A stretch of 64,000 nucleotides of DNA, taken from the NCBI GenBank assembly GCA_017619755.1, contig JAFZRU010000036.1, positions 1 to 64,000 on the forward strand. Reading direction: 5' to 3'. Positions within the stretch are counted from its first letter, which is position 1; the number at the start of each line of letters is the position of its first letter. Shown here one piece after another: positions 1-64,000 of the stretch. The translations under genes were made by a program, and so were the position numbers. Below the pieces are notes generated by a model that searched no databases, was not told the origin of the DNA, and saw nothing but the letters and a program-made list of their open reading frames with translations. The DNA is from Prevotella sp. GTDB taxonomy: Bacteria; Bacteroidota; Bacteroidia; Bacteroidales; Bacteroidaceae.

Positions 1-3000
1 AACCTACGAAGTTCCAGAGGTGAGACCTACCTGCTTCCTCAAAACGGCGGAAAACTCAACATTCCAAATTCAGTGTCGTATGTCGCAATCTTTTTCAATA
101 ATAGTTTTGCCGACTATCGCCCCACCAACACATCATATTGGTTTTCGGAAATAAATGCCGAAACGTGTGTTAATTTCTATGGGGAAAACCTCAACACCTC
201 TGCGGTGACAAATATGAGCCACATGTTTTATAGACTATGTGGAGATGATGGTATAATAGGAAGCTTTGACCTCTCCCATTTCGACCTTTCCAATGTTACC
301 GACATGAGTTATATGTTCGCTGAATTGGGAAATATGGAAAACGGTCTCGACATTTCCACACTCGACTTCAAAACATCCATCAACACCACGAAACTGTTGG
401 AGGATGCTCAGATAGAAAAACTAACTGTATCCGCCACCGCCAACAACTTGGCATCGGATGCGTTCACGGGAATGGGCGAAGCTGATTTCCCACGCACCCT
501 TGAGTGCACTACCAACTTCACGCTTGAAGGAGCCACGCAAAACAACGGATATGTCGAATGGAAGGGCGGATACTTCAATGTAAATGGATTAGAGCCATAC
601 GCCGAACTCTCCTCGGACAACACCACGCTGACGTTCTACTACGACACGGAAAGGTCCTCGCGCACCGGCACGACCTACGACATAAACATGGAGAACAGCA
701 ATCCGGGATGGTATAAATATGACTCCCCTGTTACGAGTGTCGTTTTCGCCCCCTCTTTCGCCGATGTCCGGCCTACCACATGCTATAAATGGTTCGCAGA
801 AATGCGCCATCTCCAGTCCGTTACAGGCCTCAGCTATCTCAAAACGGACGAGGTGACCAACATGAATAACATGTTTTATAAATGTTCCAGCCTGACGAGT
901 CTCAACCTGAGCGGACTCAACACAGCGAAGGTGACCAACATGGACGGAATGTTCGAAGATTGCTCCAACCTCCAGAGCCTCGACTTGAGCGGATTCAACA
1001 CGGCAAAGGTGACCACCATGCAAGGAATGTTCCATAATTGCTCCAACCTCCAGAGCCTCGACCTGAGCGGGTTCAACACGGCGAACGTCACCGAAATGCA
1101 TTATATGTTCTATAAATGTTCCAGCCTCCAGAGCCTCAACCTGAGCGGATTCAACACGGCGAACGTCACCAATATGAATTATATGTTCCACATGTGTTCC
1201 AGCCTGACGGGCCTCGACCTGAGCGGATTCAATACGGCGAACGTCACCGAAATGAAATATATGCTCTATCAATGCTCCAGCCTGACGAGCCTCGACTTGA
1301 GCAGTTTCACCATACCGTCAAGCTCCAGTTCAATGATGGAAAACTGCTCCTCCTTGCAGACCCTCACCATTCCCGCCAGCGCAACAGCATTGAATGCCAA
1401 CGCCTGCAACGGCGTGGGAACGCAGGCAACTCCCTGCACCCTCATCTATCCTGATGGCTTCACATTCACCCCAACCTCCACCGGCGACGGCTGGTACAAG
1501 TGGAAGAGCGGCTATTTCAAGGATGGGCCAAAGCCTTACGCCGTGCTATCCTGGGACAAGACCACGCTGACGTTCTACTGCGACACGGAAAGAACCTCGC
1601 GCATCGGCTCGACCTACGACTTGAACACGGGGAACAACAATCCGAGATGGTACAACTCTCGCACCAATGTTACAACAGTGGTGTTCGACCCCTCCTTCGC
1701 CAACGCCCGCCCCTCCAGCTGCTTTAACTGGTTCTCTATGACCCATCTCAACAGTATCACGGGTTTGGAATATCTCAACACCTCTGCGGTGACCGACATG
1801 GAACAGATGTTCACGGGATGCCCCTTGGAGAGCATCGACGTGAGCCATTTCAACACGGCAAACGTGACAACCATGGATGGAATGTTCTATGGGTGCGCCA
1901 ATCTCAAGAGCATCGACGTGAGTGGGTTCAACACCAACAAGATGAATGACCCAGATACAGGCTTCATTTCCATGTTCACCTCTTGCACAAGTCTCACCAG
2001 TCTCGACCTGAGCAGTTTTACCTTCTACACTGTTGCCAACACGGCATCCATGCTCTCTAACTGCACCAGTCTGCAAAATCTCACCATCCCCGCCACGGCA
2101 AAAGAACTGAATGCCAACGCCTGCTCCGGCGTAGGCACGCAGGATGCACCCTGCACCCTCGTCTATCCCGAGGGCTTCACACCCGAGAAGACAGCCACCG
2201 GCGACGGCTGGTATCAGTGGAAGAGGGGCTTCTTCAAGGATGCCGTGGACGAGCCATACGCCGTGCTCTCCCCGAGTGACACCACGCTGACGTTCTACTA
2301 CGACAAGCAGAAAGGCTTGCGCCCAGGCACCTCCTATGACTTGAATAAGGGGGATGTCGAACCCGGATGGAACAGGCACTGTTATAATGTCACGACCGTG
2401 GTGTTCGATGCCAGCTTCTGCGATGCCAGACCCACCACGTGCTATATGTGGTTTGATTTTTTACCGAACTTGACCACCTTCGAGCACCTGGATTATCTCA
2501 ATACTTCCGAGGTTACCGATATGAGTTATATGTTCCAAAACTGCCAGAGTTTGAAGAGCATCGACGTGAGCACCTTCAACACGGAGAAGGTCACCCGTAT
2601 GCAATACATGTTCAACGGTTGCACAAGCCTCGAAACCTTGCAGGGCCTTTCCTCGTTCAACACGGCCAACGTGATGTATATGATAGCCATGTTCCAGAAT
2701 TGCAGCAGTCTCACCGAATTGAAAGGGGTGAACAGCTTCAATATGGACAAAGTACTCAGTAACGACTACATGTTCAAGAACTGCAGCAGCCTCAAACGCT
2801 TGCTTCTCGGTCATTTCCGCATCCCCAACAGAAACGACGAAATGATGGCAGGCTGCACGTCGCTGCAAACCCTCTTCATCATCCCGTCGGGAGATGAGTT
2901 GGATTCCGGAGCCTGCACTGGCGTGGGAACCAAAAAAGCCCCCTGCACCCTGGTTACTGAAGACCCCAGCACCATCACGCATGACGAGTCGTATGACGGC

Positions 3001-4182
3001 TACTTCAAATGGAAGGGCGGCTACTTCAAGGATGCCGTGGATGAGCCTTACGCCGCATTCGCCGGCTCCACGTTGACGTTCCTCTATGACAAATGGAGGA
3101 CCATAGCCGAAAATGAGGACGAGACATTCGATTTGGAACCACGGTTAGGCATACCGAAATGGCTCGCCAAGGCTAATGACATCAAATACGTGGTGTTCAC
3201 ACCCTCTTTCGCAGAGGCCCGGCCCACGTCTTGCGCTTCGTGGTTCTACAATATGACCCAGCTCGTTGGCATCATCAATTTGTCTTACCTCAATACAAGT
3301 GAGGTGACCAATATGTTTTATATGTTCGGCAACTGTAAGATGTTGAAGAGCCTTAACGTGAGCAGTTTCAACACCGCCAACGTGACCAACATGGAGGGCA
3401 TGTTCAATGGTTGCTCCGGCTTGACGAGCATCAACGTAAGCGGACTCAACACGGCCAATGTGACCACGATGGAGACTATGTTCTATGGTTGCTCCAGCTT
3501 GACCAGCCTCGACGTGAGTGGACTCAACACCGCCAATGTGAAAAGGATGCAGAATATGTTCTATAAATGCTCCAGCCTGACAAGCCTTGACGTGAGCGGA
3601 TTCAACACGGAGAAAGTCATAAACATGAGTGGAATGTTCTCTTATTGCTCCAACCTGACGAGCGTCAACGTGAGTGGTTTCAACACACAAAATACCACGT
3701 ACATGAGTGGCATGTTCAACAACTGCACCAGCCTGACGAGCCTCGACTTGAGCAGCTTCACCATACCATTGAACGGCTATTGGTCAACGATGATGAAGAA
3801 CTGCACCTCCCTGCAGACACTCACCGTCCCTGCCACGGCAGGAAACATGCCCGCCAGTGCCTGCACCAACGTGGGCACGCAGTCCGCACCCTGCACGCTC
3901 ATCTATCCCTACGGCTTCACACCCGAGAAGGAAGAGGAGGGCGACGGCTGGTACAAGTGGAAGGACGGCTATTTCAAGGATGGCACGCAGTACTCGCCGT
4001 ACCTGATGGGCGACGTCAACCACGACGGTTTTTTGTCCATTGTCGATGTGACGCTGCTTGTGGACCACGTGTTGGGCAACAATCCCCCCAACTTCTTCAT
4101 CGAGAACGCCGACGTGACGGGTGATGGCATCATCAGCATCAGCGATATCACACGCCTCGTGGACATCTTGCTGAATCAATAA
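1..4182 (+). CDS. BspA-family (DUF285) leucine-rich repeat surface protein with C-terminal dockerin-like domain, 5' partial
   Basis: The reading frame is open from base 1, and the residues before the first possible start (GTG at 73) already match the internal repeats, so the 5' end lies outside the window. The visible protein is about five copies of one large block. Each block has a TLTFYYD-type strand, a VVFDPSFADARPT-type segment, then 3-8 DUF285 repeats of about 23 residues (NTANVTNMxxMFxxCSSLTSLDLSGF). It closes with a cysteine-containing NACxGVGTQxAPCTL segment and a GDGWYKWKxGYFKD segment. The last 60 residues hold two calcium-loop-like motifs (GDVNHDGF and ADVTGDGI), a type I dockerin-like fold. 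Family knowledge suggests a cell-surface or secreted adhesin-like role; no ligand can be read. The same block recurs in the GH30 protein at 43275-45524. Confidence 0.9.
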   Translation, partial: NLRSSRGETYLLPQNGGKLNIPNSVSYVAIFFNNSFADYRPTNTSYWFSEINAETCVNFYGENLNTSAVTNMSHMFYRLCGDDGIIGSFDLSHFDLSNVTDMSYMFAELGNMENGLDISTLDFKTSINTTKLLEDAQIEKLTVSATANNLASDAFTGMGEADFPRTLECTTNFTLEGATQNNGYVEWKGGYFNVNGLEPYAELSSDNTTLTFYYDTERSSRTGTTYDINMENSNPGWYKYDSPVTSVVFAPSFADVRPTTCYKWFAEMRHLQSVTGLSYLKTDEVTNMNNMFYKCSSLTSLNLSGLNTAKVTNMDGMFEDCSNLQSLDLSGFNTAKVTTMQGMFHNCSNLQSLDLSGFNTANVTEMHYMFYKCSSLQSLNLSGFNTANVTNMNYMFHMCSSLTGLDLSGFNTANVTEMKYMLYQCSSLTSLDLSSFTIPSSSSSMMENCSSLQTLTIPASATALNANACNGVGTQATPCTLIYPDGFTFTPTSTGDGWYKWKSGYFKDGPKPYAVLSWDKTTLTFYCDTERTSRIGSTYDLNTGNNNPRWYNSRTNVTTVVFDPSFANARPSSCFNWFSMTHLNSITGLEYLNTSAVTDMEQMFTGCPLESIDVSHFNTANVTTMDGMFYGCANLKSIDVSGFNTNKMNDPDTGFISMFTSCTSLTSLDLSSFTFYTVANTASMLSNCTSLQNLTIPATAKELNANACSGVGTQDAPCTLVYPEGFTPEKTATGDGWYQWKRGFFKDAVDEPYAVLSPSDTTLTFYYDKQKGLRPGTSYDLNKGDVEPGWNRHCYNVTTVVFDASFCDARPTTCYMWFDFLPNLTTFEHLDYLNTSEVTDMSYMFQNCQSLKSIDVSTFNTEKVTRMQYMFNGCTSLETLQGLSSFNTANVMYMIAMFQNCSSLTELKGVNSFNMDKVLSNDYMFKNCSSLKRLLLGHFRIPNRNDEMMAGCTSLQTLFIIPSGDELDSGACTGVGTKKAPCTLVTEDPSTITHDESYDGYFKWKGGYFKDAVDEPYAAFAGSTLTFLYDKWRTIAENEDETFDLEPRLGIPKWLAKANDIKYVVFTPSFAEARPTSCASWFYNMTQLVGIINLSYLNTSEVTNMFYMFGNCKMLKSLNVSSFNTANVTNMEGMFNGCSGLTSINVSGLNTANVTTMETMFYGCSSLTSLDVSGLNTANVKRMQNMFYKCSSLTSLDVSGFNTEKVINMSGMFSYCSNLTSVNVSGFNTQNTTYMSGMFNNCTSLTSLDLSSFTIPLNGYWSTMMKNCTSLQTLTVPATAGNMPASACTNVGTQSAPCTLIYPYGFTPEKEEEGDGWYKWKDGYFKDGTQYSPYLMGDVNHDGFLSIVDVTLLVDHVLGNNPPNFFIENADVTGDGIISISDITRLVDILLNQ

Positions 4183-4240
4183 TAGTTGAAGGGTGAGGGT
4201 TTTGCTCCCGAAGCGAACTCTCCATCAAGCAATACCGAGA

Positions 4241-4275
4241 ATGGCCCCGCCGATTGTTCCCATCGGTGGGGCCAT
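4241..4275. terminator. Hairpin between convergent genes
   Basis: Fourteen-base arms at 4241-4254 and 4262-4275, with one G-U-type mismatch, enclose a 7-base loop in the 192-bp gap between the BspA-like gene and the convergent ccsA. There is no clear U-run on either side, so a role as a bidirectional terminator is inferred from position. Confidence 0.45.
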
Positions 4276-4374
4276 CAAGCGCATCCTGCGCGACAAGGCC
4301 AAATTCGAGGTGCTTGAAGGTCTGATGACCTTACTTATCGGTGAAAAAATGAAAATCCCGGCTATCGTTGATTT

Positions 4375-5160
4375 TCACGCCCCGTAGGTATGTATGGAAG
4401 TCCCTTGTGCCGACGGGAGGTAGTTAATGCCCCACCAACAGACTTGGAGGAGGATGAAGGCGAAGACAAGCCATGCAAGCGCCCATCTTTTGCGATGAGA
4501 GGGCAGCAGCCGATAGTGGATGTAGCAGAGATATGCGAACCATGTGATGGCCGCCCACGTTTCCTTCGGGTCCCACGACCAGTAATGCCCCCACGCCTCC
4601 TTGGCCCACAAGGCTCCAAAGAGCATGCCCACCGTCATGAAAGCCAGTCCCACGTTGACGAGGTTGTCGGTGATGTCCTCCTCGTCGCGTGACGGCTCCC
4701 CTTTTTTGAAGAAGAGCAGATAGACGGCCATGACGGTGGCCGCCCCGAGCAGTGCATAGGCGAACATGTAAACAATGACGTGGGGCGCGAACCACGGACT
4801 CTGCAAGGCGGGCATGAGCGTCTTGGAATGTATTTCGGGCTTGAAGATGTTGACACATACGAAGACGGTGGCAAGGAGCGTGGAAAAGGAAAGAATCCAC
4901 TTGTATCGCCACCTTCGATAGACGAGTAACCCCGCCAAAGGCAGAAAGAGCGAGTACCACAGCCTCGTCTCGCCCATGGTCCTCAATGGCGGCCTCTCAA
5001 GGGTCGCCCACAGTCCGATGATGAAAGCGAAGAACACGAGCACGCCGGCGGACGTGGAGATGGTGGCAGCGGTGGTCCGACCCTTCCATGCCGCCCAGGC
5101 GCCGCCCCCCCACAACACCACCGCAGCGAGAGCGAAGAAAAGAAATGCCGTCCAACTCAT
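4375..5160 (-). CDS. ccsA: Cytochrome c biogenesis protein CcsA (ResC-like)
   Basis: Integral membrane protein of 261 residues for system II cytochrome c maturation, in which the ResB/CcsA complex delivers and ligates haem to apocytochromes on the periplasmic face. The tryptophan-rich haem-handling motif WGHYWSWDPKETW is present, a histidine sits in the helix starting HVIVYMFAYALLG, and there are about seven hydrophobic segments. The start at 5160 (MSWTAFLFF) is chosen because a purine-rich GGAGG-type stretch lies just upstream and it overlaps the ResB stop by 4 bases, which implies translational coupling. An upstream in-frame start at 5247 would add a non-hydrophobic tail inside ResB. No cytochrome gene such as nrfA adjoins the pair here, so its client is unknown. 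Confidence 0.92.
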   Translation of the reverse strand: MSWTAFLFFALAAVVLWGGGAWAAWKGRTTAATISTSAGVLVFFAFIIGLWATLERPPLRTMGETRLWYSLFLPLAGLLVYRRWRYKWILSFSTLLATVFVCVNIFKPEIHSKTLMPALQSPWFAPHVIVYMFAYALLGAATVMAVYLLFFKKGEPSRDEEDITDNLVNVGLAFMTVGMLFGALWAKEAWGHYWSWDPKETWAAITWFAYLCYIHYRLLPSHRKRWALAWLVFAFILLQVCWWGINYLPSAQGTSIHTYGA

Positions 5161-6041
5161 CTCCCTGCCCTCCTTCCTCCTGTGACAAACATGCACACCG
5201 CCCCGGCGAGCATCATCCCAATGCCGGCATACACCACCGGCAGCCACGGGTCGCTCACCAGTTCGAAGATGCTGATTTCACTGTCCTTGCCAGCCGCCGT
5301 ATCGTAGCCATACTGATAAATCTTCCATCCCTCCACCTCCAAGGGCTTGTTCACGTCGATGGTGGCGGAGATGTTCTTTCCCGACTTGGTAAGCACCTGC
5401 ACGTCGGACGCGAAACGCTTGGGCGAACCATCGTCGTAGGTCTCCATGACAAAGCGCTTCAGTTCGATGGCCAACGGCAATTCACACAATTTCTGGTTTT
5501 GGTCGATGGCCCGCCACTCCGGCTCTCCCAAAGCCGTCACCATCCTCATGCGCTGCATGTCGGCATTGCCCAACGTTGCCGTGACGAGTGCGACGAACAG
5601 CCCTAGGTGGTTGAGCAGGAAAGGCAGGTCCCTTCTCCAATTTCCCAGGTGTGCGAGCCTTCTCAGGACGACCACGCCGAGGATGAGTGCCATGTAGGCA
5701 TAAACGAGGACGAAGGGCCAGAAGGACAGCATGCCTTCCAACCAACTGCCGTTCACCTTCTGTCTCACCAGTCCCATCACCATGGTGAAGGCCACGGCAA
5801 ACACCATGGCCGGGATGGCGGCATGGACCGATGCGATGAAGCGGCAGACCCTCATCTTCTTTCCCGCCAAGAAGACGGCGAGGACGAGGGCGCAGAAAAC
5901 GGCAAGGACGACGACGTTGGCAGGCCATCTGAAAGCCTCCCACACGACAGGGCCGACGCTCAGTTCGAGCATCAGTCCCGCCGCAACGAGGCCACCTCCC
6001 ATGAGGAAGCCCTCCCGCATGGTCCATTTGTCGGATGTCAT
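5157..6041 (-). CDS. resB: ResB-like cytochrome c biogenesis protein
   Basis: Partner of CcsA in system II cytochrome c maturation. The 294 residues contain five hydrophobic segments in the first 185 residues. A periplasmic-type beta-rich region follows with the ResB signature (ADVQ-like VQVLTKSGKN, then LEVEGWKIYQYGYDTAAG), and the last transmembrane helix is near residues 262-284. It is shorter than firmicute ResB, as is usual for the Bacteroidetes form. The stop overlaps the ccsA start in an ATGA arrangement. It lies 35 bp downstream of the DUF4923 lipoprotein gene and is probably on the same transcript. Confidence 0.88.
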   Translation of the reverse strand: MTSDKWTMREGFLMGGGLVAAGLMLELSVGPVVWEAFRWPANVVVLAVFCALVLAVFLAGKKMRVCRFIASVHAAIPAMVFAVAFTMVMGLVRQKVNGSWLEGMLSFWPFVLVYAYMALILGVVVLRRLAHLGNWRRDLPFLLNHLGLFVALVTATLGNADMQRMRMVTALGEPEWRAIDQNQKLCELPLAIELKRFVMETYDDGSPKRFASDVQVLTKSGKNISATIDVNKPLEVEGWKIYQYGYDTAAGKDSEISIFELVSDPWLPVVYAGIGMMLAGAVCMFVTGGRRAGR

Positions 6042-6076
6042 CAGTTGTTCATTTATTGACCGTTACTCTTCCATTG

Positions 6077-6700
6077 TCACCGTGCCATGTCGAAGCCGAT
6101 GCGCACGCCGCTGTAATTCTTGGACAGCTCGCCGATGGCAGCGATGGAGGAGTTGCCGCTGACCGCTCCGAGCGTCTGTAGCACCGTGAGGAGCTTTTGC
6201 GATTCGAAGAGGAGGCTCATTCCCGTAGTGTTGAGGTTGACAAAGCCGTTCATGCTCAACAACAAGGTCTTGAGCGTGATCTGGCCGCTGTTGACATCGA
6301 GCGTGTATGTCCCACTGAGCGACTTGCCATCCACTTTTCCGGAAAATGTTTTGTCCTCCTTGAAGGTGATATAGGTGTTGGAGCTGCTGATGCCAACAGA
6401 GGAGTAATAGCTCTGCAACTGTGTCTTGACTTTCTGAGCCGCCACCTCTCCTCCTGCCTTTGCCAAGAGGTTGTCGCTGGTGAACGCGCACCCCGGTCCG
6501 GCATATTTCCATGTCCCGATGATGCTTGTCTCCGACACCTTGTTGATACCCAGCACGCTGCCTAAGATGTTTCCTAATGCGCTGCCAGCGTCAATACCGT
6601 CGAGGATACCTCCGTTGGTGCCATTGCCTGTGCCAAGTCCGGCGCATCCTGTCATCATGATGGCGGCCACTGCCATGGCCATCCAGTTTCTTTTTTTCAT
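6077..6700 (-). CDS. DUF4923-family lipoprotein
   Basis: Predicted outer-membrane or periplasmic lipoprotein of 207 residues. The start at 6700 (MKKRNWMAMAVAAIMMTGC) gives a standard type II signal peptide with lipobox MTGC; a longer start at 6751 would put about 17 extra residues in front of it. After a glycine-rich linker (about residues 20-45) comes a lipocalin-like beta domain with the motifs IIGTWKYAGPGCAF, ITFKEDKTFSG and LSGTYTLD, typical of DUF4923. Its function is not known. It sits between the helicase gene and resB, all on the minus strand with short gaps. Confidence 0.82.
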   Translation of the reverse strand: MKKRNWMAMAVAAIMMTGCAGLGTGNGTNGGILDGIDAGSALGNILGSVLGINKVSETSIIGTWKYAGPGCAFTSDNLLAKAGGEVAAQKVKTQLQSYYSSVGISSSNTYITFKEDKTFSGKVDGKSLSGTYTLDVNSGQITLKTLLLSMNGFVNLNTTGMSLLFESQKLLTVLQTLGAVSGNSSIAAIGELSKNYSGVRIGFDMAR

Positions 6701-6751
6701 AATCGTATCGTTTTTATGGTTGTAGTAAAATTTCATTATCGGGACAAACAT

Positions 6752-8188
6752 TCACTCTTCGGGCTGCTCTGTCTGCGTGCGTGGCCAGTTGACAAGGAAG
6801 AGTTTCTCCGTTGCCCTGGTGAATGCCGTATAGAGCCAATGGATGTAGGATGGGGTGAGCATCTCGTCGGTCATGTACCCCTGGTCCACATAGACGTGCT
6901 CCCACTGCCCGCCCTGTGCCTTGTGGCAAGTGACGGCGTATGCGTATTTCACTTGCAGTGCGTTGTAGTACCTGTCATCCCTCACCTTGAGCATGCGGTC
7001 ATGCTTGAGCGGGAGGTCGGCATAGTCGGCAAGGACGCCTTGGAAGAGCGTGTCGGATTGCTCTTTGGTGAGGGCGGGTGCCTCGGAGGCGAGGGAGTCG
7101 AGCATGAGTGTCGCCTGAAGTTCGAAGTTGTCGTAGTCGGGGAACTCAAGCCACACGTCAGCGAAGCGGAAGCCGTAGAGCGACTGGTGGTTGCGCACCC
7201 GCCTCACCCTTGCCCTGTCGCCGTTGGCGATGAACTCCAAGGGGCATTTCTCTTCCCGGGCGCTCCAGAAATAGTTGTTGCGCACGACGATGAGCATGTC
7301 GCCGGAGCAGAGTTCCTCCTCCCGCCCCAAGACGGAGGCCCTGATGCCCTTGTTGTAGATGTTGGCCCGCTTGTTGGAGCGTGTGATGACGATGGTCTCG
7401 TCCAGCCCCACCTCCCCGTAACTGCCATGGAGGCTCTCGATGAGTTCGTCGCCCGGCACCATGCGGATGTCGGCGAAGCCCCGGAAGCGTATGGTGGGCA
7501 ATGCGGTGGCGTTGTCGCGGGTCACCATGTTGCGCACGACGGTGGCGTTGTAGAGTATTCCCGACTGCCGGCTCTGCCTCATCACCTCGTTGAGGTCGCA
7601 GCAGTAGGCTTTCAGCCCATATCCTTCGAGGAACTGCGCCATGAGTGCCGGCGACTGCGCCTCTCCCACCGGTGGCAGCTGTGCCTTGTCGCCAATAAGC
7701 ATCAACCGGCAGTTGGCTCCCCCATAGACGAAAGACACAAGGTCGTCGAGGAGCCTCCCACTACCGAAAGCCGCCTCTCCCCCACCCTGGTTGGACACCA
7801 TGGAGGCCTCGTCGATGATGAAGAGTGTGTCACGGTGGAGGTTGTCGTTGAGGAGGAAGCCTGTCATGTCTCCAGTGAAGGCCTTCTGCCTGTAAATCTT
7901 GCGGTGAATGGTGAATGCGGCGTGACCGCTGTTGAGAGCGAAGACCTTGGCGGCACGTCCGGTGGGTGCGAGCAGCATCACCTTCTGCCCCATGGCGGCC
8001 CATGCCCTGACAATGGCGGCGGCAAGTGTGGTCTTTCCCGTTCCCGCCGACCCTCTCATGAGCATCACGGCCCGCACATCAGGGTCTGTCGCAAACTGGC
8101 AGAACACCATCATGGCTTGTTGTTGCTCTTCAGTAGGCTCCAACCCCATGGCGGTGCGAATGTGGAAAGCCAATTCGTCGGCTATCAT
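6752..8188 (-). CDS. RecD-like AAA superfamily 1 DNA helicase
   Basis: ATP-dependent DNA helicase of 478 residues. Walker A is GSAGTGKTT (near residue 47), Walker B is LFIIDEASMV, a sensor-like segment LIGDKAQLPPVG follows, and the C-terminal UvrD-type motif is YAVTCHKAQGGQW followed by YTAFTRATEKLFLV. It lacks the long N-terminal region of RecD2 and no RecB or RecC gene is nearby, so it belongs to the free-standing RecD-like helicases common in Bacteroidetes. The ATG overlaps the DUF805 gene by 4 bases, which indicates co-translation. The substrate in the cell cannot be read from sequence. Confidence 0.9.
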   Translation of the reverse strand: MIADELAFHIRTAMGLEPTEEQQQAMMVFCQFATDPDVRAVMLMRGSAGTGKTTLAAAIVRAWAAMGQKVMLLAPTGRAAKVFALNSGHAAFTIHRKIYRQKAFTGDMTGFLLNDNLHRDTLFIIDEASMVSNQGGGEAAFGSGRLLDDLVSFVYGGANCRLMLIGDKAQLPPVGEAQSPALMAQFLEGYGLKAYCCDLNEVMRQSRQSGILYNATVVRNMVTRDNATALPTIRFRGFADIRMVPGDELIESLHGSYGEVGLDETIVITRSNKRANIYNKGIRASVLGREEELCSGDMLIVVRNNYFWSAREEKCPLEFIANGDRARVRRVRNHQSLYGFRFADVWLEFPDYDNFELQATLMLDSLASEAPALTKEQSDTLFQGVLADYADLPLKHDRMLKVRDDRYYNALQVKYAYAVTCHKAQGGQWEHVYVDQGYMTDEMLTPSYIHWLYTAFTRATEKLFLVNWPRTQTEQPEE

Positions 8189-8871
8189 TTCTTCAGTTTT
8201 TTCAGATCGCTCCTTTTCGGTGCACGTGGCGGCGGCGGCAACTTCTCATAAATCTTGCGCCTGTACTTGGGCGACTTCCCATATCTGTTGGTGTTTTTCT
8301 CGCTGTCCTGGCATGCCACGACAGCTATGGCGATGGCCAAGGCGATGTATGCTATGAGAAGGACCCACCCTAAGAACCCCAAGTTCACGTTGAAAGAGCC
8401 GACAACGTGGGTGATGCTATAAAGATATGCAGCAAGCACGGCGAAAACCGCCGTCTTGGCGTAGGGCAGCCACGCCCTCTTCCCCACGTCGTGGAAACGT
8501 TTCACCTGAGCGGAGAAGACGAAGGCAATGAAGATGTAGCACGGCAGCGAATAGGTAAGATACAACTTGGGGAACATCTTCTCGGGGGGGGCATACCCGT
8601 AGCGTTCAATCATCACCTGCTCCATATAGTCCTCCCACACGAGGAAGCCAAAATATGTAACGATGGTGAACAGGACGGAGAAGAGGAAGAACCACCAGTA
8701 CTCCGACCTTCGCATGCGCTCCTTGAAATTGAACATATAGGCAAAGCCCGTCCACACGCCGTCGAAGAAATTCGCCCTGCGAGTGGTGGATTTGCGGCGT
8801 GCCTCCCTCTCCTTGTAGCTTGAATGATGCCTACTGGAGTGGGAACTGTTCTGGGAATCGTTTACATCCAT
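8185..8871 (-). CDS. DUF805-family inner-membrane protein
   Basis: Membrane protein of 228 residues. A polar, basic N-terminus (about 40 residues, rich in Ser, Arg and His) precedes the DUF805 core. The core begins with GFAYMFNFKERMRRSEYWWF, continues with four hydrophobic segments and carries the family motif KRFHDVGKRAW. The tail is lysine- and proline-rich (PPPPRAPKRSDLKKLKK). The family function is unknown. It is the first gene of the operon running through the helicase to ccsA, and a good promoter lies just upstream at 8895-8925. Confidence 0.88.
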   Translation of the reverse strand: MDVNDSQNSSHSSRHHSSYKEREARRKSTTRRANFFDGVWTGFAYMFNFKERMRRSEYWWFFLFSVLFTIVTYFGFLVWEDYMEQVMIERYGYAPPEKMFPKLYLTYSLPCYIFIAFVFSAQVKRFHDVGKRAWLPYAKTAVFAVLAAYLYSITHVVGSFNVNLGFLGWVLLIAYIALAIAIAVVACQDSEKNTNRYGKSPKYRRKIYEKLPPPPRAPKRSDLKKLKK

Positions 8872-8894
8872 TCTCTTTCCTAATTCTCAATGTG

Positions 8895-8925
8895 CAAAAT
8901 TAGGCATTTTCATTCATTCCCACAA
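8895..8925 (-). promoter_or_regulatory. Bacteroidetes-type promoter for the DUF805-helicase operon
   Basis: On the minus strand, TAATTTTG (8895-8902) fits the -7 consensus TAnnTTTG, and TTG at 8923-8925 lies 20 bases upstream, the expected -33 spacing. The first ATG (8871) is about 24 bases downstream. Confidence 0.6.
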
Positions 8926-8997
8926 CATTTTGACATTTTTTATCATAAGATGTGAGGGGATGCTTATCCTTAAATAATGTTAAACGAATGAAAATTT

Positions 8998-9041
8998 ATA
9001 GTACTATGTATTGCAAGGTACTATAAAAATACTTATCTTTG
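8998..9041 (+). promoter_or_regulatory. Promoter with candidate PadR operator
   Basis: TTG at 9011-9013 and TATCTTTG at 9034-9041, 20 bases apart, match the Bacteroidetes -33/-7 promoter. The perfect palindrome ATAGTACTAT (8998-9007) and a second GTACTAT (9018-9024) flank and overlap the -33 box. That is the right place for an autorepressor site for the PadR gene that starts at 9103. The operator role is inference. Confidence 0.55.
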
Positions 9042-9102
9042 CATCGTCATCCAGCGACTGGCCATCGCCATGACACTTTACCTTTATTAAAAAAGAAGAG
9101 AA

Positions 9103-9453
9103 ATGAACATAGACAATGCAAAATCCCAGATGCGGAAGGGTATGCTCGAATACTGCGTGCTCCTGCTGCTCCGTCGCCAGCCCTCCTACGCCAACGACAT
9201 CATCAAGCAGCTGAAGGAAGCCAACCTGATCGTGGTGGAAGGCACACTCTATCCCCTCCTCACACGTCTCAAGAAAGAGGCGCTGCTGAGCTACGAATGG
9301 CGCGAGTCTTTCCAAGGCCCGCCCCGCAAGTACTACGCCCTGACCGAAGAGGGTGTCACCGTTCTGCTCGAAATGGACGCCACATGGAGCGACCTCACCC
9401 GCACGATATCCCTCCTGAAAGAACCCTCCCCCTTGGCGGTCAGGACCAGCTAA
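9103..9453 (+). CDS. PadR-family transcriptional regulator
   Basis: Small winged-helix DNA-binding protein of 116 residues, the size of the short PadR subfamily that has no long C-terminal dimerisation helix. The PadR signature is clear: MRKGMLEYCVLLLLRRQPSYANDI, then VVEGTLYPLLTRLKKEALL and PPRKYYALTEEG. It precedes the PspC-domain gene by 52 bp in the same direction. PadR plus a PspC membrane protein is a recurrent Bacteroidetes pair, so control of envelope-stress functions is likely, but the signal is unknown. Palindromic half-sites in its own promoter suggest autoregulation. Confidence 0.93.
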   Translation: MNIDNAKSQMRKGMLEYCVLLLLRRQPSYANDIIKQLKEANLIVVEGTLYPLLTRLKKEALLSYEWRESFQGPPRKYYALTEEGVTVLLEMDATWSDLTRTISLLKEPSPLAVRTS

Positions 9454-9505
9454 GGGAGACTTCCAAAGACAACAAGACCAATCAACTAATAGAAAGGAAA
9501 AAAAG

Positions 9506-11188
9506 ATGAAAAAGAACATCACTGTCAACATATTTGGCACACTTTACCACATTGACGAAGACGCCTACGAGCTTCTCCAGAAATACAACGAGAACATGCG
9601 GCGCTACTATGCCAGCCGCGAAGGTGGTGACGAGATATCCGACGACGTGGAGCACCGCGTGGCCGAGTTGATGAGCGAGTTGCAGTCGCAAGGCGTGCTG
9701 GCCATCACCATCGAACATGTGAAGGACATCATCGAACGCATTGGCGACCCTCGCGAGATGGACGAGGGCGAACAAGGCGAGGAGCCTCGAAGCGAAAGCG
9801 ACCAACCATCCGGCGGCGCCGCCCCCTTCTCCTCCACGGAGGGCGCAAGCCGCAGAGAAGAAACGAACACGCCCCATGCAGACACGCGCAAACTGTTCCG
9901 CGACGGCGAGGACAAGATTGTGGGAGGCGTTGTCTCCGGCATCTGTCACTACATGGGCATCAACGACCCCCTGCTGCTGCGCTTGGTGGTGGCCCTGCTC
10001 ATCTTCGTCACCTTCCCCACCGTGGCCATCATCTACGTCATCCTCTGGCTGCTCATCCCGGAGGCCGTCACCCCCGAGGAGCGTCTGCGCATGTATGGGA
10101 AGCCGGTGTCGGCCAAGGCCATCAACGAAGAACTGGTGCGCGGTGTCAACAGCGCCAACCAATTCGTCAACAACCCCCAACACCGAGACACGGCCAGGGG
10201 ATGCCTGTCCTTCGTGGCGAAATTCTTCCTCTTCTGCATCGGAGCCTTCTTCCTCTTCATCTTCGGCGTCGTGCTGGCCGCCCTTCTCGCCGCCATCTTC
10301 GGCGTGTCAGCAGCCGCACTGTTCGGAGGTTTGGAAATGATCAACTTCCCCTTCCATATCAACCTTGTGGGCGACGTCATCTCCAAACGGCTGCTCATCG
10401 CCGCCATCCTCAGCACGCTCTTAGTCATCAGCCTTCCGCTGTTCGGACTGGCGAGGTTGATGTTCAAGAGCAAGGACAGCGGCAACCTCTCCACCGCCAC
10501 CAAAGTATGCCTTGTGGTGTTGTGGATAGCCAGCTTGGGCGTGATGATTGGCACATGGAGCCAAGTGGCACGGAAAGCGGACGTGGAAATCAACAGCACG
10601 TTGAAGAAGCATTTCACCCGCGACGGTATATACCTAACAAGCGGTGCATGGAAATTGTTAGACAAGGAGGGATGGGAAGTGGAATTGCTCAAGGGCATCA
10701 ATGAGCATCTCAACCATTGGGGCCTCCTGCCTCGTGGCGAGGGAAGTTACCTGCGCCTGACCGCCTCCGACAACCCGGGTGACATGTCATACACCCTCAG
10801 CCAAGAGCGCGAACTGCGCCCGGGAAGCTACAAGGTGGAGGCTTGGGTGAGAAGCGACGGCGAGGGAAACTCCCTCTATGTAATCACCAACCAGGGAAAG
10901 GACACGCTTCGCGTGGACATTCCCTCGTGCGACCCACGTCTGTTCGATGACTCTGACGACTGGGCGGTGAAAGAGAAGCTTCAAGGTGAACAATCACCCA
11001 GCGACGAGGAAGTGGTGATAGACAGCAACGACAACTCTATGCTGTGGACACATGTGGAAGGGACCTTCGACGTGAAAGAGCAGGAGAAGGTGAAATTTGG
11101 CATCAGCAACGAGAGTAATCTTCACAATGCTCCGTGGAACAGCCACGAGATTTCCATTGCCAGCCTGAAGATAAAGACCAACAACTGA
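9506..11188 (+). CDS. PspC-domain membrane protein with large C-terminal ectodomain
   Basis: Protein of 560 residues. A soluble N-terminal domain (residues 1-90, MKKNITVNIFGTLYHIDEDAYELL) resembles the small domain that precedes PspC in Bacteroidetes. A variable acidic linker follows. The PspC domain is near residues 130-195 (KLFRDGEDKIVGGVVSGICHYMGI, then YVILWLLIPE). Three further transmembrane segments lie between about 230 and 355. The last 200 residues form a soluble, probably periplasmic beta-rich domain (SYKVEAWVRSDGEGNSLYV) of the carbohydrate- or ligand-binding jelly-roll kind. The role is presumably envelope stress sensing. It is followed at once by a strong terminator. Confidence 0.85.
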   Translation: MKKNITVNIFGTLYHIDEDAYELLQKYNENMRRYYASREGGDEISDDVEHRVAELMSELQSQGVLAITIEHVKDIIERIGDPREMDEGEQGEEPRSESDQPSGGAAPFSSTEGASRREETNTPHADTRKLFRDGEDKIVGGVVSGICHYMGINDPLLLRLVVALLIFVTFPTVAIIYVILWLLIPEAVTPEERLRMYGKPVSAKAINEELVRGVNSANQFVNNPQHRDTARGCLSFVAKFFLFCIGAFFLFIFGVVLAALLAAIFGVSAAALFGGLEMINFPFHINLVGDVISKRLLIAAILSTLLVISLPLFGLARLMFKSKDSGNLSTATKVCLVVLWIASLGVMIGTWSQVARKADVEINSTLKKHFTRDGIYLTSGAWKLLDKEGWEVELLKGINEHLNHWGLLPRGEGSYLRLTASDNPGDMSYTLSQERELRPGSYKVEAWVRSDGEGNSLYVITNQGKDTLRVDIPSCDPRLFDDSDDWAVKEKLQGEQSPSDEEVVIDSNDNSMLWTHVEGTFDVKEQEKVKFGISNESNLHNAPWNSHEISIASLKIKTNN

Positions 11189-11195
11189 TGAAGCC

Positions 11196-11231
11196 AAAAG
11201 GGGAGTGCGGTGAACAACACACTCCCCTTTT
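11196..11231 (+). terminator. Rho-independent terminator after the PadR-PspC operon
   Basis: Perfect 12-bp stem (11196-11207 with 11220-11231), loop of 12, with A-rich left and U-rich right ends. It lies 8 bases after the PspC-gene stop codon. Confidence 0.8.
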
Positions 11232-11312
11232 CATCATCACACACCGACATCGTTGATATGCCTACAAGCAAGACAAAGGGAAAACATTTTTTCAAAAAAA
11301 AATGGAAAAAAC

Positions 11313-11343
11313 TTGCATGGATGAAAATAAAGCACTACCTTTG
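11313..11343 (+). promoter_or_regulatory. Promoter of the tRNA-Ser/tRNA-Glu operon
   Basis: TTG at 11313-11315 and TACCTTTG at 11336-11343 with 20-base spacing, 45 bases before the first tRNA. It follows an A-rich tract, as stable-RNA promoters often do. Confidence 0.65.
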
Positions 11344-11388
11344 CACCGCATTTGAGAGAAAATGCTGCGGTAAAGGTCAACCTGTATT

Positions 11389-11475
11389 GGAAGTTTGGGT
11401 GAGTGGCTGAAACCAGCAGTTTGCTAAACTGCCGTACGGGATACCGTACCGGGGGTTCGAATCCCCCAGCTTCCG
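11389..11475 (+). tRNA. tRNA-Ser (GCT)
   Basis: The 87-nt gene folds into a class II tRNA. The acceptor stem GGAAGTT pairs with AGCTTCC (11468-11474), the discriminator base is G, the anticodon loop TTGCTAA gives GCT, a long variable arm forms from TACGG/CCGTA, and the T arm GGGGGTTCGAATCCCCC is intact. CCA is not encoded. Confidence 0.96.
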
Positions 11476-11492
11476 CAAAGAAATTGGGATAC

Positions 11493-11564
11493 GCTGGATT
11501 CATCTAATGGTTAGGATACAAGATTCTCAATCTTGGCATAGGGGTTCGATTCCCCTATCCAGTA
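11493..11564 (+). tRNA. tRNA-Glu (CTC)
   Basis: The 72-nt gene has acceptor stem GCTGGAT pairing with ATCCAGT (11557-11563), a D arm containing TAATGGTTAG, anticodon loop TTCTCAA (anticodon CTC), and an intact T arm with GGGGTTCGATTCCCC. It lies 17 bases downstream of tRNA-Ser, so the two are co-transcribed. CCA is not encoded. Confidence 0.94.
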
Positions 11565-11576
11565 CTAAGGAATTTA

Positions 11577-11613
11577 AAAACCCCTTGCAAGTAAAGCACT
11601 TGCAAGGGGTTTT
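11577..11613 (+). terminator. Terminator of the tRNA operon
   Basis: Perfect 15-bp stem (11577-11591 with 11599-11613), 7-base loop, with a terminal T-run on the plus strand. It begins 12 bases after tRNA-Glu. Confidence 0.88.
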
Positions 11614-11647
11614 CTAATTTGGAGGTGTACTAAAAGTGTACCAATAA

Positions 11648-11740
11648 AACGCCAAGAGGGCGGGGTTACTGTAGGGGTGGACTTTATGACCATCCGCTCG
11701 CCCGTCAGGGCGAATGTTTGTCTCACGGCCTCTTGGCGTT
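11648..11740. repeat. Inverted repeat enclosing a copy of the 48-bp intergenic element
   Basis: Perfect 12-bp arms AACGCCAAGAGG (11648-11659) and CCTCTTGGCGTT (11729-11740) enclose the 48-bp element at 11673-11720. That element recurs at 45818-45865 with four mismatches. The gap between the tRNA terminator and the patatin gene otherwise shows only the direct pair GTGTAC-TAAAA-GTGTAC near 11625-11641. Confidence 0.65.
11673..11720 (+). repeat. 48-bp intergenic repeat, copy 1
   Basis: 44 of 48 bases are identical to 45818-45865. The left part can form a small hairpin (GTGGAC/GTCCAT in copy 2, weaker here). No coding capacity is shared. Confidence 0.7.
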
Positions 11741-11762
11741 TGGGGGAGAATCCACCACCTAC

Positions 11763-13976
11763 TCAAAATACGAAGCCGAAATTGACAAACATATACGGCT
11801 CCTTGCTCTTGTTGCTATAGCCCACGACAGCACCTATTGGTCCGAACATGGTGTTGTAGTAATAGCTGAGGGTGGTGCCAAAAAGCAAGTGACTTTTGAA
11901 CAAGTGGTCAAACTCGTCGGCTTGCTGGGCCACGGCGAATCTGAAGAGCATGATGTTGTTTGCCGTGAAATTCAGCTGTGCCTGTATCTGGGCGGCGAAG
12001 AACTTGGACTCGATATTTTCGATGTGCCTCACCCCGGGGAATGGCGACTGGTACTCGATATAATGCCCGAACCATTCACCTCCGATGGCATTGTTCAGGA
12101 TGTAAGGAACCACCTTTCCATCGACGATTCTCCCATAAAGCAACGGTTGGAGAGACAGGTGCTGGCTGACGGGAAACGACTTCCTCCACATGGCCGCCAG
12201 TTCCCTGGGGCCCATCTTGTCCTTCAACTTGACGAAGTCGTCGGTGTAGTAGGCAAATTTGGCATCAAACCTTGCTCCTCTTGTGGGGAAATACCAGTTG
12301 TCCTCGCTGTTGAAGTTCGCTTGTGCGCGGTAGCTGAGGTAATGGTCGTTCTCCAATAGTTTTTCCACTCCCCCTCTCGCTTGGTTCACCAACAGCGAAC
12401 TGAAGTGATAATGGTCCCACTGCGGCCCGATGGAAATGTTGAAATTCCTCACGTCGAAATCGACAAGTGAGAAGTTGACCGTGTGCTGCGAGTAGGTGAG
12501 GTTGTATGCCTTGTTGTTTTTCTCATAAATGTCGATGTCGTTTCTTTTGAAAATGTAGGACAAGGTGTGTCGTGCAAAGCCTCTGGGATGGAAGGTGAAA
12601 TCCACCCTTCCCATGTTGCGCTTCCCGAGGCGGACGGTCATATCGAGGTTCAGAGGCATCTTGGCTTTGAGGGGGAAATTGGCGTTCAGCAGCACCGCCA
12701 CGGTCTCCTCGTTGTCGATGCGCATGCCCACGTTCACCTCGTTGGTCTTCTTCTCCCCGGCGGTGAACACCACGGTTTCTTTCTTGTCTTCCGGGTCTTT
12801 CTCAAATCGGAATGTCGCCTGCTTGTAGAACAAGTCCCTCCTGATGGAGGTGGTGATGATGTCGGCGTGGTTGTCGTCGAAGGTCACCCCCTCCTTCAGC
12901 CTGAATTTGGCCTTGATGAAGTCCTCGTCGTTGGAAGTCATGTTTTGGAAACGGAAATGGGCTATCGTGTGCTGGCGGCTGTTGGGGAGCGGCATTTTCG
13001 GCTGATACGAACGTGGCACGGCGTGGGGTTCCCCAAGGGACTCTTTCAAAGCCACGAATTCGTCCCAGTGTTTCATGGCCTCCTCCTCTCCCCTTCTGAT
13101 GAGGGTGTCGATGGCGGCGGCTGTGAAGCTTGCCGCCCCATACCCCTTGACGTTCACCCGGATGGGAATGTTGGCAAGGCGGAGGTTCTCTTCATATTTG
13201 TTCTTACAGTTCAAATCCACGATTTGTGCGAGGATGGACCCTGTGGAGCGCAGTTCTTCTGCCGAACGGTCCTCGGCTTGCACGGTGACGCCGATGACGA
13301 AGTCGGCCCCCATCTCCAAGGCGATATCAACGGGGAAGTTGTTTCTCAGTCCCCCATCGACGAGCACCATGCCATCTTTCCTGACGGGTGCGAAGACCCC
13401 CGGAATGGCCATGCTGGCTCGCATGGCCCTGGGGAGGGAGCCGCTGTGAAAGACATACTCCGTGTTGTCAACGATGTTGGTGGCAACGCATGCGAAGGGA
13501 ATGGGGAGTTGGTTGAAGTCGATGCTGTCCGTGTACATCCCGACGAGGTTGTTGAAGAGCACGTCGAGGTTCTTTCCTGTGATAAGTCCCCCTCCCAAGG
13601 TGCCCTTCCCCTTGAACCGGATGGTTTTAGAAAGGATGTATTTGTTTTGCTTCTCACGGTCCTTCAGACTTTGGTGGCTCAAGTCATCCCTGTCCAAAAG
13701 CACAAAACTCCAGTCCTGCTGGCGCACGAGGGAGTCGAGCGTGGAGGCTCCGATGCCGATGGCATACAGTCCTCCCACGATGCTTCCCATGCTGGTGCCG
13801 GTGATGATGTCCACCGGTATGCCAGCCTTTTCCAACACCTTCAGCACACCGATGTGCGCCATGCCCTTGGCGCCTCCTCCGCTAAGCACGACGGCCACTT
13901 TCTTCCTCTCCTTCTGCGCCGCTGCGGGCATGAAGAAGCAAAGGACAGCCACTATCATCAACAATAATCTTCTCAT
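11763..13976 (-). CDS. Patatin-like phospholipase with C-terminal outer-membrane beta-barrel
   Basis: Protein of 737 residues with a signal peptide (about 1-20, MRRLLLMIVAVLCFFMPAAA). The patatin domain (about 28-220) has the oxyanion motif SGGGAKGMAHIGVL, nucleophile serine in GTSMGS and the aspartate motif DGGLRNN. A POTRA-like region follows (about 330-400) and then a BamA/TamA-type beta-barrel that ends in aromatic FVNFGFVF, the outer-membrane insertion signature. This is the PlpD-like type Vd architecture: a lipase carried on its own barrel. Substrate and surface release are inferred from the family. A -7 box (TACCTTTG on the minus strand, 14005-14012) lies upstream, but no good -33 box was found. 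Confidence 0.92.
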   Translation of the reverse strand: MRRLLLMIVAVLCFFMPAAAQKERKKVAVVLSGGGAKGMAHIGVLKVLEKAGIPVDIITGTSMGSIVGGLYAIGIGASTLDSLVRQQDWSFVLLDRDDLSHQSLKDREKQNKYILSKTIRFKGKGTLGGGLITGKNLDVLFNNLVGMYTDSIDFNQLPIPFACVATNIVDNTEYVFHSGSLPRAMRASMAIPGVFAPVRKDGMVLVDGGLRNNFPVDIALEMGADFVIGVTVQAEDRSAEELRSTGSILAQIVDLNCKNKYEENLRLANIPIRVNVKGYGAASFTAAAIDTLIRRGEEEAMKHWDEFVALKESLGEPHAVPRSYQPKMPLPNSRQHTIAHFRFQNMTSNDEDFIKAKFRLKEGVTFDDNHADIITTSIRRDLFYKQATFRFEKDPEDKKETVVFTAGEKKTNEVNVGMRIDNEETVAVLLNANFPLKAKMPLNLDMTVRLGKRNMGRVDFTFHPRGFARHTLSYIFKRNDIDIYEKNNKAYNLTYSQHTVNFSLVDFDVRNFNISIGPQWDHYHFSSLLVNQARGGVEKLLENDHYLSYRAQANFNSEDNWYFPTRGARFDAKFAYYTDDFVKLKDKMGPRELAAMWRKSFPVSQHLSLQPLLYGRIVDGKVVPYILNNAIGGEWFGHYIEYQSPFPGVRHIENIESKFFAAQIQAQLNFTANNIMLFRFAVAQQADEFDHLFKSHLLFGTTLSYYYNTMFGPIGAVVGYSNKSKEPYMFVNFGFVF

Positions 13977-14004
13977 ATCACCTCATTTTTCATAATCGAC
14001 ATGG

Positions 14005-14012
14005 CAAAGGTA
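14005..14012 (-). promoter_or_regulatory. Possible -7 element for the patatin gene
   Basis: TACCTTTG on the minus strand, 29 bases before the ATG at 13976. No TTG lies at the expected distance, so this is a half-supported promoter. Confidence 0.4.
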
Positions 14013-14088
14013 GTAAAAAAACTCGATATACGAATAATATGCTGAAAAATTAAAGTTATCCACCATTCACCAAAAATCTCACTCTCCG

Positions 14089-14119
14089 TTGAATAATTCA
14101 TTTTTTTATATTACTTTTG
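14089..14119 (+). promoter_or_regulatory. Promoter of the coiled-coil lipoprotein gene
   Basis: TTG at 14089-14091, a 20-base spacer, then TACTTTTG at 14112-14119. The start codon is about 105 bases downstream, leaving a sizeable 5' leader with no recognised structure. Confidence 0.6.
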
Positions 14120-14224
14120 CACGTGGAAACGTGGCCTCCTTCTTCAAGGTCTTTCTGGCAATCTCAGACGGAACCGCACCAAGGGCAACGGACACGAATA
14201 TGGTAAATCAAAAAAATATAATTG

Positions 14225-15133
14225 ATGAAAGCTAAAAAAATCTACAAAATGGCATTGGCTGTCGTCATGGCAAGTACAATGATGACCGCATGCAACGAAG
14301 TCAAACAAGGCGAACAAGACCAACTGCTGAAAGAACGTGACTCCCTGGCCGAACTGTCCAACAGCCAGGCCAACACCATCAGCGAGGTCAACAAGACATT
14401 GGGGGAGATTTCCTTGATGATGGACAGCATCAACATCCAGGAGAACGCCCTCATGCTCACCAACAACGACAGAAATGAGACTGCGAATTACCGCGAACGC
14501 ATCAAAGGCAACATCAGAACCTTTGAAAGTCTGCTCAAAAGGCAAAAGGAAAGAATCGCCGAGTTGGAGGAAACACTCGATGACAGCACGGAAGAGACTG
14601 CCAACCTGAGAAATGTCATCAAGTTGATGAAATCGCAAATCGAACAGAAAGACAGGGAGATCCAAGACCTCCGGGCACAACTCGATGAAAGCAACAAAAG
14701 CATCCTTGAACTGAAGGAGAATGTCTCGTCTCTCAACGCCATCAACGAAGACCAGCGCTCACAAATCTCCTCGCAACAAGAGACCATTTCCTCACAGGAA
14801 GAGACCTTGTCTGCCCAGGACAAGAAGTTGAACGAAGGGTATTACCTCGTGGCGACGAAGAATGAGCTCAAGGACATGGGCATCAAATCCGGAGGAAACC
14901 TGTTCAAGAAAAGCAAGACCAATCTCAACAACCTGCCCACAGGAAAATTCAAACAAGTGGACATCCGCAACTTCAGAGGTCTGAACATCCCCGGAAAGAA
15001 AGTGACACTCATCTCACCCGCCCCACCAGCCTCATACAGGCTCTACCAAGAACCAGCAGGATACAGGTTGGTCATCAACGACCCCACTTCCTTCTGGAGC
15101 ATCTCCAACTACCTGGTCATCCAAACGGAATAA
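14225..15133 (+). CDS. Coiled-coil lipoprotein of unknown function
   Basis: Lipoprotein of 302 residues. The ATG at 14225 is preferred over the adjacent TTG at 14222 and gives the signal peptide MKAKKIYKMALAVVMASTMM with lipobox MTAC. Residues 30-205 are a continuous coiled coil of Glu/Lys/Gln/Leu heptads (LRNVIKLMKSQIEQKDREIQ; QISSQQETISSQEETLSAQ). The C-terminal 95 residues form a globular domain starting GYYLVATKNELKDMGIKSGG. The arrangement resembles periplasmic spacer or tethering proteins, but no named family is recognised. It is monocistronic; the following 380 bp hold the palindromic repeat element. Confidence 0.8.
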   Translation: MKAKKIYKMALAVVMASTMMTACNEVKQGEQDQLLKERDSLAELSNSQANTISEVNKTLGEISLMMDSINIQENALMLTNNDRNETANYRERIKGNIRTFESLLKRQKERIAELEETLDDSTEETANLRNVIKLMKSQIEQKDREIQDLRAQLDESNKSILELKENVSSLNAINEDQRSQISSQQETISSQEETLSAQDKKLNEGYYLVATKNELKDMGIKSGGNLFKKSKTNLNNLPTGKFKQVDIRNFRGLNIPGKKVTLISPAPPASYRLYQEPAGYRLVINDPTSFWSISNYLVIQTE

Positions 15134-15160
15134 AGGCACAAGGATAAGTATTCCGTGATG

Positions 15161-15400
15161 TGCGGATGAAAACGGCCTGAAAAGACGGTCTAAAAAGACG
15201 GCCTGAAAGGCCAACGAGATACCAGCCCAGGGCAACGCCCTGGGGAAAAAAACGGAGTAGATTGCGCCCTGAAAGGGCAAAAGCATTATGACAGCTATAA
15301 GGCTTTTGCCCCTTCAGGGCGATAATTGGTGCTCACACTCTTCCCCAGGGCGTTGCCCTGGGCTATTTGCTTTTGGCCTTTCAGGCCGTTTTCATCCGCA
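15161..15400. repeat. Large palindromic intergenic element, copy A
   Basis: The 22-bp outer arms at 15161-15182 and 15379-15400 are perfect reverse complements. Inside lie nested palindromes: CCCAGGGC-AAC-GCCCTGGG, its mirror in the right half, and GCCCTGAAAGGGC facing GCCCCTTCAGGGC. The whole 240 bp folds on itself. A diverged copy lies at 54412-54643. Reading frames across it (for example 15288-15647) are by-products of the repeat. The rest of the gap, 15401-15517, shows nothing recognisable. Confidence 0.85.
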
Positions 15401-15517
15401 CAGCTCGAAAAAATTGACTTCCACTTCGTACGTCTATTTATGGTTACGTCTGCTTTGCATCCGCGACCGTTGGTTCTATAATTCTCTAATTCTTGATGAA
15501 AAGAGAAACTTGAATAA

Positions 15518-18500
15518 TCATAAGAATGATTTGAGCACCTCATTAGTGAAGGAGCAGTCTGTGGTGTTGGGCAACCACCGCCCATGGACGGAGAGGAAGG
15601 CGGCAGTGTGCAAACCGCTTCGCTCCATCGGCATGCCGTCGAAGTGATGCTCCAAACGGTCAAGAAACACCTCGTCGGATACCACCTCCACCACTTTTCC
15701 CTTTTTGGCCATCATCTCCCTCACGCTGACATACTGAGGATTGTCCACATGCCACACAGCGGCTCCACCGTCGAGTGCGGCAAGCCTCACGATGCTTCTC
15801 GCCGCCACGTCCACGGGCAAAAGCCCAATCCTTAGGGAAGCCACCGAGGCCGGCATCACGCCCATTTGTTCATACAACGCCAAGGACATCGCTAATGCAT
15901 CGCGCTCCCCAAGGCCATACCACCCAGCATCGTTGGAACGTGGAGAAAGACGCCCCACCCTCACGACACACCCTTTGAGCCTTCCACGAGCCATTTCTTC
16001 CAAGACAAGCTTCTCCGCCATCAACTTGGTGTAGGAATAAGGCTCTGCGAAATACTGTCCCATCAACAAGTCGTTCTCTGTCAGACAGACACCCTCCCCT
16101 TCTGAGGCGTTGTAAAGACCGGCGACGCTTAATGTAGAAACCTGCACCAACCGGGCGTTGGTGTCACGACAAAGGGCGACGAGCGCCCCCACTGCCTCCG
16201 TGTTCACCCTTCCCAACTCTTCCAGCTTGGCGAAATGCCGCACGTCAGCCGCACAATTAATGACGAGTGCGGCATCGGCTTGTCTCCAAACCGCCGAGCC
16301 GTCGGGGTCTGTCAGGTCGCCGGGAATCACGTCCACCCTTTTGAAGTCGTCCTCCGAAAGCGGCTGCCCGAAATACAAGGAATGTGTCTCTGTCAGGCGT
16401 TTCATAGCCTCCATGTCAGAAGCCGCCCTGACCAAGCACACCACCTTCGCCCGACACGAGGTCAAGATGGCATGCAACACATGCATCCCCAAGAATCCCG
16501 TGGCCCCCGTGAGCAGCACCGTGCCGCCAAGAGTTGGTTTCCCGTAGGAGAACGTCTGCCGTTTCTCCATCAAGAAACGGTGGATGTCGGGGCTGTCGGC
16601 ATCGACATGATAGAAACCGTCCATCCCCTCTGTGGCAAGTTGCCTTTCAAGCAACCTTGGCGTGGGATGCTGGAACACCCAACCATACTCCACCTTGCAA
16701 CCCGCCTCCCGCAATTCCGCCACAAGACTCATCGCCGTGAGCGACGAACCACCCATGTCGAAGAAGTCATCATCCAGTCCCACCCTTTCCACGTCAAGCA
16801 CACGGGCGAACGCTTCGCAAATCACCTGCTGCCTTCGGTTGTGCGCCTCTGCGACGGGTTGAGAAGCAGGCACCGGTAACGACAGACGCCGCCTATCCAC
16901 CTTCCCATTGTAAAGCAGGGGCATCTGCTCCAACCTCATCCAAAGCGACGGTATCATATAGGTTGGGCAGCACTTGCGCATACATCGCTGTAGCACCTTG
17001 GAATCCAAAAGTTTCTCCGCAACATAATAGGCACACAGTCGACTGCGCCCGGAAACGTTGACCTCTGCCACACAAACCTCTTCGATACCCGGCAGCCGAG
17101 CCACCGCCCTTTCCACTTCCTCCAAACAGACGCGGAACCCGTTGACTTTCACCATAAAATCCTTCCGCCCCACATATTCAAGCAAACCCTCCTCGTTCCA
17201 CCACACCAAGTCGCCAGTGTGATAGACGAGGCGGTCAGTAAAATCGCACTTCGTGAATTTCTGCGCTGTTAGGTCGGGGGCGTGCCAATATCCCGCAGCC
17301 ATCTGCACACCGGCGAGACACAACTCACCCACCGCCCCACGTGGCAACAGGCGACCGTGCAGGTCGGTGACGAAGGCGTCGATGTTGTCCACCGGCCTTC
17401 CGATGGGTATGGTGGTGTAGGCTCTGCCCGGCAGCAGTTCATGCCATGTGGCATTGACGCAAAATTCCGTGGGGCCGTAGGTGTTGATGATGCGACAAGC
17501 GGCTTGGGGTGCAAAAGTCATCCGCTCTCCTCCGAGACAGACATAGTCGAGGGTTGGATGAGGACATGCCGCCACCTTGCCACCCAACTGCGTGGTGTAA
17601 CACCCTCCTGTCACGGCGTTGTCGTCGATGAAACGGTGCATCCGCTCCAAGTCGTGCCTCACCTCCGTAGGCATGAGGCAAACCATCCCCCCGACGGTCA
17701 GTACGGGGAAGAGGTCTTCCACGGAGGCGTCGAAAGCGAGTGAAGAGTGACAACTGATGCGGCTGTCCTTGTTGAGCCTCCAACGCCTCACAATAAAATG
17801 CAGCAAGTTGGTCAATGCGCGATGGGAAATCATCACCCCCTTTGGCCCGCCGGTGGAACCAGAAGTAAAAATGACGTATGCAATGCCATCGGGTGTGGAG
17901 GCGTCCAATAATACGTCTTCGTCGCACTCGTCATCATCGGGGATGCTGTCCGGGTAGATAATCTCTTTCAAACAAGCCTCCTCCACGACTCCCTTTCGAT
18001 AAGCCTCCGGCCATTGCGGGTCGAGCGGCATGTAGGCGGCTCCCGTTCTCATGATGGCGAGTGCCGCCGCAAGGAACCAACATCCCGGCTCCGCCCACAG
18101 TCCCACACGGTCGCCCTGTCCCACCCCTTTCGCGGCGAGCCATCGTGCTACAGCCACCGACCTCCGGTTGAGTTGGCTATAGGTCATCTTCACAGAGCCA
18201 TCAGTCACGGCGACGGCCTGTGGTGTCCGTGTAGCCTGTTCATGGAACAAGGCCACCACGGTGCGACCGTCATCATCCACTCGTTCACCCCTTGAAAGCG
18301 CCAACACAGCCTCCTTCTCGGCTTTCCCCATCGTCTCCAACTCATCCACCCTCCCCTCGGGGTGCTGCATCATGCCATGGAGGCAGGTTTCCATGCATCT
18401 GAGGAACAGTTGCAACTCCTCCTTTGGGCGTCCTACGGCCTCCACCCGCCATTCATACTCATGGTCAGTGGCATAGACCACGCATCCCAAGTCGCTGTCT

Positions 18501-19558
18501 GCCGCATCCTTGTGCAGTTGCAGCCCCGAAGCTCCGTAGCCTCCCACACTCACCTGCTCCATGATATCGGGACCTTGAAAGGCGAAGCTCACCGCCGCCG
18601 ACTGGTGCAAGTCGCGGCAAAAATGCACGTAAGGATAGTCGGCGTGGCGCACGGCATCCGTCAGCAACGGACGCAGGTTCCTGATGAAGTCCATGACGAC
18701 ACCCTCCACCTCCACAGCCACCGGCATGGTACGGACAAACATGCCGTATGCTTGTCGTTGCCGGCGTCCTGACCGTCCATGCGTGAGTGTGACAAACGCC
18801 ACGCGCTGCTGGTGGGAGAATTTGGACAAGGTAATGCAGAATGCAGCCATGAGGAGCATGTTGGCACTGACTTGGTGTTGCTCGCACCAAGCATCCATCT
18901 CCGCCCGTGGCATGCGATGGCAGACAGTCCTGCTCTCTGAAGGCACACCCGACCTCACACGTGGCAAAGTGGTGAAGGTGGCGTCTTGGAATAGTTGACG
19001 ATAATACTCCTTGGCCTTTGCATATCCGTTGTTCTCCTTTTTTTGTTGCTCCTCCGCCAGTTCATACAAGGCCGTGACATCAGGCACCAATTCCCTCCCC
19101 TCGTATGCAGTCGGCAAGTCTCTTCCCATCAGGCATTGTGTGAGTGTCATGCCGTCGGCAATAATATGGTGGAAATCCATCAGCAGCCAATGGTGAGCCT
19201 CAGTCGCCACCACCTCGAAACGGCACAAAGGCTGTGTTCCGAAAAGTGAGAAAGGTCTTATAAAGCCTTGGTAGATATACTGGAGTGCTTCGTTCTCCGT
19301 CATCGTCGAGTGATGCACCTCAATGTGGAGGCAGTCATCGGAAAACTGTCGCGGTTCCCCATCGGGGGCCACTACGAGCCGAGTGTGTAGCACCGCCCTG
19401 TTCGCGACAACCACTTCGAGCGCCTTGACGAGGCGTTCCGCATCCACGGTCTTGGGGAAGGGGATGGCGCAAGGTAGTTGGTATGCAGTGCTTCCGGGCT
19501 GTTGTCGGCAGGCCATCAGCACGCCTAATTGCGAAAAGGTCAGCGGATATGTTTTCAT
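15518..19558 (-). CDS. Single-module nonribosomal peptide synthetase (C-A-T-R) with terminal reductase
   Basis: Protein of 1346 residues. The condensation domain (1-430) has intact HHIIADG at 130-136. The adenylation domain (440-900) has FTSGSTGGPKG (564-574), the binding-pocket stretch FDASVED (609-615), NTYGPTEFCVNATW (692-705), YHTGDL and NGKVDRR. The carrier domain has GGSSL with the phosphopantetheine serine at about 939. The reductase/NAD(P)-binding domain (1010-1346) has GATGFLG (1018-1024) and SYTKLMAEK. By family rules it activates one amino acid, acylates its amine and releases the product reductively as an aldehyde or alcohol. Substrate and acyl donor cannot be read. The start at 19558 is used because the promoter -7 box overlaps the earlier TTG start. 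No transporter or phosphopantetheinyl transferase gene adjoins it. Confidence 0.93.
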   Translation of the reverse strand: MKTYPLTFSQLGVLMACRQQPGSTAYQLPCAIPFPKTVDAERLVKALEVVVANRAVLHTRLVVAPDGEPRQFSDDCLHIEVHHSTMTENEALQYIYQGFIRPFSLFGTQPLCRFEVVATEAHHWLLMDFHHIIADGMTLTQCLMGRDLPTAYEGRELVPDVTALYELAEEQQKKENNGYAKAKEYYRQLFQDATFTTLPRVRSGVPSESRTVCHRMPRAEMDAWCEQHQVSANMLLMAAFCITLSKFSHQQRVAFVTLTHGRSGRRQRQAYGMFVRTMPVAVEVEGVVMDFIRNLRPLLTDAVRHADYPYVHFCRDLHQSAAVSFAFQGPDIMEQVSVGGYGASGLQLHKDAADSDLGCVVYATDHEYEWRVEAVGRPKEELQLFLRCMETCLHGMMQHPEGRVDELETMGKAEKEAVLALSRGERVDDDGRTVVALFHEQATRTPQAVAVTDGSVKMTYSQLNRRSVAVARWLAAKGVGQGDRVGLWAEPGCWFLAAALAIMRTGAAYMPLDPQWPEAYRKGVVEEACLKEIIYPDSIPDDDECDEDVLLDASTPDGIAYVIFTSGSTGGPKGVMISHRALTNLLHFIVRRWRLNKDSRISCHSSLAFDASVEDLFPVLTVGGMVCLMPTEVRHDLERMHRFIDDNAVTGGCYTTQLGGKVAACPHPTLDYVCLGGERMTFAPQAACRIINTYGPTEFCVNATWHELLPGRAYTTIPIGRPVDNIDAFVTDLHGRLLPRGAVGELCLAGVQMAAGYWHAPDLTAQKFTKCDFTDRLVYHTGDLVWWNEEGLLEYVGRKDFMVKVNGFRVCLEEVERAVARLPGIEEVCVAEVNVSGRSRLCAYYVAEKLLDSKVLQRCMRKCCPTYMIPSLWMRLEQMPLLYNGKVDRRRLSLPVPASQPVAEAHNRRQQVICEAFARVLDVERVGLDDDFFDMGGSSLTAMSLVAELREAGCKVEYGWVFQHPTPRLLERQLATEGMDGFYHVDADSPDIHRFLMEKRQTFSYGKPTLGGTVLLTGATGFLGMHVLHAILTSCRAKVVCLVRAASDMEAMKRLTETHSLYFGQPLSEDDFKRVDVIPGDLTDPDGSAVWRQADAALVINCAADVRHFAKLEELGRVNTEAVGALVALCRDTNARLVQVSTLSVAGLYNASEGEGVCLTENDLLMGQYFAEPYSYTKLMAEKLVLEEMARGRLKGCVVRVGRLSPRSNDAGWYGLGERDALAMSLALYEQMGVMPASVASLRIGLLPVDVAARSIVRLAALDGGAAVWHVDNPQYVSVREMMAKKGKVVEVVSDEVFLDRLEHHFDGMPMERSGLHTAAFLSVHGRWLPNTTDCSFTNEVLKSFL

Positions 19559-19576
19559 TTCATCGATTTCGTCTTG

Positions 19577-19607
19577 CAAAGGTACTAATTAGTTTTCTGA
19601 CGAGCAA
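19577..19607 (-). promoter_or_regulatory. Promoter of the NRPS gene
   Basis: On the minus strand, TTG (19605-19607), a 20-base spacer and TACCTTTG (19577-19584). Transcription would start near 19570, leaving only about 10-15 bases before ATG 19558. This rules out the in-frame TTG at 19579 as start. Confidence 0.62.
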
Positions 19608-19841
19608 CGTCCAACCAAAGAAAAAGACACGACCCACCCCATGGTCTCGAAGGTTTGCCAATAATTTACATCAACCATATCGGGGAATTATTATATGAAA
19701 AACATAAAAGGTTTAATGGGATTCACAATTTTTATCATTTATGTTACATTTTGCAAAGTCTGTGTTACAATTCTAATGACACAAAATCGAAAATGCAAGA
19801 TAGCTGAAACATGCTATAAATAAAGATATATAATAAAGATG

Positions 19842-19849
19842 TAACTTTG
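19842..19849 (+). promoter_or_regulatory. -7 element before the FAS1/SusCD locus
   Basis: TAACTTTG matches TAnnTTTG and lies 36 bases before ATG 19886. No TTG is at the -33 distance, which would fit a promoter needing an activator or alternative sigma factor. The 306-bp gap is AT-rich and holds two TGTTACA words about 21 bases apart (near 19743 and 19764). Confidence 0.42.
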
Positions 19850-19885
19850 CAGCAGAAATTATTCAAGATAAACATCTAAATCTTT

Positions 19886-22423
19886 ATGGCAACCAAAAAG
19901 ACATTTTGTAGTCATCATTGTGGCATGTTGGCAACAGCCTGCTTGCTGCTTGCTGTTGGTTGGGTCATGAACTCCTGCACGGAGTACGACTTGGATGAGC
20001 GCGACCCTGAAGGATGGGGAGCGAGCATCTACAGTTGGCTGGCGGAGGATGGCCATTACACCAACACGGTCAGGATGATTGAAGACCTGGGCTACAAGGA
20101 AGTGCTCGCCAAAACCGGTTCGAAGACCCTTTTCGTGGCCGACGACGCCGCTTTCGAGCGCTTCTTCCAGAACAACAGTTGGGGTGTGAGAAGGTATGAG
20201 CAGTTCTCCACCTCGCAAAAGAAGTTGCTGCTCTTCGGGAGCATGATGGACAATTCCATGCAGCTCAACAGCCTTCCGAGCGTAGAGGGCACGCCTCCCC
20301 GCGAGGGCGAGTGCATGCGCCGCTTTGCCTCCAGCACGCCCTACGACTCCGTGGCCATTCTCTCTCCCGACCAGATGCCCGACAACCGCTACTGGGCGCG
20401 CCACAAGGCATCCGGCCGTCAGATGGTGTGCATGACCGACAACTCCACCGTGCCTTTGGTGCAGTTCATCGAGAAACAATTGGTCAACAAGCGCATCACC
20501 AACTCCGACTACGACTTCCTCTACAACATGACGACGCACCGCCAAACCGGCGATGCCAGCATCAACGGCGTACAGGTGGAGCATGCCAACATCAAGTGCT
20601 CCAACGGCTTCGTCCACAAGATGGCCGAGGTCATCACACCGCTTCCCAACATGGCCGAGTTGTTGTCGAACAAGAGCAACACCACCATCTTCAACAAGCT
20701 CTTGGAGCGTTTCTGCGCCCCCTATTATGTAGGCGAGGCCACCACCACGCAGTACAACTACCTGTATGACACCAATGTGGACTCGGTGTATCAGAAGCGC
20801 TTCTTCTCCGAGAAATCGCAGAACGGCCGCTCGCTGAACATCACCCCGACCAACGGCCCCGTGAACGGTCTCTTGAAATACGACCCCGAGTGGAACGCCT
20901 ACTATGCCGGTCTGAACGACCAAGGCGGCAACATCGCCCTCCAGCGTGACATGGCCGTGATGATGGTGCCAAGCGACCAGGCGATGACCGAATACTGGGA
21001 GAGCGGTGCCGGCCGCGTGCTGAAGGACTACTACCACACCTGGGAGAACGTTCCCGACGAAGTAGTAGTAAAACTCCTCAACAACAACATGCTCAGTTCC
21101 TTCGTCTCGTCCGTCCCATCTAAGTTCCAAGGCATCCTCAATGACGCCAACGACCCGATGGGTGTGGAGGTGGAGGCCATCGACTCCGTGTGGCTCGGCT
21201 GCAACGGCGCCATTTACCTCACCAACAAGGTCTATTCCCCCACCGCCTACGTGAGCGTGTCGTTCCCCGCACTCATCAACGAGAGCATGAAAATCCTATA
21301 TTGGGGCATCGAGCAGTTGCAATACAACGTCTATCTCAACTCCCTCAACTCCTACTACAGCTTCTTCATCCCCACCAACAAGGCACTTTTAGAGTATGTG
21401 GACCCCTGCTCCTACGGCAAGAACCAGACGCAGATATTCAAGTTCCACTACGATGCCTCCAAGGTGAATGTGGAGGACCGCGTGTGGGCCAGCATCTGGA
21501 ACTATGACACCGCCACCGGCACGGTGGGCGACTCCATCGGCATGGCCGACTACAACCAAGTGCGCAACCGTCTGAAGGACATCCTCGACACGCACATCGT
21601 CATCGGCAACGTGGAGGACGGCCATACCTACTACCGCACGAAGGGTGGCACGGAAATCCGTGTGAACAACGTCGGTTCCGGCGCCGCCGGCATGACCGTG
21701 GAGGGCAGTTACCAGACCAACGAGGGCGAGCCCGTACCGGTGAGCTTCATCTACGACCAGACCGACGGTGGCAACGGCAAGAGCTACATCCTCGAAAAAG
21801 AGCCCATCTTAGGCACACGACACACCGTCCGCGACGTCCTCGCCAGCAAGCCCGAGTTCTCCAAGTTCCTCGAACTGATGGACGGCAGCGGCCTCTTCGA
21901 GCAGATACACAACCGAAGGAACGCCTGCGGCGGCACCAACATCTCGGTGTTCAACACCTATCATTATACCATCTATGTGCCCACCAATGAGAGCATCGAG
22001 GCGCTGCAGCGTCAAGGGAAGCTCTCCTCATGGGAGGCCGTCGATGCCTTCGAGGAGGCCGGCAACCTCAGTGCCAAGACCCGCGACTCGCTGCAAATCG
22101 TCAATTTCCTCAAGTACCACATCCAGGACAATGCCCTCTTCATTGGCGCCAACGAGGATAGCGGCGACTTCGAGACAGCCGTCATCGACCCGAGCACGGA
22201 GCGCTTCTACCGTGTCAACGCCCAACTCACCAAAGACGGCATCACCATCACCGACCATGCGCGCAACACCCGCCGCGTGCTCACCTCCAACCCGTCGCTC
22301 TACAACCTCGTGGCGCGCGAGTTCCAGTACAACACGCAGGACGCCTCCAGCGCCAGTTCCATTGAGACCTCCTCGTCGGCGGTCATCCACCAAATAGACC
22401 AACCGCTGATGATAGATAACTGA
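19886..22423 (+). CDS. Multi-domain fasciclin (FAS1) outer-membrane lipoprotein
   Basis: Lipoprotein of 845 residues with signal peptide and lipobox MNSC near residue 31. Four FAS1-type repeats are recognisable by the H1/H2-like words: TLFVADDAAFERFF (about 83), VMMVPSDQAMTEYW (about 360), SFFIPTNKALLEYV (about 495) and TIYVPTNESIEALQ (about 695). FAS1 domains mediate adhesion or ligand binding. In Bacteroidetes such lipoproteins sit with SusC/SusD pairs in the place of SusE/F-like surface glycan-binding proteins. It is the first gene of the locus, 10 bp before the first susC-like gene, with no enzyme motif. The ligand is unknown. Confidence 0.85.
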   Translation: MATKKTFCSHHCGMLATACLLLAVGWVMNSCTEYDLDERDPEGWGASIYSWLAEDGHYTNTVRMIEDLGYKEVLAKTGSKTLFVADDAAFERFFQNNSWGVRRYEQFSTSQKKLLLFGSMMDNSMQLNSLPSVEGTPPREGECMRRFASSTPYDSVAILSPDQMPDNRYWARHKASGRQMVCMTDNSTVPLVQFIEKQLVNKRITNSDYDFLYNMTTHRQTGDASINGVQVEHANIKCSNGFVHKMAEVITPLPNMAELLSNKSNTTIFNKLLERFCAPYYVGEATTTQYNYLYDTNVDSVYQKRFFSEKSQNGRSLNITPTNGPVNGLLKYDPEWNAYYAGLNDQGGNIALQRDMAVMMVPSDQAMTEYWESGAGRVLKDYYHTWENVPDEVVVKLLNNNMLSSFVSSVPSKFQGILNDANDPMGVEVEAIDSVWLGCNGAIYLTNKVYSPTAYVSVSFPALINESMKILYWGIEQLQYNVYLNSLNSYYSFFIPTNKALLEYVDPCSYGKNQTQIFKFHYDASKVNVEDRVWASIWNYDTATGTVGDSIGMADYNQVRNRLKDILDTHIVIGNVEDGHTYYRTKGGTEIRVNNVGSGAAGMTVEGSYQTNEGEPVPVSFIYDQTDGGNGKSYILEKEPILGTRHTVRDVLASKPEFSKFLELMDGSGLFEQIHNRRNACGGTNISVFNTYHYTIYVPTNESIEALQRQGKLSSWEAVDAFEEAGNLSAKTRDSLQIVNFLKYHIQDNALFIGANEDSGDFETAVIDPSTERFYRVNAQLTKDGITITDHARNTRRVLTSNPSLYNLVAREFQYNTQDASSASSIETSSSAVIHQIDQPLMIDN

Positions 22424-22433
22424 CCATTGAAAC

Positions 22434-25400
22434 ATGACAACCATGACAACAAATAAAATAAGGAGAACAATAGTTGCGTCGGCAGCCTGCTTGCTGATGT
22501 CAGCCCCCGCCCTTGCACAGAGCGCCGGCGACATCATCAGCGGCACGGTGAACGACTCCTACGGAGCAGTGATCGGCGCCAACGTGGTGGAGCTCGACGG
22601 TGCCAACCGTATCGTGGCGTCGGCGGTGACCGACATCAACGGTAATTTCTCGTTCAAGCTGAAAAACCCCAAGGACAAGATCCGCTTCTCCTACGTGGGG
22701 TACAAGACCATCACGCAGCCCATCAACAAGCTGAAATACAACATCACCATGTCCGACGTGGAGCAGATTGACGAGGTGATTGTCACCTCGAAGCGCAAGG
22801 CACAGGGATCCGGCCTCGCCATCCCCGTGGATGAGATCTCCTCCGCCCGCGAGAGCATCAGCATGACCGAGTTCGAGGGACTCTCCATCACCACGGTCGA
22901 TGAGGCCCTCCAAGGCCGTATCGCCGGTCTCGACATCATTGCCAACTCCGGCAACCTTGGCGCCGGCACCTCCATGCGCCTGCGCGGTGTGTCGAGTATC
23001 AACGGTTCGAGCGAGCCGCTCATCGTCGTCGATGGCAACGTGTGGGAGACCAACGTCAACGACTTCGACTTCTCCTCCGCCAACGAGGAGAAATTCGCCG
23101 AGCTGCTCAACGTCAACCCCGAGGACATCGAGAGCATCTCCGTCCTGAAAGACGCCGCCGCCACCGCCATCTGGGGTTCCCAAGGCTCCAACGGTGTCAT
23201 CGAAATCAAGACGAAGCGCGGAACACGCGGCGCCACCCGTGCCACTTATAGCTTCCGCCTCACCGGCACCTATCAGCCCACGGGCTACAACATGCTCAAC
23301 GGCGACGAATACACCATGCTCTTGAAAGAGGAGTATTTCAACCCCTCCATGAGCGATGACGCCAGCAACATCCCCGAGCTCAACTACAACCCCAGCTTCC
23401 CGGAGTACGAGATGTACAACAACAACACCGACTGGCTGAAGGAAGTGAAGCAGGTGGGATGGCGTCAGAACCACTACCTGGCTCTCAGCGGTGGTGGCGA
23501 GAAAGCGCATTTCCGCATCGGCGCCGGCTATGACAACGAGACCGGCTCCATCATCAAGCAGCAGCTCGACCGCTTCACCTCGCGTGTCAACCTCGACTAT
23601 TTCGTGAGCGACCGCATCAAGATTGAGACCAACATCGCCCTCACCTACACCAAGAACCAGAAGAACAACGGCGACCTGCTCGCCATCAGCTACACCCGCA
23701 TGCCCAACCTGTCCATCTACGAGCAGGACAAGTACGGCAACGACCTCGACGAGTACTACAGCATGCTGCCCACCGTTTCCAGTCAGCTGCGCGACCAGCT
23801 AAGCAACAAGAACCCCGTGGCCCTGGCCCACCAAGCCAAGAACTACGAGACGAGCTACAACATCGAGCCGGAGTTCAAGTTGCGCTACAACCTCCTGGGT
23901 CTCGCCGAGACACAGACACGTCTGAGCTACGAGGGCAAGGTGGTCTTCAACATCTTCAACCGCTATGAAGACCAGTTCATGCCCCTCTCCCTCAGCACCA
24001 CCGGATGGAACGACACCGACAGCAAGCAGAGCAACCGCACGACGGCCAACTCCTCGAAGAGCTTCGGCGTCACCACCACCCACACCCTGACGTTCACCCC
24101 GGTGTTCAAGAACAAGGACCACTCCCTCATGATGATGCTCCGCGGACAGCTCACCAATGGCAAGTCCAACTCGCAGAGCACAGTGGAATGGGGCCTTCCC
24201 TCCGGCACCATCATCAGTCCGGCAGCCCCCGGCATCATCGACGGCATCAGCACCGGCAGCGGACAGTGGCGCAGCATCTATTTCACCTACTCCGCCCACT
24301 ACGCCTACAAAGGTCGCTACGTGGCCGACTTCTCCGTCCGCCGAGACGGCAGCACCAAGTTTGGCGAGAACCAGCGCTGGGGTAACTTCCCCGCCTTCTC
24401 CATCAGGTGGAACATCCACAAGGAGAAGTTCATGACCGAACACCTGCCATGGATCTCCACCCTCTCCGTCCGTCCGGGATGGGGCATCGTGGGCAAGCAG
24501 CCCGGAGCTGAATACCTCTATTTCAGCAAGTATGTCAACGGCAGCGGTTACATGAACGAGCGAAGCATCTACCCGCAGAACATCCGCCTGACCAACCTGA
24601 AGTGGGAGCAGAAGGAGACCTACAACGTCGGTTTGGACTACGGCTTCTTCAACGAGCGTCTCACCGGTAACGTGGAATTCTACCGTCAATACACCTCCGA
24701 CCTGCTGATGGGCGGCCGCGGCATTCCCACCTCCTCCGGCTATTCACAGCTCGCCTGGCAGAACGTGGGCGACATGAAGAACATCGGATGGGAGTTCAAC
24801 ATCAACGGCAACCGCATCATACGCGCCGGGAAATTCAGCGTCGATTTCAACGTCACCTTCGCCAACAACAAGAACCAAATCACGAAGATGGAGGAGACCT
24901 GTCTGAGCAGCCTCAACAGCGAGTTCGACCGCAACAACGGCTCCTATCTCACCCGTGTGGAGCTCAACCGCGCCATGGGCAGCATCTACGGCTTCAAGTA
25001 CAAGGGCGTCTATCAGTACTCCGACTACTCCGCAGAGGAAATCCCCGGCGTGAGCGGCCCCAACGCCCCCGTCGCCCGCGACGCCAACGGCGTGGTGATC
25101 ATCGACGAGAACAACATGACCAAGCCGATGACCTTCTGCTACGGCTCCGTCAACTACGAGTTCCGAGGTGGCGACGCCATCTACGAGGACATCAACCACG
25201 ACGGCCAGATCAACGAGCTCGACATCGTCTATCTGGGTTCCTCCCTTCCCAAGTTCACCGGCGGTTTCGGCTTCAAACTCAATTTCGGCCGCTTCACCTG
25301 GAACAACCAGTTCAACTTCCGCTACGGCAACAAGATAGTGAATCGCGCCCGCATGCGCGTGGAGAACATGTATAGCAACGACAACCAAAGCCGCGCCGTC

Positions 25401-25736
25401 AACTGGCGTTGGCGCGTGGAGGGCGACCAGACCGAAATCCCCCGCGCCCTCTACCAGTACGGCTACAACTGGCTCGGCAGCGACCGCTTCGTGGAGGACG
25501 GCTCGTTCATCCGCTTGAACTACTCCCAGATCAGCTACAACGTTGACGCCAAGCACCTGCGCAAGTTGGGATTGAAGCAACTCAGCTTCTACGTCTCTGC
25601 CAACAATCTCTTCTGCCTCACCAAATATTCCGGCGCAGACCCGGAGGTGGGCTACGGCTCCTTCGGCCTTGTCTTCGACGAAGCCAAGACGCCACGCTCG
25701 AAATCGTTCACCGGAGGCATTACCATTCAATTCTAA
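22434..25736 (+). CDS. SusC/RagA-family TonB-linked outer-membrane transporter (first pair)
   Basis: Transporter of 1100 residues with signal peptide ending SAPALAQ. The N-terminal carboxypeptidase-regulatory-like domain (about 35-115) reads ISGTVNDSYGAVIGANV. The TonB plug follows, with LQGRIAGLDIIANSG and the SusC signature LRGVSSINGSSEPLIVVDG, then VNPEDIESISVLKDAAATAIWGSQGSNGVI. The rest is a 22-strand-type beta-barrel ending GGITIQF. It works with the SusD-like lid encoded 28 bp downstream to import oligomers using TonB energy. Substrate specificity cannot be deduced from sequence. Confidence 0.95.
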   Translation: MTTMTTNKIRRTIVASAACLLMSAPALAQSAGDIISGTVNDSYGAVIGANVVELDGANRIVASAVTDINGNFSFKLKNPKDKIRFSYVGYKTITQPINKLKYNITMSDVEQIDEVIVTSKRKAQGSGLAIPVDEISSARESISMTEFEGLSITTVDEALQGRIAGLDIIANSGNLGAGTSMRLRGVSSINGSSEPLIVVDGNVWETNVNDFDFSSANEEKFAELLNVNPEDIESISVLKDAAATAIWGSQGSNGVIEIKTKRGTRGATRATYSFRLTGTYQPTGYNMLNGDEYTMLLKEEYFNPSMSDDASNIPELNYNPSFPEYEMYNNNTDWLKEVKQVGWRQNHYLALSGGGEKAHFRIGAGYDNETGSIIKQQLDRFTSRVNLDYFVSDRIKIETNIALTYTKNQKNNGDLLAISYTRMPNLSIYEQDKYGNDLDEYYSMLPTVSSQLRDQLSNKNPVALAHQAKNYETSYNIEPEFKLRYNLLGLAETQTRLSYEGKVVFNIFNRYEDQFMPLSLSTTGWNDTDSKQSNRTTANSSKSFGVTTTHTLTFTPVFKNKDHSLMMMLRGQLTNGKSNSQSTVEWGLPSGTIISPAAPGIIDGISTGSGQWRSIYFTYSAHYAYKGRYVADFSVRRDGSTKFGENQRWGNFPAFSIRWNIHKEKFMTEHLPWISTLSVRPGWGIVGKQPGAEYLYFSKYVNGSGYMNERSIYPQNIRLTNLKWEQKETYNVGLDYGFFNERLTGNVEFYRQYTSDLLMGGRGIPTSSGYSQLAWQNVGDMKNIGWEFNINGNRIIRAGKFSVDFNVTFANNKNQITKMEETCLSSLNSEFDRNNGSYLTRVELNRAMGSIYGFKYKGVYQYSDYSAEEIPGVSGPNAPVARDANGVVIIDENNMTKPMTFCYGSVNYEFRGGDAIYEDINHDGQINELDIVYLGSSLPKFTGGFGFKLNFGRFTWNNQFNFRYGNKIVNRARMRVENMYSNDNQSRAVNWRWRVEGDQTEIPRALYQYGYNWLGSDRFVEDGSFIRLNYSQISYNVDAKHLRKLGLKQLSFYVSANNLFCLTKYSGADPEVGYGSFGLVFDEAKTPRSKSFTGGITIQF

Positions 25737-25764
25737 CCACTCATCATTTTGACATTTGACCATC

Positions 25765-27447
25765 ATGAATGACAAATTGAAACATATCATATACGGTGCC
25801 TGTCTCGCCTGTGCCCTCTCCAGTTGCTCCGACTACCTCGACATCCTCCCCATGAACGAGGTGGTGCTCGAAAACTACTGGACGGAGAAGAGCGACGTCA
25901 TCAGCGTGGTGAACAGCTGCTACGAGAGTTTGGAAAGCAGCGACTGCCTCACACGCATGGGCGTATGGGGTGAGCTTCGCTCCGACAACCTGAGATTGGG
26001 TTCCAACGTACCCAACGAAATCAACGAGATCCTCAAGGAGAACCTCCTCCCCTCCAACCCCATGTGCAGCTGGGCACGCTTCTACGAGGCCATCAACCGC
26101 TGCAACACGGTGTGCCACTACGCACCGGAGGTGCAGGCCATCGACCCCAACTACACCTTGGAGGAGATGAAGGCCAACATCGCGGAGGCCAGCGCCATCC
26201 GCGCCCTCTGCTACTTCTACCTCATCCGCACCTTCCGCGACGTGCCTTACACCACCCAGCCGAGCATCGACGACGCGCAGACATACGTCATCCCTGCCAC
26301 GCCTTTCAACGACGTGCTCGACTCGCTCATCATCGACTTGGAGAAAGTGAAGGGCGACGCCGTGAGGAGATACTACACCGACGACAGCCCTAACGCCTAC
26401 CAGAATTCCAGCAAGATCACCCGCTGGGCCATCTACGCCCTCTTGGCAGACCTCTACCTGTGGAAGGGCGACTGGGACAACTGCATCAAGTATTGCGACT
26501 TGGTGATCGACTTCAAGCGGCAGCAATACGAGGAGATGCTTGAACGCGAGGGCAACGTCAACAACATCGCGCTTTTCGGCAACATCCCCATGATCTTGGA
26601 GAAGCCCGTGGGCAGCACCGTCTGCGGCAACGCCTACAACGAGATTTTCGGCACCGGCAACTCCTTCGAGAGCATCTTCGAGCTCTATTTCCGCACCAAC
26701 CAGAGCCAGCAGAACACATGGGTGAGCACCTACTACACGAACAACAACAACACCATGGGCCGGCTGAGTGCGCCCGACTTCCTCTGCAAGGACGTGGCAC
26801 AAGGCAACAATGCCGTGTTCAAGAAGACCGACGGCAGGGTGTATGAAGCCTCCGAGCTCGACAACTCCCGCTACGCCATCACCAAGTATGTGCGCCGCTC
26901 CGTGAGCTTCTCCAACCAGAACATCACCAAGGAGTCCGACCTCAACCTCACCAGCACCCGCCGCGCCGGCGGCGACGCCAACTGGATCTTCTACCGCCTG
27001 AGCGACATGCTCCTCATCAAGGCGGAGGCGGAGATACAGAAGGGCGAGGCTGGCTACCCAACCGCCTTCATGCTCATCAACACCGTCAACAAGCGCGCCA
27101 ACGACATCACCAGCGCCACACGCTCCGACACCCTCAAGATGGCCGACTACACCTCCTCGAAGGCCTCCATGGAGGAGCTCCTCCTCGAAGAGAGACAGAG
27201 GGAGTTCATGTTCGAGGGCAAGCGGTGGTTCGACTTGGTGAGAATCGCCCGCCGCGACGGCAACAACACCCGCTTGGTGTCGCTGGCATCGAGAAAATAC
27301 ATTGAGAATGTGAACGCCATCAAGATCAAGTTGGCCGACCCCAACATCATCTATTTCCCCTACGCGAAAAACGAGCTGAAAGTCAACCCGCTGTTAGTGC
27401 AGAACCCCGCCTTCGGCAACGAGGAGGACAATGAGCTCACCAAGTAA
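25765..27447 (+). CDS. SusD/RagB-family surface lipoprotein (first pair)
   Basis: The 560-residue lid of the upstream SusC-like transporter. ATG 25765 is chosen over the TTG three codons earlier. Signal peptide and lipobox LSSC occur near residue 18, followed by the SusD N-terminal word DYLDILPMNEV. TPR-like helices (AEASAIRALCYFYLIRTF, TRWAIYALLADLYLWKGDW) and the C-terminal region (RLSDMLLIKAEAEIQKGE, LLLEERQREFMFEGKRWFDLVR) are typical of the family and full length. Confidence 0.95.
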   Translation: MNDKLKHIIYGACLACALSSCSDYLDILPMNEVVLENYWTEKSDVISVVNSCYESLESSDCLTRMGVWGELRSDNLRLGSNVPNEINEILKENLLPSNPMCSWARFYEAINRCNTVCHYAPEVQAIDPNYTLEEMKANIAEASAIRALCYFYLIRTFRDVPYTTQPSIDDAQTYVIPATPFNDVLDSLIIDLEKVKGDAVRRYYTDDSPNAYQNSSKITRWAIYALLADLYLWKGDWDNCIKYCDLVIDFKRQQYEEMLEREGNVNNIALFGNIPMILEKPVGSTVCGNAYNEIFGTGNSFESIFELYFRTNQSQQNTWVSTYYTNNNNTMGRLSAPDFLCKDVAQGNNAVFKKTDGRVYEASELDNSRYAITKYVRRSVSFSNQNITKESDLNLTSTRRAGGDANWIFYRLSDMLLIKAEAEIQKGEAGYPTAFMLINTVNKRANDITSATRSDTLKMADYTSSKASMEELLLEERQREFMFEGKRWFDLVRIARRDGNNTRLVSLASRKYIENVNAIKIKLADPNIIYFPYAKNELKVNPLLVQNPAFGNEEDNELTK

Positions 27448-27474
27448 ACCCTGCCATCAAAAATGAATATCATC

Positions 27475-29400
27475 ATGAAGAAGTTTCCCATCATCCTTGT
27501 AGCCCTCATGGCCCTTTTCACCTTCGTCGCCTGCGTGGACAACGACGACGACGTGCCCATGAACTACTACCAGTCGAAGAAAGTCACTGCGGCAGGGTTC
27601 CTGGAGGAAAACAGCGAGCAGTTCAGCGAGTTCATCGCCATACTCAAGCGCACACCCTATTTCTCCATGCTCTCCACGTATGGCACCTACACCCTTTTCG
27701 CCCCCAACAACGACGCCATCAGCCGCTACCTGCAACGTGCCGGCTATGGCAACGTGGACAACATCCCCACGGAGACGTGCGACACCCTCGCACGCACCCA
27801 CATCATCAAGAAAGGGGCGTTCTTCACCACCGACATCGGCGAGGGAGCACTCCCGGAGCTCAACATGGACGACGCCTACATCGTGCTCTCCAGCGACTCC
27901 GACGTGACCAACCACAACGCCTTGGTGTATTACATCAACAAGAACTCGAAGATGATCGACTACAACGACTCCGTGACCAACGGCGTCGTCCACGTCCTCG
28001 ACAACGTCATCTCGTCGAGCAGCCTGCTCCTCCCCGACAAAATCGCCGAGGACCCGGCCCTCACCATCTTCTCGCAAGCCCTCTCGCTCACCGGCATGTG
28101 CGACTCCTTGGTCAACTACATCGACGAGACCTACAGTTGCAGCGAGGACTCCGTGCATGAAGGCGTGATGGTGCGATGCACCTCCGGCTCCGCGCTCTAC
28201 ACCCGTTCCTTCTGGCCGGAGAAGCGCTATTTCAAATATACCGCCTTCGTGGAGCCAGACTCCGTGTATAAAACCCACGGCATCAACAACCTCGACGACC
28301 TCAAGGCATACGCCAAGCGCGTGTATGACGAGACCTTCCCCGAGGACGCCGGCCTCTACGACGACGATTTCAAGAACCGGAAGAACCCCCTCAACCGCTT
28401 TGTGAGCTACCACCTCCTGCCACGCATCGGCCAGTACAACAGCTGGGTGATGTCAGGCGAACTCAGGGAGCACTGCTGGTACACCTCGCTGAGCGACCCC
28501 GAGGAGTTTTATGAGACCATGTGCCCCGGCACGATGATGCGCTTCGCTGGTCCTCCCGCCGGTCTCTTCATCAACCGCAAGGGCCTGCAGAACAGGTACA
28601 CCGTCAGGGGTGTGAAAGTTCTCTCGCCCTCCGAGTCAGGCTCCACCGACCAGAACGCCCTCAACGGCGTCTATCACTACCTCGACGACATCCTGGCCTA
28701 CACCCCGCAGGTGCGCGACGTGGTGCTCAACTGCCGCATCCGCATCGACGCCACCGTGCTCAGCCCCGACTTCATGAACTGCAACGGCCGCGGCCGCTAC
28801 GGCGAGGACATCCTCACGGGCTTCAAGAACAAGTACATCACCGACTGGAAGGTGAGCGACGAGACCTACGTGGGCGTGCATAGCGACGTGGGCTATTGGA
28901 ACTCCTACCAGGCCAACGCCGTGTGTATCAGCGGCGTGTTCGACGTGGCGTTCAAACTCCTTCCCGTGCCTTCCGGCACCTACGAGATCCGCCTCGGCTA
29001 CACCGTGGGCGAGGAGCGCGGCGTGGTGCAGGTCTATCTGAACAATGAGCCGTGCGGCATTCCCGTGGACCTCCGCGTCTATGGCCCCGACCCCAACATC
29101 GGCTGGGTGGAGGACACCGACGACGAAGAGGAGAACACGGCCAACGACAAGGCCATGCACAACAGAGGCTACATGAAGGGCATGGACAGCTACCGCCCAT
29201 GGGATGCCGACAACCCCCTTCGCGGCAACAACTGGAACCTGCGCCGCGTGCTTGCCACGCAGTATCTTGACTCCAACAAGACCTACTACCTTCGCTTCCG
29301 CCAAGTGCTCGACGACCCCGACCGCTACTGGTCGTTCGACTACATCGAGCTTTGCCCCAAGAGCGTCTATGGAAGCCCGGAGGGAGAGGATACCCATTAA
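27475..29400 (+). CDS. Fasciclin-domain lipoprotein with C-terminal beta-sandwich domain
   Basis: Lipoprotein of 641 residues (645 if ATG 27463 is used) with lipobox FVAC. Two FAS1-like units are seen: YFSMLSTYGTYTLFAPNNDAI (near residue 65, longer motif abbreviated by position) and a second, less typical one between about 195 and 400. The last 240 residues form a different beta-rich domain (VPSGTYEIRLGYTVGEERGVVQVYLN) of the kind found in carbohydrate-binding modules. The strongly acidic insertion WVEDTDDEEEN may be a calcium site. The gene is 27 bp after the SusD-like gene. A role in surface substrate capture is inferred from context. Confidence 0.82.
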   Translation: MKKFPIILVALMALFTFVACVDNDDDVPMNYYQSKKVTAAGFLEENSEQFSEFIAILKRTPYFSMLSTYGTYTLFAPNNDAISRYLQRAGYGNVDNIPTETCDTLARTHIIKKGAFFTTDIGEGALPELNMDDAYIVLSSDSDVTNHNALVYYINKNSKMIDYNDSVTNGVVHVLDNVISSSSLLLPDKIAEDPALTIFSQALSLTGMCDSLVNYIDETYSCSEDSVHEGVMVRCTSGSALYTRSFWPEKRYFKYTAFVEPDSVYKTHGINNLDDLKAYAKRVYDETFPEDAGLYDDDFKNRKNPLNRFVSYHLLPRIGQYNSWVMSGELREHCWYTSLSDPEEFYETMCPGTMMRFAGPPAGLFINRKGLQNRYTVRGVKVLSPSESGSTDQNALNGVYHYLDDILAYTPQVRDVVLNCRIRIDATVLSPDFMNCNGRGRYGEDILTGFKNKYITDWKVSDETYVGVHSDVGYWNSYQANAVCISGVFDVAFKLLPVPSGTYEIRLGYTVGEERGVVQVYLNNEPCGIPVDLRVYGPDPNIGWVEDTDDEEENTANDKAMHNRGYMKGMDSYRPWDADNPLRGNNWNLRRVLATQYLDSNKTYYLRFRQVLDDPDRYWSFDYIELCPKSVYGSPEGEDTH

Positions 29401-29429
29401 TATACATCAGTCATAAACAGCCAACAACA

Positions 29430-31106
29430 ATGATGATGAATCCAAAACATATCATTTGCGCCATCTGCGCCACCTGCTGCCTGTATGGTTGCTCCGAATG
29501 GGACGACCACTACGAGAACAGCGACATGGGCGGCTCCACCGCCACGCTCTGGCAGCAGCTAAAGGAAAACCCGCAACTGAGCGACTTCTGCCAAGTGCTT
29601 GAGCAGACCAAAGTCTTCAGGATGCACAAGAAGACGCCGGTGAGCTACGCCGACCTTCTCAACGCCGGGCAGTCATTCACCGTGGTGGCTCCCGTCAACG
29701 GCTCCTTCAACCGCGACTCACTGCTCAACCTGGTGCAGACCAACCAGGGCGACTCCGTGGTGGAGCACACCTTCGTGCTCAACCACCTCGCACGCTCCCT
29801 CAACTCCGTCTCCACGCAGACCAACACGATGCTCCTTCTCAACTCGAAGCACGTGACCATCGGTCCGGAAGGCATCGAGGGCGTGCGTGTCACCGCCCCC
29901 AACAACCATGCCAAGAACGGCGTGATGCATGTCACGGAGCGGCCGCTACCTTATCGCTACAGCATCTATGAAATGCTCTGCGACAACCCCACCCTCTCGC
30001 TCATCGGCGCCAATCTCCGACAGTATGAGGAGGACTATTTCGACGCCGACAACTCCGTATCGAGCGGCATCGTGGAAGGCGTGCCCATCTACGTGGACTC
30101 CGTGGTCATCGAGCGCAACCGCATCCTCCAGCGCATAGGCTACATCGACTCCGAGGACTCCACCTACTTCATGGTGGCACCCACCAACGAGGGATGGCTG
30201 AAGGCATGGGACGTGGCCAACAAGTATTTCGTCTATGACCAGAGCGTCCAGAAGCGCGACTCCATCCAGCAGTACTGGACCAACCGCGCCCTCCTCGACG
30301 ACGCCATCTACAACAAGACCGACCAGAAATCCATCACCGACTCCCTCATCTCCGTGCAATACACGCGCACCACGCCCGAATACCACGTCTTCTACAGGCC
30401 CTTCGAGGCCGGCGGCGTGCTTGCCGGAACCCTTCCGGCAGAGTGCAGCAACGGCATCTTGTACGTCGCCCCGCAGTGGCCCTTCACCCCTGAGAACACC
30501 TTCTTCAAGGAGATTTGGAGCGAGGCCGAAAGCACCCACCTCATCACCGCCGAGAAGGACTGCATCTACAGCGTGAGGCACGTGGCGGGCGACAGCATCT
30601 CCAAGGGCAGCTACCTCGACGTGATGCCACGCACCTCCACCTCCAACTGGGAACTCACCTACCGCGTGAACAACACCCTGAGCGGTGACTACGACATCTG
30701 CGCCATCGTCCTCCCCCGCACCATCGACAACCCCGGAGCCACTGGCTTGAAGCCCTGCAAGTTCAAGGCCACCATCAACTACGTGGACACCCTCGGCAAC
30801 AACCAGACCTTCAACTGCGGCAACACGCAGTTCAAGAGCGACCCGGAGCACGTGGACACCATCGTGGTGGCGGAGAATTTCCATTTCCCGGCCTGCAACT
30901 ACGACCAGAACGACATCAAGGTCTCCATCAGGCTGCAATGCTCCATCACCGCGAGGGAGACATCCTCCTACTCGCGTGAGATGTACCTCGACTGCATCTA
31001 CCTAAGGCCCAGGCCGCTCTCCTCCAACCAGGAGGAAGGAAGCGCCAACCGTTCCTGGACGGGAACCGTGGCAAGCTATTCACCCTCTAAATCCGAACAA
31101 CCATGA
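29430..31106 (+). CDS. Fasciclin-domain lipoprotein, third in locus
   Basis: Lipoprotein of 558 residues starting MMMNPKHIICAICATC, with lipobox-like YGCSEW. A start further upstream at 29352 would overlap the preceding gene and bury the signal peptide. The first FAS1 unit (about 35-190) contains SFTVVAPVNGSFNRDSLLN; a second, diverged unit (about 200-380) contains TYFMVAPTNEGW. The C-terminal 170 residues form a beta-rich domain (NWELTYRVNNTLSGDYDICA). The stop codon overlaps the second susC-like start as ATGA, so the two are translationally coupled. Confidence 0.82.
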   Translation: MMMNPKHIICAICATCCLYGCSEWDDHYENSDMGGSTATLWQQLKENPQLSDFCQVLEQTKVFRMHKKTPVSYADLLNAGQSFTVVAPVNGSFNRDSLLNLVQTNQGDSVVEHTFVLNHLARSLNSVSTQTNTMLLLNSKHVTIGPEGIEGVRVTAPNNHAKNGVMHVTERPLPYRYSIYEMLCDNPTLSLIGANLRQYEEDYFDADNSVSSGIVEGVPIYVDSVVIERNRILQRIGYIDSEDSTYFMVAPTNEGWLKAWDVANKYFVYDQSVQKRDSIQQYWTNRALLDDAIYNKTDQKSITDSLISVQYTRTTPEYHVFYRPFEAGGVLAGTLPAECSNGILYVAPQWPFTPENTFFKEIWSEAESTHLITAEKDCIYSVRHVAGDSISKGSYLDVMPRTSTSNWELTYRVNNTLSGDYDICAIVLPRTIDNPGATGLKPCKFKATINYVDTLGNNQTFNCGNTQFKSDPEHVDTIVVAENFHFPACNYDQNDIKVSIRLQCSITARETSSYSREMYLDCIYLRPRPLSSNQEEGSANRSWTGTVASYSPSKSEQP

Positions 31107-34100
31107 GAAAGCTTATATTCTTCGCTTTGTGGATGGCTGCGGCCTCGGTGGCAGCACAAGACATGAAAGAGGTCACAGGACAGGTGGTTGACGCCGCCAC
31201 GGGCAAACCCCTCGCCGGCGTCATCGTCCAGGCGTATGGCGATGCCCGCTACTCCGCCCTGACCGACGAGACTGGCACCTACAAGCTGAAAACGCCCGAC
31301 TACACCCGCTCCCTCATCATGCGCGTCGATGGCTACAACATCGAGCAATGCGCCATCAGCAAGGGCGTGGCCAACGGGCATCTCTACCAGGACAATTTCG
31401 CTGCTGAGTACAAGAGCTCCACGACGGCCAACAGCACCTCCGAAGCCAACGTCTTCGACAACACCTCGGAGGTGAGCATCGACCCGCTCGTGGCACAGCA
31501 GTTGGCCGCCGACGTCAGGCCCACCTCCATGGGCGGCCTCACCGGCATCGGCAACCGCATGCTCATAGAGGGCATCAACTCCCTCCACGCCAACGCCCAG
31601 CCGCTCATCGTCATCGACGGCGTCGTCATGGACATGCAGTACAACCGCCAAATGCTGCACCAAGGCTACTACAACAACATGCTGGCCAACATCAACACCA
31701 ACGACATCGAGCGCGTCACCGTCCTGAAAAACGGAACCGCCCTCTATGGTGCCAAGGCTGCCGACGGCGTCATCCTCATCCAGACCAAGCGCAACAAGAG
31801 CATGGCCACGAAGATAGACGTCACCATCAACGGCAGATATGAGCTCGTCCCGAAGCTTCCCACAATGATGAACGCCGAGGACTACCGCCTCTACACCACC
31901 GAGCTGCTTGCCGGAAAGACAAAGAGCATGGGTTCGATGAAATACCTCAACAACGACCCCAACTACTTCTACTACAAGCAGTACCACAACGAGACCGACT
32001 GGACGAAAGAGGTGTATGAGAACGCCTTCTCGCAAAACTACGGCATCAACGTGCAGGGTGGTGACAACGTGGCCTCCTACAACCTCTCCGTGGGCTACTC
32101 CTTGGCCAACAGCACGCTGCGAAAGAACGACTTCTCGCGCTTCAACATGCGCCTCAACTCCGACATCGAGGTGTTCAGAGGGCTGATGGTGCGTTTCGAC
32201 GCCTCCTACAGCGACGTGGACCGCAGTCTCACCGACGACGGCGCACCAGTCAATCCGCTTGAAGGTGTCATCACCTCCCCCGGCTTCCTCGGCTTGGCCA
32301 AGTCACCCTTCCTCTCCCCCTACGCCTACGACATGAACGGCAACCCGAGCCATTACCTGGCAGATGCCGACGACTACCTCGAGGGAATGTTCCAAGGCAA
32401 AGGCCGTCTGGCCAACCCCACGAGCATCCTCAAGAATGGCGACGGCAGCAACCGCAACTCCTACGGCTCGCGCCTCATCATGTTCGCCGTCACACCCACC
32501 TACCGCTTCAACAGGCACTTCACCGTGGGTGAGCATTTCTCCCTCGGCTTGGTCAACACCAACGAGAACTACTACCTCCCCATCCAGGGCGTGCCTACGT
32601 TCACCGTGAAGGGTCTCGACGAGGGTGCCACGCTGCAGAACATCGTGCAGAGCGCTGCCGCCCGCCAGACCTCCATCCAGAGTGACACCTACGCCAACTG
32701 GAACAACCGCTACGGCGCCCACCGTATCGACTTCCGAGGCGGCGTGAGGTACATCACCAGCGAGTTCAAATCTACCTCGCAGATGGGTTACAACACCGGC
32801 AACGACAAGACCCCCAACATGAGCAACTCCCTGCAATTCAAGGACACCGGTGGCGCCGATGACAAAACGAAGGAGGTCTCATGGTATGGCATCGCCGACT
32901 ACAACTACGCCGAGCGGTTCTACTTCAACGGAGGTCTCTCCATGCACACCTCCTCGCGCATCGGCGACGATGCCGACGGCCTGAAGCTCGCCGGAGTGGT
33001 GTGGGGACTCTTCCCAAGCGCAGAGGTCGCGTGGGTGCTCTCCAACGAGAATTTCCTCGCCGGTGCCAAGTGGCTCAACTACCTGCGCCTGAACGCCGGC
33101 TTCGACATCACGGGCAACGATGACATCGACTACACCGCCTCCAGGAGTTATTTCGTCTCCAACCTCATGCTCAACAGCCAAGTCACCGGCCTCTCCATCG
33201 GCAACATCGGCAACACGCAACTGAAGTGGGAGACCACCCGCAGGATTACCGCAGGACTGGAAGCCAACTTCCTCAACAACCGCCTCAACCTCCGTGCCAA
33301 CATCTTCAAGAGCTGGACCGACAACCTCCTCGCCCTCAAGCAACTGGCATGGACCAGCGGTCTGCAGGAGAACTGGACCAACGACGGCAAGTTGGAGAAC
33401 AACGGCTTCGACGTCAGCCTCACCGCCAAGGTGCTCGCCTTGCGCAACTTCCAGTGGGAAATCGGCCTCTCCGCCGGCCATTACTCCAACGAGGTGACCG
33501 CCCTTCCCGACGGCCGCGCCTTTGAGACCAATGTCTATGGCGCCAACGTGCTCACCAAGGTGGGCCACCCCGTGGGCGTGTTCTACGGATGGAAGACGAA
33601 GGGTGTCTATGCCACTACCGGCGAAGCCAGTTCCGACGGCAACTACGTGGTGACCACCAACGGCGACCGCGCCTACTTCCAAGCCGGCGACATGCGCTTT
33701 GCCGACCTTGACAACAACCATGTCATCGACAACGCCGACCGCTGCATCATCGGCGACCCCAATCCCGACCTCTATGGAAACATCTTCACCAAGCTGTCGT
33801 GGAAGCGCTTCTCCCTCTCAGCGGTGTTCAACTACTCCATGGGCAACGACGTTTACAACTACCAACGCTCCTTGTTGGAGGGCGGCAGCCTCTTCCTCAA
33901 CCAGACGACGGCGATGAACAACCGTTGGAACACGGAAGGCCAGGTCACCAGCATCCCACGTGTGAGCTACACCGACCCCTTGGGCAACGCCCGTTTCAGC
34001 GACCGCTGGATAGAGGATGGCAGCTACCTGCGCCTCAGTTCGCTCACCCTGAGCTACCATCTGCCCATCATCAGCACCTACCTGCAGGGTATCACCTTCT

Positions 34101-34252
34101 GGGGCAACGCCTCCAACCTCTTCACCCTCACCAAATATCTTGGAAGCGACCCCGACCGCGCCCTGCCCGGCAGCATCCTCTCCCAGGGTGTTGACATGGG
34201 ACAGCTCGCCCCCGGACGCACCTTCTCCCTTGGCGTAAACATCAACCTCTAA
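31103..34252 (+). CDS. SusC/RagA-family TonB-linked outer-membrane transporter (second pair)
   Basis: Transporter of 1049 residues with a short signal peptide (MRKLIFFALWMAAASVAAQ), a carboxypeptidase-regulatory-like domain (VTGQVVDAATGKPLAGVIV), and a plug with LTGIGNRMLIEGINSLHA, PLIVIDGVVMD and DIERVTVLKNGTALYGAKAADGVI. The beta-barrel ends TFSLGVNINL. It is clearly diverged from the first SusC in this locus (for example ISGTVNDSYG against VTGQVVDAATG), so the two pairs are unlikely to be a recent tandem duplication and may take up different parts of one substrate. It is coupled to the FAS1 gene upstream by a 4-base overlap. Confidence 0.94.
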   Translation: MRKLIFFALWMAAASVAAQDMKEVTGQVVDAATGKPLAGVIVQAYGDARYSALTDETGTYKLKTPDYTRSLIMRVDGYNIEQCAISKGVANGHLYQDNFAAEYKSSTTANSTSEANVFDNTSEVSIDPLVAQQLAADVRPTSMGGLTGIGNRMLIEGINSLHANAQPLIVIDGVVMDMQYNRQMLHQGYYNNMLANINTNDIERVTVLKNGTALYGAKAADGVILIQTKRNKSMATKIDVTINGRYELVPKLPTMMNAEDYRLYTTELLAGKTKSMGSMKYLNNDPNYFYYKQYHNETDWTKEVYENAFSQNYGINVQGGDNVASYNLSVGYSLANSTLRKNDFSRFNMRLNSDIEVFRGLMVRFDASYSDVDRSLTDDGAPVNPLEGVITSPGFLGLAKSPFLSPYAYDMNGNPSHYLADADDYLEGMFQGKGRLANPTSILKNGDGSNRNSYGSRLIMFAVTPTYRFNRHFTVGEHFSLGLVNTNENYYLPIQGVPTFTVKGLDEGATLQNIVQSAAARQTSIQSDTYANWNNRYGAHRIDFRGGVRYITSEFKSTSQMGYNTGNDKTPNMSNSLQFKDTGGADDKTKEVSWYGIADYNYAERFYFNGGLSMHTSSRIGDDADGLKLAGVVWGLFPSAEVAWVLSNENFLAGAKWLNYLRLNAGFDITGNDDIDYTASRSYFVSNLMLNSQVTGLSIGNIGNTQLKWETTRRITAGLEANFLNNRLNLRANIFKSWTDNLLALKQLAWTSGLQENWTNDGKLENNGFDVSLTAKVLALRNFQWEIGLSAGHYSNEVTALPDGRAFETNVYGANVLTKVGHPVGVFYGWKTKGVYATTGEASSDGNYVVTTNGDRAYFQAGDMRFADLDNNHVIDNADRCIIGDPNPDLYGNIFTKLSWKRFSLSAVFNYSMGNDVYNYQRSLLEGGSLFLNQTTAMNNRWNTEGQVTSIPRVSYTDPLGNARFSDRWIEDGSYLRLSSLTLSYHLPIISTYLQGITFWGNASNLFTLTKYLGSDPDRALPGSILSQGVDMGQLAPGRTFSLGVNINL

Positions 34253-34265
34253 AGCACAACGCAAC

Positions 34266-35966
34266 ATGAAATACATTTATCAATTCATTTCAGTCATCTG
34301 CCTCACTGCCGCGCTTTCCGCTTGCGCGGACATGATGGACACCGACTCCGAGCTTGTGGAGTTTGAGAAGGACAACACGCTCAACCATCCCACCGACTCC
34401 GTGTATAGCGTGATGGGCATCATATCCAAGTTGCAGGTCGTCGCCGACCGCATCGTGCTGCTCGGCGAGGTGCGTGGCGACCTCATGACCACCACCGAAG
34501 CCGCCTCCTCCGACCTGAAGCGCCTCGCATCCTTCGACATAGGAGCGGACAATGTTTACAACAAGGTGAGCGACTACTATGCCGTCATCAACAACTGCAA
34601 CTATTTCATCGCACACGTGGACACCGCCATGCAGCGGCGTGGCCGCAACATCTTCATGGGCGAGTATGCCGCCGTGAAGGCCTTCAGGGCTTGGACCTAC
34701 CTCCAACTCGCCAAGGCATACGGCAACGTGCCATTGGTGCTCGACCCCGTGATGACGGAGCAGGACGCCAAGAAGGAGATGAACAAGAGCCGCAGCGGCA
34801 TTGTTGACATCTGCAACTATTTCATCGACGACATCCGTCCCTACGCCCTGACCGAGCTGCCGCGATACGGTGTCATCAACGACTTGTCCTCCTCCAACTT
34901 CTTCATCCCCGTCCGCCCGCTTCTTGGCGACCTTTGCCTGTGGGCCGGTCGTTACAAGGAGGCCGCAGAGTGGTATCACAGCTACCTCAACGACAAGGAC
35001 GACCCCATGCCCATGAACGCATCGGCGCGAACCACCTGGCCCGAAAACGCCACGGAGTTCAACCTCACTTCGCCGGTGAGAGGTTACAATGTCACCAGCA
35101 CGGCAGAGACCGTCAGCTTCATCCCCATGGAAGACAGGGTGTTCGACGGAGTGGTCAGCGACCTTGGCAACATCTACCAATCCACCCGTGAGAACAACTA
35201 CTATTACCAGCTCACCCCCTCTCCGGCGATGCTCAACCTCTCTGCCAACCAGACCTACTGCATAGAGTTCAAGAGCGACACCCAGACCGACACCATCTAT
35301 GTGCCAAAGGTGGGGCTGATGCGCGACATCATGGCCGGCGACCTCAGACTCTACTCCAACTACTCACAGTCGTCGAGAGGCGGACAAGACGAGTATTCAG
35401 AGTACTCCTCCATCATGCAGACCATCGACAAGGTGACATCGTTGTGGGTGGCCACCTACCGGCTGAACATGATCTACCTGCGCTACGCCGAGGCTCTCAA
35501 CCGCAGCGGACTGCCGCAGTCGGCATTCGCCGTGCTGAAATACGGCCTCTGCCCGGAGAACATCGTGGCCTACGTGGATAGCACCGAGCAAGCCCAGGCC
35601 GGCGACCTCATCTCCTTCGACGGCAACATCTTCACCCGCTCCACCGTCATCGGCATCCACTCCGTCGGCTCGGGGGATTCCCAGGCCAACGCCTTCTACA
35701 CCCTGCCCATGCCCAACGCTCCTTTGGCCACTCGCCAGGACAGCGTGGCATACCAAATCCCCTTGGTGGAAGACATGATCATCGACGAGATGGCCTTGGA
35801 GGGAGCCTTTGAAGGCTACCGCTTCTACGACCTCATGCGCGTGGCCCTGCGCCGCAACGCCCCGGAATACTTGGCTGACGCCGTGGCACGTCGCGGCGGC
35901 TTCATCGACGAAGGCCTCAAAGCCCTCCTCATGGACAAGAACAACTGGTATCTCCCCCTGAAATGA
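34266..35966 (+). CDS. SusD/RagB-family surface lipoprotein (second pair)
   Basis: Lipoprotein of 566 residues with lipobox LSAC near residue 20, partner of the SusC-like gene 13 bp upstream. SusD-type helices are recognisable (YAAVKAFRAWTYLQLAKAYGN; ILRYAEALNR-like MIYLRYAEALNRSGLP) and the C-terminal motif MALEGAFEGYRFYDLMRVALRR is intact. Its N-terminus lacks the usual DxxP word of the first SusD, so it belongs to a more divergent branch. It is the last gene of the seven-gene locus and is followed by a GC-rich hairpin at 35980-36001. Confidence 0.9.
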   Translation: MKYIYQFISVICLTAALSACADMMDTDSELVEFEKDNTLNHPTDSVYSVMGIISKLQVVADRIVLLGEVRGDLMTTTEAASSDLKRLASFDIGADNVYNKVSDYYAVINNCNYFIAHVDTAMQRRGRNIFMGEYAAVKAFRAWTYLQLAKAYGNVPLVLDPVMTEQDAKKEMNKSRSGIVDICNYFIDDIRPYALTELPRYGVINDLSSSNFFIPVRPLLGDLCLWAGRYKEAAEWYHSYLNDKDDPMPMNASARTTWPENATEFNLTSPVRGYNVTSTAETVSFIPMEDRVFDGVVSDLGNIYQSTRENNYYYQLTPSPAMLNLSANQTYCIEFKSDTQTDTIYVPKVGLMRDIMAGDLRLYSNYSQSSRGGQDEYSEYSSIMQTIDKVTSLWVATYRLNMIYLRYAEALNRSGLPQSAFAVLKYGLCPENIVAYVDSTEQAQAGDLISFDGNIFTRSTVIGIHSVGSGDSQANAFYTLPMPNAPLATRQDSVAYQIPLVEDMIIDEMALEGAFEGYRFYDLMRVALRRNAPEYLADAVARRGGFIDEGLKALLMDKNNWYLPLK

Positions 35967-35979
35967 CAATGACATCGTC

Positions 35980-36001
35980 GCCGGCCACTCCCGTGGCCGG
36001 C
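35980..36001 (+). terminator. GC-rich hairpin at the end of the SusCD locus
   Basis: Perfect 9-bp stem GCCGGCCAC/GTGGCCGGC with a TCCC loop, 14 bases after the SusD stop. There is no T-run, so either factor-independent termination is weak here or the structure protects the mRNA 3' end. Confidence 0.5.
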
Positions 36002-36020
36002 AACAATTGTCACAGCTTTT

Positions 36021-36126
36021 CGGAATAACGTCATCCCGTCATAACGTTATAACGTCCTTTCGGAATAACGGAATCCCGTTATCCCGAAATCCCGAAACAA
36101 CAAAATCCCGTGACAACGGAATAACG
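36021..36126. repeat. Cluster of CGGAATAACG / ATCCCG short repeats
   Basis: CGGAATAACG occurs exactly at 36021-36030, 36061-36070 and 36117-36126. In between lie the perfect palindrome ATAACGTTAT (36041-36050) and several ATCCCG words. The block fills the first half of the 317-bp gap before the next gene; the second half is AT-rich with no consensus promoter found. Confidence 0.6.
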
Positions 36127-36283
36127 CCCTCCCACGATTTCGTGACAATCCATCACTTTGTTATCTGAAAAGAACTATCGGTTACAAATGGAAAGGTGAT
36201 TTTGTATTATTATTATTTATTTTGCAAGCAAATTTCACGATAAACATCTCTATAACTAAATTTTTTAACCAAACCTTTTAATT

Positions 36284-39200
36284 ATGCTAAAGCTTTACAA
36301 ACTATTCCTTGCACTTACGCTTTGCGTGATGGGTGCAATGAACGTTTCCGCCCAAGAACGCATCCCGCTGACGCCGGACCTGTTCTTCGCTTGGGACGGA
36401 TGGGGCGCCGATGCCCAAAAGACCGGCCCCGCTGACTGCGCTTACGTGCTCAACGAGTCAACCGGCCAACCTTATGGCGACCCGTCGGTCATCAACTATG
36501 CCGACCTTTCGCTCTACTCCAAGCTCATCGTCACCGTGACGGAGGGCACACCGCGTTTCCTCTTCAACCGCACCGTTGACGAGGGTCAGTACAATGCCGA
36601 CGAGTCACAGTCCAACCTCTTGGAGTATCCCAAGAACGGATGGACCGACCGCTATTTCACCATAGACGGCAACGACTACATCGTGGACCTCAAGCAGATC
36701 ACCAAGGACAAGGGCTTCGCTCACCTCCATGCCATCAAGGGTGCCAACTGGTCCAACGTGACCGTGACCAAGATGGAGCTTGAGAAGCAAGGCAAGGCCC
36801 AGGTGGTAGGTTGGACCGACCTCATCACCAACGGCGACTTGGAAGGCGACGACGTGAGTTGCTTCTACTCCAAGGAGAACGCCAGCGCTCCCTTCCCCTC
36901 CGTCATCACCGACGGCGTGGGTGTCGATGAGAGCCGCGGCATCATGGTGCACTCCGCAGCAGGGGCTGCTCAGGACTGGGACGCACAGTTCTGGATCAAC
37001 CTGCCGGAGACACTCCCCGAAGGAACCAAGTATCGTGGCTCCTTTGCCTATCGTGCCAGCATGGACGCTTCAGCCGACACACAGGCTCATCGCGACCCCA
37101 GCGACTACATCCACTATGAGATGATTGGCTCACCCAACTTCACCACCGAGTGGCAGGTTTACACCTTCGAGGGCGAGATTACCGCTCAGCAGTCAGGTGA
37201 GGGCACCATGCACTCCATCGCCTTCAACCTCTCCAAGGACAAGGCCAATGACATCGACTTCTTCTTTGACAACATCAAGTTCGAGGTGTACAAATATGGC
37301 ACTGTGGCCGAGTTCAGCAACGACGTTGTCCAGGTTGACTTCGGTTTCGAGACCAACATCCCCGAGTTGGTGAAGCAAAGCGGCAGGAAGCGCCTGATGT
37401 TCCCCGACGGCACCGCCTCGGTGAAAGTGAACGGCGAGAACATGCCTCTCTACTCCATTGAAGGTTTCGAGGACGGACGTTTCTATGTCTTCCTTGAGGA
37501 GGCTGTCAACGAGGACGACGTGGTGGAAGTGACCTTCACCAACCCCTCTGACGCCGCCTATCACCTCATCTACACCTCCGGCCCCGGCGGCGACGTGAAC
37601 AACTTCACCGGCATCGCCACCTACAACATCGACATCGAGGACAACGAGGGCTATCCCTACGCCTTCCTCACCCCGACAATCATGAAGGCCGACCCGGAAG
37701 AAGGCTCCTTCAACCTTCCTAACAGCCTGAGCGAAATCAAGCTCACCTTCGACAAGCCAGTTGACTGCGAGGCCATCGACGCCAAGCTCAACCGAGAGCA
37801 GCTTGCCGTGAACCCCGCCACGGGCTTCGCAGAGCAAATCACCCTCGTGCGCACCTCCACCGGCGACCTGGCCGATGGCGAGTACACCATCCAAGTGTCC
37901 AAGATCTATCCGGAGCTTCGCCTCGACGACTCCATCTTCGGTGACTCCATCTGGACCATCAACGTTGGCAAGGTGAACCTCGACCCGAACGACGTGCCTG
38001 AGGACATCCTGCCCGACTACTTCGCCTCCACCTCCAACAACGGCATCCCCGAGGGCTACCTCGTCATCTTCGGCGAAGAGACCCGTCTTGCTCCCACCAC
38101 CTACAGCTCCGGCGCCCGTCTGTTTGACTTCGCCGCCGGTGGCGACTTCACCAAGGCCCTCTATTTCCGCAGCGACTATGTGGAATATGGTGGTCTGGAG
38201 GGATACGCCCTTCCGATGAAGGCTGGCAAGCGCTACAACATCCACTTCAACGCCGCCGCTTGGAAGGACAACGGCACGCACATGAAGTTCCAGATCATGA
38301 ACGAGAGCGATGAGATTCTCTATGAGACCATCGTGAAGACCACTCCCAACGTCAACGGCAACACTGGTTCCGCCGTCAACGGCTCCACCAGTTTCGACGA
38401 CAAGTTCATCCCCGAGGCCGATGGCAACTACAAACTCAGATGGATTCCCGTCACCGGCGAGAACGGCGACCAAGGCAGCTTCAACGAGGTGCTTCTTGCC
38501 AACCCGCGTGTGAGGTACGTGCCCAACGTAGCCGGTATCGAGGAGACCCAGCTCTTGGCCACCGCTTTGGAGAATGCCAAGAAGACCCTGGAGGAGAACT
38601 CCGACGAGCGTTTCAACGGCCCCGCCTACGACGCCCTGAAAGCCGCCATCGAGAAGTATGAGGCAGAAGGCAGCAGCTACACCGCTCCGTCGGCTTACCG
38701 TGAGGCAGCCGCCGTGCTCGACGCCGCCGCTCAAAGCATGAAGGACCACCGCGCCCTCTGTGACACCTACGACCCACTGCCCCGCCAGGCACAGGAGATT
38801 CTCGACAACAACGCCGAGAAGAAATTTGCCGCCACCACGCTCTACGCCGACTTGAAGGCTGTCGCCGCCAAGTATGTGACCAAGGAGCAGTCCACCCAGG
38901 TGGATCCGGAGACGGGCGAGGAGACCCCCGTTGTGGTTTACAACATCCTCAAGATCAAGGACGACGCCGAACTGCAGGCCGCCATCAACGAGCTGCAAGA
39001 CTTGGTGAACACCACCGGCTTGCTCTTCACCGAGGGAGAGTCGAAGACCTCCGACACCGGTGTGAAGGTGCTGGTTGAAAGACTCCGCCTGGGTGCAGAG
39101 GCCCTCAAGAGCCTCGGCGTGGCTGAGGACGACGCCCTCATCAAGGCCGCCAACAACGCCCTCTTCGACGACGACGACTTGGCAGCAGCCATCCAGAACA

Positions 39201-40006
39201 AGCTGAAGGTCATTCTCTACGAGCAACTGAAGGATCCCGCCAACCAGCTCTTCGCCGAGACGGTGGACGAGAACACCCTCGAGGTCACCACTCCGACCTA
39301 CGACATGACCGTATTTGTGAAGAACCCGAACATCTACAAGCAGCAGGACAACACCAACTTCACCTCCGAGAACGTTCCCGGTTGGGATACTCCCGAGGGC
39401 TACAGCCGTCCGGGTCTGAGCGTGGGCTGGGGCCAGCCGCGTGGCACCAATGAGATTGCCGAGGACTGCATGTTCCAGACTTGGGGCAGCAGCTACCGCG
39501 TGGAGCAGACCGTCACCAACCTGCCCGTGGGCGTCTATACGCTGAAGATTGGCTTCGGCGAGCGCATGAACGATGACGAGGCCAACTTCGAGGACAGCTA
39601 CATCTACGCCAAGACCTCCGACGTTCCGGAGTATGAGAACGGCCAGATGGGCGAATGCCCGGGCATCGGCCAGTCCTTCCCCTATGCCAACGCCGTGATT
39701 GAGAACGTCGTCGTGCTCGACGGCATCGTGACCATCGGCGCCAACGGCGGTCCGAGCTCACACACCTTCTTCAACGACGTGAGACTCCTCATTGCAGCCC
39801 CCGTTGACGGCTACGACTATGGCCAGGCTTACCAGGAGGTCCTCAACGGCATCGAGCAGAACGCCACCAAGCCCGCCGTGGTGCGTGCAGTGGAACTCTA
39901 CGACCTCAATGGACGCCGCATCCTCAACGCCACGAAGGGCGTGATGATTGTCAGGAAGTTCATGAGCGACGGAACAGTAAGGGTTGAGAAAGTAATTAAA
40001 CGATAA
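36284..40006 (+). CDS. Large secreted multidomain protein of unknown function
   Basis: Protein of 1240 residues with a Sec signal peptide (MLKLYKLFLALTLCVMGAMNVSAQ). Residues about 30-350 look like two galactose-binding-type beta-sandwiches (WTDLITNGDLEGDDVSCFYS). About 440-560 is an Ig-like region (LSEIKLTFDKPVDCEAID). A third beta-sandwich lies at about 580-745. Residues about 760-1000 are helical, with FIVAR-like stretches (ALKAAIEKYEAEGSSY). A final carbohydrate-binding-like domain follows (VTNLPVGVYTLKIGFGERMN). The C-terminus (VELYDLNGRRILNATKGVMI, then a basic KVIKR end) resembles tails of Prevotella type IX-like secreted proteins. No catalytic domain is recognised. Its position between the SusCD locus and a GH98 gene suggests glycan binding. 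Confidence 0.75.
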   Translation: MLKLYKLFLALTLCVMGAMNVSAQERIPLTPDLFFAWDGWGADAQKTGPADCAYVLNESTGQPYGDPSVINYADLSLYSKLIVTVTEGTPRFLFNRTVDEGQYNADESQSNLLEYPKNGWTDRYFTIDGNDYIVDLKQITKDKGFAHLHAIKGANWSNVTVTKMELEKQGKAQVVGWTDLITNGDLEGDDVSCFYSKENASAPFPSVITDGVGVDESRGIMVHSAAGAAQDWDAQFWINLPETLPEGTKYRGSFAYRASMDASADTQAHRDPSDYIHYEMIGSPNFTTEWQVYTFEGEITAQQSGEGTMHSIAFNLSKDKANDIDFFFDNIKFEVYKYGTVAEFSNDVVQVDFGFETNIPELVKQSGRKRLMFPDGTASVKVNGENMPLYSIEGFEDGRFYVFLEEAVNEDDVVEVTFTNPSDAAYHLIYTSGPGGDVNNFTGIATYNIDIEDNEGYPYAFLTPTIMKADPEEGSFNLPNSLSEIKLTFDKPVDCEAIDAKLNREQLAVNPATGFAEQITLVRTSTGDLADGEYTIQVSKIYPELRLDDSIFGDSIWTINVGKVNLDPNDVPEDILPDYFASTSNNGIPEGYLVIFGEETRLAPTTYSSGARLFDFAAGGDFTKALYFRSDYVEYGGLEGYALPMKAGKRYNIHFNAAAWKDNGTHMKFQIMNESDEILYETIVKTTPNVNGNTGSAVNGSTSFDDKFIPEADGNYKLRWIPVTGENGDQGSFNEVLLANPRVRYVPNVAGIEETQLLATALENAKKTLEENSDERFNGPAYDALKAAIEKYEAEGSSYTAPSAYREAAAVLDAAAQSMKDHRALCDTYDPLPRQAQEILDNNAEKKFAATTLYADLKAVAAKYVTKEQSTQVDPETGEETPVVVYNILKIKDDAELQAAINELQDLVNTTGLLFTEGESKTSDTGVKVLVERLRLGAEALKSLGVAEDDALIKAANNALFDDDDLAAAIQNKLKVILYEQLKDPANQLFAETVDENTLEVTTPTYDMTVFVKNPNIYKQQDNTNFTSENVPGWDTPEGYSRPGLSVGWGQPRGTNEIAEDCMFQTWGSSYRVEQTVTNLPVGVYTLKIGFGERMNDDEANFEDSYIYAKTSDVPEYENGQMGECPGIGQSFPYANAVIENVVVLDGIVTIGANGGPSSHTFFNDVRLLIAAPVDGYDYGQAYQEVLNGIEQNATKPAVVRAVELYDLNGRRILNATKGVMIVRKFMSDGTVRVEKVIKR

Positions 40007-40023
40007 CCCCTCTTACCCAATAG

Positions 40024-40065
40024 GGGCGGGCAGGTGCGCAAGGACGACACTTGCCCGCCCTTTTT
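40024..40065 (+). terminator. Intrinsic terminator immediately before the GH98 start codon
   Basis: Thirteen-base arms 40024-40036 and 40048-40060 (one G-U pair) followed by TTTTT at 40061-40065. It ends 13 bases before ATG 40079, so GH98 expression from upstream requires read-through. Confidence 0.8.
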
Positions 40066-40078
40066 CAAACAACATGTC

Positions 40079-43000
40079 ATGACAATCAAGAAAAGCATCC
40101 TTCTTCGCACAGCGGCCGCCCTGACCCTGCTCCTGACAGTCGTCGGCGTCCAAGGACAGTCGCGCCGCCCCATCGACTCCAAACACCCCCTCTGGCTCAT
40201 CCACATTGACGTGTGGAACAAGGCCGATCCCCAGAAGATCATCAACCTCATCCCCGACGACGTAAAGCCCTACGTCTGCATGAACCTTTCGCTCTCCTGC
40301 CAGTACGACACGGAGAAGAATGTCTATAAGATGCCGCAGAACGCCGTGCGCACCTACAAGTCGTGGGCCACCGTCTGCCAGCACAACGGACTGTGGTTCA
40401 CCTGCCAGCCGGCCAGCGGAGGGCACACCCACATCCAGGACGACGACTTGGAGACCTTCGAATATTTCTACAAACGCTATCCCAACTTCTTGGGCTGGAA
40501 CTACGCCGAGCAGTTCTGGGGCTTCGACGAACCCAACGACCGCAGTTCGAGCACGCAGACCTCCCGCATCGCCCTCTTCGCCAAGTTGGTGAACATGGCC
40601 CACCAGTATGGCGGGTTCCTCACCGTCTCCTTCTGCGGCAACATCTGGTCGCATCCCCTCAACCCCATGGGGATGATGAAGCGCAACAAAGACCTCTTGG
40701 CCGCCTGCAAGGAGCACCCCGAGGCCATCCTGTGGCTGTACAAATACACCACCTCCTCCTGCTTCTACAACAACGAGAGTGTCACCTTCGGCCCCTTCTT
40801 CTCCGGCCTGGCCAAGAACTACGGCGTGAGGTATGACAACTGCGGATGGAACGGCGCGCTCGACGCCCTCTTGGGCGACAACCACGGCAAGAAATACCCC
40901 GTGGCCGCCGGCATTGGCACCGTGATGGAGCAGACGGCAGTCAACGGAGGCGCAGTGTGGGATGGCCCGGAACTCATCTGGACGGAGGACTTCCAAAACC
41001 TCAACAACTCCACCGTCGAGGGCTACTCACGCCGCAACTGGGGCACTTTCTCCGGCTTCCGCAATGCCTGGATCGACATGTTCCGCAAGGTCATCGACGG
41101 CACCATCTACATCCCCACCCGCGAGGAAGTGGTGGGAAAGACCAAGGTGGTGGTCATCAACGATGTCAACAGCGGAAACGACGAACAGAAATACGCCGCC
41201 TGGGGCAACCTCTACGACGGCATCTACAAACAGGACGACCCCTTCAACCGTGGCAACGGGCAGTGGATGGACAATTTCTGCTATTTCAAGAAGACCGGCC
41301 GCTACGCCGCAATCCCGCTCGTCATCGGCCTCTACGACGACGCTGCCAACGCCGTCCCGGTGAAGGTGAAGAAGTCGAACTACACCTCGCGGTGGTCCAC
41401 GCAGACCAAGAAGGTGGCCGACTTCAACGAGCAATACCCCGAGGTGAGCAAAGGAGACCTCTACGTTTCAAGGATGAAGGACCAGCTCATCGCCTACACC
41501 CCCTACACCTACCTCAACAGCAAGAAGACGGCCTCCGCCGCCATCCCGCTCCTCTACAACTCATGCGACAGCCTCCTGCTCACCTTCGGCAAGTTGAGCA
41601 GCGGAACGATACGCGAGCATGCCGACCACATTGACTTCTATCTCAACAACTACCGCAACGACACCACGGCGATGGTGCTCGACGAGATACGTGTCACGGG
41701 CGTGACAGCACAGCCCTCCTACAAACTCACCAAGCGCGTGCAGGCCACGGCCAACGCCTCGGCGGAATATGACGCCGAAAGCGGCATCTTCACCCTCTCC
41801 CTGAAACACAACGGCCCGGTCGATGTCACCATCAACTGCGCGGGCGAAGGCATCACGAAAGGCGGCGACACGCTCAACGACACACCACTCTCCGCCGACC
41901 TGCCCAAACAGCCGGAGGCCTACCACGGCGAAATCATCATCGAGGCGGAGGACATGGACTACAAGAGCATCAAGAGTTGCGTGACCGACCCCTACGGGTG
42001 GTACCCCTCCGTCCGCGGGCATGCCGGCAACGGCTTCATGGACATGGGCAGCAACACCTCCGGCTCCCTGCGCCACACACTCACGCTTCGCGAGGGCGGC
42101 GAATACCGCATCGCCATCCGCTACAACTCCACGCAGCGCACCGGCAACCTCTCCGTCCGCGTCAACGGCACGGCACAGGCGGTGCCATGCCCGAAGACCG
42201 CCGTCAACCAGTGGCTCAAGGCCGTCTTCACCACCACGCTGAACGAGGGCGACAACACCCTCGTCATCAACAACACCAACGGCATCGGCATGTATATCGA
42301 CCAAGTGGTTTATACTCCGGCCGACGTGGAGGAGGAGCGTTTCGGCGTGACCATCCGCCAAGCGGAGCACGGCTATGTGACGGCTGACGTGGACTCCGCC
42401 GCCGAGGGCCAGACGGTACACCTCACGGCGACGCCCGACGAGGGTTACGAGTTGAAGGGCTGGACGGTGGTGCACGGCGACGTGGTGATATCCGATGACA
42501 ACAGCTTCATCATGCCCGACGACAACGTAACCATCATACCCGTCTATGCCGACATGTCGGCGGTCTATGCCCTCGACTTCACCAACGTCCTGGCAGGCAC
42601 CATTCCTCCGGGATGGTGCGTCGTGCAAGAGGACAACGCCGTGCATGAATACCCGGGCGATTACGGCTCTGGCTCCCGCACCTTTGCCGGCTTCACCGGC
42701 TATCAAGGGAAAGGGCTTTACTGGCGCGTGAACAGCTGCGAGTATGGCCGCCAGACGGCCTATCCTCTCACGCTCGACGTGGGAGCCTACCGCCTCACCT
42801 ACGCCATGGCGGCTTGGAAGGAGCAGCCTAAATACAAGGCCCGCATCATCGGCCCCGACAACACCATCTTGGCCACCACCGAGGCAATCACCGCCACGCC
42901 CAACGCGGCGGGCAGCACCGGCGCCAACCTCTCCGCCGCCCAGTTGCGTGAACTGGACTTCGAGGTGAGCAAGCAAGGCAACCACGTCATCAGCTTCATC

Positions 43001-43204
43001 AACAACGGCACTGGCTTTGACGAGTTCCTCCTCTTGGAGTGCCGCGTCAACACCACCGGCTCTTCAGGCATCGCAGAACTGCACACCCCCACCCTCCCGG
43101 CGGGCATCTACAGCCCACAGGGCGTGAAGCGCGAGCAGTTGCAAAGAGGCCTCAACATCATCGTCGCTCCCGACGGCAGCACCCGAAAGGTCATCGTCAG
43201 GTAA
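40079..43204 (+). CDS. Probable glycoside hydrolase family 98 enzyme with binding modules
   Basis: Secreted protein of 1041 residues. The start at 40079 gives the signal peptide MTIKKSILLRTAAALTLLLT; an earlier GTG at 40034 lies inside the terminator. The catalytic region (about 35-340) carries GH98-like words (PLWLIHIDVWNKADPQKI; NYAEQFWGFDEPND, with candidate acid Glu144), and a GH98 C-terminal-type domain follows to about 590. Then come a CBM35/CBM6-like module (about 620-745, IIIEAEDMDYKS), a bacterial surface repeat (about 757-830, VTADVDSAAEGQTVHLTATP) and a last beta-sandwich. The tail GIYSPQGVKREQLQRGLNI resembles type IX-like ends. GH98 members cleave internal bonds in blood-group glycans or complex xylan. 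With a GH30 next door, xylan is favoured. Confidence 0.78.
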   Translation: MTIKKSILLRTAAALTLLLTVVGVQGQSRRPIDSKHPLWLIHIDVWNKADPQKIINLIPDDVKPYVCMNLSLSCQYDTEKNVYKMPQNAVRTYKSWATVCQHNGLWFTCQPASGGHTHIQDDDLETFEYFYKRYPNFLGWNYAEQFWGFDEPNDRSSSTQTSRIALFAKLVNMAHQYGGFLTVSFCGNIWSHPLNPMGMMKRNKDLLAACKEHPEAILWLYKYTTSSCFYNNESVTFGPFFSGLAKNYGVRYDNCGWNGALDALLGDNHGKKYPVAAGIGTVMEQTAVNGGAVWDGPELIWTEDFQNLNNSTVEGYSRRNWGTFSGFRNAWIDMFRKVIDGTIYIPTREEVVGKTKVVVINDVNSGNDEQKYAAWGNLYDGIYKQDDPFNRGNGQWMDNFCYFKKTGRYAAIPLVIGLYDDAANAVPVKVKKSNYTSRWSTQTKKVADFNEQYPEVSKGDLYVSRMKDQLIAYTPYTYLNSKKTASAAIPLLYNSCDSLLLTFGKLSSGTIREHADHIDFYLNNYRNDTTAMVLDEIRVTGVTAQPSYKLTKRVQATANASAEYDAESGIFTLSLKHNGPVDVTINCAGEGITKGGDTLNDTPLSADLPKQPEAYHGEIIIEAEDMDYKSIKSCVTDPYGWYPSVRGHAGNGFMDMGSNTSGSLRHTLTLREGGEYRIAIRYNSTQRTGNLSVRVNGTAQAVPCPKTAVNQWLKAVFTTTLNEGDNTLVINNTNGIGMYIDQVVYTPADVEEERFGVTIRQAEHGYVTADVDSAAEGQTVHLTATPDEGYELKGWTVVHGDVVISDDNSFIMPDDNVTIIPVYADMSAVYALDFTNVLAGTIPPGWCVVQEDNAVHEYPGDYGSGSRTFAGFTGYQGKGLYWRVNSCEYGRQTAYPLTLDVGAYRLTYAMAAWKEQPKYKARIIGPDNTILATTEAITATPNAAGSTGANLSAAQLRELDFEVSKQGNHVISFINNGTGFDEFLLLECRVNTTGSSGIAELHTPTLPAGIYSPQGVKREQLQRGLNIIVAPDGSTRKVIVR

Positions 43205-43221
43205 CGACACATCCATTCACG

Positions 43222-43265
43222 ATAGTGGGCGACACTTGCAAGTGCCGCCCACTATTTCTTTTTTA
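43222..43265 (+). terminator. Terminator after the GH98 gene
   Basis: A 10-bp stem ATAGTGGGCG/CGCCCACTAT continues, after one mismatch, into the inner palindrome CACTTGCAAGTG and is followed by TTCTTTTTT. It lies between the convergent GH98 and GH30 genes and has a U-rich tail only on the plus strand. Confidence 0.82.
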
Positions 43266-43274
43266 TCCTTGTTA

Positions 43275-45524
43275 TCATGAGGCGTTAAGCATGATGAGGT
43301 CCACGATGAACATCACGTCGGTGACGTTCACCACGTTGTCACCATTCATGTCGGCGTTCTCGATATGGAAGTTGTCCGCAGACTGACCGAGGATGTGGCT
43401 CACGGTCATCGTCACGTCCACCACATTCACGTCGCCGTCATGGTTGACGTCGCCCAACGGATACATGTAGAACCATCCCGCCTTCCATTGGAAGCTGCCG
43501 ACTGTTTCCACGCCGAAGTCGAAGCTGTTGGGGGCGGAGATGAAACACGGGGCCTTCTCCGTTCCCACGCCGTTGCAAGCCTTGGCGTCCAATTTGCCCA
43601 TTGTGCCGCTGATGGCAAAGCTCTCCAAACCCTTACAGTTGTTGAACATCAAACTCGTGTTGGTGACTTTCGACATGTCGAAGTTGCTCACGTCGAGTGA
43701 GACGAGGCCGTAGCACCTGATGAACATGTTCTCCATCGTAGTGACGTTCGAAGTGTTGAAGCTGCTCAAGTCGATGGAAGTGAGTTTGGCACAATCATTG
43801 AACATGCCCGCCATGTTCGTCACCTTGGAGGTGTTGAAGGTGCTCAAGTCGAGCGTGACGAGGCTGGAACACTTGTTGAACATGCTCCGCATCGTCGTCA
43901 CCTCGGAGGTGTTGAGATATTCCATCCCCTCGATGGTGGTGAGGTTGCTCATCCCGAAGAACCACTTGTAGGTGCTTGTGGGTCGTGCATCGGCAAACGA
44001 CGGGTCGAAGACCACGTTGGTAACACCGGCAGCCACGCTGGTGTCGAGACCTTCATAGGCATCGAGGCCAATCACCGTCCCCGTCCGCTCGCTCTTTTTG
44101 TCGTCAAGGTAGAACGTGGCCGTTTTTCCATCCTCGGATACGGCGAGATAGGGTCCCGGGCCGTCGTCGATGATGAAGATATAGGTGTTCAGACTGCGTG
44201 CCGGCGTGGTGACAGTCAATTCACTCACTGGTTGGCTGATGTTGATGGGCAATTCCTGCAAGAGCGCATCATTGGCCGTTGACAGCAGGTGAATGCCGCT
44301 TTTCACCTTGCAGGGCAATTTGAGTTTCAAGTTATTGGCGTTCTTGGTGGTGTCGATGGCCATGACGATAATGGAGTCCCCCTTGATGTAGGCAGATGTC
44401 TCGAAAGCCGAGTTGGTGCCGGTGGTGACGCTGGCGGTGGTGCCAAGGCGTGTGGAGCCGGTGACATGCTTGGAGAAGTGCGACATGACGTATGCGCGAG
44501 GGAGCAACGCGTTCTTGGTGTTGCCGGGATTATACTGCGACTCTCCCGTGCCTACGAAGGCCCAGTGGGCGCGCATATACCAGTAGATGTAAGCCGTGCA
44601 GCCCGCCAGCATACATTCGTTCAGTTCCTCGGCAAAGAGCAGTTGCTCATGCCAGTTGGGCAGGCGGCTGACGTTTTCGGTCACGGAGTGCTCCGTCATC
44701 CACACCTCCTTGCCGTATTGTGAAGCAAGGACGGCGGCGCTCTTCAAGTTGCCAAGTGGTGGATGGCCATAGATGTGTCCGGCAACAATGTCGATTTGGT
44801 CACGTGCCACCTGGTCTCTTAACAGCATGTTGGAATAACTGGGGTCGAAGCCGAGAGGCTCGGCACTGATGAGGCGCACTCCATTGTATTTCTTCCTGTC
44901 GAGCATGTGGGCATAGTTCTTGACGAGGTTGAGTTGCTGCTGGGGTGTGTAGAGGCATCCGGAATAATTCACCCACCAGTCGGGCTCGTTTTGGACGGAC
45001 ACGGCGTCAACGTTGACACCGTTGGTCTTCATATACTCCAAAAAAGTGTTCAGCCAAGGGAAGAACTTGTCGTAACAGTCTTCGCGAAGCTGTCCGCGCT
45101 GATAGCCCTGGTCTTCGGCGTTGCCGCCCTGTGCCGTTCCGTTGGTCTTGTATTCCCCCGGGGGTGACCATGGCGTACCGAAGACGATGCCGCCACGCTC
45201 CTTGACAATCTTGGCCGACGGCAGTGAGCCTTTCCAGTCGTAAGGGGTGTCCCAGTAGCCCCATTCCGGTACGACCACGTCGCCAACGAAGTTGGGCGAG
45301 ATTTCCATACGCATGATGTTCAGCCCGATTTTTGAAGTGGGGCCGTAGAGTAGTTTTACAGGTTGTGTGTCGTTGCCAAAGGGGCACATGGCACCATCGC
45401 AAGCGGCGGCACCAAACCCCGTTATCTTCTGATAGCGAGTGTCGCTCACGGTCACGGTGATGTCTCCGGCTTGGACAGCCAAGGCTGCAACCAATGCAAA
45501 TAGGATAGTAGTGATTTTCTTCAT
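43275..45524 (-). CDS. GH30-family glycoside hydrolase fused to BspA repeats and a dockerin-like domain
   Basis: Secreted protein of 749 residues. ATG 45524 gives signal peptide MKKITTILFALVAALAVQAG. Residues 22-450 are a GH30 fold: acid/base Glu180 in VSVQNEPDWW, nucleophile Glu278 in EVWMTEHSV, and a side beta-domain ending near 450. The QNEPDWW and MTEHS forms are closest to glucuronoxylanase-type GH30. Residues 455-688 are one complete BspA block (VVFDPSFADARPTSTYKWFF, then four DUF285 repeats and NGVGTEKAPC) like those at 1-4182. Residues 690-745 are dockerin-like (GDVNHDGDVN, ADMNGDNVVN). The gene has its own promoter and is convergent with GH98, so it is co-located but not co-transcribed. 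Confidence 0.9.
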   Translation of the reverse strand: MKKITTILFALVAALAVQAGDITVTVSDTRYQKITGFGAAACDGAMCPFGNDTQPVKLLYGPTSKIGLNIMRMEISPNFVGDVVVPEWGYWDTPYDWKGSLPSAKIVKERGGIVFGTPWSPPGEYKTNGTAQGGNAEDQGYQRGQLREDCYDKFFPWLNTFLEYMKTNGVNVDAVSVQNEPDWWVNYSGCLYTPQQQLNLVKNYAHMLDRKKYNGVRLISAEPLGFDPSYSNMLLRDQVARDQIDIVAGHIYGHPPLGNLKSAAVLASQYGKEVWMTEHSVTENVSRLPNWHEQLLFAEELNECMLAGCTAYIYWYMRAHWAFVGTGESQYNPGNTKNALLPRAYVMSHFSKHVTGSTRLGTTASVTTGTNSAFETSAYIKGDSIIVMAIDTTKNANNLKLKLPCKVKSGIHLLSTANDALLQELPINISQPVSELTVTTPARSLNTYIFIIDDGPGPYLAVSEDGKTATFYLDDKKSERTGTVIGLDAYEGLDTSVAAGVTNVVFDPSFADARPTSTYKWFFGMSNLTTIEGMEYLNTSEVTTMRSMFNKCSSLVTLDLSTFNTSKVTNMAGMFNDCAKLTSIDLSSFNTSNVTTMENMFIRCYGLVSLDVSNFDMSKVTNTSLMFNNCKGLESFAISGTMGKLDAKACNGVGTEKAPCFISAPNSFDFGVETVGSFQWKAGWFYMYPLGDVNHDGDVNVVDVTMTVSHILGQSADNFHIENADMNGDNVVNVTDVMFIVDLIMLNAS

Positions 45525-45550
45525 TGTTATTATGATAAGAAATATAAGTG

Positions 45551-45581
45551 CAAAGGTAGTGCAAACCGAATGCAGAGACAA
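45551..45581 (-). promoter_or_regulatory. Promoter of the GH30 gene
   Basis: On the minus strand, TTG (45579-45581), a 20-base spacer and TACCTTTG (45551-45558), 26 bases before ATG 45524. A second -7-like box, TAACTTTG (45628-45635), lies further upstream without a matching -33 box. Confidence 0.65.
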
Positions 45582-45817
45582 GCTTGCTTGCTATGCTGAG
45601 GTGCAGCCTACCTTCGCTATCAGAGTGCAAAGTTACGAAAAAAACGATGAAGAGGGAAGAAAAGAAAATAATATCTGCATCTATCCGTAGCAACTGCCTT
45701 GAATCCGAGCCATAAAGTTGGTTTCAAACGGGTTTCGTCCTAAAGCCAAGAACCCCATCCTTCCCATAGGGAAATCCTTTTATGCATTCCTAAAACCAAA
45801 AGGCCTGGTGTGTATGA

Positions 45818-45865
45818 AGGGGTGGACTTTATGTCCATCCGCTCGCCCGCCAGGGTGAATGTTCG
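45818..45865 (+). repeat. 48-bp intergenic repeat, copy 2
   Basis: Matches 11673-11720 at 44 of 48 positions. Here the left part forms the hairpin GTGGAC-TTTAT-GTCCAT. It lies in the 846-bp gap between the GH30 gene and the defence-like operon. Confidence 0.7.
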
Positions 45866-45948
45866 ACACATAACGCATAACACAGAAACCTGAAAACAAG
45901 AAAAACTGCTGACGCAAATATTAAAGCCACCGTATAAGCCACAAAAAA

Positions 45949-45969
45949 TTGCTAAACAATGTTTAGCAA
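45949..45969. promoter_or_regulatory. Perfect palindrome, candidate operator
   Basis: TTGCTAAAC-AAT-GTTTAGCAA, 9-bp arms with a 3-base loop, 11 bases before the left arm of the large inverted repeat. It has the size of a dimeric regulator site and no T-run after it. Function unknown. Confidence 0.5.
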
Positions 45970-45979
45970 AAGCAGTCTA

Positions 45980-46250
45980 TCTCTTCGAGAGAGATGGATT
46001 TCGGTACAAATATACACATTTTTGTTGAAAATCCGCAATTTCATCTTAAAAAAACAAGTTTTTGGTTGACATTTCGGTCTTATTTGTCGTAAAATGACTT
46101 TTTTCCTAATTCGTCATTAATTTTGAAACATACGCAAAAAGTCCGAATTTTTGATTTTTTCCTAAACAGATTTTATAAAAATGTACAGTAGGAGATTCTA
46201 ACCATTTTTATATCATCGACTTAAAATTTTATCCATCTCTCTCGAAGAGA
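45980..46250. repeat. 271-bp AT-rich segment bounded by 20-bp perfect inverted repeats
   Basis: Bases 45980-45999 (TCTCTTCGAGAGAGATGGAT) and 46231-46250 are exact reverse complements. Each arm can itself form a small hairpin (TCTCT-TCG-AGAGA). The 231 bp between them are very AT-rich, rich in T-runs and hold no reading frame. No target-site duplication flanks the ends. It lies 120 bp before the PLD-helicase gene; either a small non-autonomous element or a regulatory structure would fit. The remaining gap (46251-46370) shows no consensus promoter. Confidence 0.8.
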
Positions 46251-46370
46251 CGAATAAATTCTCTGTATTTCCAGAGTACCAACAATCAATCCAAAGTTCC
46301 ATCATCTTGCAGTGAAAAAAGTTATGATTCATCCACAAGTCGCCGCATAAAAACACACAATATCTTTCAA

Positions 46371-49300
46371 ATGGCAAGAATATACGACAATATTGAAGTG
46401 AAGTTCACCGAAGGTCTTCAAGGCATCATCACCAATGTAGGTGTGAAGCGAGTTGACTTTTGTGTAGGCTATTTCAACATTCGGGGTTGGAGACTTGTAG
46501 TCAATCCCATTAACGACATCCCAGGTGACTACGTTTATGAGGGTAGTGAGCAGAAATTCCGCTGCTGCCGTCTTCTTATTGGTATGCATCAACCCAACCG
46601 CGAGTTGGTTCGTCTCCTTTATTCAGAACATACGCCCCCCGATTCCAGCTATGCCCGCCAATGCAAATTGGCCATCGCTCGTGACTTCAAGCAACAGTTA
46701 CTGATAGGCTTGCCCACGAAAGAAGATGAATGGACTTTGCGCCGCCTGTCAGCACAATTGAAAGAAGACAAGGTTTGCGTGAAACTCTACGTGGCTGAAC
46801 CCCTCCATGCCAAGCTTTACCTTGCTCATCGGCCTAATGACAATTGGAATAAGATTCAAACCATCATGGGCAGCAGCAACCTCACCTACTCCGGCTTGAC
46901 CCACCAAGGTGAATTGAATGCGGAGTTTAGCGATAGTGACAATGCCCGGAAACTCGCCGACTGGTTCGACGACCGTTGGAACGACCGTTTCTGCATAGAC
47001 ATCACCAAGGAATTGATTGATGCAATAGACAACAGTTGGGCGGGAGAACAAATCATCCCCCCATATTACATCTACCTGAAAGCAGCCTATCATCTTTCAG
47101 CCGAAGCCCGCTCTGGTATCAAAGAGTTCACCCTTGACCCCCAATTTCAACACGAGCTGTTTGATTTCCAACAGAATGCGGTGAAGATAGCCGCCCGCCA
47201 CTTGAACAACGACAAGCGTGGTGGAGCCATGATAGGAGACGTGGTGGGATTGGGAAAGACCATCACCGCCTGTGCCATCGCCAAGATTTATGAGATGACC
47301 TTTGCCAGCAGCACACTCATCATCTGCCCTGCCAACCTACAAGAGATGTGGGACAAATACCGCAAGCGTTATGACTTGAAGGCCGACATCATCTCCATGG
47401 CAAAACATATCGATGTGGACAGCGCACGCTTCTACCGCCTCGTCATCGTGGACGAAAGCCACAACCTACGCAACTCCTCTGGAAAGCGCTATCAAAATAT
47501 CAAGTCGCTCATTGAGCACCAAGACTGCAAAGTGCTGCTGCTCACCGCCACCCCCTACAACAAAGACTTCTCCGACCTTGCCTCACAACTACGTCTTTTC
47601 ATTGGCGAAGATGATGACCTCGGCATCCGCCCGGAGGCATACATCCGCGACCTTGGTGGCGAGCGAGCTTTCCTGCAAAAGCACAGTGAGGTCTTCATCA
47701 GGAGCATCAAGGCTTTCGAGAAAAGCCCGTTCCCCGACGACTGGATGGATTTGATGAAACTCTTCCTTGTGCGTCGAACACGGACGTTCATCAAGGAGAA
47801 CTACGCGAAGACAGATCCGAAGAATGGCAGGAAATACCTGGAGTTCAGGGATGGTCGCCGCAACTATTTCCCTGACCGGGAACCCAAGGCCATCAAGTTC
47901 AAAACAGTGGATGGCGACCAATACAGTCGTCTCTATAGTAAGGAAATGGTGGATATGATGGGCGACTTACAACTGCCCCGCTATGGGTTGTCAAAATATG
48001 AAAACCCCGATGCCACGACCAATGCCCCGAGAGCCGACAAACAACTGTTGGAAAACCTCTCCCGAGCCGGACTGCGTATGATGGGTTTCTGCAAAAGCAC
48101 CTTCTTCAAGCGTATTGACAGCAGCGGCTTCGCCTTCCTGCTGACCCTCTACCGGCACATCCTGAGAAACGCCGTCTTCATACATGCCATCGACCACAAA
48201 CTGCCCTTGCCCATCGGCGACGAAAACAACCTGCCCGACACCTTCATTGAGGACGAGGACATCAACGACATCTTCGACCACGACAACGACGAGGAAGACC
48301 GCATGGGAGGTGACGGGCTGATTGAGATCCCCACCGATATGAAAGTCTACATGGAGAAAGCGCAAGCCTATTACGACATCCTCAGCGAGAAAAACAACGT
48401 GGCGTGGATCAACTCCACCTATTTCAAACGCTCGCTCAAAACTCACCTCAAACAAGACTGCCAAAAACTGATACAAATGATTGAGCTCTGTGGAAAATGG
48501 AACCCCTCCACCGACCAGAAACTCAACGAACTGCAGGACCTGCTCAACAATCAACATGGCAGTGAGAAAGTGTTGGTGTTCACACAATATTCCGACACCG
48601 CCAACTACATCTACCGACAGTTGCGCAAGAGAGGCTTTCAACAATTAGAACGCGCCACCGGTGCCAGTGTCAATCCCACAGACATTGTGGAACGCTTCTC
48701 ACCAAAATCCAACAACGCCCAAGTACAAGGAAAGGAACTACGCATCCTCGTGGCCACCGACGTACTGTCGGAAGGACAAAACCTGCAAGACAGCCACGTC
48801 ATCGTGAACTACGACCTGCCATGGGCCATCATCCGCCTCATACAAAGGGCCGGGCGTGTGGACCGCATCGGACAGCAAGCGGAGAAAATCTTCTGCTACT
48901 CCTTCTTCCCCGCAGAAAAGGTGGAGGAAATCATCAACCTGCGCAAGCGACTCAACGAGCGAATCAACCAAAACGCGAGCATCGTGGGAAGCGACGAGGT
49001 TTTCTTCGAAGGCAACGAGAAAAACCTACGTGACATGTACAACGAGAAAAGTGGTGTACTCGACGACGAGGAAGACACCGACGTGGACCTGGCTTCCATG
49101 GCCTATCAAATATGGAAGAATGCCACCGATGCCAATCCCAAGCTCAAGAAAATCATTCCTGAACTTCCCGATGTCATCTATTCCACCAAGCGTGCCACCG
49201 ACAACATGCACGATGGCGTGGTGACCTATCTCAAAACCTACAACGACTTCGACATTCTCACTTGGTGCAACTCCAAAGGAGAGGTCATCAGTCAGTCGCA

Positions 49301-49775
49301 AAAGAAAATTCTGCAAGCCCTCGCTTGCAGTGCAGACGAGCCGGCACTGCCACCCCTCGACAACCATTTTGAATTGGTGAAAAACGCCGTGGAAAGCAGC
49401 AAGCAAGAGGACACCGGGGTCAGCGGCATCCTCGGCAACCGCTTCAGCACACGATACCGCATCATCGACCTCTTGGAGCATTACTACAACCAGCCCCCCA
49501 CCCTCTTCTTTTCAGAAGAGCAACGCCAACAACTCAAACTGGCCATCGACGACATCTACAACTATCAGTTTGTAGAAAGCAGCAAGAACATCCTCGGAAG
49601 GATGCTCCGCATATCAGAAAACGACGATATTGTAGAAACCGTGCTGGAGATGAGAAAGAACGGCACACTTTGCCGCATCGACAAAGAAAAAAGTGAGCAC
49701 AAAGACCCCACCATCATCTGCTCCATGGGAATGGCATACAAAAACGACAATCAAGAAACCAACAATCAGCCATGA
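46371..49775 (+). CDS. PLD-like nuclease fused to SNF2-type superfamily 2 helicase
   Basis: Protein of 1134 residues. Residues 1-205 are a phospholipase-D-like domain with one HxK motif (PLHAKLYLAH, His146/Lys148) followed by GSSNLTYSGL, the arrangement of PLD-type nucleases. Residues 260-560 are the first helicase lobe: Walker A GDVVGLGKT (289-297), DESH box (361-364) and LLLTATPYNK. The second lobe has VLVFTQYSDTANYI, ILVATDVLSEGQNLQ and LIQRAGRVDRIGQQ. A C-terminal tail of about 250 residues is unassigned. By family it should translocate on DNA and possibly cut it. The stop overlaps the methyltransferase start (ATGA). Related fusions occur beside adenine methyltransferases in defence islands. 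Confidence 0.88.
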   Translation: MARIYDNIEVKFTEGLQGIITNVGVKRVDFCVGYFNIRGWRLVVNPINDIPGDYVYEGSEQKFRCCRLLIGMHQPNRELVRLLYSEHTPPDSSYARQCKLAIARDFKQQLLIGLPTKEDEWTLRRLSAQLKEDKVCVKLYVAEPLHAKLYLAHRPNDNWNKIQTIMGSSNLTYSGLTHQGELNAEFSDSDNARKLADWFDDRWNDRFCIDITKELIDAIDNSWAGEQIIPPYYIYLKAAYHLSAEARSGIKEFTLDPQFQHELFDFQQNAVKIAARHLNNDKRGGAMIGDVVGLGKTITACAIAKIYEMTFASSTLIICPANLQEMWDKYRKRYDLKADIISMAKHIDVDSARFYRLVIVDESHNLRNSSGKRYQNIKSLIEHQDCKVLLLTATPYNKDFSDLASQLRLFIGEDDDLGIRPEAYIRDLGGERAFLQKHSEVFIRSIKAFEKSPFPDDWMDLMKLFLVRRTRTFIKENYAKTDPKNGRKYLEFRDGRRNYFPDREPKAIKFKTVDGDQYSRLYSKEMVDMMGDLQLPRYGLSKYENPDATTNAPRADKQLLENLSRAGLRMMGFCKSTFFKRIDSSGFAFLLTLYRHILRNAVFIHAIDHKLPLPIGDENNLPDTFIEDEDINDIFDHDNDEEDRMGGDGLIEIPTDMKVYMEKAQAYYDILSEKNNVAWINSTYFKRSLKTHLKQDCQKLIQMIELCGKWNPSTDQKLNELQDLLNNQHGSEKVLVFTQYSDTANYIYRQLRKRGFQQLERATGASVNPTDIVERFSPKSNNAQVQGKELRILVATDVLSEGQNLQDSHVIVNYDLPWAIIRLIQRAGRVDRIGQQAEKIFCYSFFPAEKVEEIINLRKRLNERINQNASIVGSDEVFFEGNEKNLRDMYNEKSGVLDDEEDTDVDLASMAYQIWKNATDANPKLKKIIPELPDVIYSTKRATDNMHDGVVTYLKTYNDFDILTWCNSKGEVISQSQKKILQALACSADEPALPPLDNHFELVKNAVESSKQEDTGVSGILGNRFSTRYRIIDLLEHYYNQPPTLFFSEEQRQQLKLAIDDIYNYQFVESSKNILGRMLRISENDDIVETVLEMRKNGTLCRIDKEKSEHKDPTIICSMGMAYKNDNQETNNQP

Positions 49776-52700
49776 TGAATAAACGAATTTTCATTCAACA
49801 CATTTCTAATGCCTCTTTCAAGGAACTATTCATCCGGGAAATGGGATGGGACAACACAAAGGGGCAGACACACTTCGACCTCGACATAGAGGGCGTAACG
49901 TTTCAATTCTCACAAATAGCAGTTAGAAGCGGCTTCCAAGTACTAACATGCCAAGTGGAGAAAATACCTACTTCATCAACCGCCAAAAAGATAGACACCA
50001 GACTGAGGAGGCAGGCCAATGACTATATATGTATTTTCCACAAACCGGGAAGCGAACACCACCTCTGGGTGGTACCAGTGAAAAAGGTGGAGAAACGTGA
50101 CTTGGTACTTGTGGAGTACAAGACAGCGGAGAAAGCACAATTCCTCTTGGAAAAAATGGACAATTTCACCTTCGCCATTGACGAGACGACCACTATCATG
50201 GACGTGAAGGAGCGGGTGCAAGGTGCCTTCATCATCAACTCCGACAAAATCACAAGCGATTTCTACAAAGGCTTCAGAAAAGAGCATGCCAACTTTGCCA
50301 AGTTCATTTCAGGCATTGAAGACAATGTGGAGTTGAAGAAAAACAGAAACAAACAATGGTATGCTTCTGTCATGCTCAACCGCCTCATGTTCTGCTATTT
50401 CATCCAAAAGAAAGGTTTCCTCGCCTTAAACAACAACTACCTGAGAGAGAAATTGGAACAGGTAAGGAAAGAGCAGGGCAAAGGAAAATTTTACACCTTT
50501 TATAAAGGGTTCCTCATCAGCCTCTTCCACGACGGCCTCAACTCACCAAGGCATAACCCGGACTTTATGAGAAAGTATGGTCGAATACCATACCTCAACG
50601 GGGGGATGTTCGACATCCACGAACTGGAAAGCCGCTTCCCTAACATTGACATCCAAGATGAAGCCTTCATCAGCCTCTTCACTTTCTTCGACCAATGGCA
50701 CTGGCACCTCGACGACAGGCTCACAGCTTCGGGAAAGGACATCAACCCCGACGTGTTGGGATACATCTTCGAGCAGTATATCAACGATCGGGCACAAATG
50801 GGGGCTTACTACACCAAGGAGGACATTACGGAATACATAGGAAGAAATACCATCGTGCCGTTCCTCATGGACGCCACCAAGAAAGCAGACGAAAAACCAT
50901 TCCTTGCCGATGGTGCAGTGTGGCTATTCCTACAGCAGAGTGGAGACCGATACATCTTCGATGCCGTGAAGAAAGGGCACGACATACCCATACCAGACGA
51001 CATCGCCATAGGCATCGACACCACAAAACCGAACCTATTAGAACGTAGAAGCAGATGGAACGAGCGGACTCCTGAGAAATGGGCTCTGCCAACAGAGATT
51101 TGGAGGGAAACGGTGGAAAGGTTGCAGCGATACAGCGACATCAAAGCGAAAATTGAGCATGGGGAAATCTGCGAGGTGAATGACTTCATCACATACAACC
51201 TTGACATACGGCAGTTTGTTCAAGACTTCCTCGCCACCACCGATGACCATCGCTTCGTTTTGCATTTCTATCACGCCCTACAGCAAATCACTATCCTCGA
51301 CCCCACTTGTGGCTCGGGAGCCTTCCTTTTTGCAGCTCTCAATATACTGGAGCCTCTATATGAAACGTGTATCACCAGAATGCAGGACTGGCAAGCCAGC
51401 AATCCCAATCTCTTCAAAAACGAATTGCAAGAACTCAATGTGAAATACCGCTCCAACATCAGGTATTTCATCTACAAAAGCATTATCCTTCGCAACCTAT
51501 ACGGAGTGGATATCATGGTGGAGGCAACGGAAATTGCCAAGCTACGCCTCTTCCTCAAAATGGTGGCTGTGGTGGATGTGGACGAACGTGACAGCAACCT
51601 CGGATTAGAGCCACTGCCCGATATCGATTTCAACATCAGATGCGGAAACACGCTCGTAGGGTATGCCACAAGAGCAGAATTGGATAAAGACTTGGTGGAA
51701 GGGGATATGTTTGAAAAGCAAGAGTTCGAACAAAAAGTAAATGACAAATGCTTAATTGTAGCCAAAGCATTCAACATCTTCAAACAGGTACAACTGACAC
51801 AAACACCCAATTTGGAGACATACAAACAGGCAAAGAAGGAACTGAAAAATACATTGAAAGAACTCAATGACTTGCTCAATAAAAAAATGTATTCACAAGT
51901 AACTGCTAAAACATACCAAGAGTGGTTCAGTTCACACCAACCTTTCCACTGGTTTGCGGAATATTATGACATCATTCAAGGAAATGGGGGATTTGATGTG
52001 ATTATTGGGAATCCACCGTATGTTGAGTATAATAAAAAGGTTAATGGCGTTGCTGTCTCTGACATATACAAGATACATGGTTATAGAACGATTGAATGTG
52101 GGAATCTTTATGCTTATTGTATTGAAAGGAGTAAAACCATTTTAAATATCAATGGAAAGTATGGTATGATTGTTCCAATTTCTTCTGTAACAACTCCACG
52201 AATGAACAAACTTACTAATATGCTTTCTCGTGGTATATGGTTTTCTTTCTACGACTTTAGACCAGGACATTTATTTGATGGGGTTAATCTTCGCCTCTGT
52301 ATCTTCGTAGGAAATATCAGAACAAATGAAATCTATTCAACAAAATATAACCGATGGTATTCGCAAAATAGATATAACCTTTTCAATCTTTTAATGTATA
52401 CATCTTCTTTTATTAAGGATGATAGTTGCCTCAAATTATCTCATACAATTGAATCCTCCATCTATAATAAAATAGTTGGTAATCGTTCTCGCTTTTCACT
52501 TAAAAGCAAGTTCATTCTTTATTACCATGATGCAATCCTATATTGGCTAAGAGGTACCGATTTCGAACCATCATTTGAAGGATATTTATCTTCTCATGTT
52601 AAAACTGTTTGTTTTGCCGATAGGAAAGATTTGTCATCCGCAATCTGTTTATTTAATTCGAGTCTATTTTATTGGTTTTGGACCCTTTCATCTAATTGTA

Positions 52701-52999
52701 GAGACCTTGGATTTGATATGTTTTACAAAATAAAGCCATTATTATATAGTGACAAATCTAATAGACTGGTTAATTCTCTTATGAATGACTTTGTCAGAAA
52801 TAGTCTTATAAAAGAAAGGAATCAGAAACTTACAGGAATTGTCAAGTATCGAGAATTTTATCCTGTAAAGTCCAAACCCATTATCGATGAAATTGACAAA
52901 GTGCTTGCTTGCCACTACGGCTTAACAGAAGAGGAATTAGACTTCATTATCAATTACGACATCAAGTATCGTATGGGAGATGAGTTGAATGAAAAATAA
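49772..52999 (+). CDS. Eco57I-like N6-adenine DNA methyltransferase (type IIG/PglX-like)
   Basis: Protein of 1075 residues. SAM motif I is DPTCGSGAFLFAAL (about residue 509) and the catalytic motif IV is IIGNPPYVEY (about residue 747). The long N-terminal half (1-480) has no visible PD-ExK or other nuclease motif. The target-recognition half (about 760-1075) is encoded by strikingly AT-rich DNA (roughly 51985-52900) compared with the rest of the gene, as expected if recognition domains are swapped by transfer. It is co-translated with the PLD-helicase. By family it methylates adenine in a specific site, probably marking host DNA. Fused cutting activity cannot be excluded. Confidence 0.9.
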   Translation: MMNKRIFIQHISNASFKELFIREMGWDNTKGQTHFDLDIEGVTFQFSQIAVRSGFQVLTCQVEKIPTSSTAKKIDTRLRRQANDYICIFHKPGSEHHLWVVPVKKVEKRDLVLVEYKTAEKAQFLLEKMDNFTFAIDETTTIMDVKERVQGAFIINSDKITSDFYKGFRKEHANFAKFISGIEDNVELKKNRNKQWYASVMLNRLMFCYFIQKKGFLALNNNYLREKLEQVRKEQGKGKFYTFYKGFLISLFHDGLNSPRHNPDFMRKYGRIPYLNGGMFDIHELESRFPNIDIQDEAFISLFTFFDQWHWHLDDRLTASGKDINPDVLGYIFEQYINDRAQMGAYYTKEDITEYIGRNTIVPFLMDATKKADEKPFLADGAVWLFLQQSGDRYIFDAVKKGHDIPIPDDIAIGIDTTKPNLLERRSRWNERTPEKWALPTEIWRETVERLQRYSDIKAKIEHGEICEVNDFITYNLDIRQFVQDFLATTDDHRFVLHFYHALQQITILDPTCGSGAFLFAALNILEPLYETCITRMQDWQASNPNLFKNELQELNVKYRSNIRYFIYKSIILRNLYGVDIMVEATEIAKLRLFLKMVAVVDVDERDSNLGLEPLPDIDFNIRCGNTLVGYATRAELDKDLVEGDMFEKQEFEQKVNDKCLIVAKAFNIFKQVQLTQTPNLETYKQAKKELKNTLKELNDLLNKKMYSQVTAKTYQEWFSSHQPFHWFAEYYDIIQGNGGFDVIIGNPPYVEYNKKVNGVAVSDIYKIHGYRTIECGNLYAYCIERSKTILNINGKYGMIVPISSVTTPRMNKLTNMLSRGIWFSFYDFRPGHLFDGVNLRLCIFVGNIRTNEIYSTKYNRWYSQNRYNLFNLLMYTSSFIKDDSCLKLSHTIESSIYNKIVGNRSRFSLKSKFILYYHDAILYWLRGTDFEPSFEGYLSSHVKTVCFADRKDLSSAICLFNSSLFYWFWTLSSNCRDLGFDMFYKIKPLLYSDKSNRLVNSLMNDFVRNSLIKERNQKLTGIVKYREFYPVKSKPIIDEIDKVLACHYGLTEEELDFIINYDIKYRMGDELNEK

Positions 53000-53015
53000 C
53001 TAAAATCCAAAAATT

Positions 53016-53681
53016 ATGTCGAAGTTAGAGAAACTTTACAGTATCATTGACAACTCTCGCGAGGTAGGTGTTCGTCTTAACGAGGATGTTCTGCGTCAAG
53101 TGGAAGAGTTGGAAGAGGGCATCATCAAGGAGGAAATATTGCCAGCCTTGGGAAATGACATTGCCCCACGCTTGGAGCCTATCAAGCGAGACTTGGTATT
53201 GGTGGTGGAATATCATCCTGGAGAGCCTATCCGGGTTGCTCTGAGCCGTAAAGCCAAGATTAGCGAGATTATTGACGCCAAAACACTGACCCCTCGAAGC
53301 AGCACACCTGTAAAAAGCGATGAAGAGCCTGTCGTTGCTGAGCCCCATACTCCAACAAAACATGTACAAAACACTACCAAGGGAATGCGGGTTACATTTC
53401 CTGATGGTACGGTAATTTGGCGTCGTGCAGCCATTGACACATTCATTGATGCACTTAGGAAAATCGGTTTGGAACGCATACCCCAAGTGGGAAGAATACA
53501 TTCCGGATACAATCTTGTTGGAAAGGTAAAGCGCCCTCCCGAACCAGGAAGGATATGGCAGCACGAATGCGACGGATGGTTTATCTACTCCAACATCAGC
53601 AATCCCACCAAGGCGGATGACTTGAAACTCATTTCTGATTACTACCATCTATCTTTGAAGATAGAAGAGGGCAAGCCCTAA
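53016..53681 (+). CDS. Uncharacterised protein of the methyltransferase operon
   Basis: Protein of 221 residues, not assigned to a named family. The N-terminal part (1-90) is charged and partly helical (LNEDVLRQVEELEEGIIKEE), with EPIRVALSRKAK. A Ser/Thr/Pro-rich linker (about 90-120) follows. The C-terminal domain (about 122-218) runs MRVTFPDGTVIWRRAAIDTF, then IGLERIPQVGRIHSGYNLVG and WQHECDGWFIYSNIS. From memory of the group, similar C-terminal domains accompany restriction-modification genes in gut Bacteroidetes; this needs a profile search. It is 16 bp after the methyltransferase and 7 bp before the DprA-like gene, so it is very likely part of the system. Confidence 0.75.
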   Translation: MSKLEKLYSIIDNSREVGVRLNEDVLRQVEELEEGIIKEEILPALGNDIAPRLEPIKRDLVLVVEYHPGEPIRVALSRKAKISEIIDAKTLTPRSSTPVKSDEEPVVAEPHTPTKHVQNTTKGMRVTFPDGTVIWRRAAIDTFIDALRKIGLERIPQVGRIHSGYNLVGKVKRPPEPGRIWQHECDGWFIYSNISNPTKADDLKLISDYYHLSLKIEEGKP

Positions 53682-53688
53682 TAAAAAG

Positions 53689-54144
53689 ATGTCTCAGGTC
53701 TCTTACCTTGGCAATCAATCCTTGCTCTCCTTGCCGAAAACGGCCTTTTTGGCATCGAACACCATCCCCTTGGAGATGGTGCTTCGATGCTATGACTGGG
53801 CAGTGATGATGCGCGACGCGGGTCGTTGCGTGGTGAGTGGTTTCAGCAGCCGCTTGGAACGCGATGTTTGGGACTTTTTAGTCAGTGGCAATCAGCCTAT
53901 CATCTTGGTGCTGGCACGTGGGATGTATCGGCGTGTTCCGACCTCATTGGAGCCGTTGCTCAAATCTGGTCGTTTGTTGGTAATCAGCACCACCTTGTCG
54001 CCACGTCAGTCGCGAGCCACTGCCTTTACCCGCAACAAATACATCTGTGAGTTGGCGGACGACATTCTCTTTGTCGGAGCGGACGAAAATAGTTCTCTTC
54101 ATCCTTTGCTGGTGGCATATTCGGGAAAGGCCATCGTATGGTAG
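53689..54144 (+). CDS. Stand-alone DprA/Smf-like SLOG-fold protein
   Basis: Protein of 151 residues that aligns by eye with the Rossmann core of DprA. CVVSGFSSRLERDVWDFL stands for the DprA word VVSGxARGIDxxAH, PIILVLARGMYRRVP for the AVLGxGxDxxYP region, and FTRNKYICELADDILFVGA for the RNRIISGLSDxxLVVEA motif. The SAM-like N-terminal and winged-helix C-terminal domains of true DprA are absent, so a role in transformation is unlikely. SLOG proteins are proposed to sense or make nucleotide-derived signals, and DprA binds single-stranded DNA; either would fit a sensor or effector. Its stop is TAG, so TAG is a genuine stop in this genome. Confidence 0.8.
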   Translation: MSQVSYLGNQSLLSLPKTAFLASNTIPLEMVLRCYDWAVMMRDAGRCVVSGFSSRLERDVWDFLVSGNQPIILVLARGMYRRVPTSLEPLLKSGRLLVISTTLSPRQSRATAFTRNKYICELADDILFVGADENSSLHPLLVAYSGKAIVW

Positions 54145-54374
54145 TTTCTCATTGATGTTAGTGGCACTCTGACGACATCAATTCTGTTCCTATTGACACA
54201 GCATCTTGGCATTAGGATAGGTTCTCAAATCTTTCGACACAATCATAAAACCAACGATGAAATTGAAAGTATCTGAAAACGTTAGACTAACTCATAACGA
54301 CAGATTCCTTTCAGCATCCGAAATGTCAAGATAACATTCCTTTTTCCCGCCTTCAGGCGTTTTCCAAAGCGTCC

Positions 54375-54724
54375 AGCGTTTCAGATTATTAGCAGACGAA
54401 AAATATCTTGCTGTACGGATGAAAACGGCCTGAAAGGCCAAAAGCAATCAGCCCAGGGCAACGCCCTGGGGAAGAGGGTGAGCCAGTTATCGCCCTGACA
54501 GGGCAAAAGCCTTACAGATGTCATAATGCTTTTGACCCGTCAGGGCGCAATCTACTCCGTTATTTATCATTTACCCAGGGCGTTGCCCTGGGCTGGTATC
54601 TCATTGGCCTTGCAGGCCGTCTTTGCACAAAATCCATCAGCACAGGACGGAAATTTTTATTACTTTTTTTCCACGCCCTTGGGCGTTATTATCAAGCGGT
54701 GAGCGTTTCAGATCATTCGCAGAC
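54375..54724. repeat. 23-bp imperfect direct repeats flanking palindromic copy B
   Basis: Bases 54375-54397 and 54702-54724 match at 21 of 23 positions (both begin AGCGTTTCAGAT and end GCAGAC). Weaker similarity extends upstream of each (CGCC..GGCGTT). They bracket the palindromic element at 54412-54643. Confidence 0.6.
54412..54643. repeat. Large palindromic intergenic element, copy B
   Basis: Diverged copy of 15161-15400. It has the same order: GATGAAAACGGCCTGAAAGG, CAGCCCAGGGCAACGCCCTG, a GCCCTGACAGGGCAAAAGC / GCTTTTGACCCGTCAGGGC pair, CCCAGGGCGTTGCCCTGGGC, and the closing GGCC-GCAGGCCGT. The outer arms are less perfect here. It fills part of the 906-bp gap after the DprA-like gene. Confidence 0.82.
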
Positions 54725-54874
54725 AACCATTTGATTAAGCCAGATTAGCAGAGCGGAACTTGTTCCAGCTATGCCATGGCGGAAAATGGTAGGATGAAAT
54801 CCAATATTTTTTATTCGTCTTATTATTATTTATCAGCGAAGCGGTTTTTTTTCTTCTTGTTCTTCTTGGCGTGA

Positions 54875-54895
54875 GGCATTACATGAAGTAATGCC
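54875..54895. other. Short hairpin in the gap before the two-component system
   Basis: GGCATTAC-ATGAA-GTAATGCC, a perfect 8-bp stem without a T-run, about 110 bp before the promoter of the kinase gene. The rest of 54725-54980 shows no gene or consensus site. Confidence 0.4.
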
Positions 54896-54980
54896 CTACA
54901 GTAATGATGGCCTCTTGATTTACACCATGACATACTCCAGTTTGAATTATGCAGGATAAACCCATTTTCTTCCATGAAAA

Positions 54981-55012
54981 TTTGCATGTTTGCCAAATAA
55001 ACCCTAATTTTA
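54981..55012 (+). promoter_or_regulatory. Probable promoter of the LytS/LytT-type operon
   Basis: TTTG at 54981-54984 and TAATTTTA at 55005-55012, 20 bases apart; the last base departs from TAnnTTTG. It lies 38 bases before ATG 55051. Confidence 0.45.
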
Positions 55013-55050
55013 CATCGTGAACCATAAGCAGGGAATCTTGAAGGACGAAT

Positions 55051-55482
55051 ATGAAGCGAATTGACAGGAAAGACGCATGGGTTTTAGCCGCACAGTTGGC
55101 CGCGTGGGCGTTGGTGTTCACCATCCCCATTCTTTTGGCGTGGCTCTCTTCCAACAGCATCGAAGTGGCTCGAAAGACGGGAATGATGCTCATAGGCATG
55201 CTCTTCTCGCCCTGCGCACTCTATTTCCTCAACTTCTACCTCTTGGGACCCTTCCTTTTCTTCAAGAGGCGGATGGTGTTGTTCTTCGTGTCCAACATCG
55301 TGGTGTTCACCGCACTCAACTATGGCATGGTCTTTGCCAACCGCTTCATCTCACGAATGCCGTTGGAGGCCAGGATTGGCTCCTACATGGGCTTCTTCGT
55401 CTTCTTCCTGTTCAACGTTGCCTGCATCGCCTTGGCATTGGTCATCCGTCATCTCATCCGTGTGGGAAGAATCAATCAATAG
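55051..55482 (+). pseudogene. LytS-like sensor histidine kinase, N-terminal membrane part, ended by an in-frame amber codon
   Basis: This 143-residue piece holds four transmembrane segments (AAQLAAWALVFTIPILLAWL; MMLIGMLFSPCALYFLNFYL; VLFFVSNIVVFTALNYGMVF; GFFVFFLFNVACIALALVI) and stops at TAG 55480-55482. The same frame then continues without a break into the kinase core at 55483, at exactly the place where intact relatives have the linker helix before the His box. A single C-to-T change from CAG would explain it. If read through, the protein would be a normal kinase of about 343 residues. Nonsense mutation, strain variant or sequencing error are all possible. Confidence 0.82.
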
Positions 55483-56082
55483 TTGGAGGAGGAGAAAGCG
55501 AAGAACCTTGAAGCAGAACTGGCATGGCTGAAGAGCCAAATCAACCCGCATTTCCTCTTCAACACGCTCAACAACATCTCCAGCCTCACGCAAATCGACC
55601 CCGACAGCGCACAAGAGGCCTTGGCGCAACTAAGCGACTTGCTGCGCTATGCGATGTATGAGACACAGAAGGAGAAGGTGCCGTTGAAAGGAGAGGTGGA
55701 GTTCATGGCCAACTACGTGGAACTGATGCGCCTGCGCTGCAGCGACACCACCCAAGTCTCCACGAAGTTCGACGTGGAAGGCACCACGGAAGTGGCGCCG
55801 TTGCTGTTCATCTCCTTGGTGGAGAATGCTTTCAAGCACGGCGTGAGCAACACCCAGCAGTCGAGCATCGACATCAGCATGGAAGAGAAGGACGGACGCC
55901 TCACATTCACCTGCGACAACACCAACCACCCCAAGGACCAGAAAGACCGCAGCGGCTCCGGCATCGGACTGGAGAACACGCGGCGGCGACTTGAACTGCT
56001 CTACCCCGGGAGGTACCAATGGTTCCAGACATTGGAAAACGACATCTATCACATCAGCATCACCATCGACCTTCGCCCATGA
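55483..56082 (+). pseudogene. LytS-like sensor histidine kinase, C-terminal catalytic part downstream of the amber codon
   Basis: In frame with the preceding piece. It starts with the linker helix EEEKAKNLEAELAWLKSQ, then the phospho-acceptor box INPHFLFNTLNNISSL (His kinase family of LytS/YehU type) and an ATPase domain with ISLVENAFKHGV and SGSGIGLENTRRRLELLYPG. TTG at 55483 could serve as a restart directly after the stop; the first ATG (about 55651) is past the His box. A soluble kinase without its membrane sensor could at most be unregulated. The stop overlaps the regulator start as ATGA, so the regulator is normally coupled to translation of this part. Confidence 0.82.
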
Positions 56083-56804
56083 AAATCCTGCGTTGCATCA
56101 TCGTCGATGACGAGCCACTGGCCGTCAAACTCATCCAGTCTTTCGTGGAGCGAACCCCCGGCATGGAGGTGGTGGCTGCCGTCACCGACCCCGTGGCGGC
56201 CATCGAGGTCATCCGGGCGGCCCAGGCAGACCTCGTCTTCTTGGACATCCAAATGCCCGACGTAGATGGAATGGAGTTGGCACGCGCCGTACCGCCCTCC
56301 ATGCGCGTCATCTTCACCACGGCGTTCAAGGAATATGCTTTCGAGAGTTACGAAGTGGAGGCCCTCGACTTCCTTCTCAAACCCATCCGTTACGCCAAGT
56401 TCCTCGCTGCCGTGGAGAAGGCGAAAAGGTGGTTTGGAAAGGAGGAAGAGGATGCGGAAATGGACAGCAAGCCCGGGGCGACCTCGGCTTACATCAAAGT
56501 GGACGGTGAACTGCGCCAGGTGCTTTTCGACAGCATTCTCTATGTCTGCGGGATGAAAGACTATGTCATGTTCTACCTCAAGGGGGAGCGCAAGCCGCTC
56601 ATCACCCACCTCACCATGAAAGCCGTGGAGGCCATGCTTCCTGCGAAGCAGTTCCTCCGTGTACACCGCTCCTACATCGTCGCGCTGAAGAGCATCAGGA
56701 AGGTGGACCGCAACGACTGCATATACATCGGCGACGAGATCATCCACGTCACCCAGGCATACTCCGACGCCTTTCACCAGTATCTCGACCAACTCACGCC
56801 CTGA
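56079..56804 (+). CDS. LytTR-family response regulator
   Basis: Protein of 241 residues. The receiver domain (1-120) has acidic DDEP at the N-terminus, phospho-acceptor Asp in LVFLDIQMPDVDG and the downstream FTTAFKEYAFESYEVEALDF. The LytTR DNA-binding domain (about 145-240) carries YIKVDGELRQVLFDSILYVC and FLRVHRSYIVALKSI. ATG 56079 overlaps the kinase stop by 4 bases; the longer start at 56019 would lie within the kinase ATPase domain. It normally pairs with the kinase just upstream, which here is interrupted, so its translation and phosphorylation may both be reduced. Target genes are unknown. Confidence 0.93.
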   Translation: MKILRCIIVDDEPLAVKLIQSFVERTPGMEVVAAVTDPVAAIEVIRAAQADLVFLDIQMPDVDGMELARAVPPSMRVIFTTAFKEYAFESYEVEALDFLLKPIRYAKFLAAVEKAKRWFGKEEEDAEMDSKPGATSAYIKVDGELRQVLFDSILYVCGMKDYVMFYLKGERKPLITHLTMKAVEAMLPAKQFLRVHRSYIVALKSIRKVDRNDCIYIGDEIIHVTQAYSDAFHQYLDQLTP

Positions 56805-56805
56805 G

Positions 56806-57198
56806 TCACCTCATGAGCCACACCCCGTCGCGTTCCACCATGGGCATCACCACCTGTTCCGTGGTGCTGTCGGCGTAATGGAGCCGGATGAAGGCGGAAG
56901 CGGTGTGCTCGTCGGAGTTCACCTCCGCGCCGGCCTTCTCGATGCCTACAAGCCCGCCTCTTGTCTTCGCCTGCGCCACAACGAACATTTTTGCGTTGTC
57001 GCGAAGCTCTTCCACGTAACCTTCCGCCTGCTCGACATGCTGGTCGATGCCTGCCACGAAGTCGTCGTATTTCCCGTCGATGAGATATTGGCAATAGAGC
57101 AACGCCGTGTTGGCCACGAGTTGCTCCTGGTCGATTTCTCCACTGCATGCGACAAACAAGGCGGCGACGATGGTGCAGACAAGGTGGGCTGGTTTCAT
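56806..57198 (-). CDS. Small lipoprotein of unknown function
   Basis: Lipoprotein of 130 residues with signal peptide MKPAHLVCTIVAALFVAC (lipobox FVAC). The mature part has a helical stretch (QLVANTALLYCQYLIDGKYDDFVAGI) followed by a small beta-rich half (TASAFIRLHYADSTTEQVVM; ERDGVWLMR). This helix-plus-sheet pattern is that of NTF2-like or DUF4878-type lipoproteins, but the assignment is tentative. It is 6 bp downstream of der on the same strand and converges with the response regulator gene, one base between stops. Confidence 0.72.
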   Translation of the reverse strand: MKPAHLVCTIVAALFVACSGEIDQEQLVANTALLYCQYLIDGKYDDFVAGIDQHVEQAEGYVEELRDNAKMFVVAQAKTRGGLVGIEKAGAEVNSDEHTASAFIRLHYADSTTEQVVMPMVERDGVWLMR

Positions 57199-57204
57199 AA
57201 TTGG

Positions 57205-58515
57205 TTATTTCTGCCTGATGAACACGTTGATGGGGCATCCCGTCATCTGCCAGTTCTCGCGGATTTTGTTTTCAAGGAAGCGGCGGTAAGGCTCCTTGAC
57301 ATACTGCGGGAGGTTGGCATAAAAGACGAAGGTGGGTATCTGCGTGTCCGGCACCTGCATGCAATACTTGATTTTGATGTACTTTCCCTTGACCGATGGT
57401 GGTGGATAAGCCTCGATGAGGGGCAGCATGATCTCGTTGAGCTTGGAAGTGCCCACCCTGGCAGTTCGGTTGAGATACACTTGCTTCGCCGTTTCAAGCA
57501 CGCGGAAAATGCGTTGCTTGGTGAGGGCCGACGCAAAGATGATGGGGAAGTCGGTGAAGGGGGCCATTCGCTCCCTGATGGCGTCCTCGAAAGTCTTGAC
57601 AACCACCTGGTCCTTGTTCTCCACCAAGTCCCATTTGTTCACCACGACAACGAGCGACTTGTTGTTGCGCTGGATGAGTTGGAAGATGTTCATGTCCTGG
57701 GCCTCGATTCCCCTCGTGGCGTCGATCATGAGAATGCAGACGTCAGAGTTTTCGATGGCACGGATGCTTCTCATGACGGAGTAGAACTCCAAATCCTCGG
57801 TCACCTTGTTTTTACGGCGTATGCCGGCGGTATCTACAAGGTAGAAGTCGAAGCCAAACTTGTCGTAACGGGTGTAGATGCTGTCGCGGGTGGTGCCGGC
57901 GATGTCGGTGACGATGTGCCTTTCCTCGCCGATGAAAGCGTTGATGAGGCTGCTCTTCCCGGCATTGGGCCTTCCCACGACGGCGAAGCGGGGTATTCCC
58001 TCTTCCACCTCATCCTCCTTGGCGTCCTTGAGTTTCTCCAACACCACGTCGAGCAGGTCGCCCGTGCCGCTTCCCGTGGCAGCACTGATGCAGATGGGGT
58101 CGCCCAGTCCGAGTTTGTAGAATTCGGCCGCCTCATAATACTGGTCAAAGTCGTCGGCCTTGTTCACCACGACGAGCACGGGAAGTTTCGCCCTCCTCAG
58201 GATGAGGGCCACATCCTCGTCCCAGTCTGTTAGACCGGTGGCGATGTCCACGACGAAGAGCACAAGGTCGGCCTCCTCCGTGGCGATGACGACTTGCTTC
58301 CTGATTTCCTCCTCGAAGACGTCGTCGGACTTGACGACCCAGCCTCCTGTGTCAACGACGGAGAATTCCCTGCCGTTCCATTCGCACTTGCCGTATTGGC
58401 GGTCACGGGTGGTGCCGGCTGTTTCGCTGACGATGGCCTTCCTCGACTTGGTGAGTCTGTTGAAAAGAGTGGACTTTCCCACGTTGGGGCGCCCCACGAT
58501 TGCTACTAATGCCAT
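57205..58515 (-). CDS. der: Ribosome biogenesis GTPase Der (EngA)
   Basis: Protein of 436 residues with two tandem GTPase domains and a KH-like C-terminus, needed for 50S subunit maturation. Domain 1 has [17 protein letters not shown] and NKAD. Domain 2 has [21 protein letters not shown] and NKWD. The C-terminal domain (about 350-436) includes [20 protein letters not shown]. The length is standard and the start at 58515 ([10 protein letters not shown]) sits directly before the first G1 motif. Confidence 0.98.
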
Positions 58516-58523
58516 ATTCTCTG

Positions 58524-58958
58524 TTAATAAGATTCTGTGAGAGAGAACCTGTACTTGGTTCCCTTGCTGTTGGTAAACATCCCCTGAAAGCCATCACCAC
58601 GACCTTCCAACTGTCCGTTGAAAGTTCCAGTGTGATTTCCTTTGGGCGTATATTCGTAAAGCACCACCTTCATGGAGCCATGGAGGTTGATGGTCTCAAA
58701 TTTCTTGAGAATGAGCGTGAACCTGGACTTGGGCCTGTTATTGTAGTAATAATACCCGCAATATTCATTGGTAGTGGCCGACAAGTCGATGAAAAGAGTG
58801 ATGGGATATGGGCCTATCTTTCCCTTGTAAACGGTATAGTCGTACTGCTCAACAGACGACAAGTCATCGACACCTTCAGGTGAATGGGCCAATACGGATG
58901 TTGATGCCACCAACACCAAGAGTGTGGCGAACAAAGTGGCAAGGATAGGTCTTTTCAT
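58524..58958 (-). CDS. Small secreted protein of unknown function
   Basis: Protein of 144 residues with a signal peptide ending STSVLAHS (cleavage about residue 25). The mature protein is beta-rich: [20 protein letters not shown], a tyrosine-rich [11 protein letters not shown] and [20 protein letters not shown]. The pattern ([13 protein letters not shown], then GTFxGxxxxxGxFxG) resembles small periplasmic beta-barrel domains in Bacteroidetes; no named family is claimed. It is wedged between der and era on the same strand with gaps of 8 and 17 bp. Confidence 0.75.
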
Positions 58959-58975
58959 ACTCGTATGGAATGGGA

Positions 58976-59860
58976 TTAATCTGGATTATAGCCGAAATTG
59001 TCAAGTTCTTTCTTTGAGGAACGCCAATCCTTATCGACTTTGACAAAGGTTTCCAAGAAGATGCTCTTGCCGAAGAATTTCTCCAAGGCTTTCCTCGCCT
59101 CCGTGCTGACTTTCTTGAGTGCGTAGCCGCGATGGCCGATGATGATGCCTTTCTGCGAATCGCGCTCCACATAGATGACCGCGCTGATGCGTATGATTTT
59201 CTCCTCCTCCTTGAACTGCTCCACGGCTACTTCCACGGAGTAGGGTATCTCCTTGTCGTAATAGAGGAGGATTTTCTCTCTGATGATTTCGCTGACGAAG
59301 AACCTTGCGGGTTTGTCGGTGAGTTGTTCCTTGTCGAAGAATGGCGGACTGTCGGGGAGCAGTTCCTTGATGCGCTTGAGAATGAGGTCGGTACCAAACT
59401 TGTTGAGCGCGGAAATGGGCAAAATCTCTGCATCGGGCAGGAGCGTGTGCCATTTCTCCACAATGCTGTTGAGACCCTTCTGGTCGGTGAGGTCGATTTT
59501 GTTGATGAGCAGCAGCACCGGGACTTTCAACTTCTTCACCTTTTCAAGGAAATCGATGTTTTTCTCCGGATTCTCCACCACGTCGGTGACGTACAGCAGC
59601 ACGTCGGCGTCGGCGAGGGCCGAGACGGAGAAGGCGAGCATCGACTCTTGCAGTTTGTAGTTGGGCTTGAGCACGCCTGGCGTGTCGGAAAAGACGATTT
59701 GCATGTCGTCGGTGTTGACGATGCCCATGATGCGGTGACGGGTGGTCTGTGCCTTGAAGGTGGCAATGGAGATGCGCTCGCCCACGAGTTGGTTCATGAG
59801 CGTGCTCTTCCCCACGTTGGGGTTTCCCACGATGTTGACGAATCCTGCCTTGTGTTGCAT
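58976..59860 (-). CDS. era: GTPase Era
   Basis: Protein of 294 residues that binds the 3' end of 16S rRNA and assists 30S assembly. It has G1 [12 protein letters not shown], the switch region ATFKAQTTRHRIMG, G3 DTPGV, G4 NKID and the C-terminal KH domain with VYVERDSQKGIIIGHRGYAL. The length is normal. An intrinsic terminator ends only 17 bases before the ATG, which is unusual for a gene expected to be expressed steadily. Confidence 0.98.
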   Translation of the reverse strand: MQHKAGFVNIVGNPNVGKSTLMNQLVGERISIATFKAQTTRHRIMGIVNTDDMQIVFSDTPGVLKPNYKLQESMLAFSVSALADADVLLYVTDVVENPEKNIDFLEKVKKLKVPVLLLINKIDLTDQKGLNSIVEKWHTLLPDAEILPISALNKFGTDLILKRIKELLPDSPPFFDKEQLTDKPARFFVSEIIREKILLYYDKEIPYSVEVAVEQFKEEEKIIRISAVIYVERDSQKGIIIGHRGYALKKVSTEARKALEKFFGKSIFLETFVKVDKDWRSSKKELDNFGYNPD

Positions 59861-59877
59861 GTTTTGTTGAATTAGCC

Positions 59878-59913
59878 AAAAAAACGCATCTTGATGTCAA
59901 TCGGGATGCGTTT
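59878..59913 (-). terminator. Terminator between fabH and era
   Basis: Nine-base arms AAACGCATC (59882-59890) and GATGCGTTT (59905-59913) with a run of seven T on the minus strand (59878-59884). It follows the fabH stop by 40 bases and precedes era ATG by 17. Confidence 0.75.
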
Positions 59914-59953
59914 CGATGGTGTGTGGTTGTTGTTCAGACGTCTTAAAGGCTTC

Positions 59954-60970
59954 TCATTTCGCCGCCACGGCATAGCCGTCGTATGCCCATCTGAGATAGG
60001 AGGCTCCGTGAACGAAGCCTGCCCCGAAGGCGGTGAGGATGATGTTGTCGCCCTTGCGCAACCGGCTCTCATACTCCCAGAGTGCGAGGGGAATGGTGGC
60101 GGCGCTGGTGTTTCCGAAATGTTCGATGTTGACCATCACCTTCTCCATGGGCATGTCGAGCCGCTTGGCCACTGCCTCGATGATGCGCATATTGGCCTGG
60201 TGAGGCACGACCCATGCGATGTTGTTCTTGTCGAGGCCGTTTCTCTCCGCGATGAGTGCGCAGTCGTCGCTCATGTTGGTGACGGCATACCGGAATACGG
60301 TTCGACCCTCCTGATACAGGAAGTGCAGACGGTGGTCAACCGTGAAATGGGATGGCGGGCAGACGGAACCTCCGGCTTTCATGTGCAGGAAGGGAAGGCC
60401 CTTGCCGTCGGTGCGCAGGTGTGAGTCCATGTAACCCACCTCCTCATCTTCGGAGGCCTCCAAGAGTGCTGCTCCTGCTCCGTCGCCGAAGAGGGGACAA
60501 GTGGCCCTGTCGGTGTAATCGACCATGGACGACATCTTGTCGGCTCCCACGACGATGACTTTCTTGCATCTACCGCTTTCAATGAGGCATGCAGCGGTGT
60601 CGAGAGCGTAAAGGAAGCCGCAGCACGCCCCCCAGAAGTCGAAGGCGTATGCGTTTTTCAATCCCAGTTTTCCCAGCACGATCGATGCCGTGGAAGGGAA
60701 TTGGTAGTCGGCCGTGGAAGTGGCAAGCACGAGCGCGTCGATGCTGTCAGGATCGGCGCCGGTTTTCTTCAGCACCATCTTTGCTGCCTTTCGAGCCATG
60801 TAGGAGGTGCCAAGACCCTCTTCGGTGAGGATGCGCCGCTCCTTGATGCCCACGCGCGTCATGATCCACTCGTCATTGGTCTCCACCATTCTCGACAACT
60901 CCTCATTGTTGAGGACGTAGTCGGGAACGTAGCCCCCCATTCCGGTGATGATCGCTCTGACTTTTCCCAT
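59954..60970 (-). CDS. fabH: Beta-ketoacyl-ACP synthase III (FabH)
   Basis: Protein of 338 residues that starts fatty acid synthesis by condensing an acyl-CoA primer with malonyl-ACP. The catalytic triad is visible: Cys116 in [11 protein letters not shown], His in [10 protein letters not shown] and Asn in [10 protein letters not shown]. The glycine-rich end [18 protein letters not shown] is complete. It lies in the conserved DUF177-rpmF-fabH cluster, 2 bp after rpmF. Confidence 0.97.
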
Positions 60971-60972
60971 TC

Positions 60973-61158
60973 TTACTCAGCGGTTTCCACCACGATAGCT
61001 ACTTTGCCTCTGTAGTAACCACAAGCCGAGCAAACGGTGTGATATACATAGTAAGCACCGCAGTTGGGGCAGAGGGCCAGTGTGGGAGCCACAGCCTTGT
61101 CGTGGGTTCTTCTCTTCAGTGTGCGAGTCTTCGACTGTCTTCTTTTAGGATGTGCCAT
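60973..61158 (-). CDS. rpmF: 50S ribosomal protein L32
   Basis: Basic protein of 61 residues ([20 protein letters not shown]) with a four-cysteine zinc ribbon, CPNC and, 12 residues on, CSAC, so this is the zinc-binding form of L32. It lies between the DUF177 gene (6 bp) and fabH (2 bp). Confidence 0.98.
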
Positions 61159-61164
61159 TTTGTG

Positions 61165-61686
61165 TTATTCTTTAAATGTTGATTTTATTTTTTCCAATCC
61201 CCGCCATCTTGGGTCGCTTCCGCCTCCCTCGTTGTCGCTGGCAGAGAGTTCTTCCAGTTTTCTCAGCATGGCCGGGTCGCATTCGCCGTCCTCGTGGACG
61301 TGCCGTGTGGGAACGGCGAGGGCGGTCATCTCATAGATGAGCCAAGACACGTCCAACGTCCCATCCTCTTCGGGTATGGTGACGATGTCGTCATCTTCCT
61401 GGTACTGATCGCCGAGGCGCACCTCCATCTTGCTCTGGGTGTTCACCTCGACTTCCATGTCAGCCAAACAGATGTCACACGGCACAATGACCACCCCACC
61501 CACTTGAAAGTCAAGCAGATAGGCTTCTCCCACCTTGCTCACCTCCAAGAGTGCCTGAAGTGTGCCTCCATTGATATCCTTGGCCTCCAAGGCCTCGAAA
61601 TAGTCATTGCCGAGATCGAACTTGAAAGTAGCCTTTTCCTCCTTCATGCCCTTCAAGTCGATGATAAATCTTTCTTGACCACGCAT
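61165..61686 (-). CDS. DUF177/YceD-family protein
   Basis: Protein of 173 residues of the YceD family, almost always encoded before rpmF and linked to 23S rRNA or large-subunit maturation. The paired-cysteine motif CDICLADMEV and the acidic stretch DQYQEDDDIV, followed by the helix DVSWLIYEMTALAVPTRHVH, are typical. The C-terminus is SDPRWRGLEKIKSTFKE, the usual family end. A -7 box (TAACTTTG, minus strand, 61695-61702) sits 9 bases before the start. Confidence 0.92.
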   Translation of the reverse strand: MRGQERFIIDLKGMKEEKATFKFDLGNDYFEALEAKDINGGTLQALLEVSKVGEAYLLDFQVGGVVIVPCDICLADMEVEVNTQSKMEVRLGDQYQEDDDIVTIPEEDGTLDVSWLIYEMTALAVPTRHVHEDGECDPAMLRKLEELSASDNEGGGSDPRWRGLEKIKSTFKE

Positions 61687-61694
61687 TTGGGCTG

Positions 61695-61702
61695 CAAAGT
61701 TA
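61695..61702 (-). promoter_or_regulatory. -7 element of the DUF177-rpmF-fabH operon
   Basis: TAACTTTG on the minus strand, 9 bases before ATG 61686. The nearest TTG upstream (61728-61730) is 25 bases away, longer than ideal. Confidence 0.45.
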
Positions 61703-61794
61703 CAAATTTTATTTGGAATAGTGGTAACAAATCTTGTTTTTTTCCATTTTTGCTTTGCAAAATATGGTGTTGCAGGGTATTCGGCCTCTTTTTG

Positions 61795-62961
61795 CTAAGT
61801 GGTCTTGAGTTCTATTCTGAAAGTGGTGCCTTTGCCCACCTCGGAGTTTTTCACATAGATTTTCCCCTTGTGGTATTCCTCCACAATTCTCTTGGCGAGG
61901 GAGAGACCCAGCCCCCACCCTCTTTTCTTGGTGGTGAAGCCCGGCGTGAACACATTCCTGATATCTTTCTTGCGGATGCCCTTGCCGGTGTCGGTGACGT
62001 CGATAAGCACCTTCCCTTCTTCCTTTTCCACGCGCAGCGTGATGTCACCCTGGCCCTCCATGGCGTCAACGGCGTTCTTGCAGAGGTTTTCTATCACCCA
62101 TTCAAAGAGGGAGGCGTTGATGTTCACAATGACATCTTCCTCCGGCATCACCGTTCGCATACTCACCTTGGCCGAGGTGCGGCGGTCCATATATTCCACC
62201 ACATGCCCAAGGACTTCGCTGATGCTGCAAGGAGCCAGTTCGGGCAGTGAGCCGATTTTGGAGAAGCGGTCGGCGATGAGTTGCAACCGGCGAACGTCCT
62301 GGTCCATCTCCGGCAGCAGGTCGTCGTCGGGATAGGTCTCCTTGAGGATTTCCGTCCATGCCATAAGGCTTGAGATGGGCGTTCCGAGTTGGTGTGCCGT
62401 CTCTTTCGACAGCCCCACCCACACCTTGTTTTGCTCAGCTCTCTTGGAGGTGAGGAGGGCGAAGATGGCGACCACGACAAACACCATGACGATGCCTAAT
62501 TGGATGTATGGCCACAGTTGCAGCCGCTTGATCATGACGGAATCGTCGTAGCACACGTTGATGAAGTCGCCCGAAGCCTCGTCGTCGAGGTATATTTTCA
62601 CCGCCTTTCCCGCCTTGAGCATGGCCTCTCCCATCTTTGCCGCCACTCTCAGGCTGTCCTCGTAGTCCACCGCCTCGATGCGGACATTGCGGAAGGTGCT
62701 GGCCCTCCCCTCCTTGTCGAGGACGATGACGGGGATGGTGTTGTTGCCGTCGATGACTTTCAGCACCAGGTTGAGGTCGGTGTTCTCGTCCGCATTGTTA
62801 AGAGACCGCATGGCCTCCGCCCACACCTCCATCTTGTGACGCTCTTCAAGGAAAAGGTCGCGCACAAGGTATTGGGAGATGAACAGCGACGCGACAGCGA
62901 TGAGCACCGCTGCCACGACGAGTATGATTTTCACCTGCCTAATCCTGTCGGTCCACTGCAT
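61795..62961 (-). CDS. Membrane-bound sensor histidine kinase
   Basis: Protein of 388 residues. It has a transmembrane helix at about 10-32, a periplasmic sensing region of about 110 residues (VLKVIDGNNTIPVIVLDKEG) and a second transmembrane helix at about 150-170. The His box is ETAHQLGTPISSLMAW. The ATPase domain has N box WVIENLCKNAVDAM, G1 DTGKGI, F box FTPGFTTKKRG and G2 GLGLSLAKRI. HQLGTP in place of HELRTP marks the HK subgroup common in Bacteroidetes. No response regulator gene is adjacent in the window, so it is an orphan here. It lies 18 bp downstream of the nucleoside-recognition protein gene. Confidence 0.9.
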   Translation of the reverse strand: MQWTDRIRQVKIILVVAAVLIAVASLFISQYLVRDLFLEERHKMEVWAEAMRSLNNADENTDLNLVLKVIDGNNTIPVIVLDKEGRASTFRNVRIEAVDYEDSLRVAAKMGEAMLKAGKAVKIYLDDEASGDFINVCYDDSVMIKRLQLWPYIQLGIVMVFVVVAIFALLTSKRAEQNKVWVGLSKETAHQLGTPISSLMAWTEILKETYPDDDLLPEMDQDVRRLQLIADRFSKIGSLPELAPCSISEVLGHVVEYMDRRTSAKVSMRTVMPEEDVIVNINASLFEWVIENLCKNAVDAMEGQGDITLRVEKEEGKVLIDVTDTGKGIRKKDIRNVFTPGFTTKKRGWGLGLSLAKRIVEEYHKGKIYVKNSEVGKGTTFRIELKTT

Positions 62962-62979
62962 GTGCTTGTCTTTCTGCTG

Positions 62980-64000
62980 TTATCCGAAGAAGAAATAGCT
63001 GAAGAATACGGCGGCCACCATACCGGCGAAGTCTGCCGTCAGACCGCATTTCACGGCATAACGGTATTTCTTGATGCCCACGCTGCCGAAATACACCGCG
63101 AGGATGTAGAAGGTGGTGTCGGTGCAACCCTGCAACACGCTGGAGAGATGGCCCACGAAACTGTCCACACCGAAATGGCTGAAGTTTTCAAGCATCATCC
63201 CACGGGCTCCAGGGCCGCTGAGCGGTTTCATCAATGCCACGGGCAGCGCACCCACGAAGTCGGAATTGAGGCCGACGGCTTCCACACCCCTCGCCACGAG
63301 GTCTTGCAACATCTGCAACCCTCCCGAGGCCCTGAACATACCCACGGAGACGAGGATGGCCACGACATACGGTATGAGGCTGACAGCGACGTGGAAACCT
63401 CCCTTCGCCCCCTCGATGAACGAGTTGTAAACGTTGATTTTCTTCCAAAATCCCGACAAGATGAAAATCATGATGGCTCCTACAATCATGACGCTTGTGA
63501 GAACGCGACAGAACTGCTGCATTTCGGTTTCGTTCATCCCTGCCATGCACGAGAAGAGTGCGGCGACAAACGTGCAGATGACGACAAACATGAGGAGGAT
63601 GTAGCGGTTGAAGAGGTTGATGCGCTGGATGGCGGAACAGACGAGAAGACCCACGATGGTGGAGCAAAGCGATGTGAGCAGTAGCGGGATGAACACGTCG
63701 GTGGGGTCGGCCGCTCCGTTGGAGGCGCGATACGACATAATGGAGATGGGGATGATGGTGATGCCCGAGGTGTTGAGCGTGAGGAACATGATCATGGCGT
63801 TGCTTGCCGTGTCCTTCTCCTTGTTCACGCTCTGCAACTCCTGCATGGCCTTCAGTCCCATGGGTGTTGCCGCGTTGTCGAGACCCAGCATGTTAGCCGA
63901 AATGTTCATGAAGATGGAGCCAAGTGCCGGGTGTCCTTTGGGAATTTCGGGAAAGAGGCGTGTCAGCACGGGACTGAGGAAGCGCGCCAAGCGGTTGATG
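62980..64000 (-). CDS. Nucleoside-recognition (SpmA/SpmB-like) membrane protein, partial at window edge
   Basis: At least 336 residues of a polytopic membrane protein. The frame stays open beyond the TTG at 63990 to the window end, so the N-terminus is outside. It contains two gate-type (nucleoside recognition) repeats: the first around GSIFMNISANMLGLDNAATP, the second around GGFHVAVSLIPYVVAILVSV and MKPLSGPGARGMM. This is the fused SpmA-SpmB layout. In non-sporulating Bacteroidetes the role is unknown, possibly transport. It is probably co-transcribed with the histidine kinase that follows. Confidence 0.88.
   Translation of the reverse strand, partial: INRLARFLSPVLTRLFPEIPKGHPALGSIFMNISANMLGLDNAATPMGLKAMQELQSVNKEKDTASNAMIMFLTLNTSGITIIPISIMSYRASNGAADPTDVFIPLLLTSLCSTIVGLLVCSAIQRINLFNRYILLMFVVICTFVAALFSCMAGMNETEMQQFCRVLTSVMIVGAIMIFILSGFWKKINVYNSFIEGAKGGFHVAVSLIPYVVAILVSVGMFRASGGLQMLQDLVARGVEAVGLNSDFVGALPVALMKPLSGPGARGMMLENFSHFGVDSFVGHLSSVLQGCTDTTFYILAVYFGSVGIKKYRYAVKCGLTADFAGMVAAVFFSYFFFG

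Follow-up and report, generated by a model that had tools for sequence, protein, structure and literature searches.

Organization of the locus

The window, by which we mean the whole 64,000-nucleotide stretch of Prevotella sp. DNA that was analysed, contains four open reading frames (g1 through g4) that all lie on the plus strand. The first two overlap by 4 bases and gaps of 16 and 7 bases follow, as an earlier sequence-only reading of this DNA had described.

46371-49775, plus strand: g1, 1134 aa; N-terminal PLD (HxK...GSSN) nuclease domain, SNF2/SF2 ATPase, C-terminal extension
49772-52999, plus strand: g2, 1075 aa; Eco57I/type IIG-like adenine methyltransferase whose N-terminus has no conserved nuclease motif
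53016-53681, plus strand: g3, 221 aa; portable two-domain protein with a helical N-terminus, a disordered linker and a C-terminal domain
53689-54144, plus strand: g4, 151 aa; short DprA-like protein, the regular last gene of the window's lineage
45923-54144, plus strand: unit common to the window and locus L077 (g1 through g4 plus the upstream region), with unrelated flanks

This 8.2-kb unit was found again in L077 at 86-88% nucleotide identity, and because it recurs there between unrelated flanks, the grouping of g1 through g4 goes beyond chance. The shared unit ends exactly at the g4 stop in L077 and contains the four genes and no further gene. The four-gene extent first proposed was thus right as to the genes and too short upstream, where the part from 45923 to 46370, with its perfect 20-bp inverted repeat, had been missed. 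In a search for an empty insertion site by way of the downstream response regulator, 15 of 40 genus genomes gave a match (the window's own included), with no other match above 66% identity. No tRNA integration site was found, the window's only two tRNAs lying at 11.4-11.6 kb.

The g1-g2 core

The g1 product matches PLDc_2 (E 2.7e-10), SNF2-rel_dom and Helicase_C, in agreement with the PLD-HKD domain fused to an SNF2-type helicase that had been read from its sequence. It falls below the curated cut-off of the PLD_Helicase anti-phage protein model NF042964 (151.8 vs 1100 bits). The g2 product matches Eco57I (2.3e-24), and the Eco57I-like adenine methyltransferase overlapping g1 by 4 bases is thereby confirmed. 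The motifs of both proteins are kept in nearly all rows compared.

46806-46880, plus strand: g1 PLD motif HAK...GSSN; H[AS]K in 36/37 g1 rows, GSSN in 37/37
47241-47261, plus strand: g1 Walker A motif VVGLGKT; 37/37 rows
52010-52021, plus strand: g2 NPPY motif; 37/37 rows
52036-52866, plus strand: g2 exchanged region; 22-47% identity to L077, vs at least 89% before the region

The sole g1 row without H[AS]K is that of L139, a shortened ORF.

Type IIG enzymes combine nuclease and methyltransferase in one chain and have an exchangeable target-recognition region 3' of the methyltransferase motifs. Residues 8-1073 of g2, essentially its full length, fit the PADLOC type IIG model PDLC03628 (883 bits), and such an exchangeable region does follow its methyltransferase motifs. 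To judge by this pattern of identity, the segment from 52036 to 52866 is probably the target-recognition domain. No conserved nuclease motif was found in the first 140 residues of g2 across 21 rows, and the idea that g2 cuts on its own as a type IIG enzyme was rejected for that reason.

A portable protein with a SeqA-like domain

The 221-residue g3 product had been left without an assignment, and searches of Pfam, PADLOC, NCBIfam and PHROGs agree, with no match at E <=0.1. The best Pfam line, RAD51_interact (0.18), is the only one at E <=1, so that Pfam SeqA does not appear; the best NCBIfam line is Hhe (0.28). A PDB sequence search with the g3 profile brought up no SeqA; its hits were confined to triosephosphate isomerases and DBL6, none better than E 0.64. 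The N-terminal half yields only weak rows (CAF1 4.0, AriA 3.6).

53376-53669, plus strand: g3 C-terminal domain, similar to the SeqA DNA-binding domain

The similarity of this domain to SeqA extends across 91 residues in the profile comparison and, apparently, in fold as well. The hhalign score of g3 against SeqA is 32.4, and this profile similarity stands above the nulls, which reach at most 23.0 in 100 column shuffles, 15.2 for the reversed profile and 11.3 for g4. The residues of SeqA that contact GATC are Arg116, Thr117, Arg118, Asn150 and Asn152 (PMC6225831). Among 57 g3 rows, the place of Asn150 is occupied by N in 31 rows and by H in 24, and that of Asn152 by S in 39 rows and by N in 14. 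The Arg contacts show no visible retention. The SeqA-like domain suggests that the role of g3 is to read adenine methylation.

The same C-domain occurs fused to AAA_5 and GmrSD proteins, and g3 swaps between cores: of 101 pairs whose g3 stands at 70% or higher, 37 show a g1 under 40%. The tree behind the AU test on this movement was built quickly and has a long branch (L064), and the group concerned had been named on the basis of g1. The g3 loci examined number 83, one of them without a labelled g3 (probably L085, whose g3 begins right at a contig end) and 23 of the 82 others with less than 8 kb upstream; in one g3 survey, genomes found by two search routes (for example L057 and L099) are counted twice.

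The upstream inverted repeat

45980-45999, plus strand: left arm of the perfect 20-bp inverted repeat upstream of g1, in the same place in L077
46231-46250, minus strand: right arm of the inverted repeat, with 231 nt between the arms
46066-46095, plus strand: weak sigma-70-like promoter match inside the repeat, TTGACA-18-TAAAAT, 11/12

The pair of arms is the only one in the window's genome at up to 1 mismatch. The promoter match is weak because the scan gave 18 sites in the region vs an average of 13.8 in shuffles.

SeqA and Dam-dependent switches read methylation at promoters, and g3 might be an epigenetic regulator of the locus or its cargo, not a restriction part, reading promoter methylation and, with the inverted repeat, giving phase-variable expression. 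We regard this as unlikely. A perfect repeat with a promoter-like match inside, kept in L077 with its two base differences mirrored on both arms, would suit such a regulator, as would the SeqA-like domain and the movement of g3 between cores. That said, this repeat was found in the window and L077; arms of any kind of at least 15 bp occur in only 6 of the 63 regions upstream of g1, and a repeat of this size was not found at most other loci. The inner segment has the same orientation in both genomes, giving no sign of inversion, and the contig holds no match to either of the two recombinase families searched. The fusions of the C-domain, moreover, suggest action on target DNA.

A short DprA-like protein

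The minimal DprA-like protein recognized by eye in g4 is borne out by matches to DNA_processg_A (1.5e-5, below the cut-off of that model) and to PADLOC PsyrA (8.5e-10). All 18 g4 proteins scanned match PsyrA and 6 match ShosA; most loci encode a g4 of about 130-185 aa, vs 318-445 aa for the dprA controls. The g4 profile matched no solved chain at E <=1, and PHROGs gave no g4 match at E 0.1.

In PsyrTA and ShosTA the toxin partner is a PRTase or RecQ-like helicase. By analogy with these systems and DprA-PRTase, g4 could be a DprA-type antitoxin or trigger in an abortive infection pathway, with g1 and g2 detecting and g4 releasing toxicity; we judge this improbable. The family matches favor it, as do the TIR, SIR2, AbiGi and DUF2971 genes present at some g3 loci, and PMC9122126 reports DprA-like proteins as antitoxins and proposed phage-DNA sensors. 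Among the scanned proteins adjoining g4, however, no PRTase or RecQ-like partner was recognized, and the unit's other genes are g1 through g3, so that no such toxin stands beside the DprA-like gene. Four clade-A loci (L191, L193, L194 and L197) consist of g1, g2 and g4 with no further ORF of at least 85 aa between them, and g4 therefore needs no separate effector. The earlier suggestion that g3 and g4 may set off an effector step was not borne out.

Gene content across related loci

Related loci show g1, g2 and g4 to be the regular set in the window's lineage, with g3 optional. Loci selected by g1 contain g4 in 11 of 11 and 7 of 8 cases; a dprA control gave 0 of 10. PLD-SNF2 loci as well as type I and type III loci have g4 downstream. 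By comparison, g3 is carried by 2 of the 11 assessable g1-selected family loci (the window and L064), and it is the regular last gene of a distant g1-g2 lineage. A four-gene operon as one fixed system is ruled out, g3 being optional in the one lineage and the other ending in g3. The possibility that the last two genes are unrelated passengers is thus not upheld for g4 and is upheld in part for g3, sparse among these loci yet regular behind the distant lineage. A g4 gene is nonetheless present in L240 of the distant lineage, whose identity to the L136 queries is 26% for g1 and 48% for g2.

The g4 survey, whose counts exclude the window itself, set aside loci with less than 6 kb upstream or no g4 ORF (family 5/22, order 4/17, phylum 5/11, control 2/12), and its family regions were picked with g1 positions in view. 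One of its 10 controls has a Fic gene upstream. Pfam was not the source of the DUF1016 and DUF4062 labels or of some of those for AlbA_2 and Fic, which came from inspection by eye or from BLAST to a relative already labelled. In the survey for restriction genes at g3 and g4 loci, 3 of the 5 positive loci (L118, L127 and L128) and part of L157 themselves supplied queries.

Could g3 and g4 be cargo that gathers at the ends of restriction loci, functionally unlinked to the core? The free swapping of g3 would fit, and no restriction gene was seen at some of the g3 and g4 loci, the g4 query set coming from restriction types already seen, so that other restriction genes may escape it. We nevertheless give this reading little credence, given the near-constant presence of g4 in g1-selected loci, its recurrence behind three kinds of restriction locus, the 0 of 10 of the dprA control, the fusion of the g3 C-domain to restriction-type proteins, and the precise end of the L077 unit at the stop codon of g4.

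A model for the locus

With modest confidence, we favor an ATP-dependent restriction-modification system made of two proteins and joined by two small accessories, g3 as a (hemi)methyl-adenine reader and g4 as a conserved DprA-like partner. The proposal that the methyltransferase marks self and the helicase-nuclease attacks unmarked DNA is still the best reading of the kept motifs and exchanged specificity region. The g2 protein would recognize its site through the exchangeable target-recognition region and introduce N6-methyladenine there; the g1 protein, with its PLD nuclease mounted on an SNF2 motor, would be loaded at unmodified sites, translocate and cut. What is seen directly in this pair is the domains, the kept motifs and the specificity-region exchange; the loading, translocation and cutting are modelled on SauUSI and type ISP enzymes.

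For g3, profile similarity, an apparent likeness in fold and the association with restriction loci lead us to infer methyl-adenine binding and its consequence. Its N-terminal helical domain probably oligomerizes and would be joined by a flexible linker to the SeqA-like DNA-binding domain. It most likely signals freshly replicated, half-marked self DNA, and may either shield that DNA or license effectors when the mark is lost. The position of g4 is conserved and its family established; as to function, it is probably a core partner that tunes restriction after sensing ssDNA, or a nucleotide, where DNA is damaged or infected.

A broader idea, offered tentatively, is that Bacteroidota possess a portable kit, by which restriction cores unrelated to one another are fitted with SeqA-like (hemi)methyl-adenine readers (g3, also fused to McrB-like AAA_5 and GmrSD) and with DprA-like sensors of minimal size (g4). 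The kit might link the core's own methyl mark, either at the replication fork or once the mark has gone, both to holding back cuts in self DNA and to abortive effectors that can be exchanged (TIR, SIR2, AbiGi). The idea bears on how restriction systems leave their own newly replicated DNA unharmed and on how suicide effectors are linked to them as a back-up, problems most acute where an enzyme marks a single strand. If real, a SeqA-like reader encoded in, and shuffled between, restriction loci would be a direct and testable answer, and would carry SeqA-type recognition beyond replication control, into immunity and a further phylum. The association of g4 places short DprA-like proteins in a restriction context.

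Comparison with known systems

DISARM is defined by drmA and drmB with drmC, its class 1 gene set being DrmD, DrmMI and DrmC, and BREX is defined by pglZ and brxC. Scans of the four proteins, with the flanking ORFs read by eye, gave no drmA plus drmB with drmC, and in the shared unit, which has no further gene, pglZ and brxC are missing and only g2 has a partial PglX match. The sequence-only reading was therefore correct that drmA, drmB, pglZ and brxC are absent, and its modification-based defence core, neither DISARM nor BREX, is supported. An SNF2 helicase, an adenine methyltransferase and a PLD protein are shared with DISARM class 1; unlike that class, the unit has no drmA or drmB and its PLD domain is fused to the helicase. 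In the scan of the four proteins, contact with DrmA or DrmD models was limited to the helicase portion of g1. It is very improbable that the system resembles DISARM or BREX in stopping phage DNA uncut, with a PLD domain that is no nuclease: g1 does score 124 bits with the PADLOC and 153 bits with the NCBIfam DrmD model, and g2 partially matches DrmMI and PglX, but the unit also lacks DUF499, the PLD motif is kept in all but one row, and g2 fits the type IIG model full length.

Type-2 BREX-related (BR) systems, as described in PMC12839542, have an HKD nuclease N-terminal on a Swi2/Snf2 helicase, together with an N6-methyltransferase, and are marked by a DUF499 ATPase and a DUF3780 protein. The former arrangement is that of g1 and g2; the unit differs in that its four proteins match neither DUF499 nor DUF3780 and no further gene is present. 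DISARM, BREX and BREX-related systems are all ruled out by missing genes.

Despite the fit of g2 to the type IIG model over residues 8-1073, nuclease and methyltransferase are not in one chain here. Type ISP enzymes such as LlaGI unite nuclease, motor, methyltransferase and recognition domain in a single polypeptide. PMC7049714 describes the nuclease, SF2 motor, methyltransferase and target-recognition domains of LlaBIII and LlaGI as acting together. The locus has the same four kinds of domain, the target-recognition one being probable, but divides them between two proteins; its nuclease is of the PLD type, and g3 and g4 come in addition. The nuclease of SauUSI is likewise a PLD nuclease, and SauUSI is not known to have a methyltransferase partner. 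In PMC7913695, SauUSI is an ATP-dependent nuclease with a translocating helicase-like ATPase, a dimer joined by its nuclease domains, and its targets are methylated. On that account g1 would resemble it in pairing an ATP-dependent nuclease with a translocating ATPase, and differs in adjoining a methyltransferase.

The accessories have relatives of their own. Like SeqA of E. coli, g3 has a probable N-terminal oligomerization part, a flexible linker and a putative C-terminal DNA-binding domain; unlike SeqA, it has no Pfam SeqA match, appears to keep only some DNA-contact residues and is found in Bacteroidales restriction loci. With PsyrA, ShosA and DprA, g4 shares the DprA Pfam domain and the PsyrA model, some of its relatives also matching ShosA, and it stands apart from DprA in being shorter and in its place at the end of restriction loci.

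Genes and domain content

ORF calling recovered the four genes of the putative operon with the coordinates and spacing that had been read from the sequence alone. With an upstream region, they form a unit that is shared with L077, a locus outside the window:

45923 to 54144: the shared unit
46371 to 49775, plus strand: g1, PLD domain and SNF2 ATPase
49772 to 52999, plus strand: g2, Eco57I-type methyltransferase
53016 to 53681, plus strand: g3, with a SeqA-like C-terminal domain proposed to read (hemi)methylated adenine
53689 to 54144, plus strand: g4, short DprA-like protein

Profile searches of the four proteins bore out the domains predicted for g1, g2 and g4, with g2 fitting the PADLOC type IIG model over nearly its whole length, and returned no family assignment for g3. 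Relatives of g3 in named records are nearly all Bacteroidales, many of them Prevotellaceae. The window makes up most of a 66-kb contig, one of 67 in a genome of 3.7 Mb.

Association of g4 with the g1-g2 core

The DprA-like gene belongs to the g1-g2 core. When 301 genomes of the family were searched with g1 (E 1e-100 or better), 16 carried it, and g4 lies downstream, with none to several genes intervening, in all 11 loci whose contig runs past g2. The other five have a contig ending within g1 or g2, or a locus split over contigs; in one split locus (genome G077), the contig bearing the g2 end also carries g4 (L199). At the order level, g1 was found in 10 of 344 genomes, at 11 places, with the window's own genome and G005 common to both samples. 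Three of these contigs run out inside g2 or no more than about 125 bases from it, and g4 is present at seven of the remaining eight loci, L285 being without it. It is also absent from L110, a locus found through g3.

Matches to g4 occur in 42/301 family genomes (E 1e-3, full-length DprA included), 22/344 order genomes (E 1e-8) and 13/296 phylum genomes (E 1e-15). Where a fetched locus has 6 kb or more of sequence before g4, co-oriented restriction genes precede g4 at 14 of 17 loci from the family, 7 of 13 from the order and 4 of 6 from the phylum, against 0 of 10 for full-length dprA. These genes are g1-g2 relatives at 21 of the 25 positive loci; HsdM and HsdS precede g4 at L201 and L202, HsdM, HsdS and HsdR at L235, and type III Mod and Res at L203. 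An AlbA_2, RhuM, Fic, DUF1016, DUF4062 or OLD-like gene lies upstream in 10 of the 25, some labels coming from BLAST only. All 18 g4 proteins tested matched PADLOC PsyrA, and six matched ShosA. On a viral-collection contig (L292, 5995-8142), g4 is followed by an HsdR-like ORF.

Unit limits and divergence within g2

Window and L077 share 86-88% nucleotide identity over 45923-54144; the match stops at the g4 stop, and the flanks are dissimilar. Protein identities are 96% (g1), 76% (g2), 95% (g3) and 87% (g4). The sole gap, 52036-52866, falls inside g2, whose protein is at least 89% identical to about residue 750, 22-47% over 750-1050 and 88% over the last 25 residues. An equally sharp drop in the same part of g2 was seen in six of eight locus pairs compared; in the other two (window-L064 and L151-L155) g2 drops there too, but is less alike already before it. 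Judged from these alignments, the pattern looks like that expected of target-recognition domain exchange.

A candidate upstream switch

Ahead of g1 lies a candidate invertible switch: a perfect inverted repeat of 20 bp whose arms, 231 nt apart, enclose a promoter-like match. The window's own genome holds no second such pair, allowing up to one mismatch. L077 has the same element with arms 207 nt apart, and two bases are altered alike on both arms; this mirroring suggests that complementarity of the arms is maintained, as it is in invertible promoters. Window and L077 agree in the orientation of the intervening segment, Phage_integrase and Resolvase (the two families searched) gave no match on the window's contig, and of 63 regions upstream of g1 only six have any arm that reaches 15 bp.

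Outside the shared unit, the noncoding stretch after g4 (54367-54724) has two repeats of its own, an inverted one of 25 bp (54449-54473 with 54571-54595, 96%) and a direct one of 31 bp (at 54367 and 54694, 84%).

Variants of g3

Seven loci (L078, L079, L081, L083, L091, L092 and L101) encode, after g2 and before g3, a protein of 107-122 aa that is no more than the g3 C-terminal domain, as though it were a second reader. The g3 of L117 resembles that of L080 in its N-terminal half (96-100% over the first 100 residues) but differs in the C-terminal one, as though its reader domain had been swapped. Distant g3-like genes (199-261 aa) stand in tandem, with large ORFs upstream, at L046 and at L049, the latter in the window's own genome. 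An 1857-aa protein at L054 (4559-10129) has an AlbA_2 domain in mid-chain and the g3 C-terminal domain at its end; NCBIfam gave nothing for it at E 0.01. Some strings of genes that follow g3 are common to different genomes (c84-c85 in L137 and L141; c94-c100 in L155 and L156) and look like mobile cargo blocks. Three g3 loci (L096, L106 and L120) come from genomes recorded as Lachnospiraceae or Clostridiales and may be misbinned Bacteroidales contigs.

Proposed mechanism

By analogy with SauUSI (PMC7913695) and the type ISP enzymes (PMC7049714), g2 would mark DNA and g1 would cut unmarked DNA. Across 37 aligned loci, g1 retains GSSN, Walker A and DE[AS]H in all and H[AS]K in 36, and g2 retains NPPY in all 37. 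Because none of the residues 90%-conserved in the first 140 of g2, among 21 proteins of the window's own g1-g2 lineage, is acidic or lysine, the nuclease activity most likely resides in the g1 PLD domain.

Eco57I-related and type ISP enzymes often mark only one strand, leaving one daughter unmarked after replication; such systems would profit from a protein that reads half-marked DNA. What g4 senses may be single-stranded DNA or a nucleotide; one DprA-like protein has been put forward as a phage DNA sensor, and DprA homologues as antitoxins (PMC9122126).

Comparison with known systems

In the open-access literature, neither the g1-g4 set nor a SeqA-like domain in restriction loci had a recognised description in titles and abstract starts among the matches listed; the interest of the unit lies in the proposed reader domain of g3. 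The sequence-only reading had allowed that the operon might match an already named system in full, and this did not prove to be so: the nearest systems are the type-2 BREX-related, type ISP, SauUSI and DISARM systems, each of which fits the g1-g4 unit only in part. The type-2 BREX-related systems (PMC12839542) combine an HKD-Snf2 protein with an N6-methyltransferase as g1-g2 does, but differ in their DUF499 and DUF3780.
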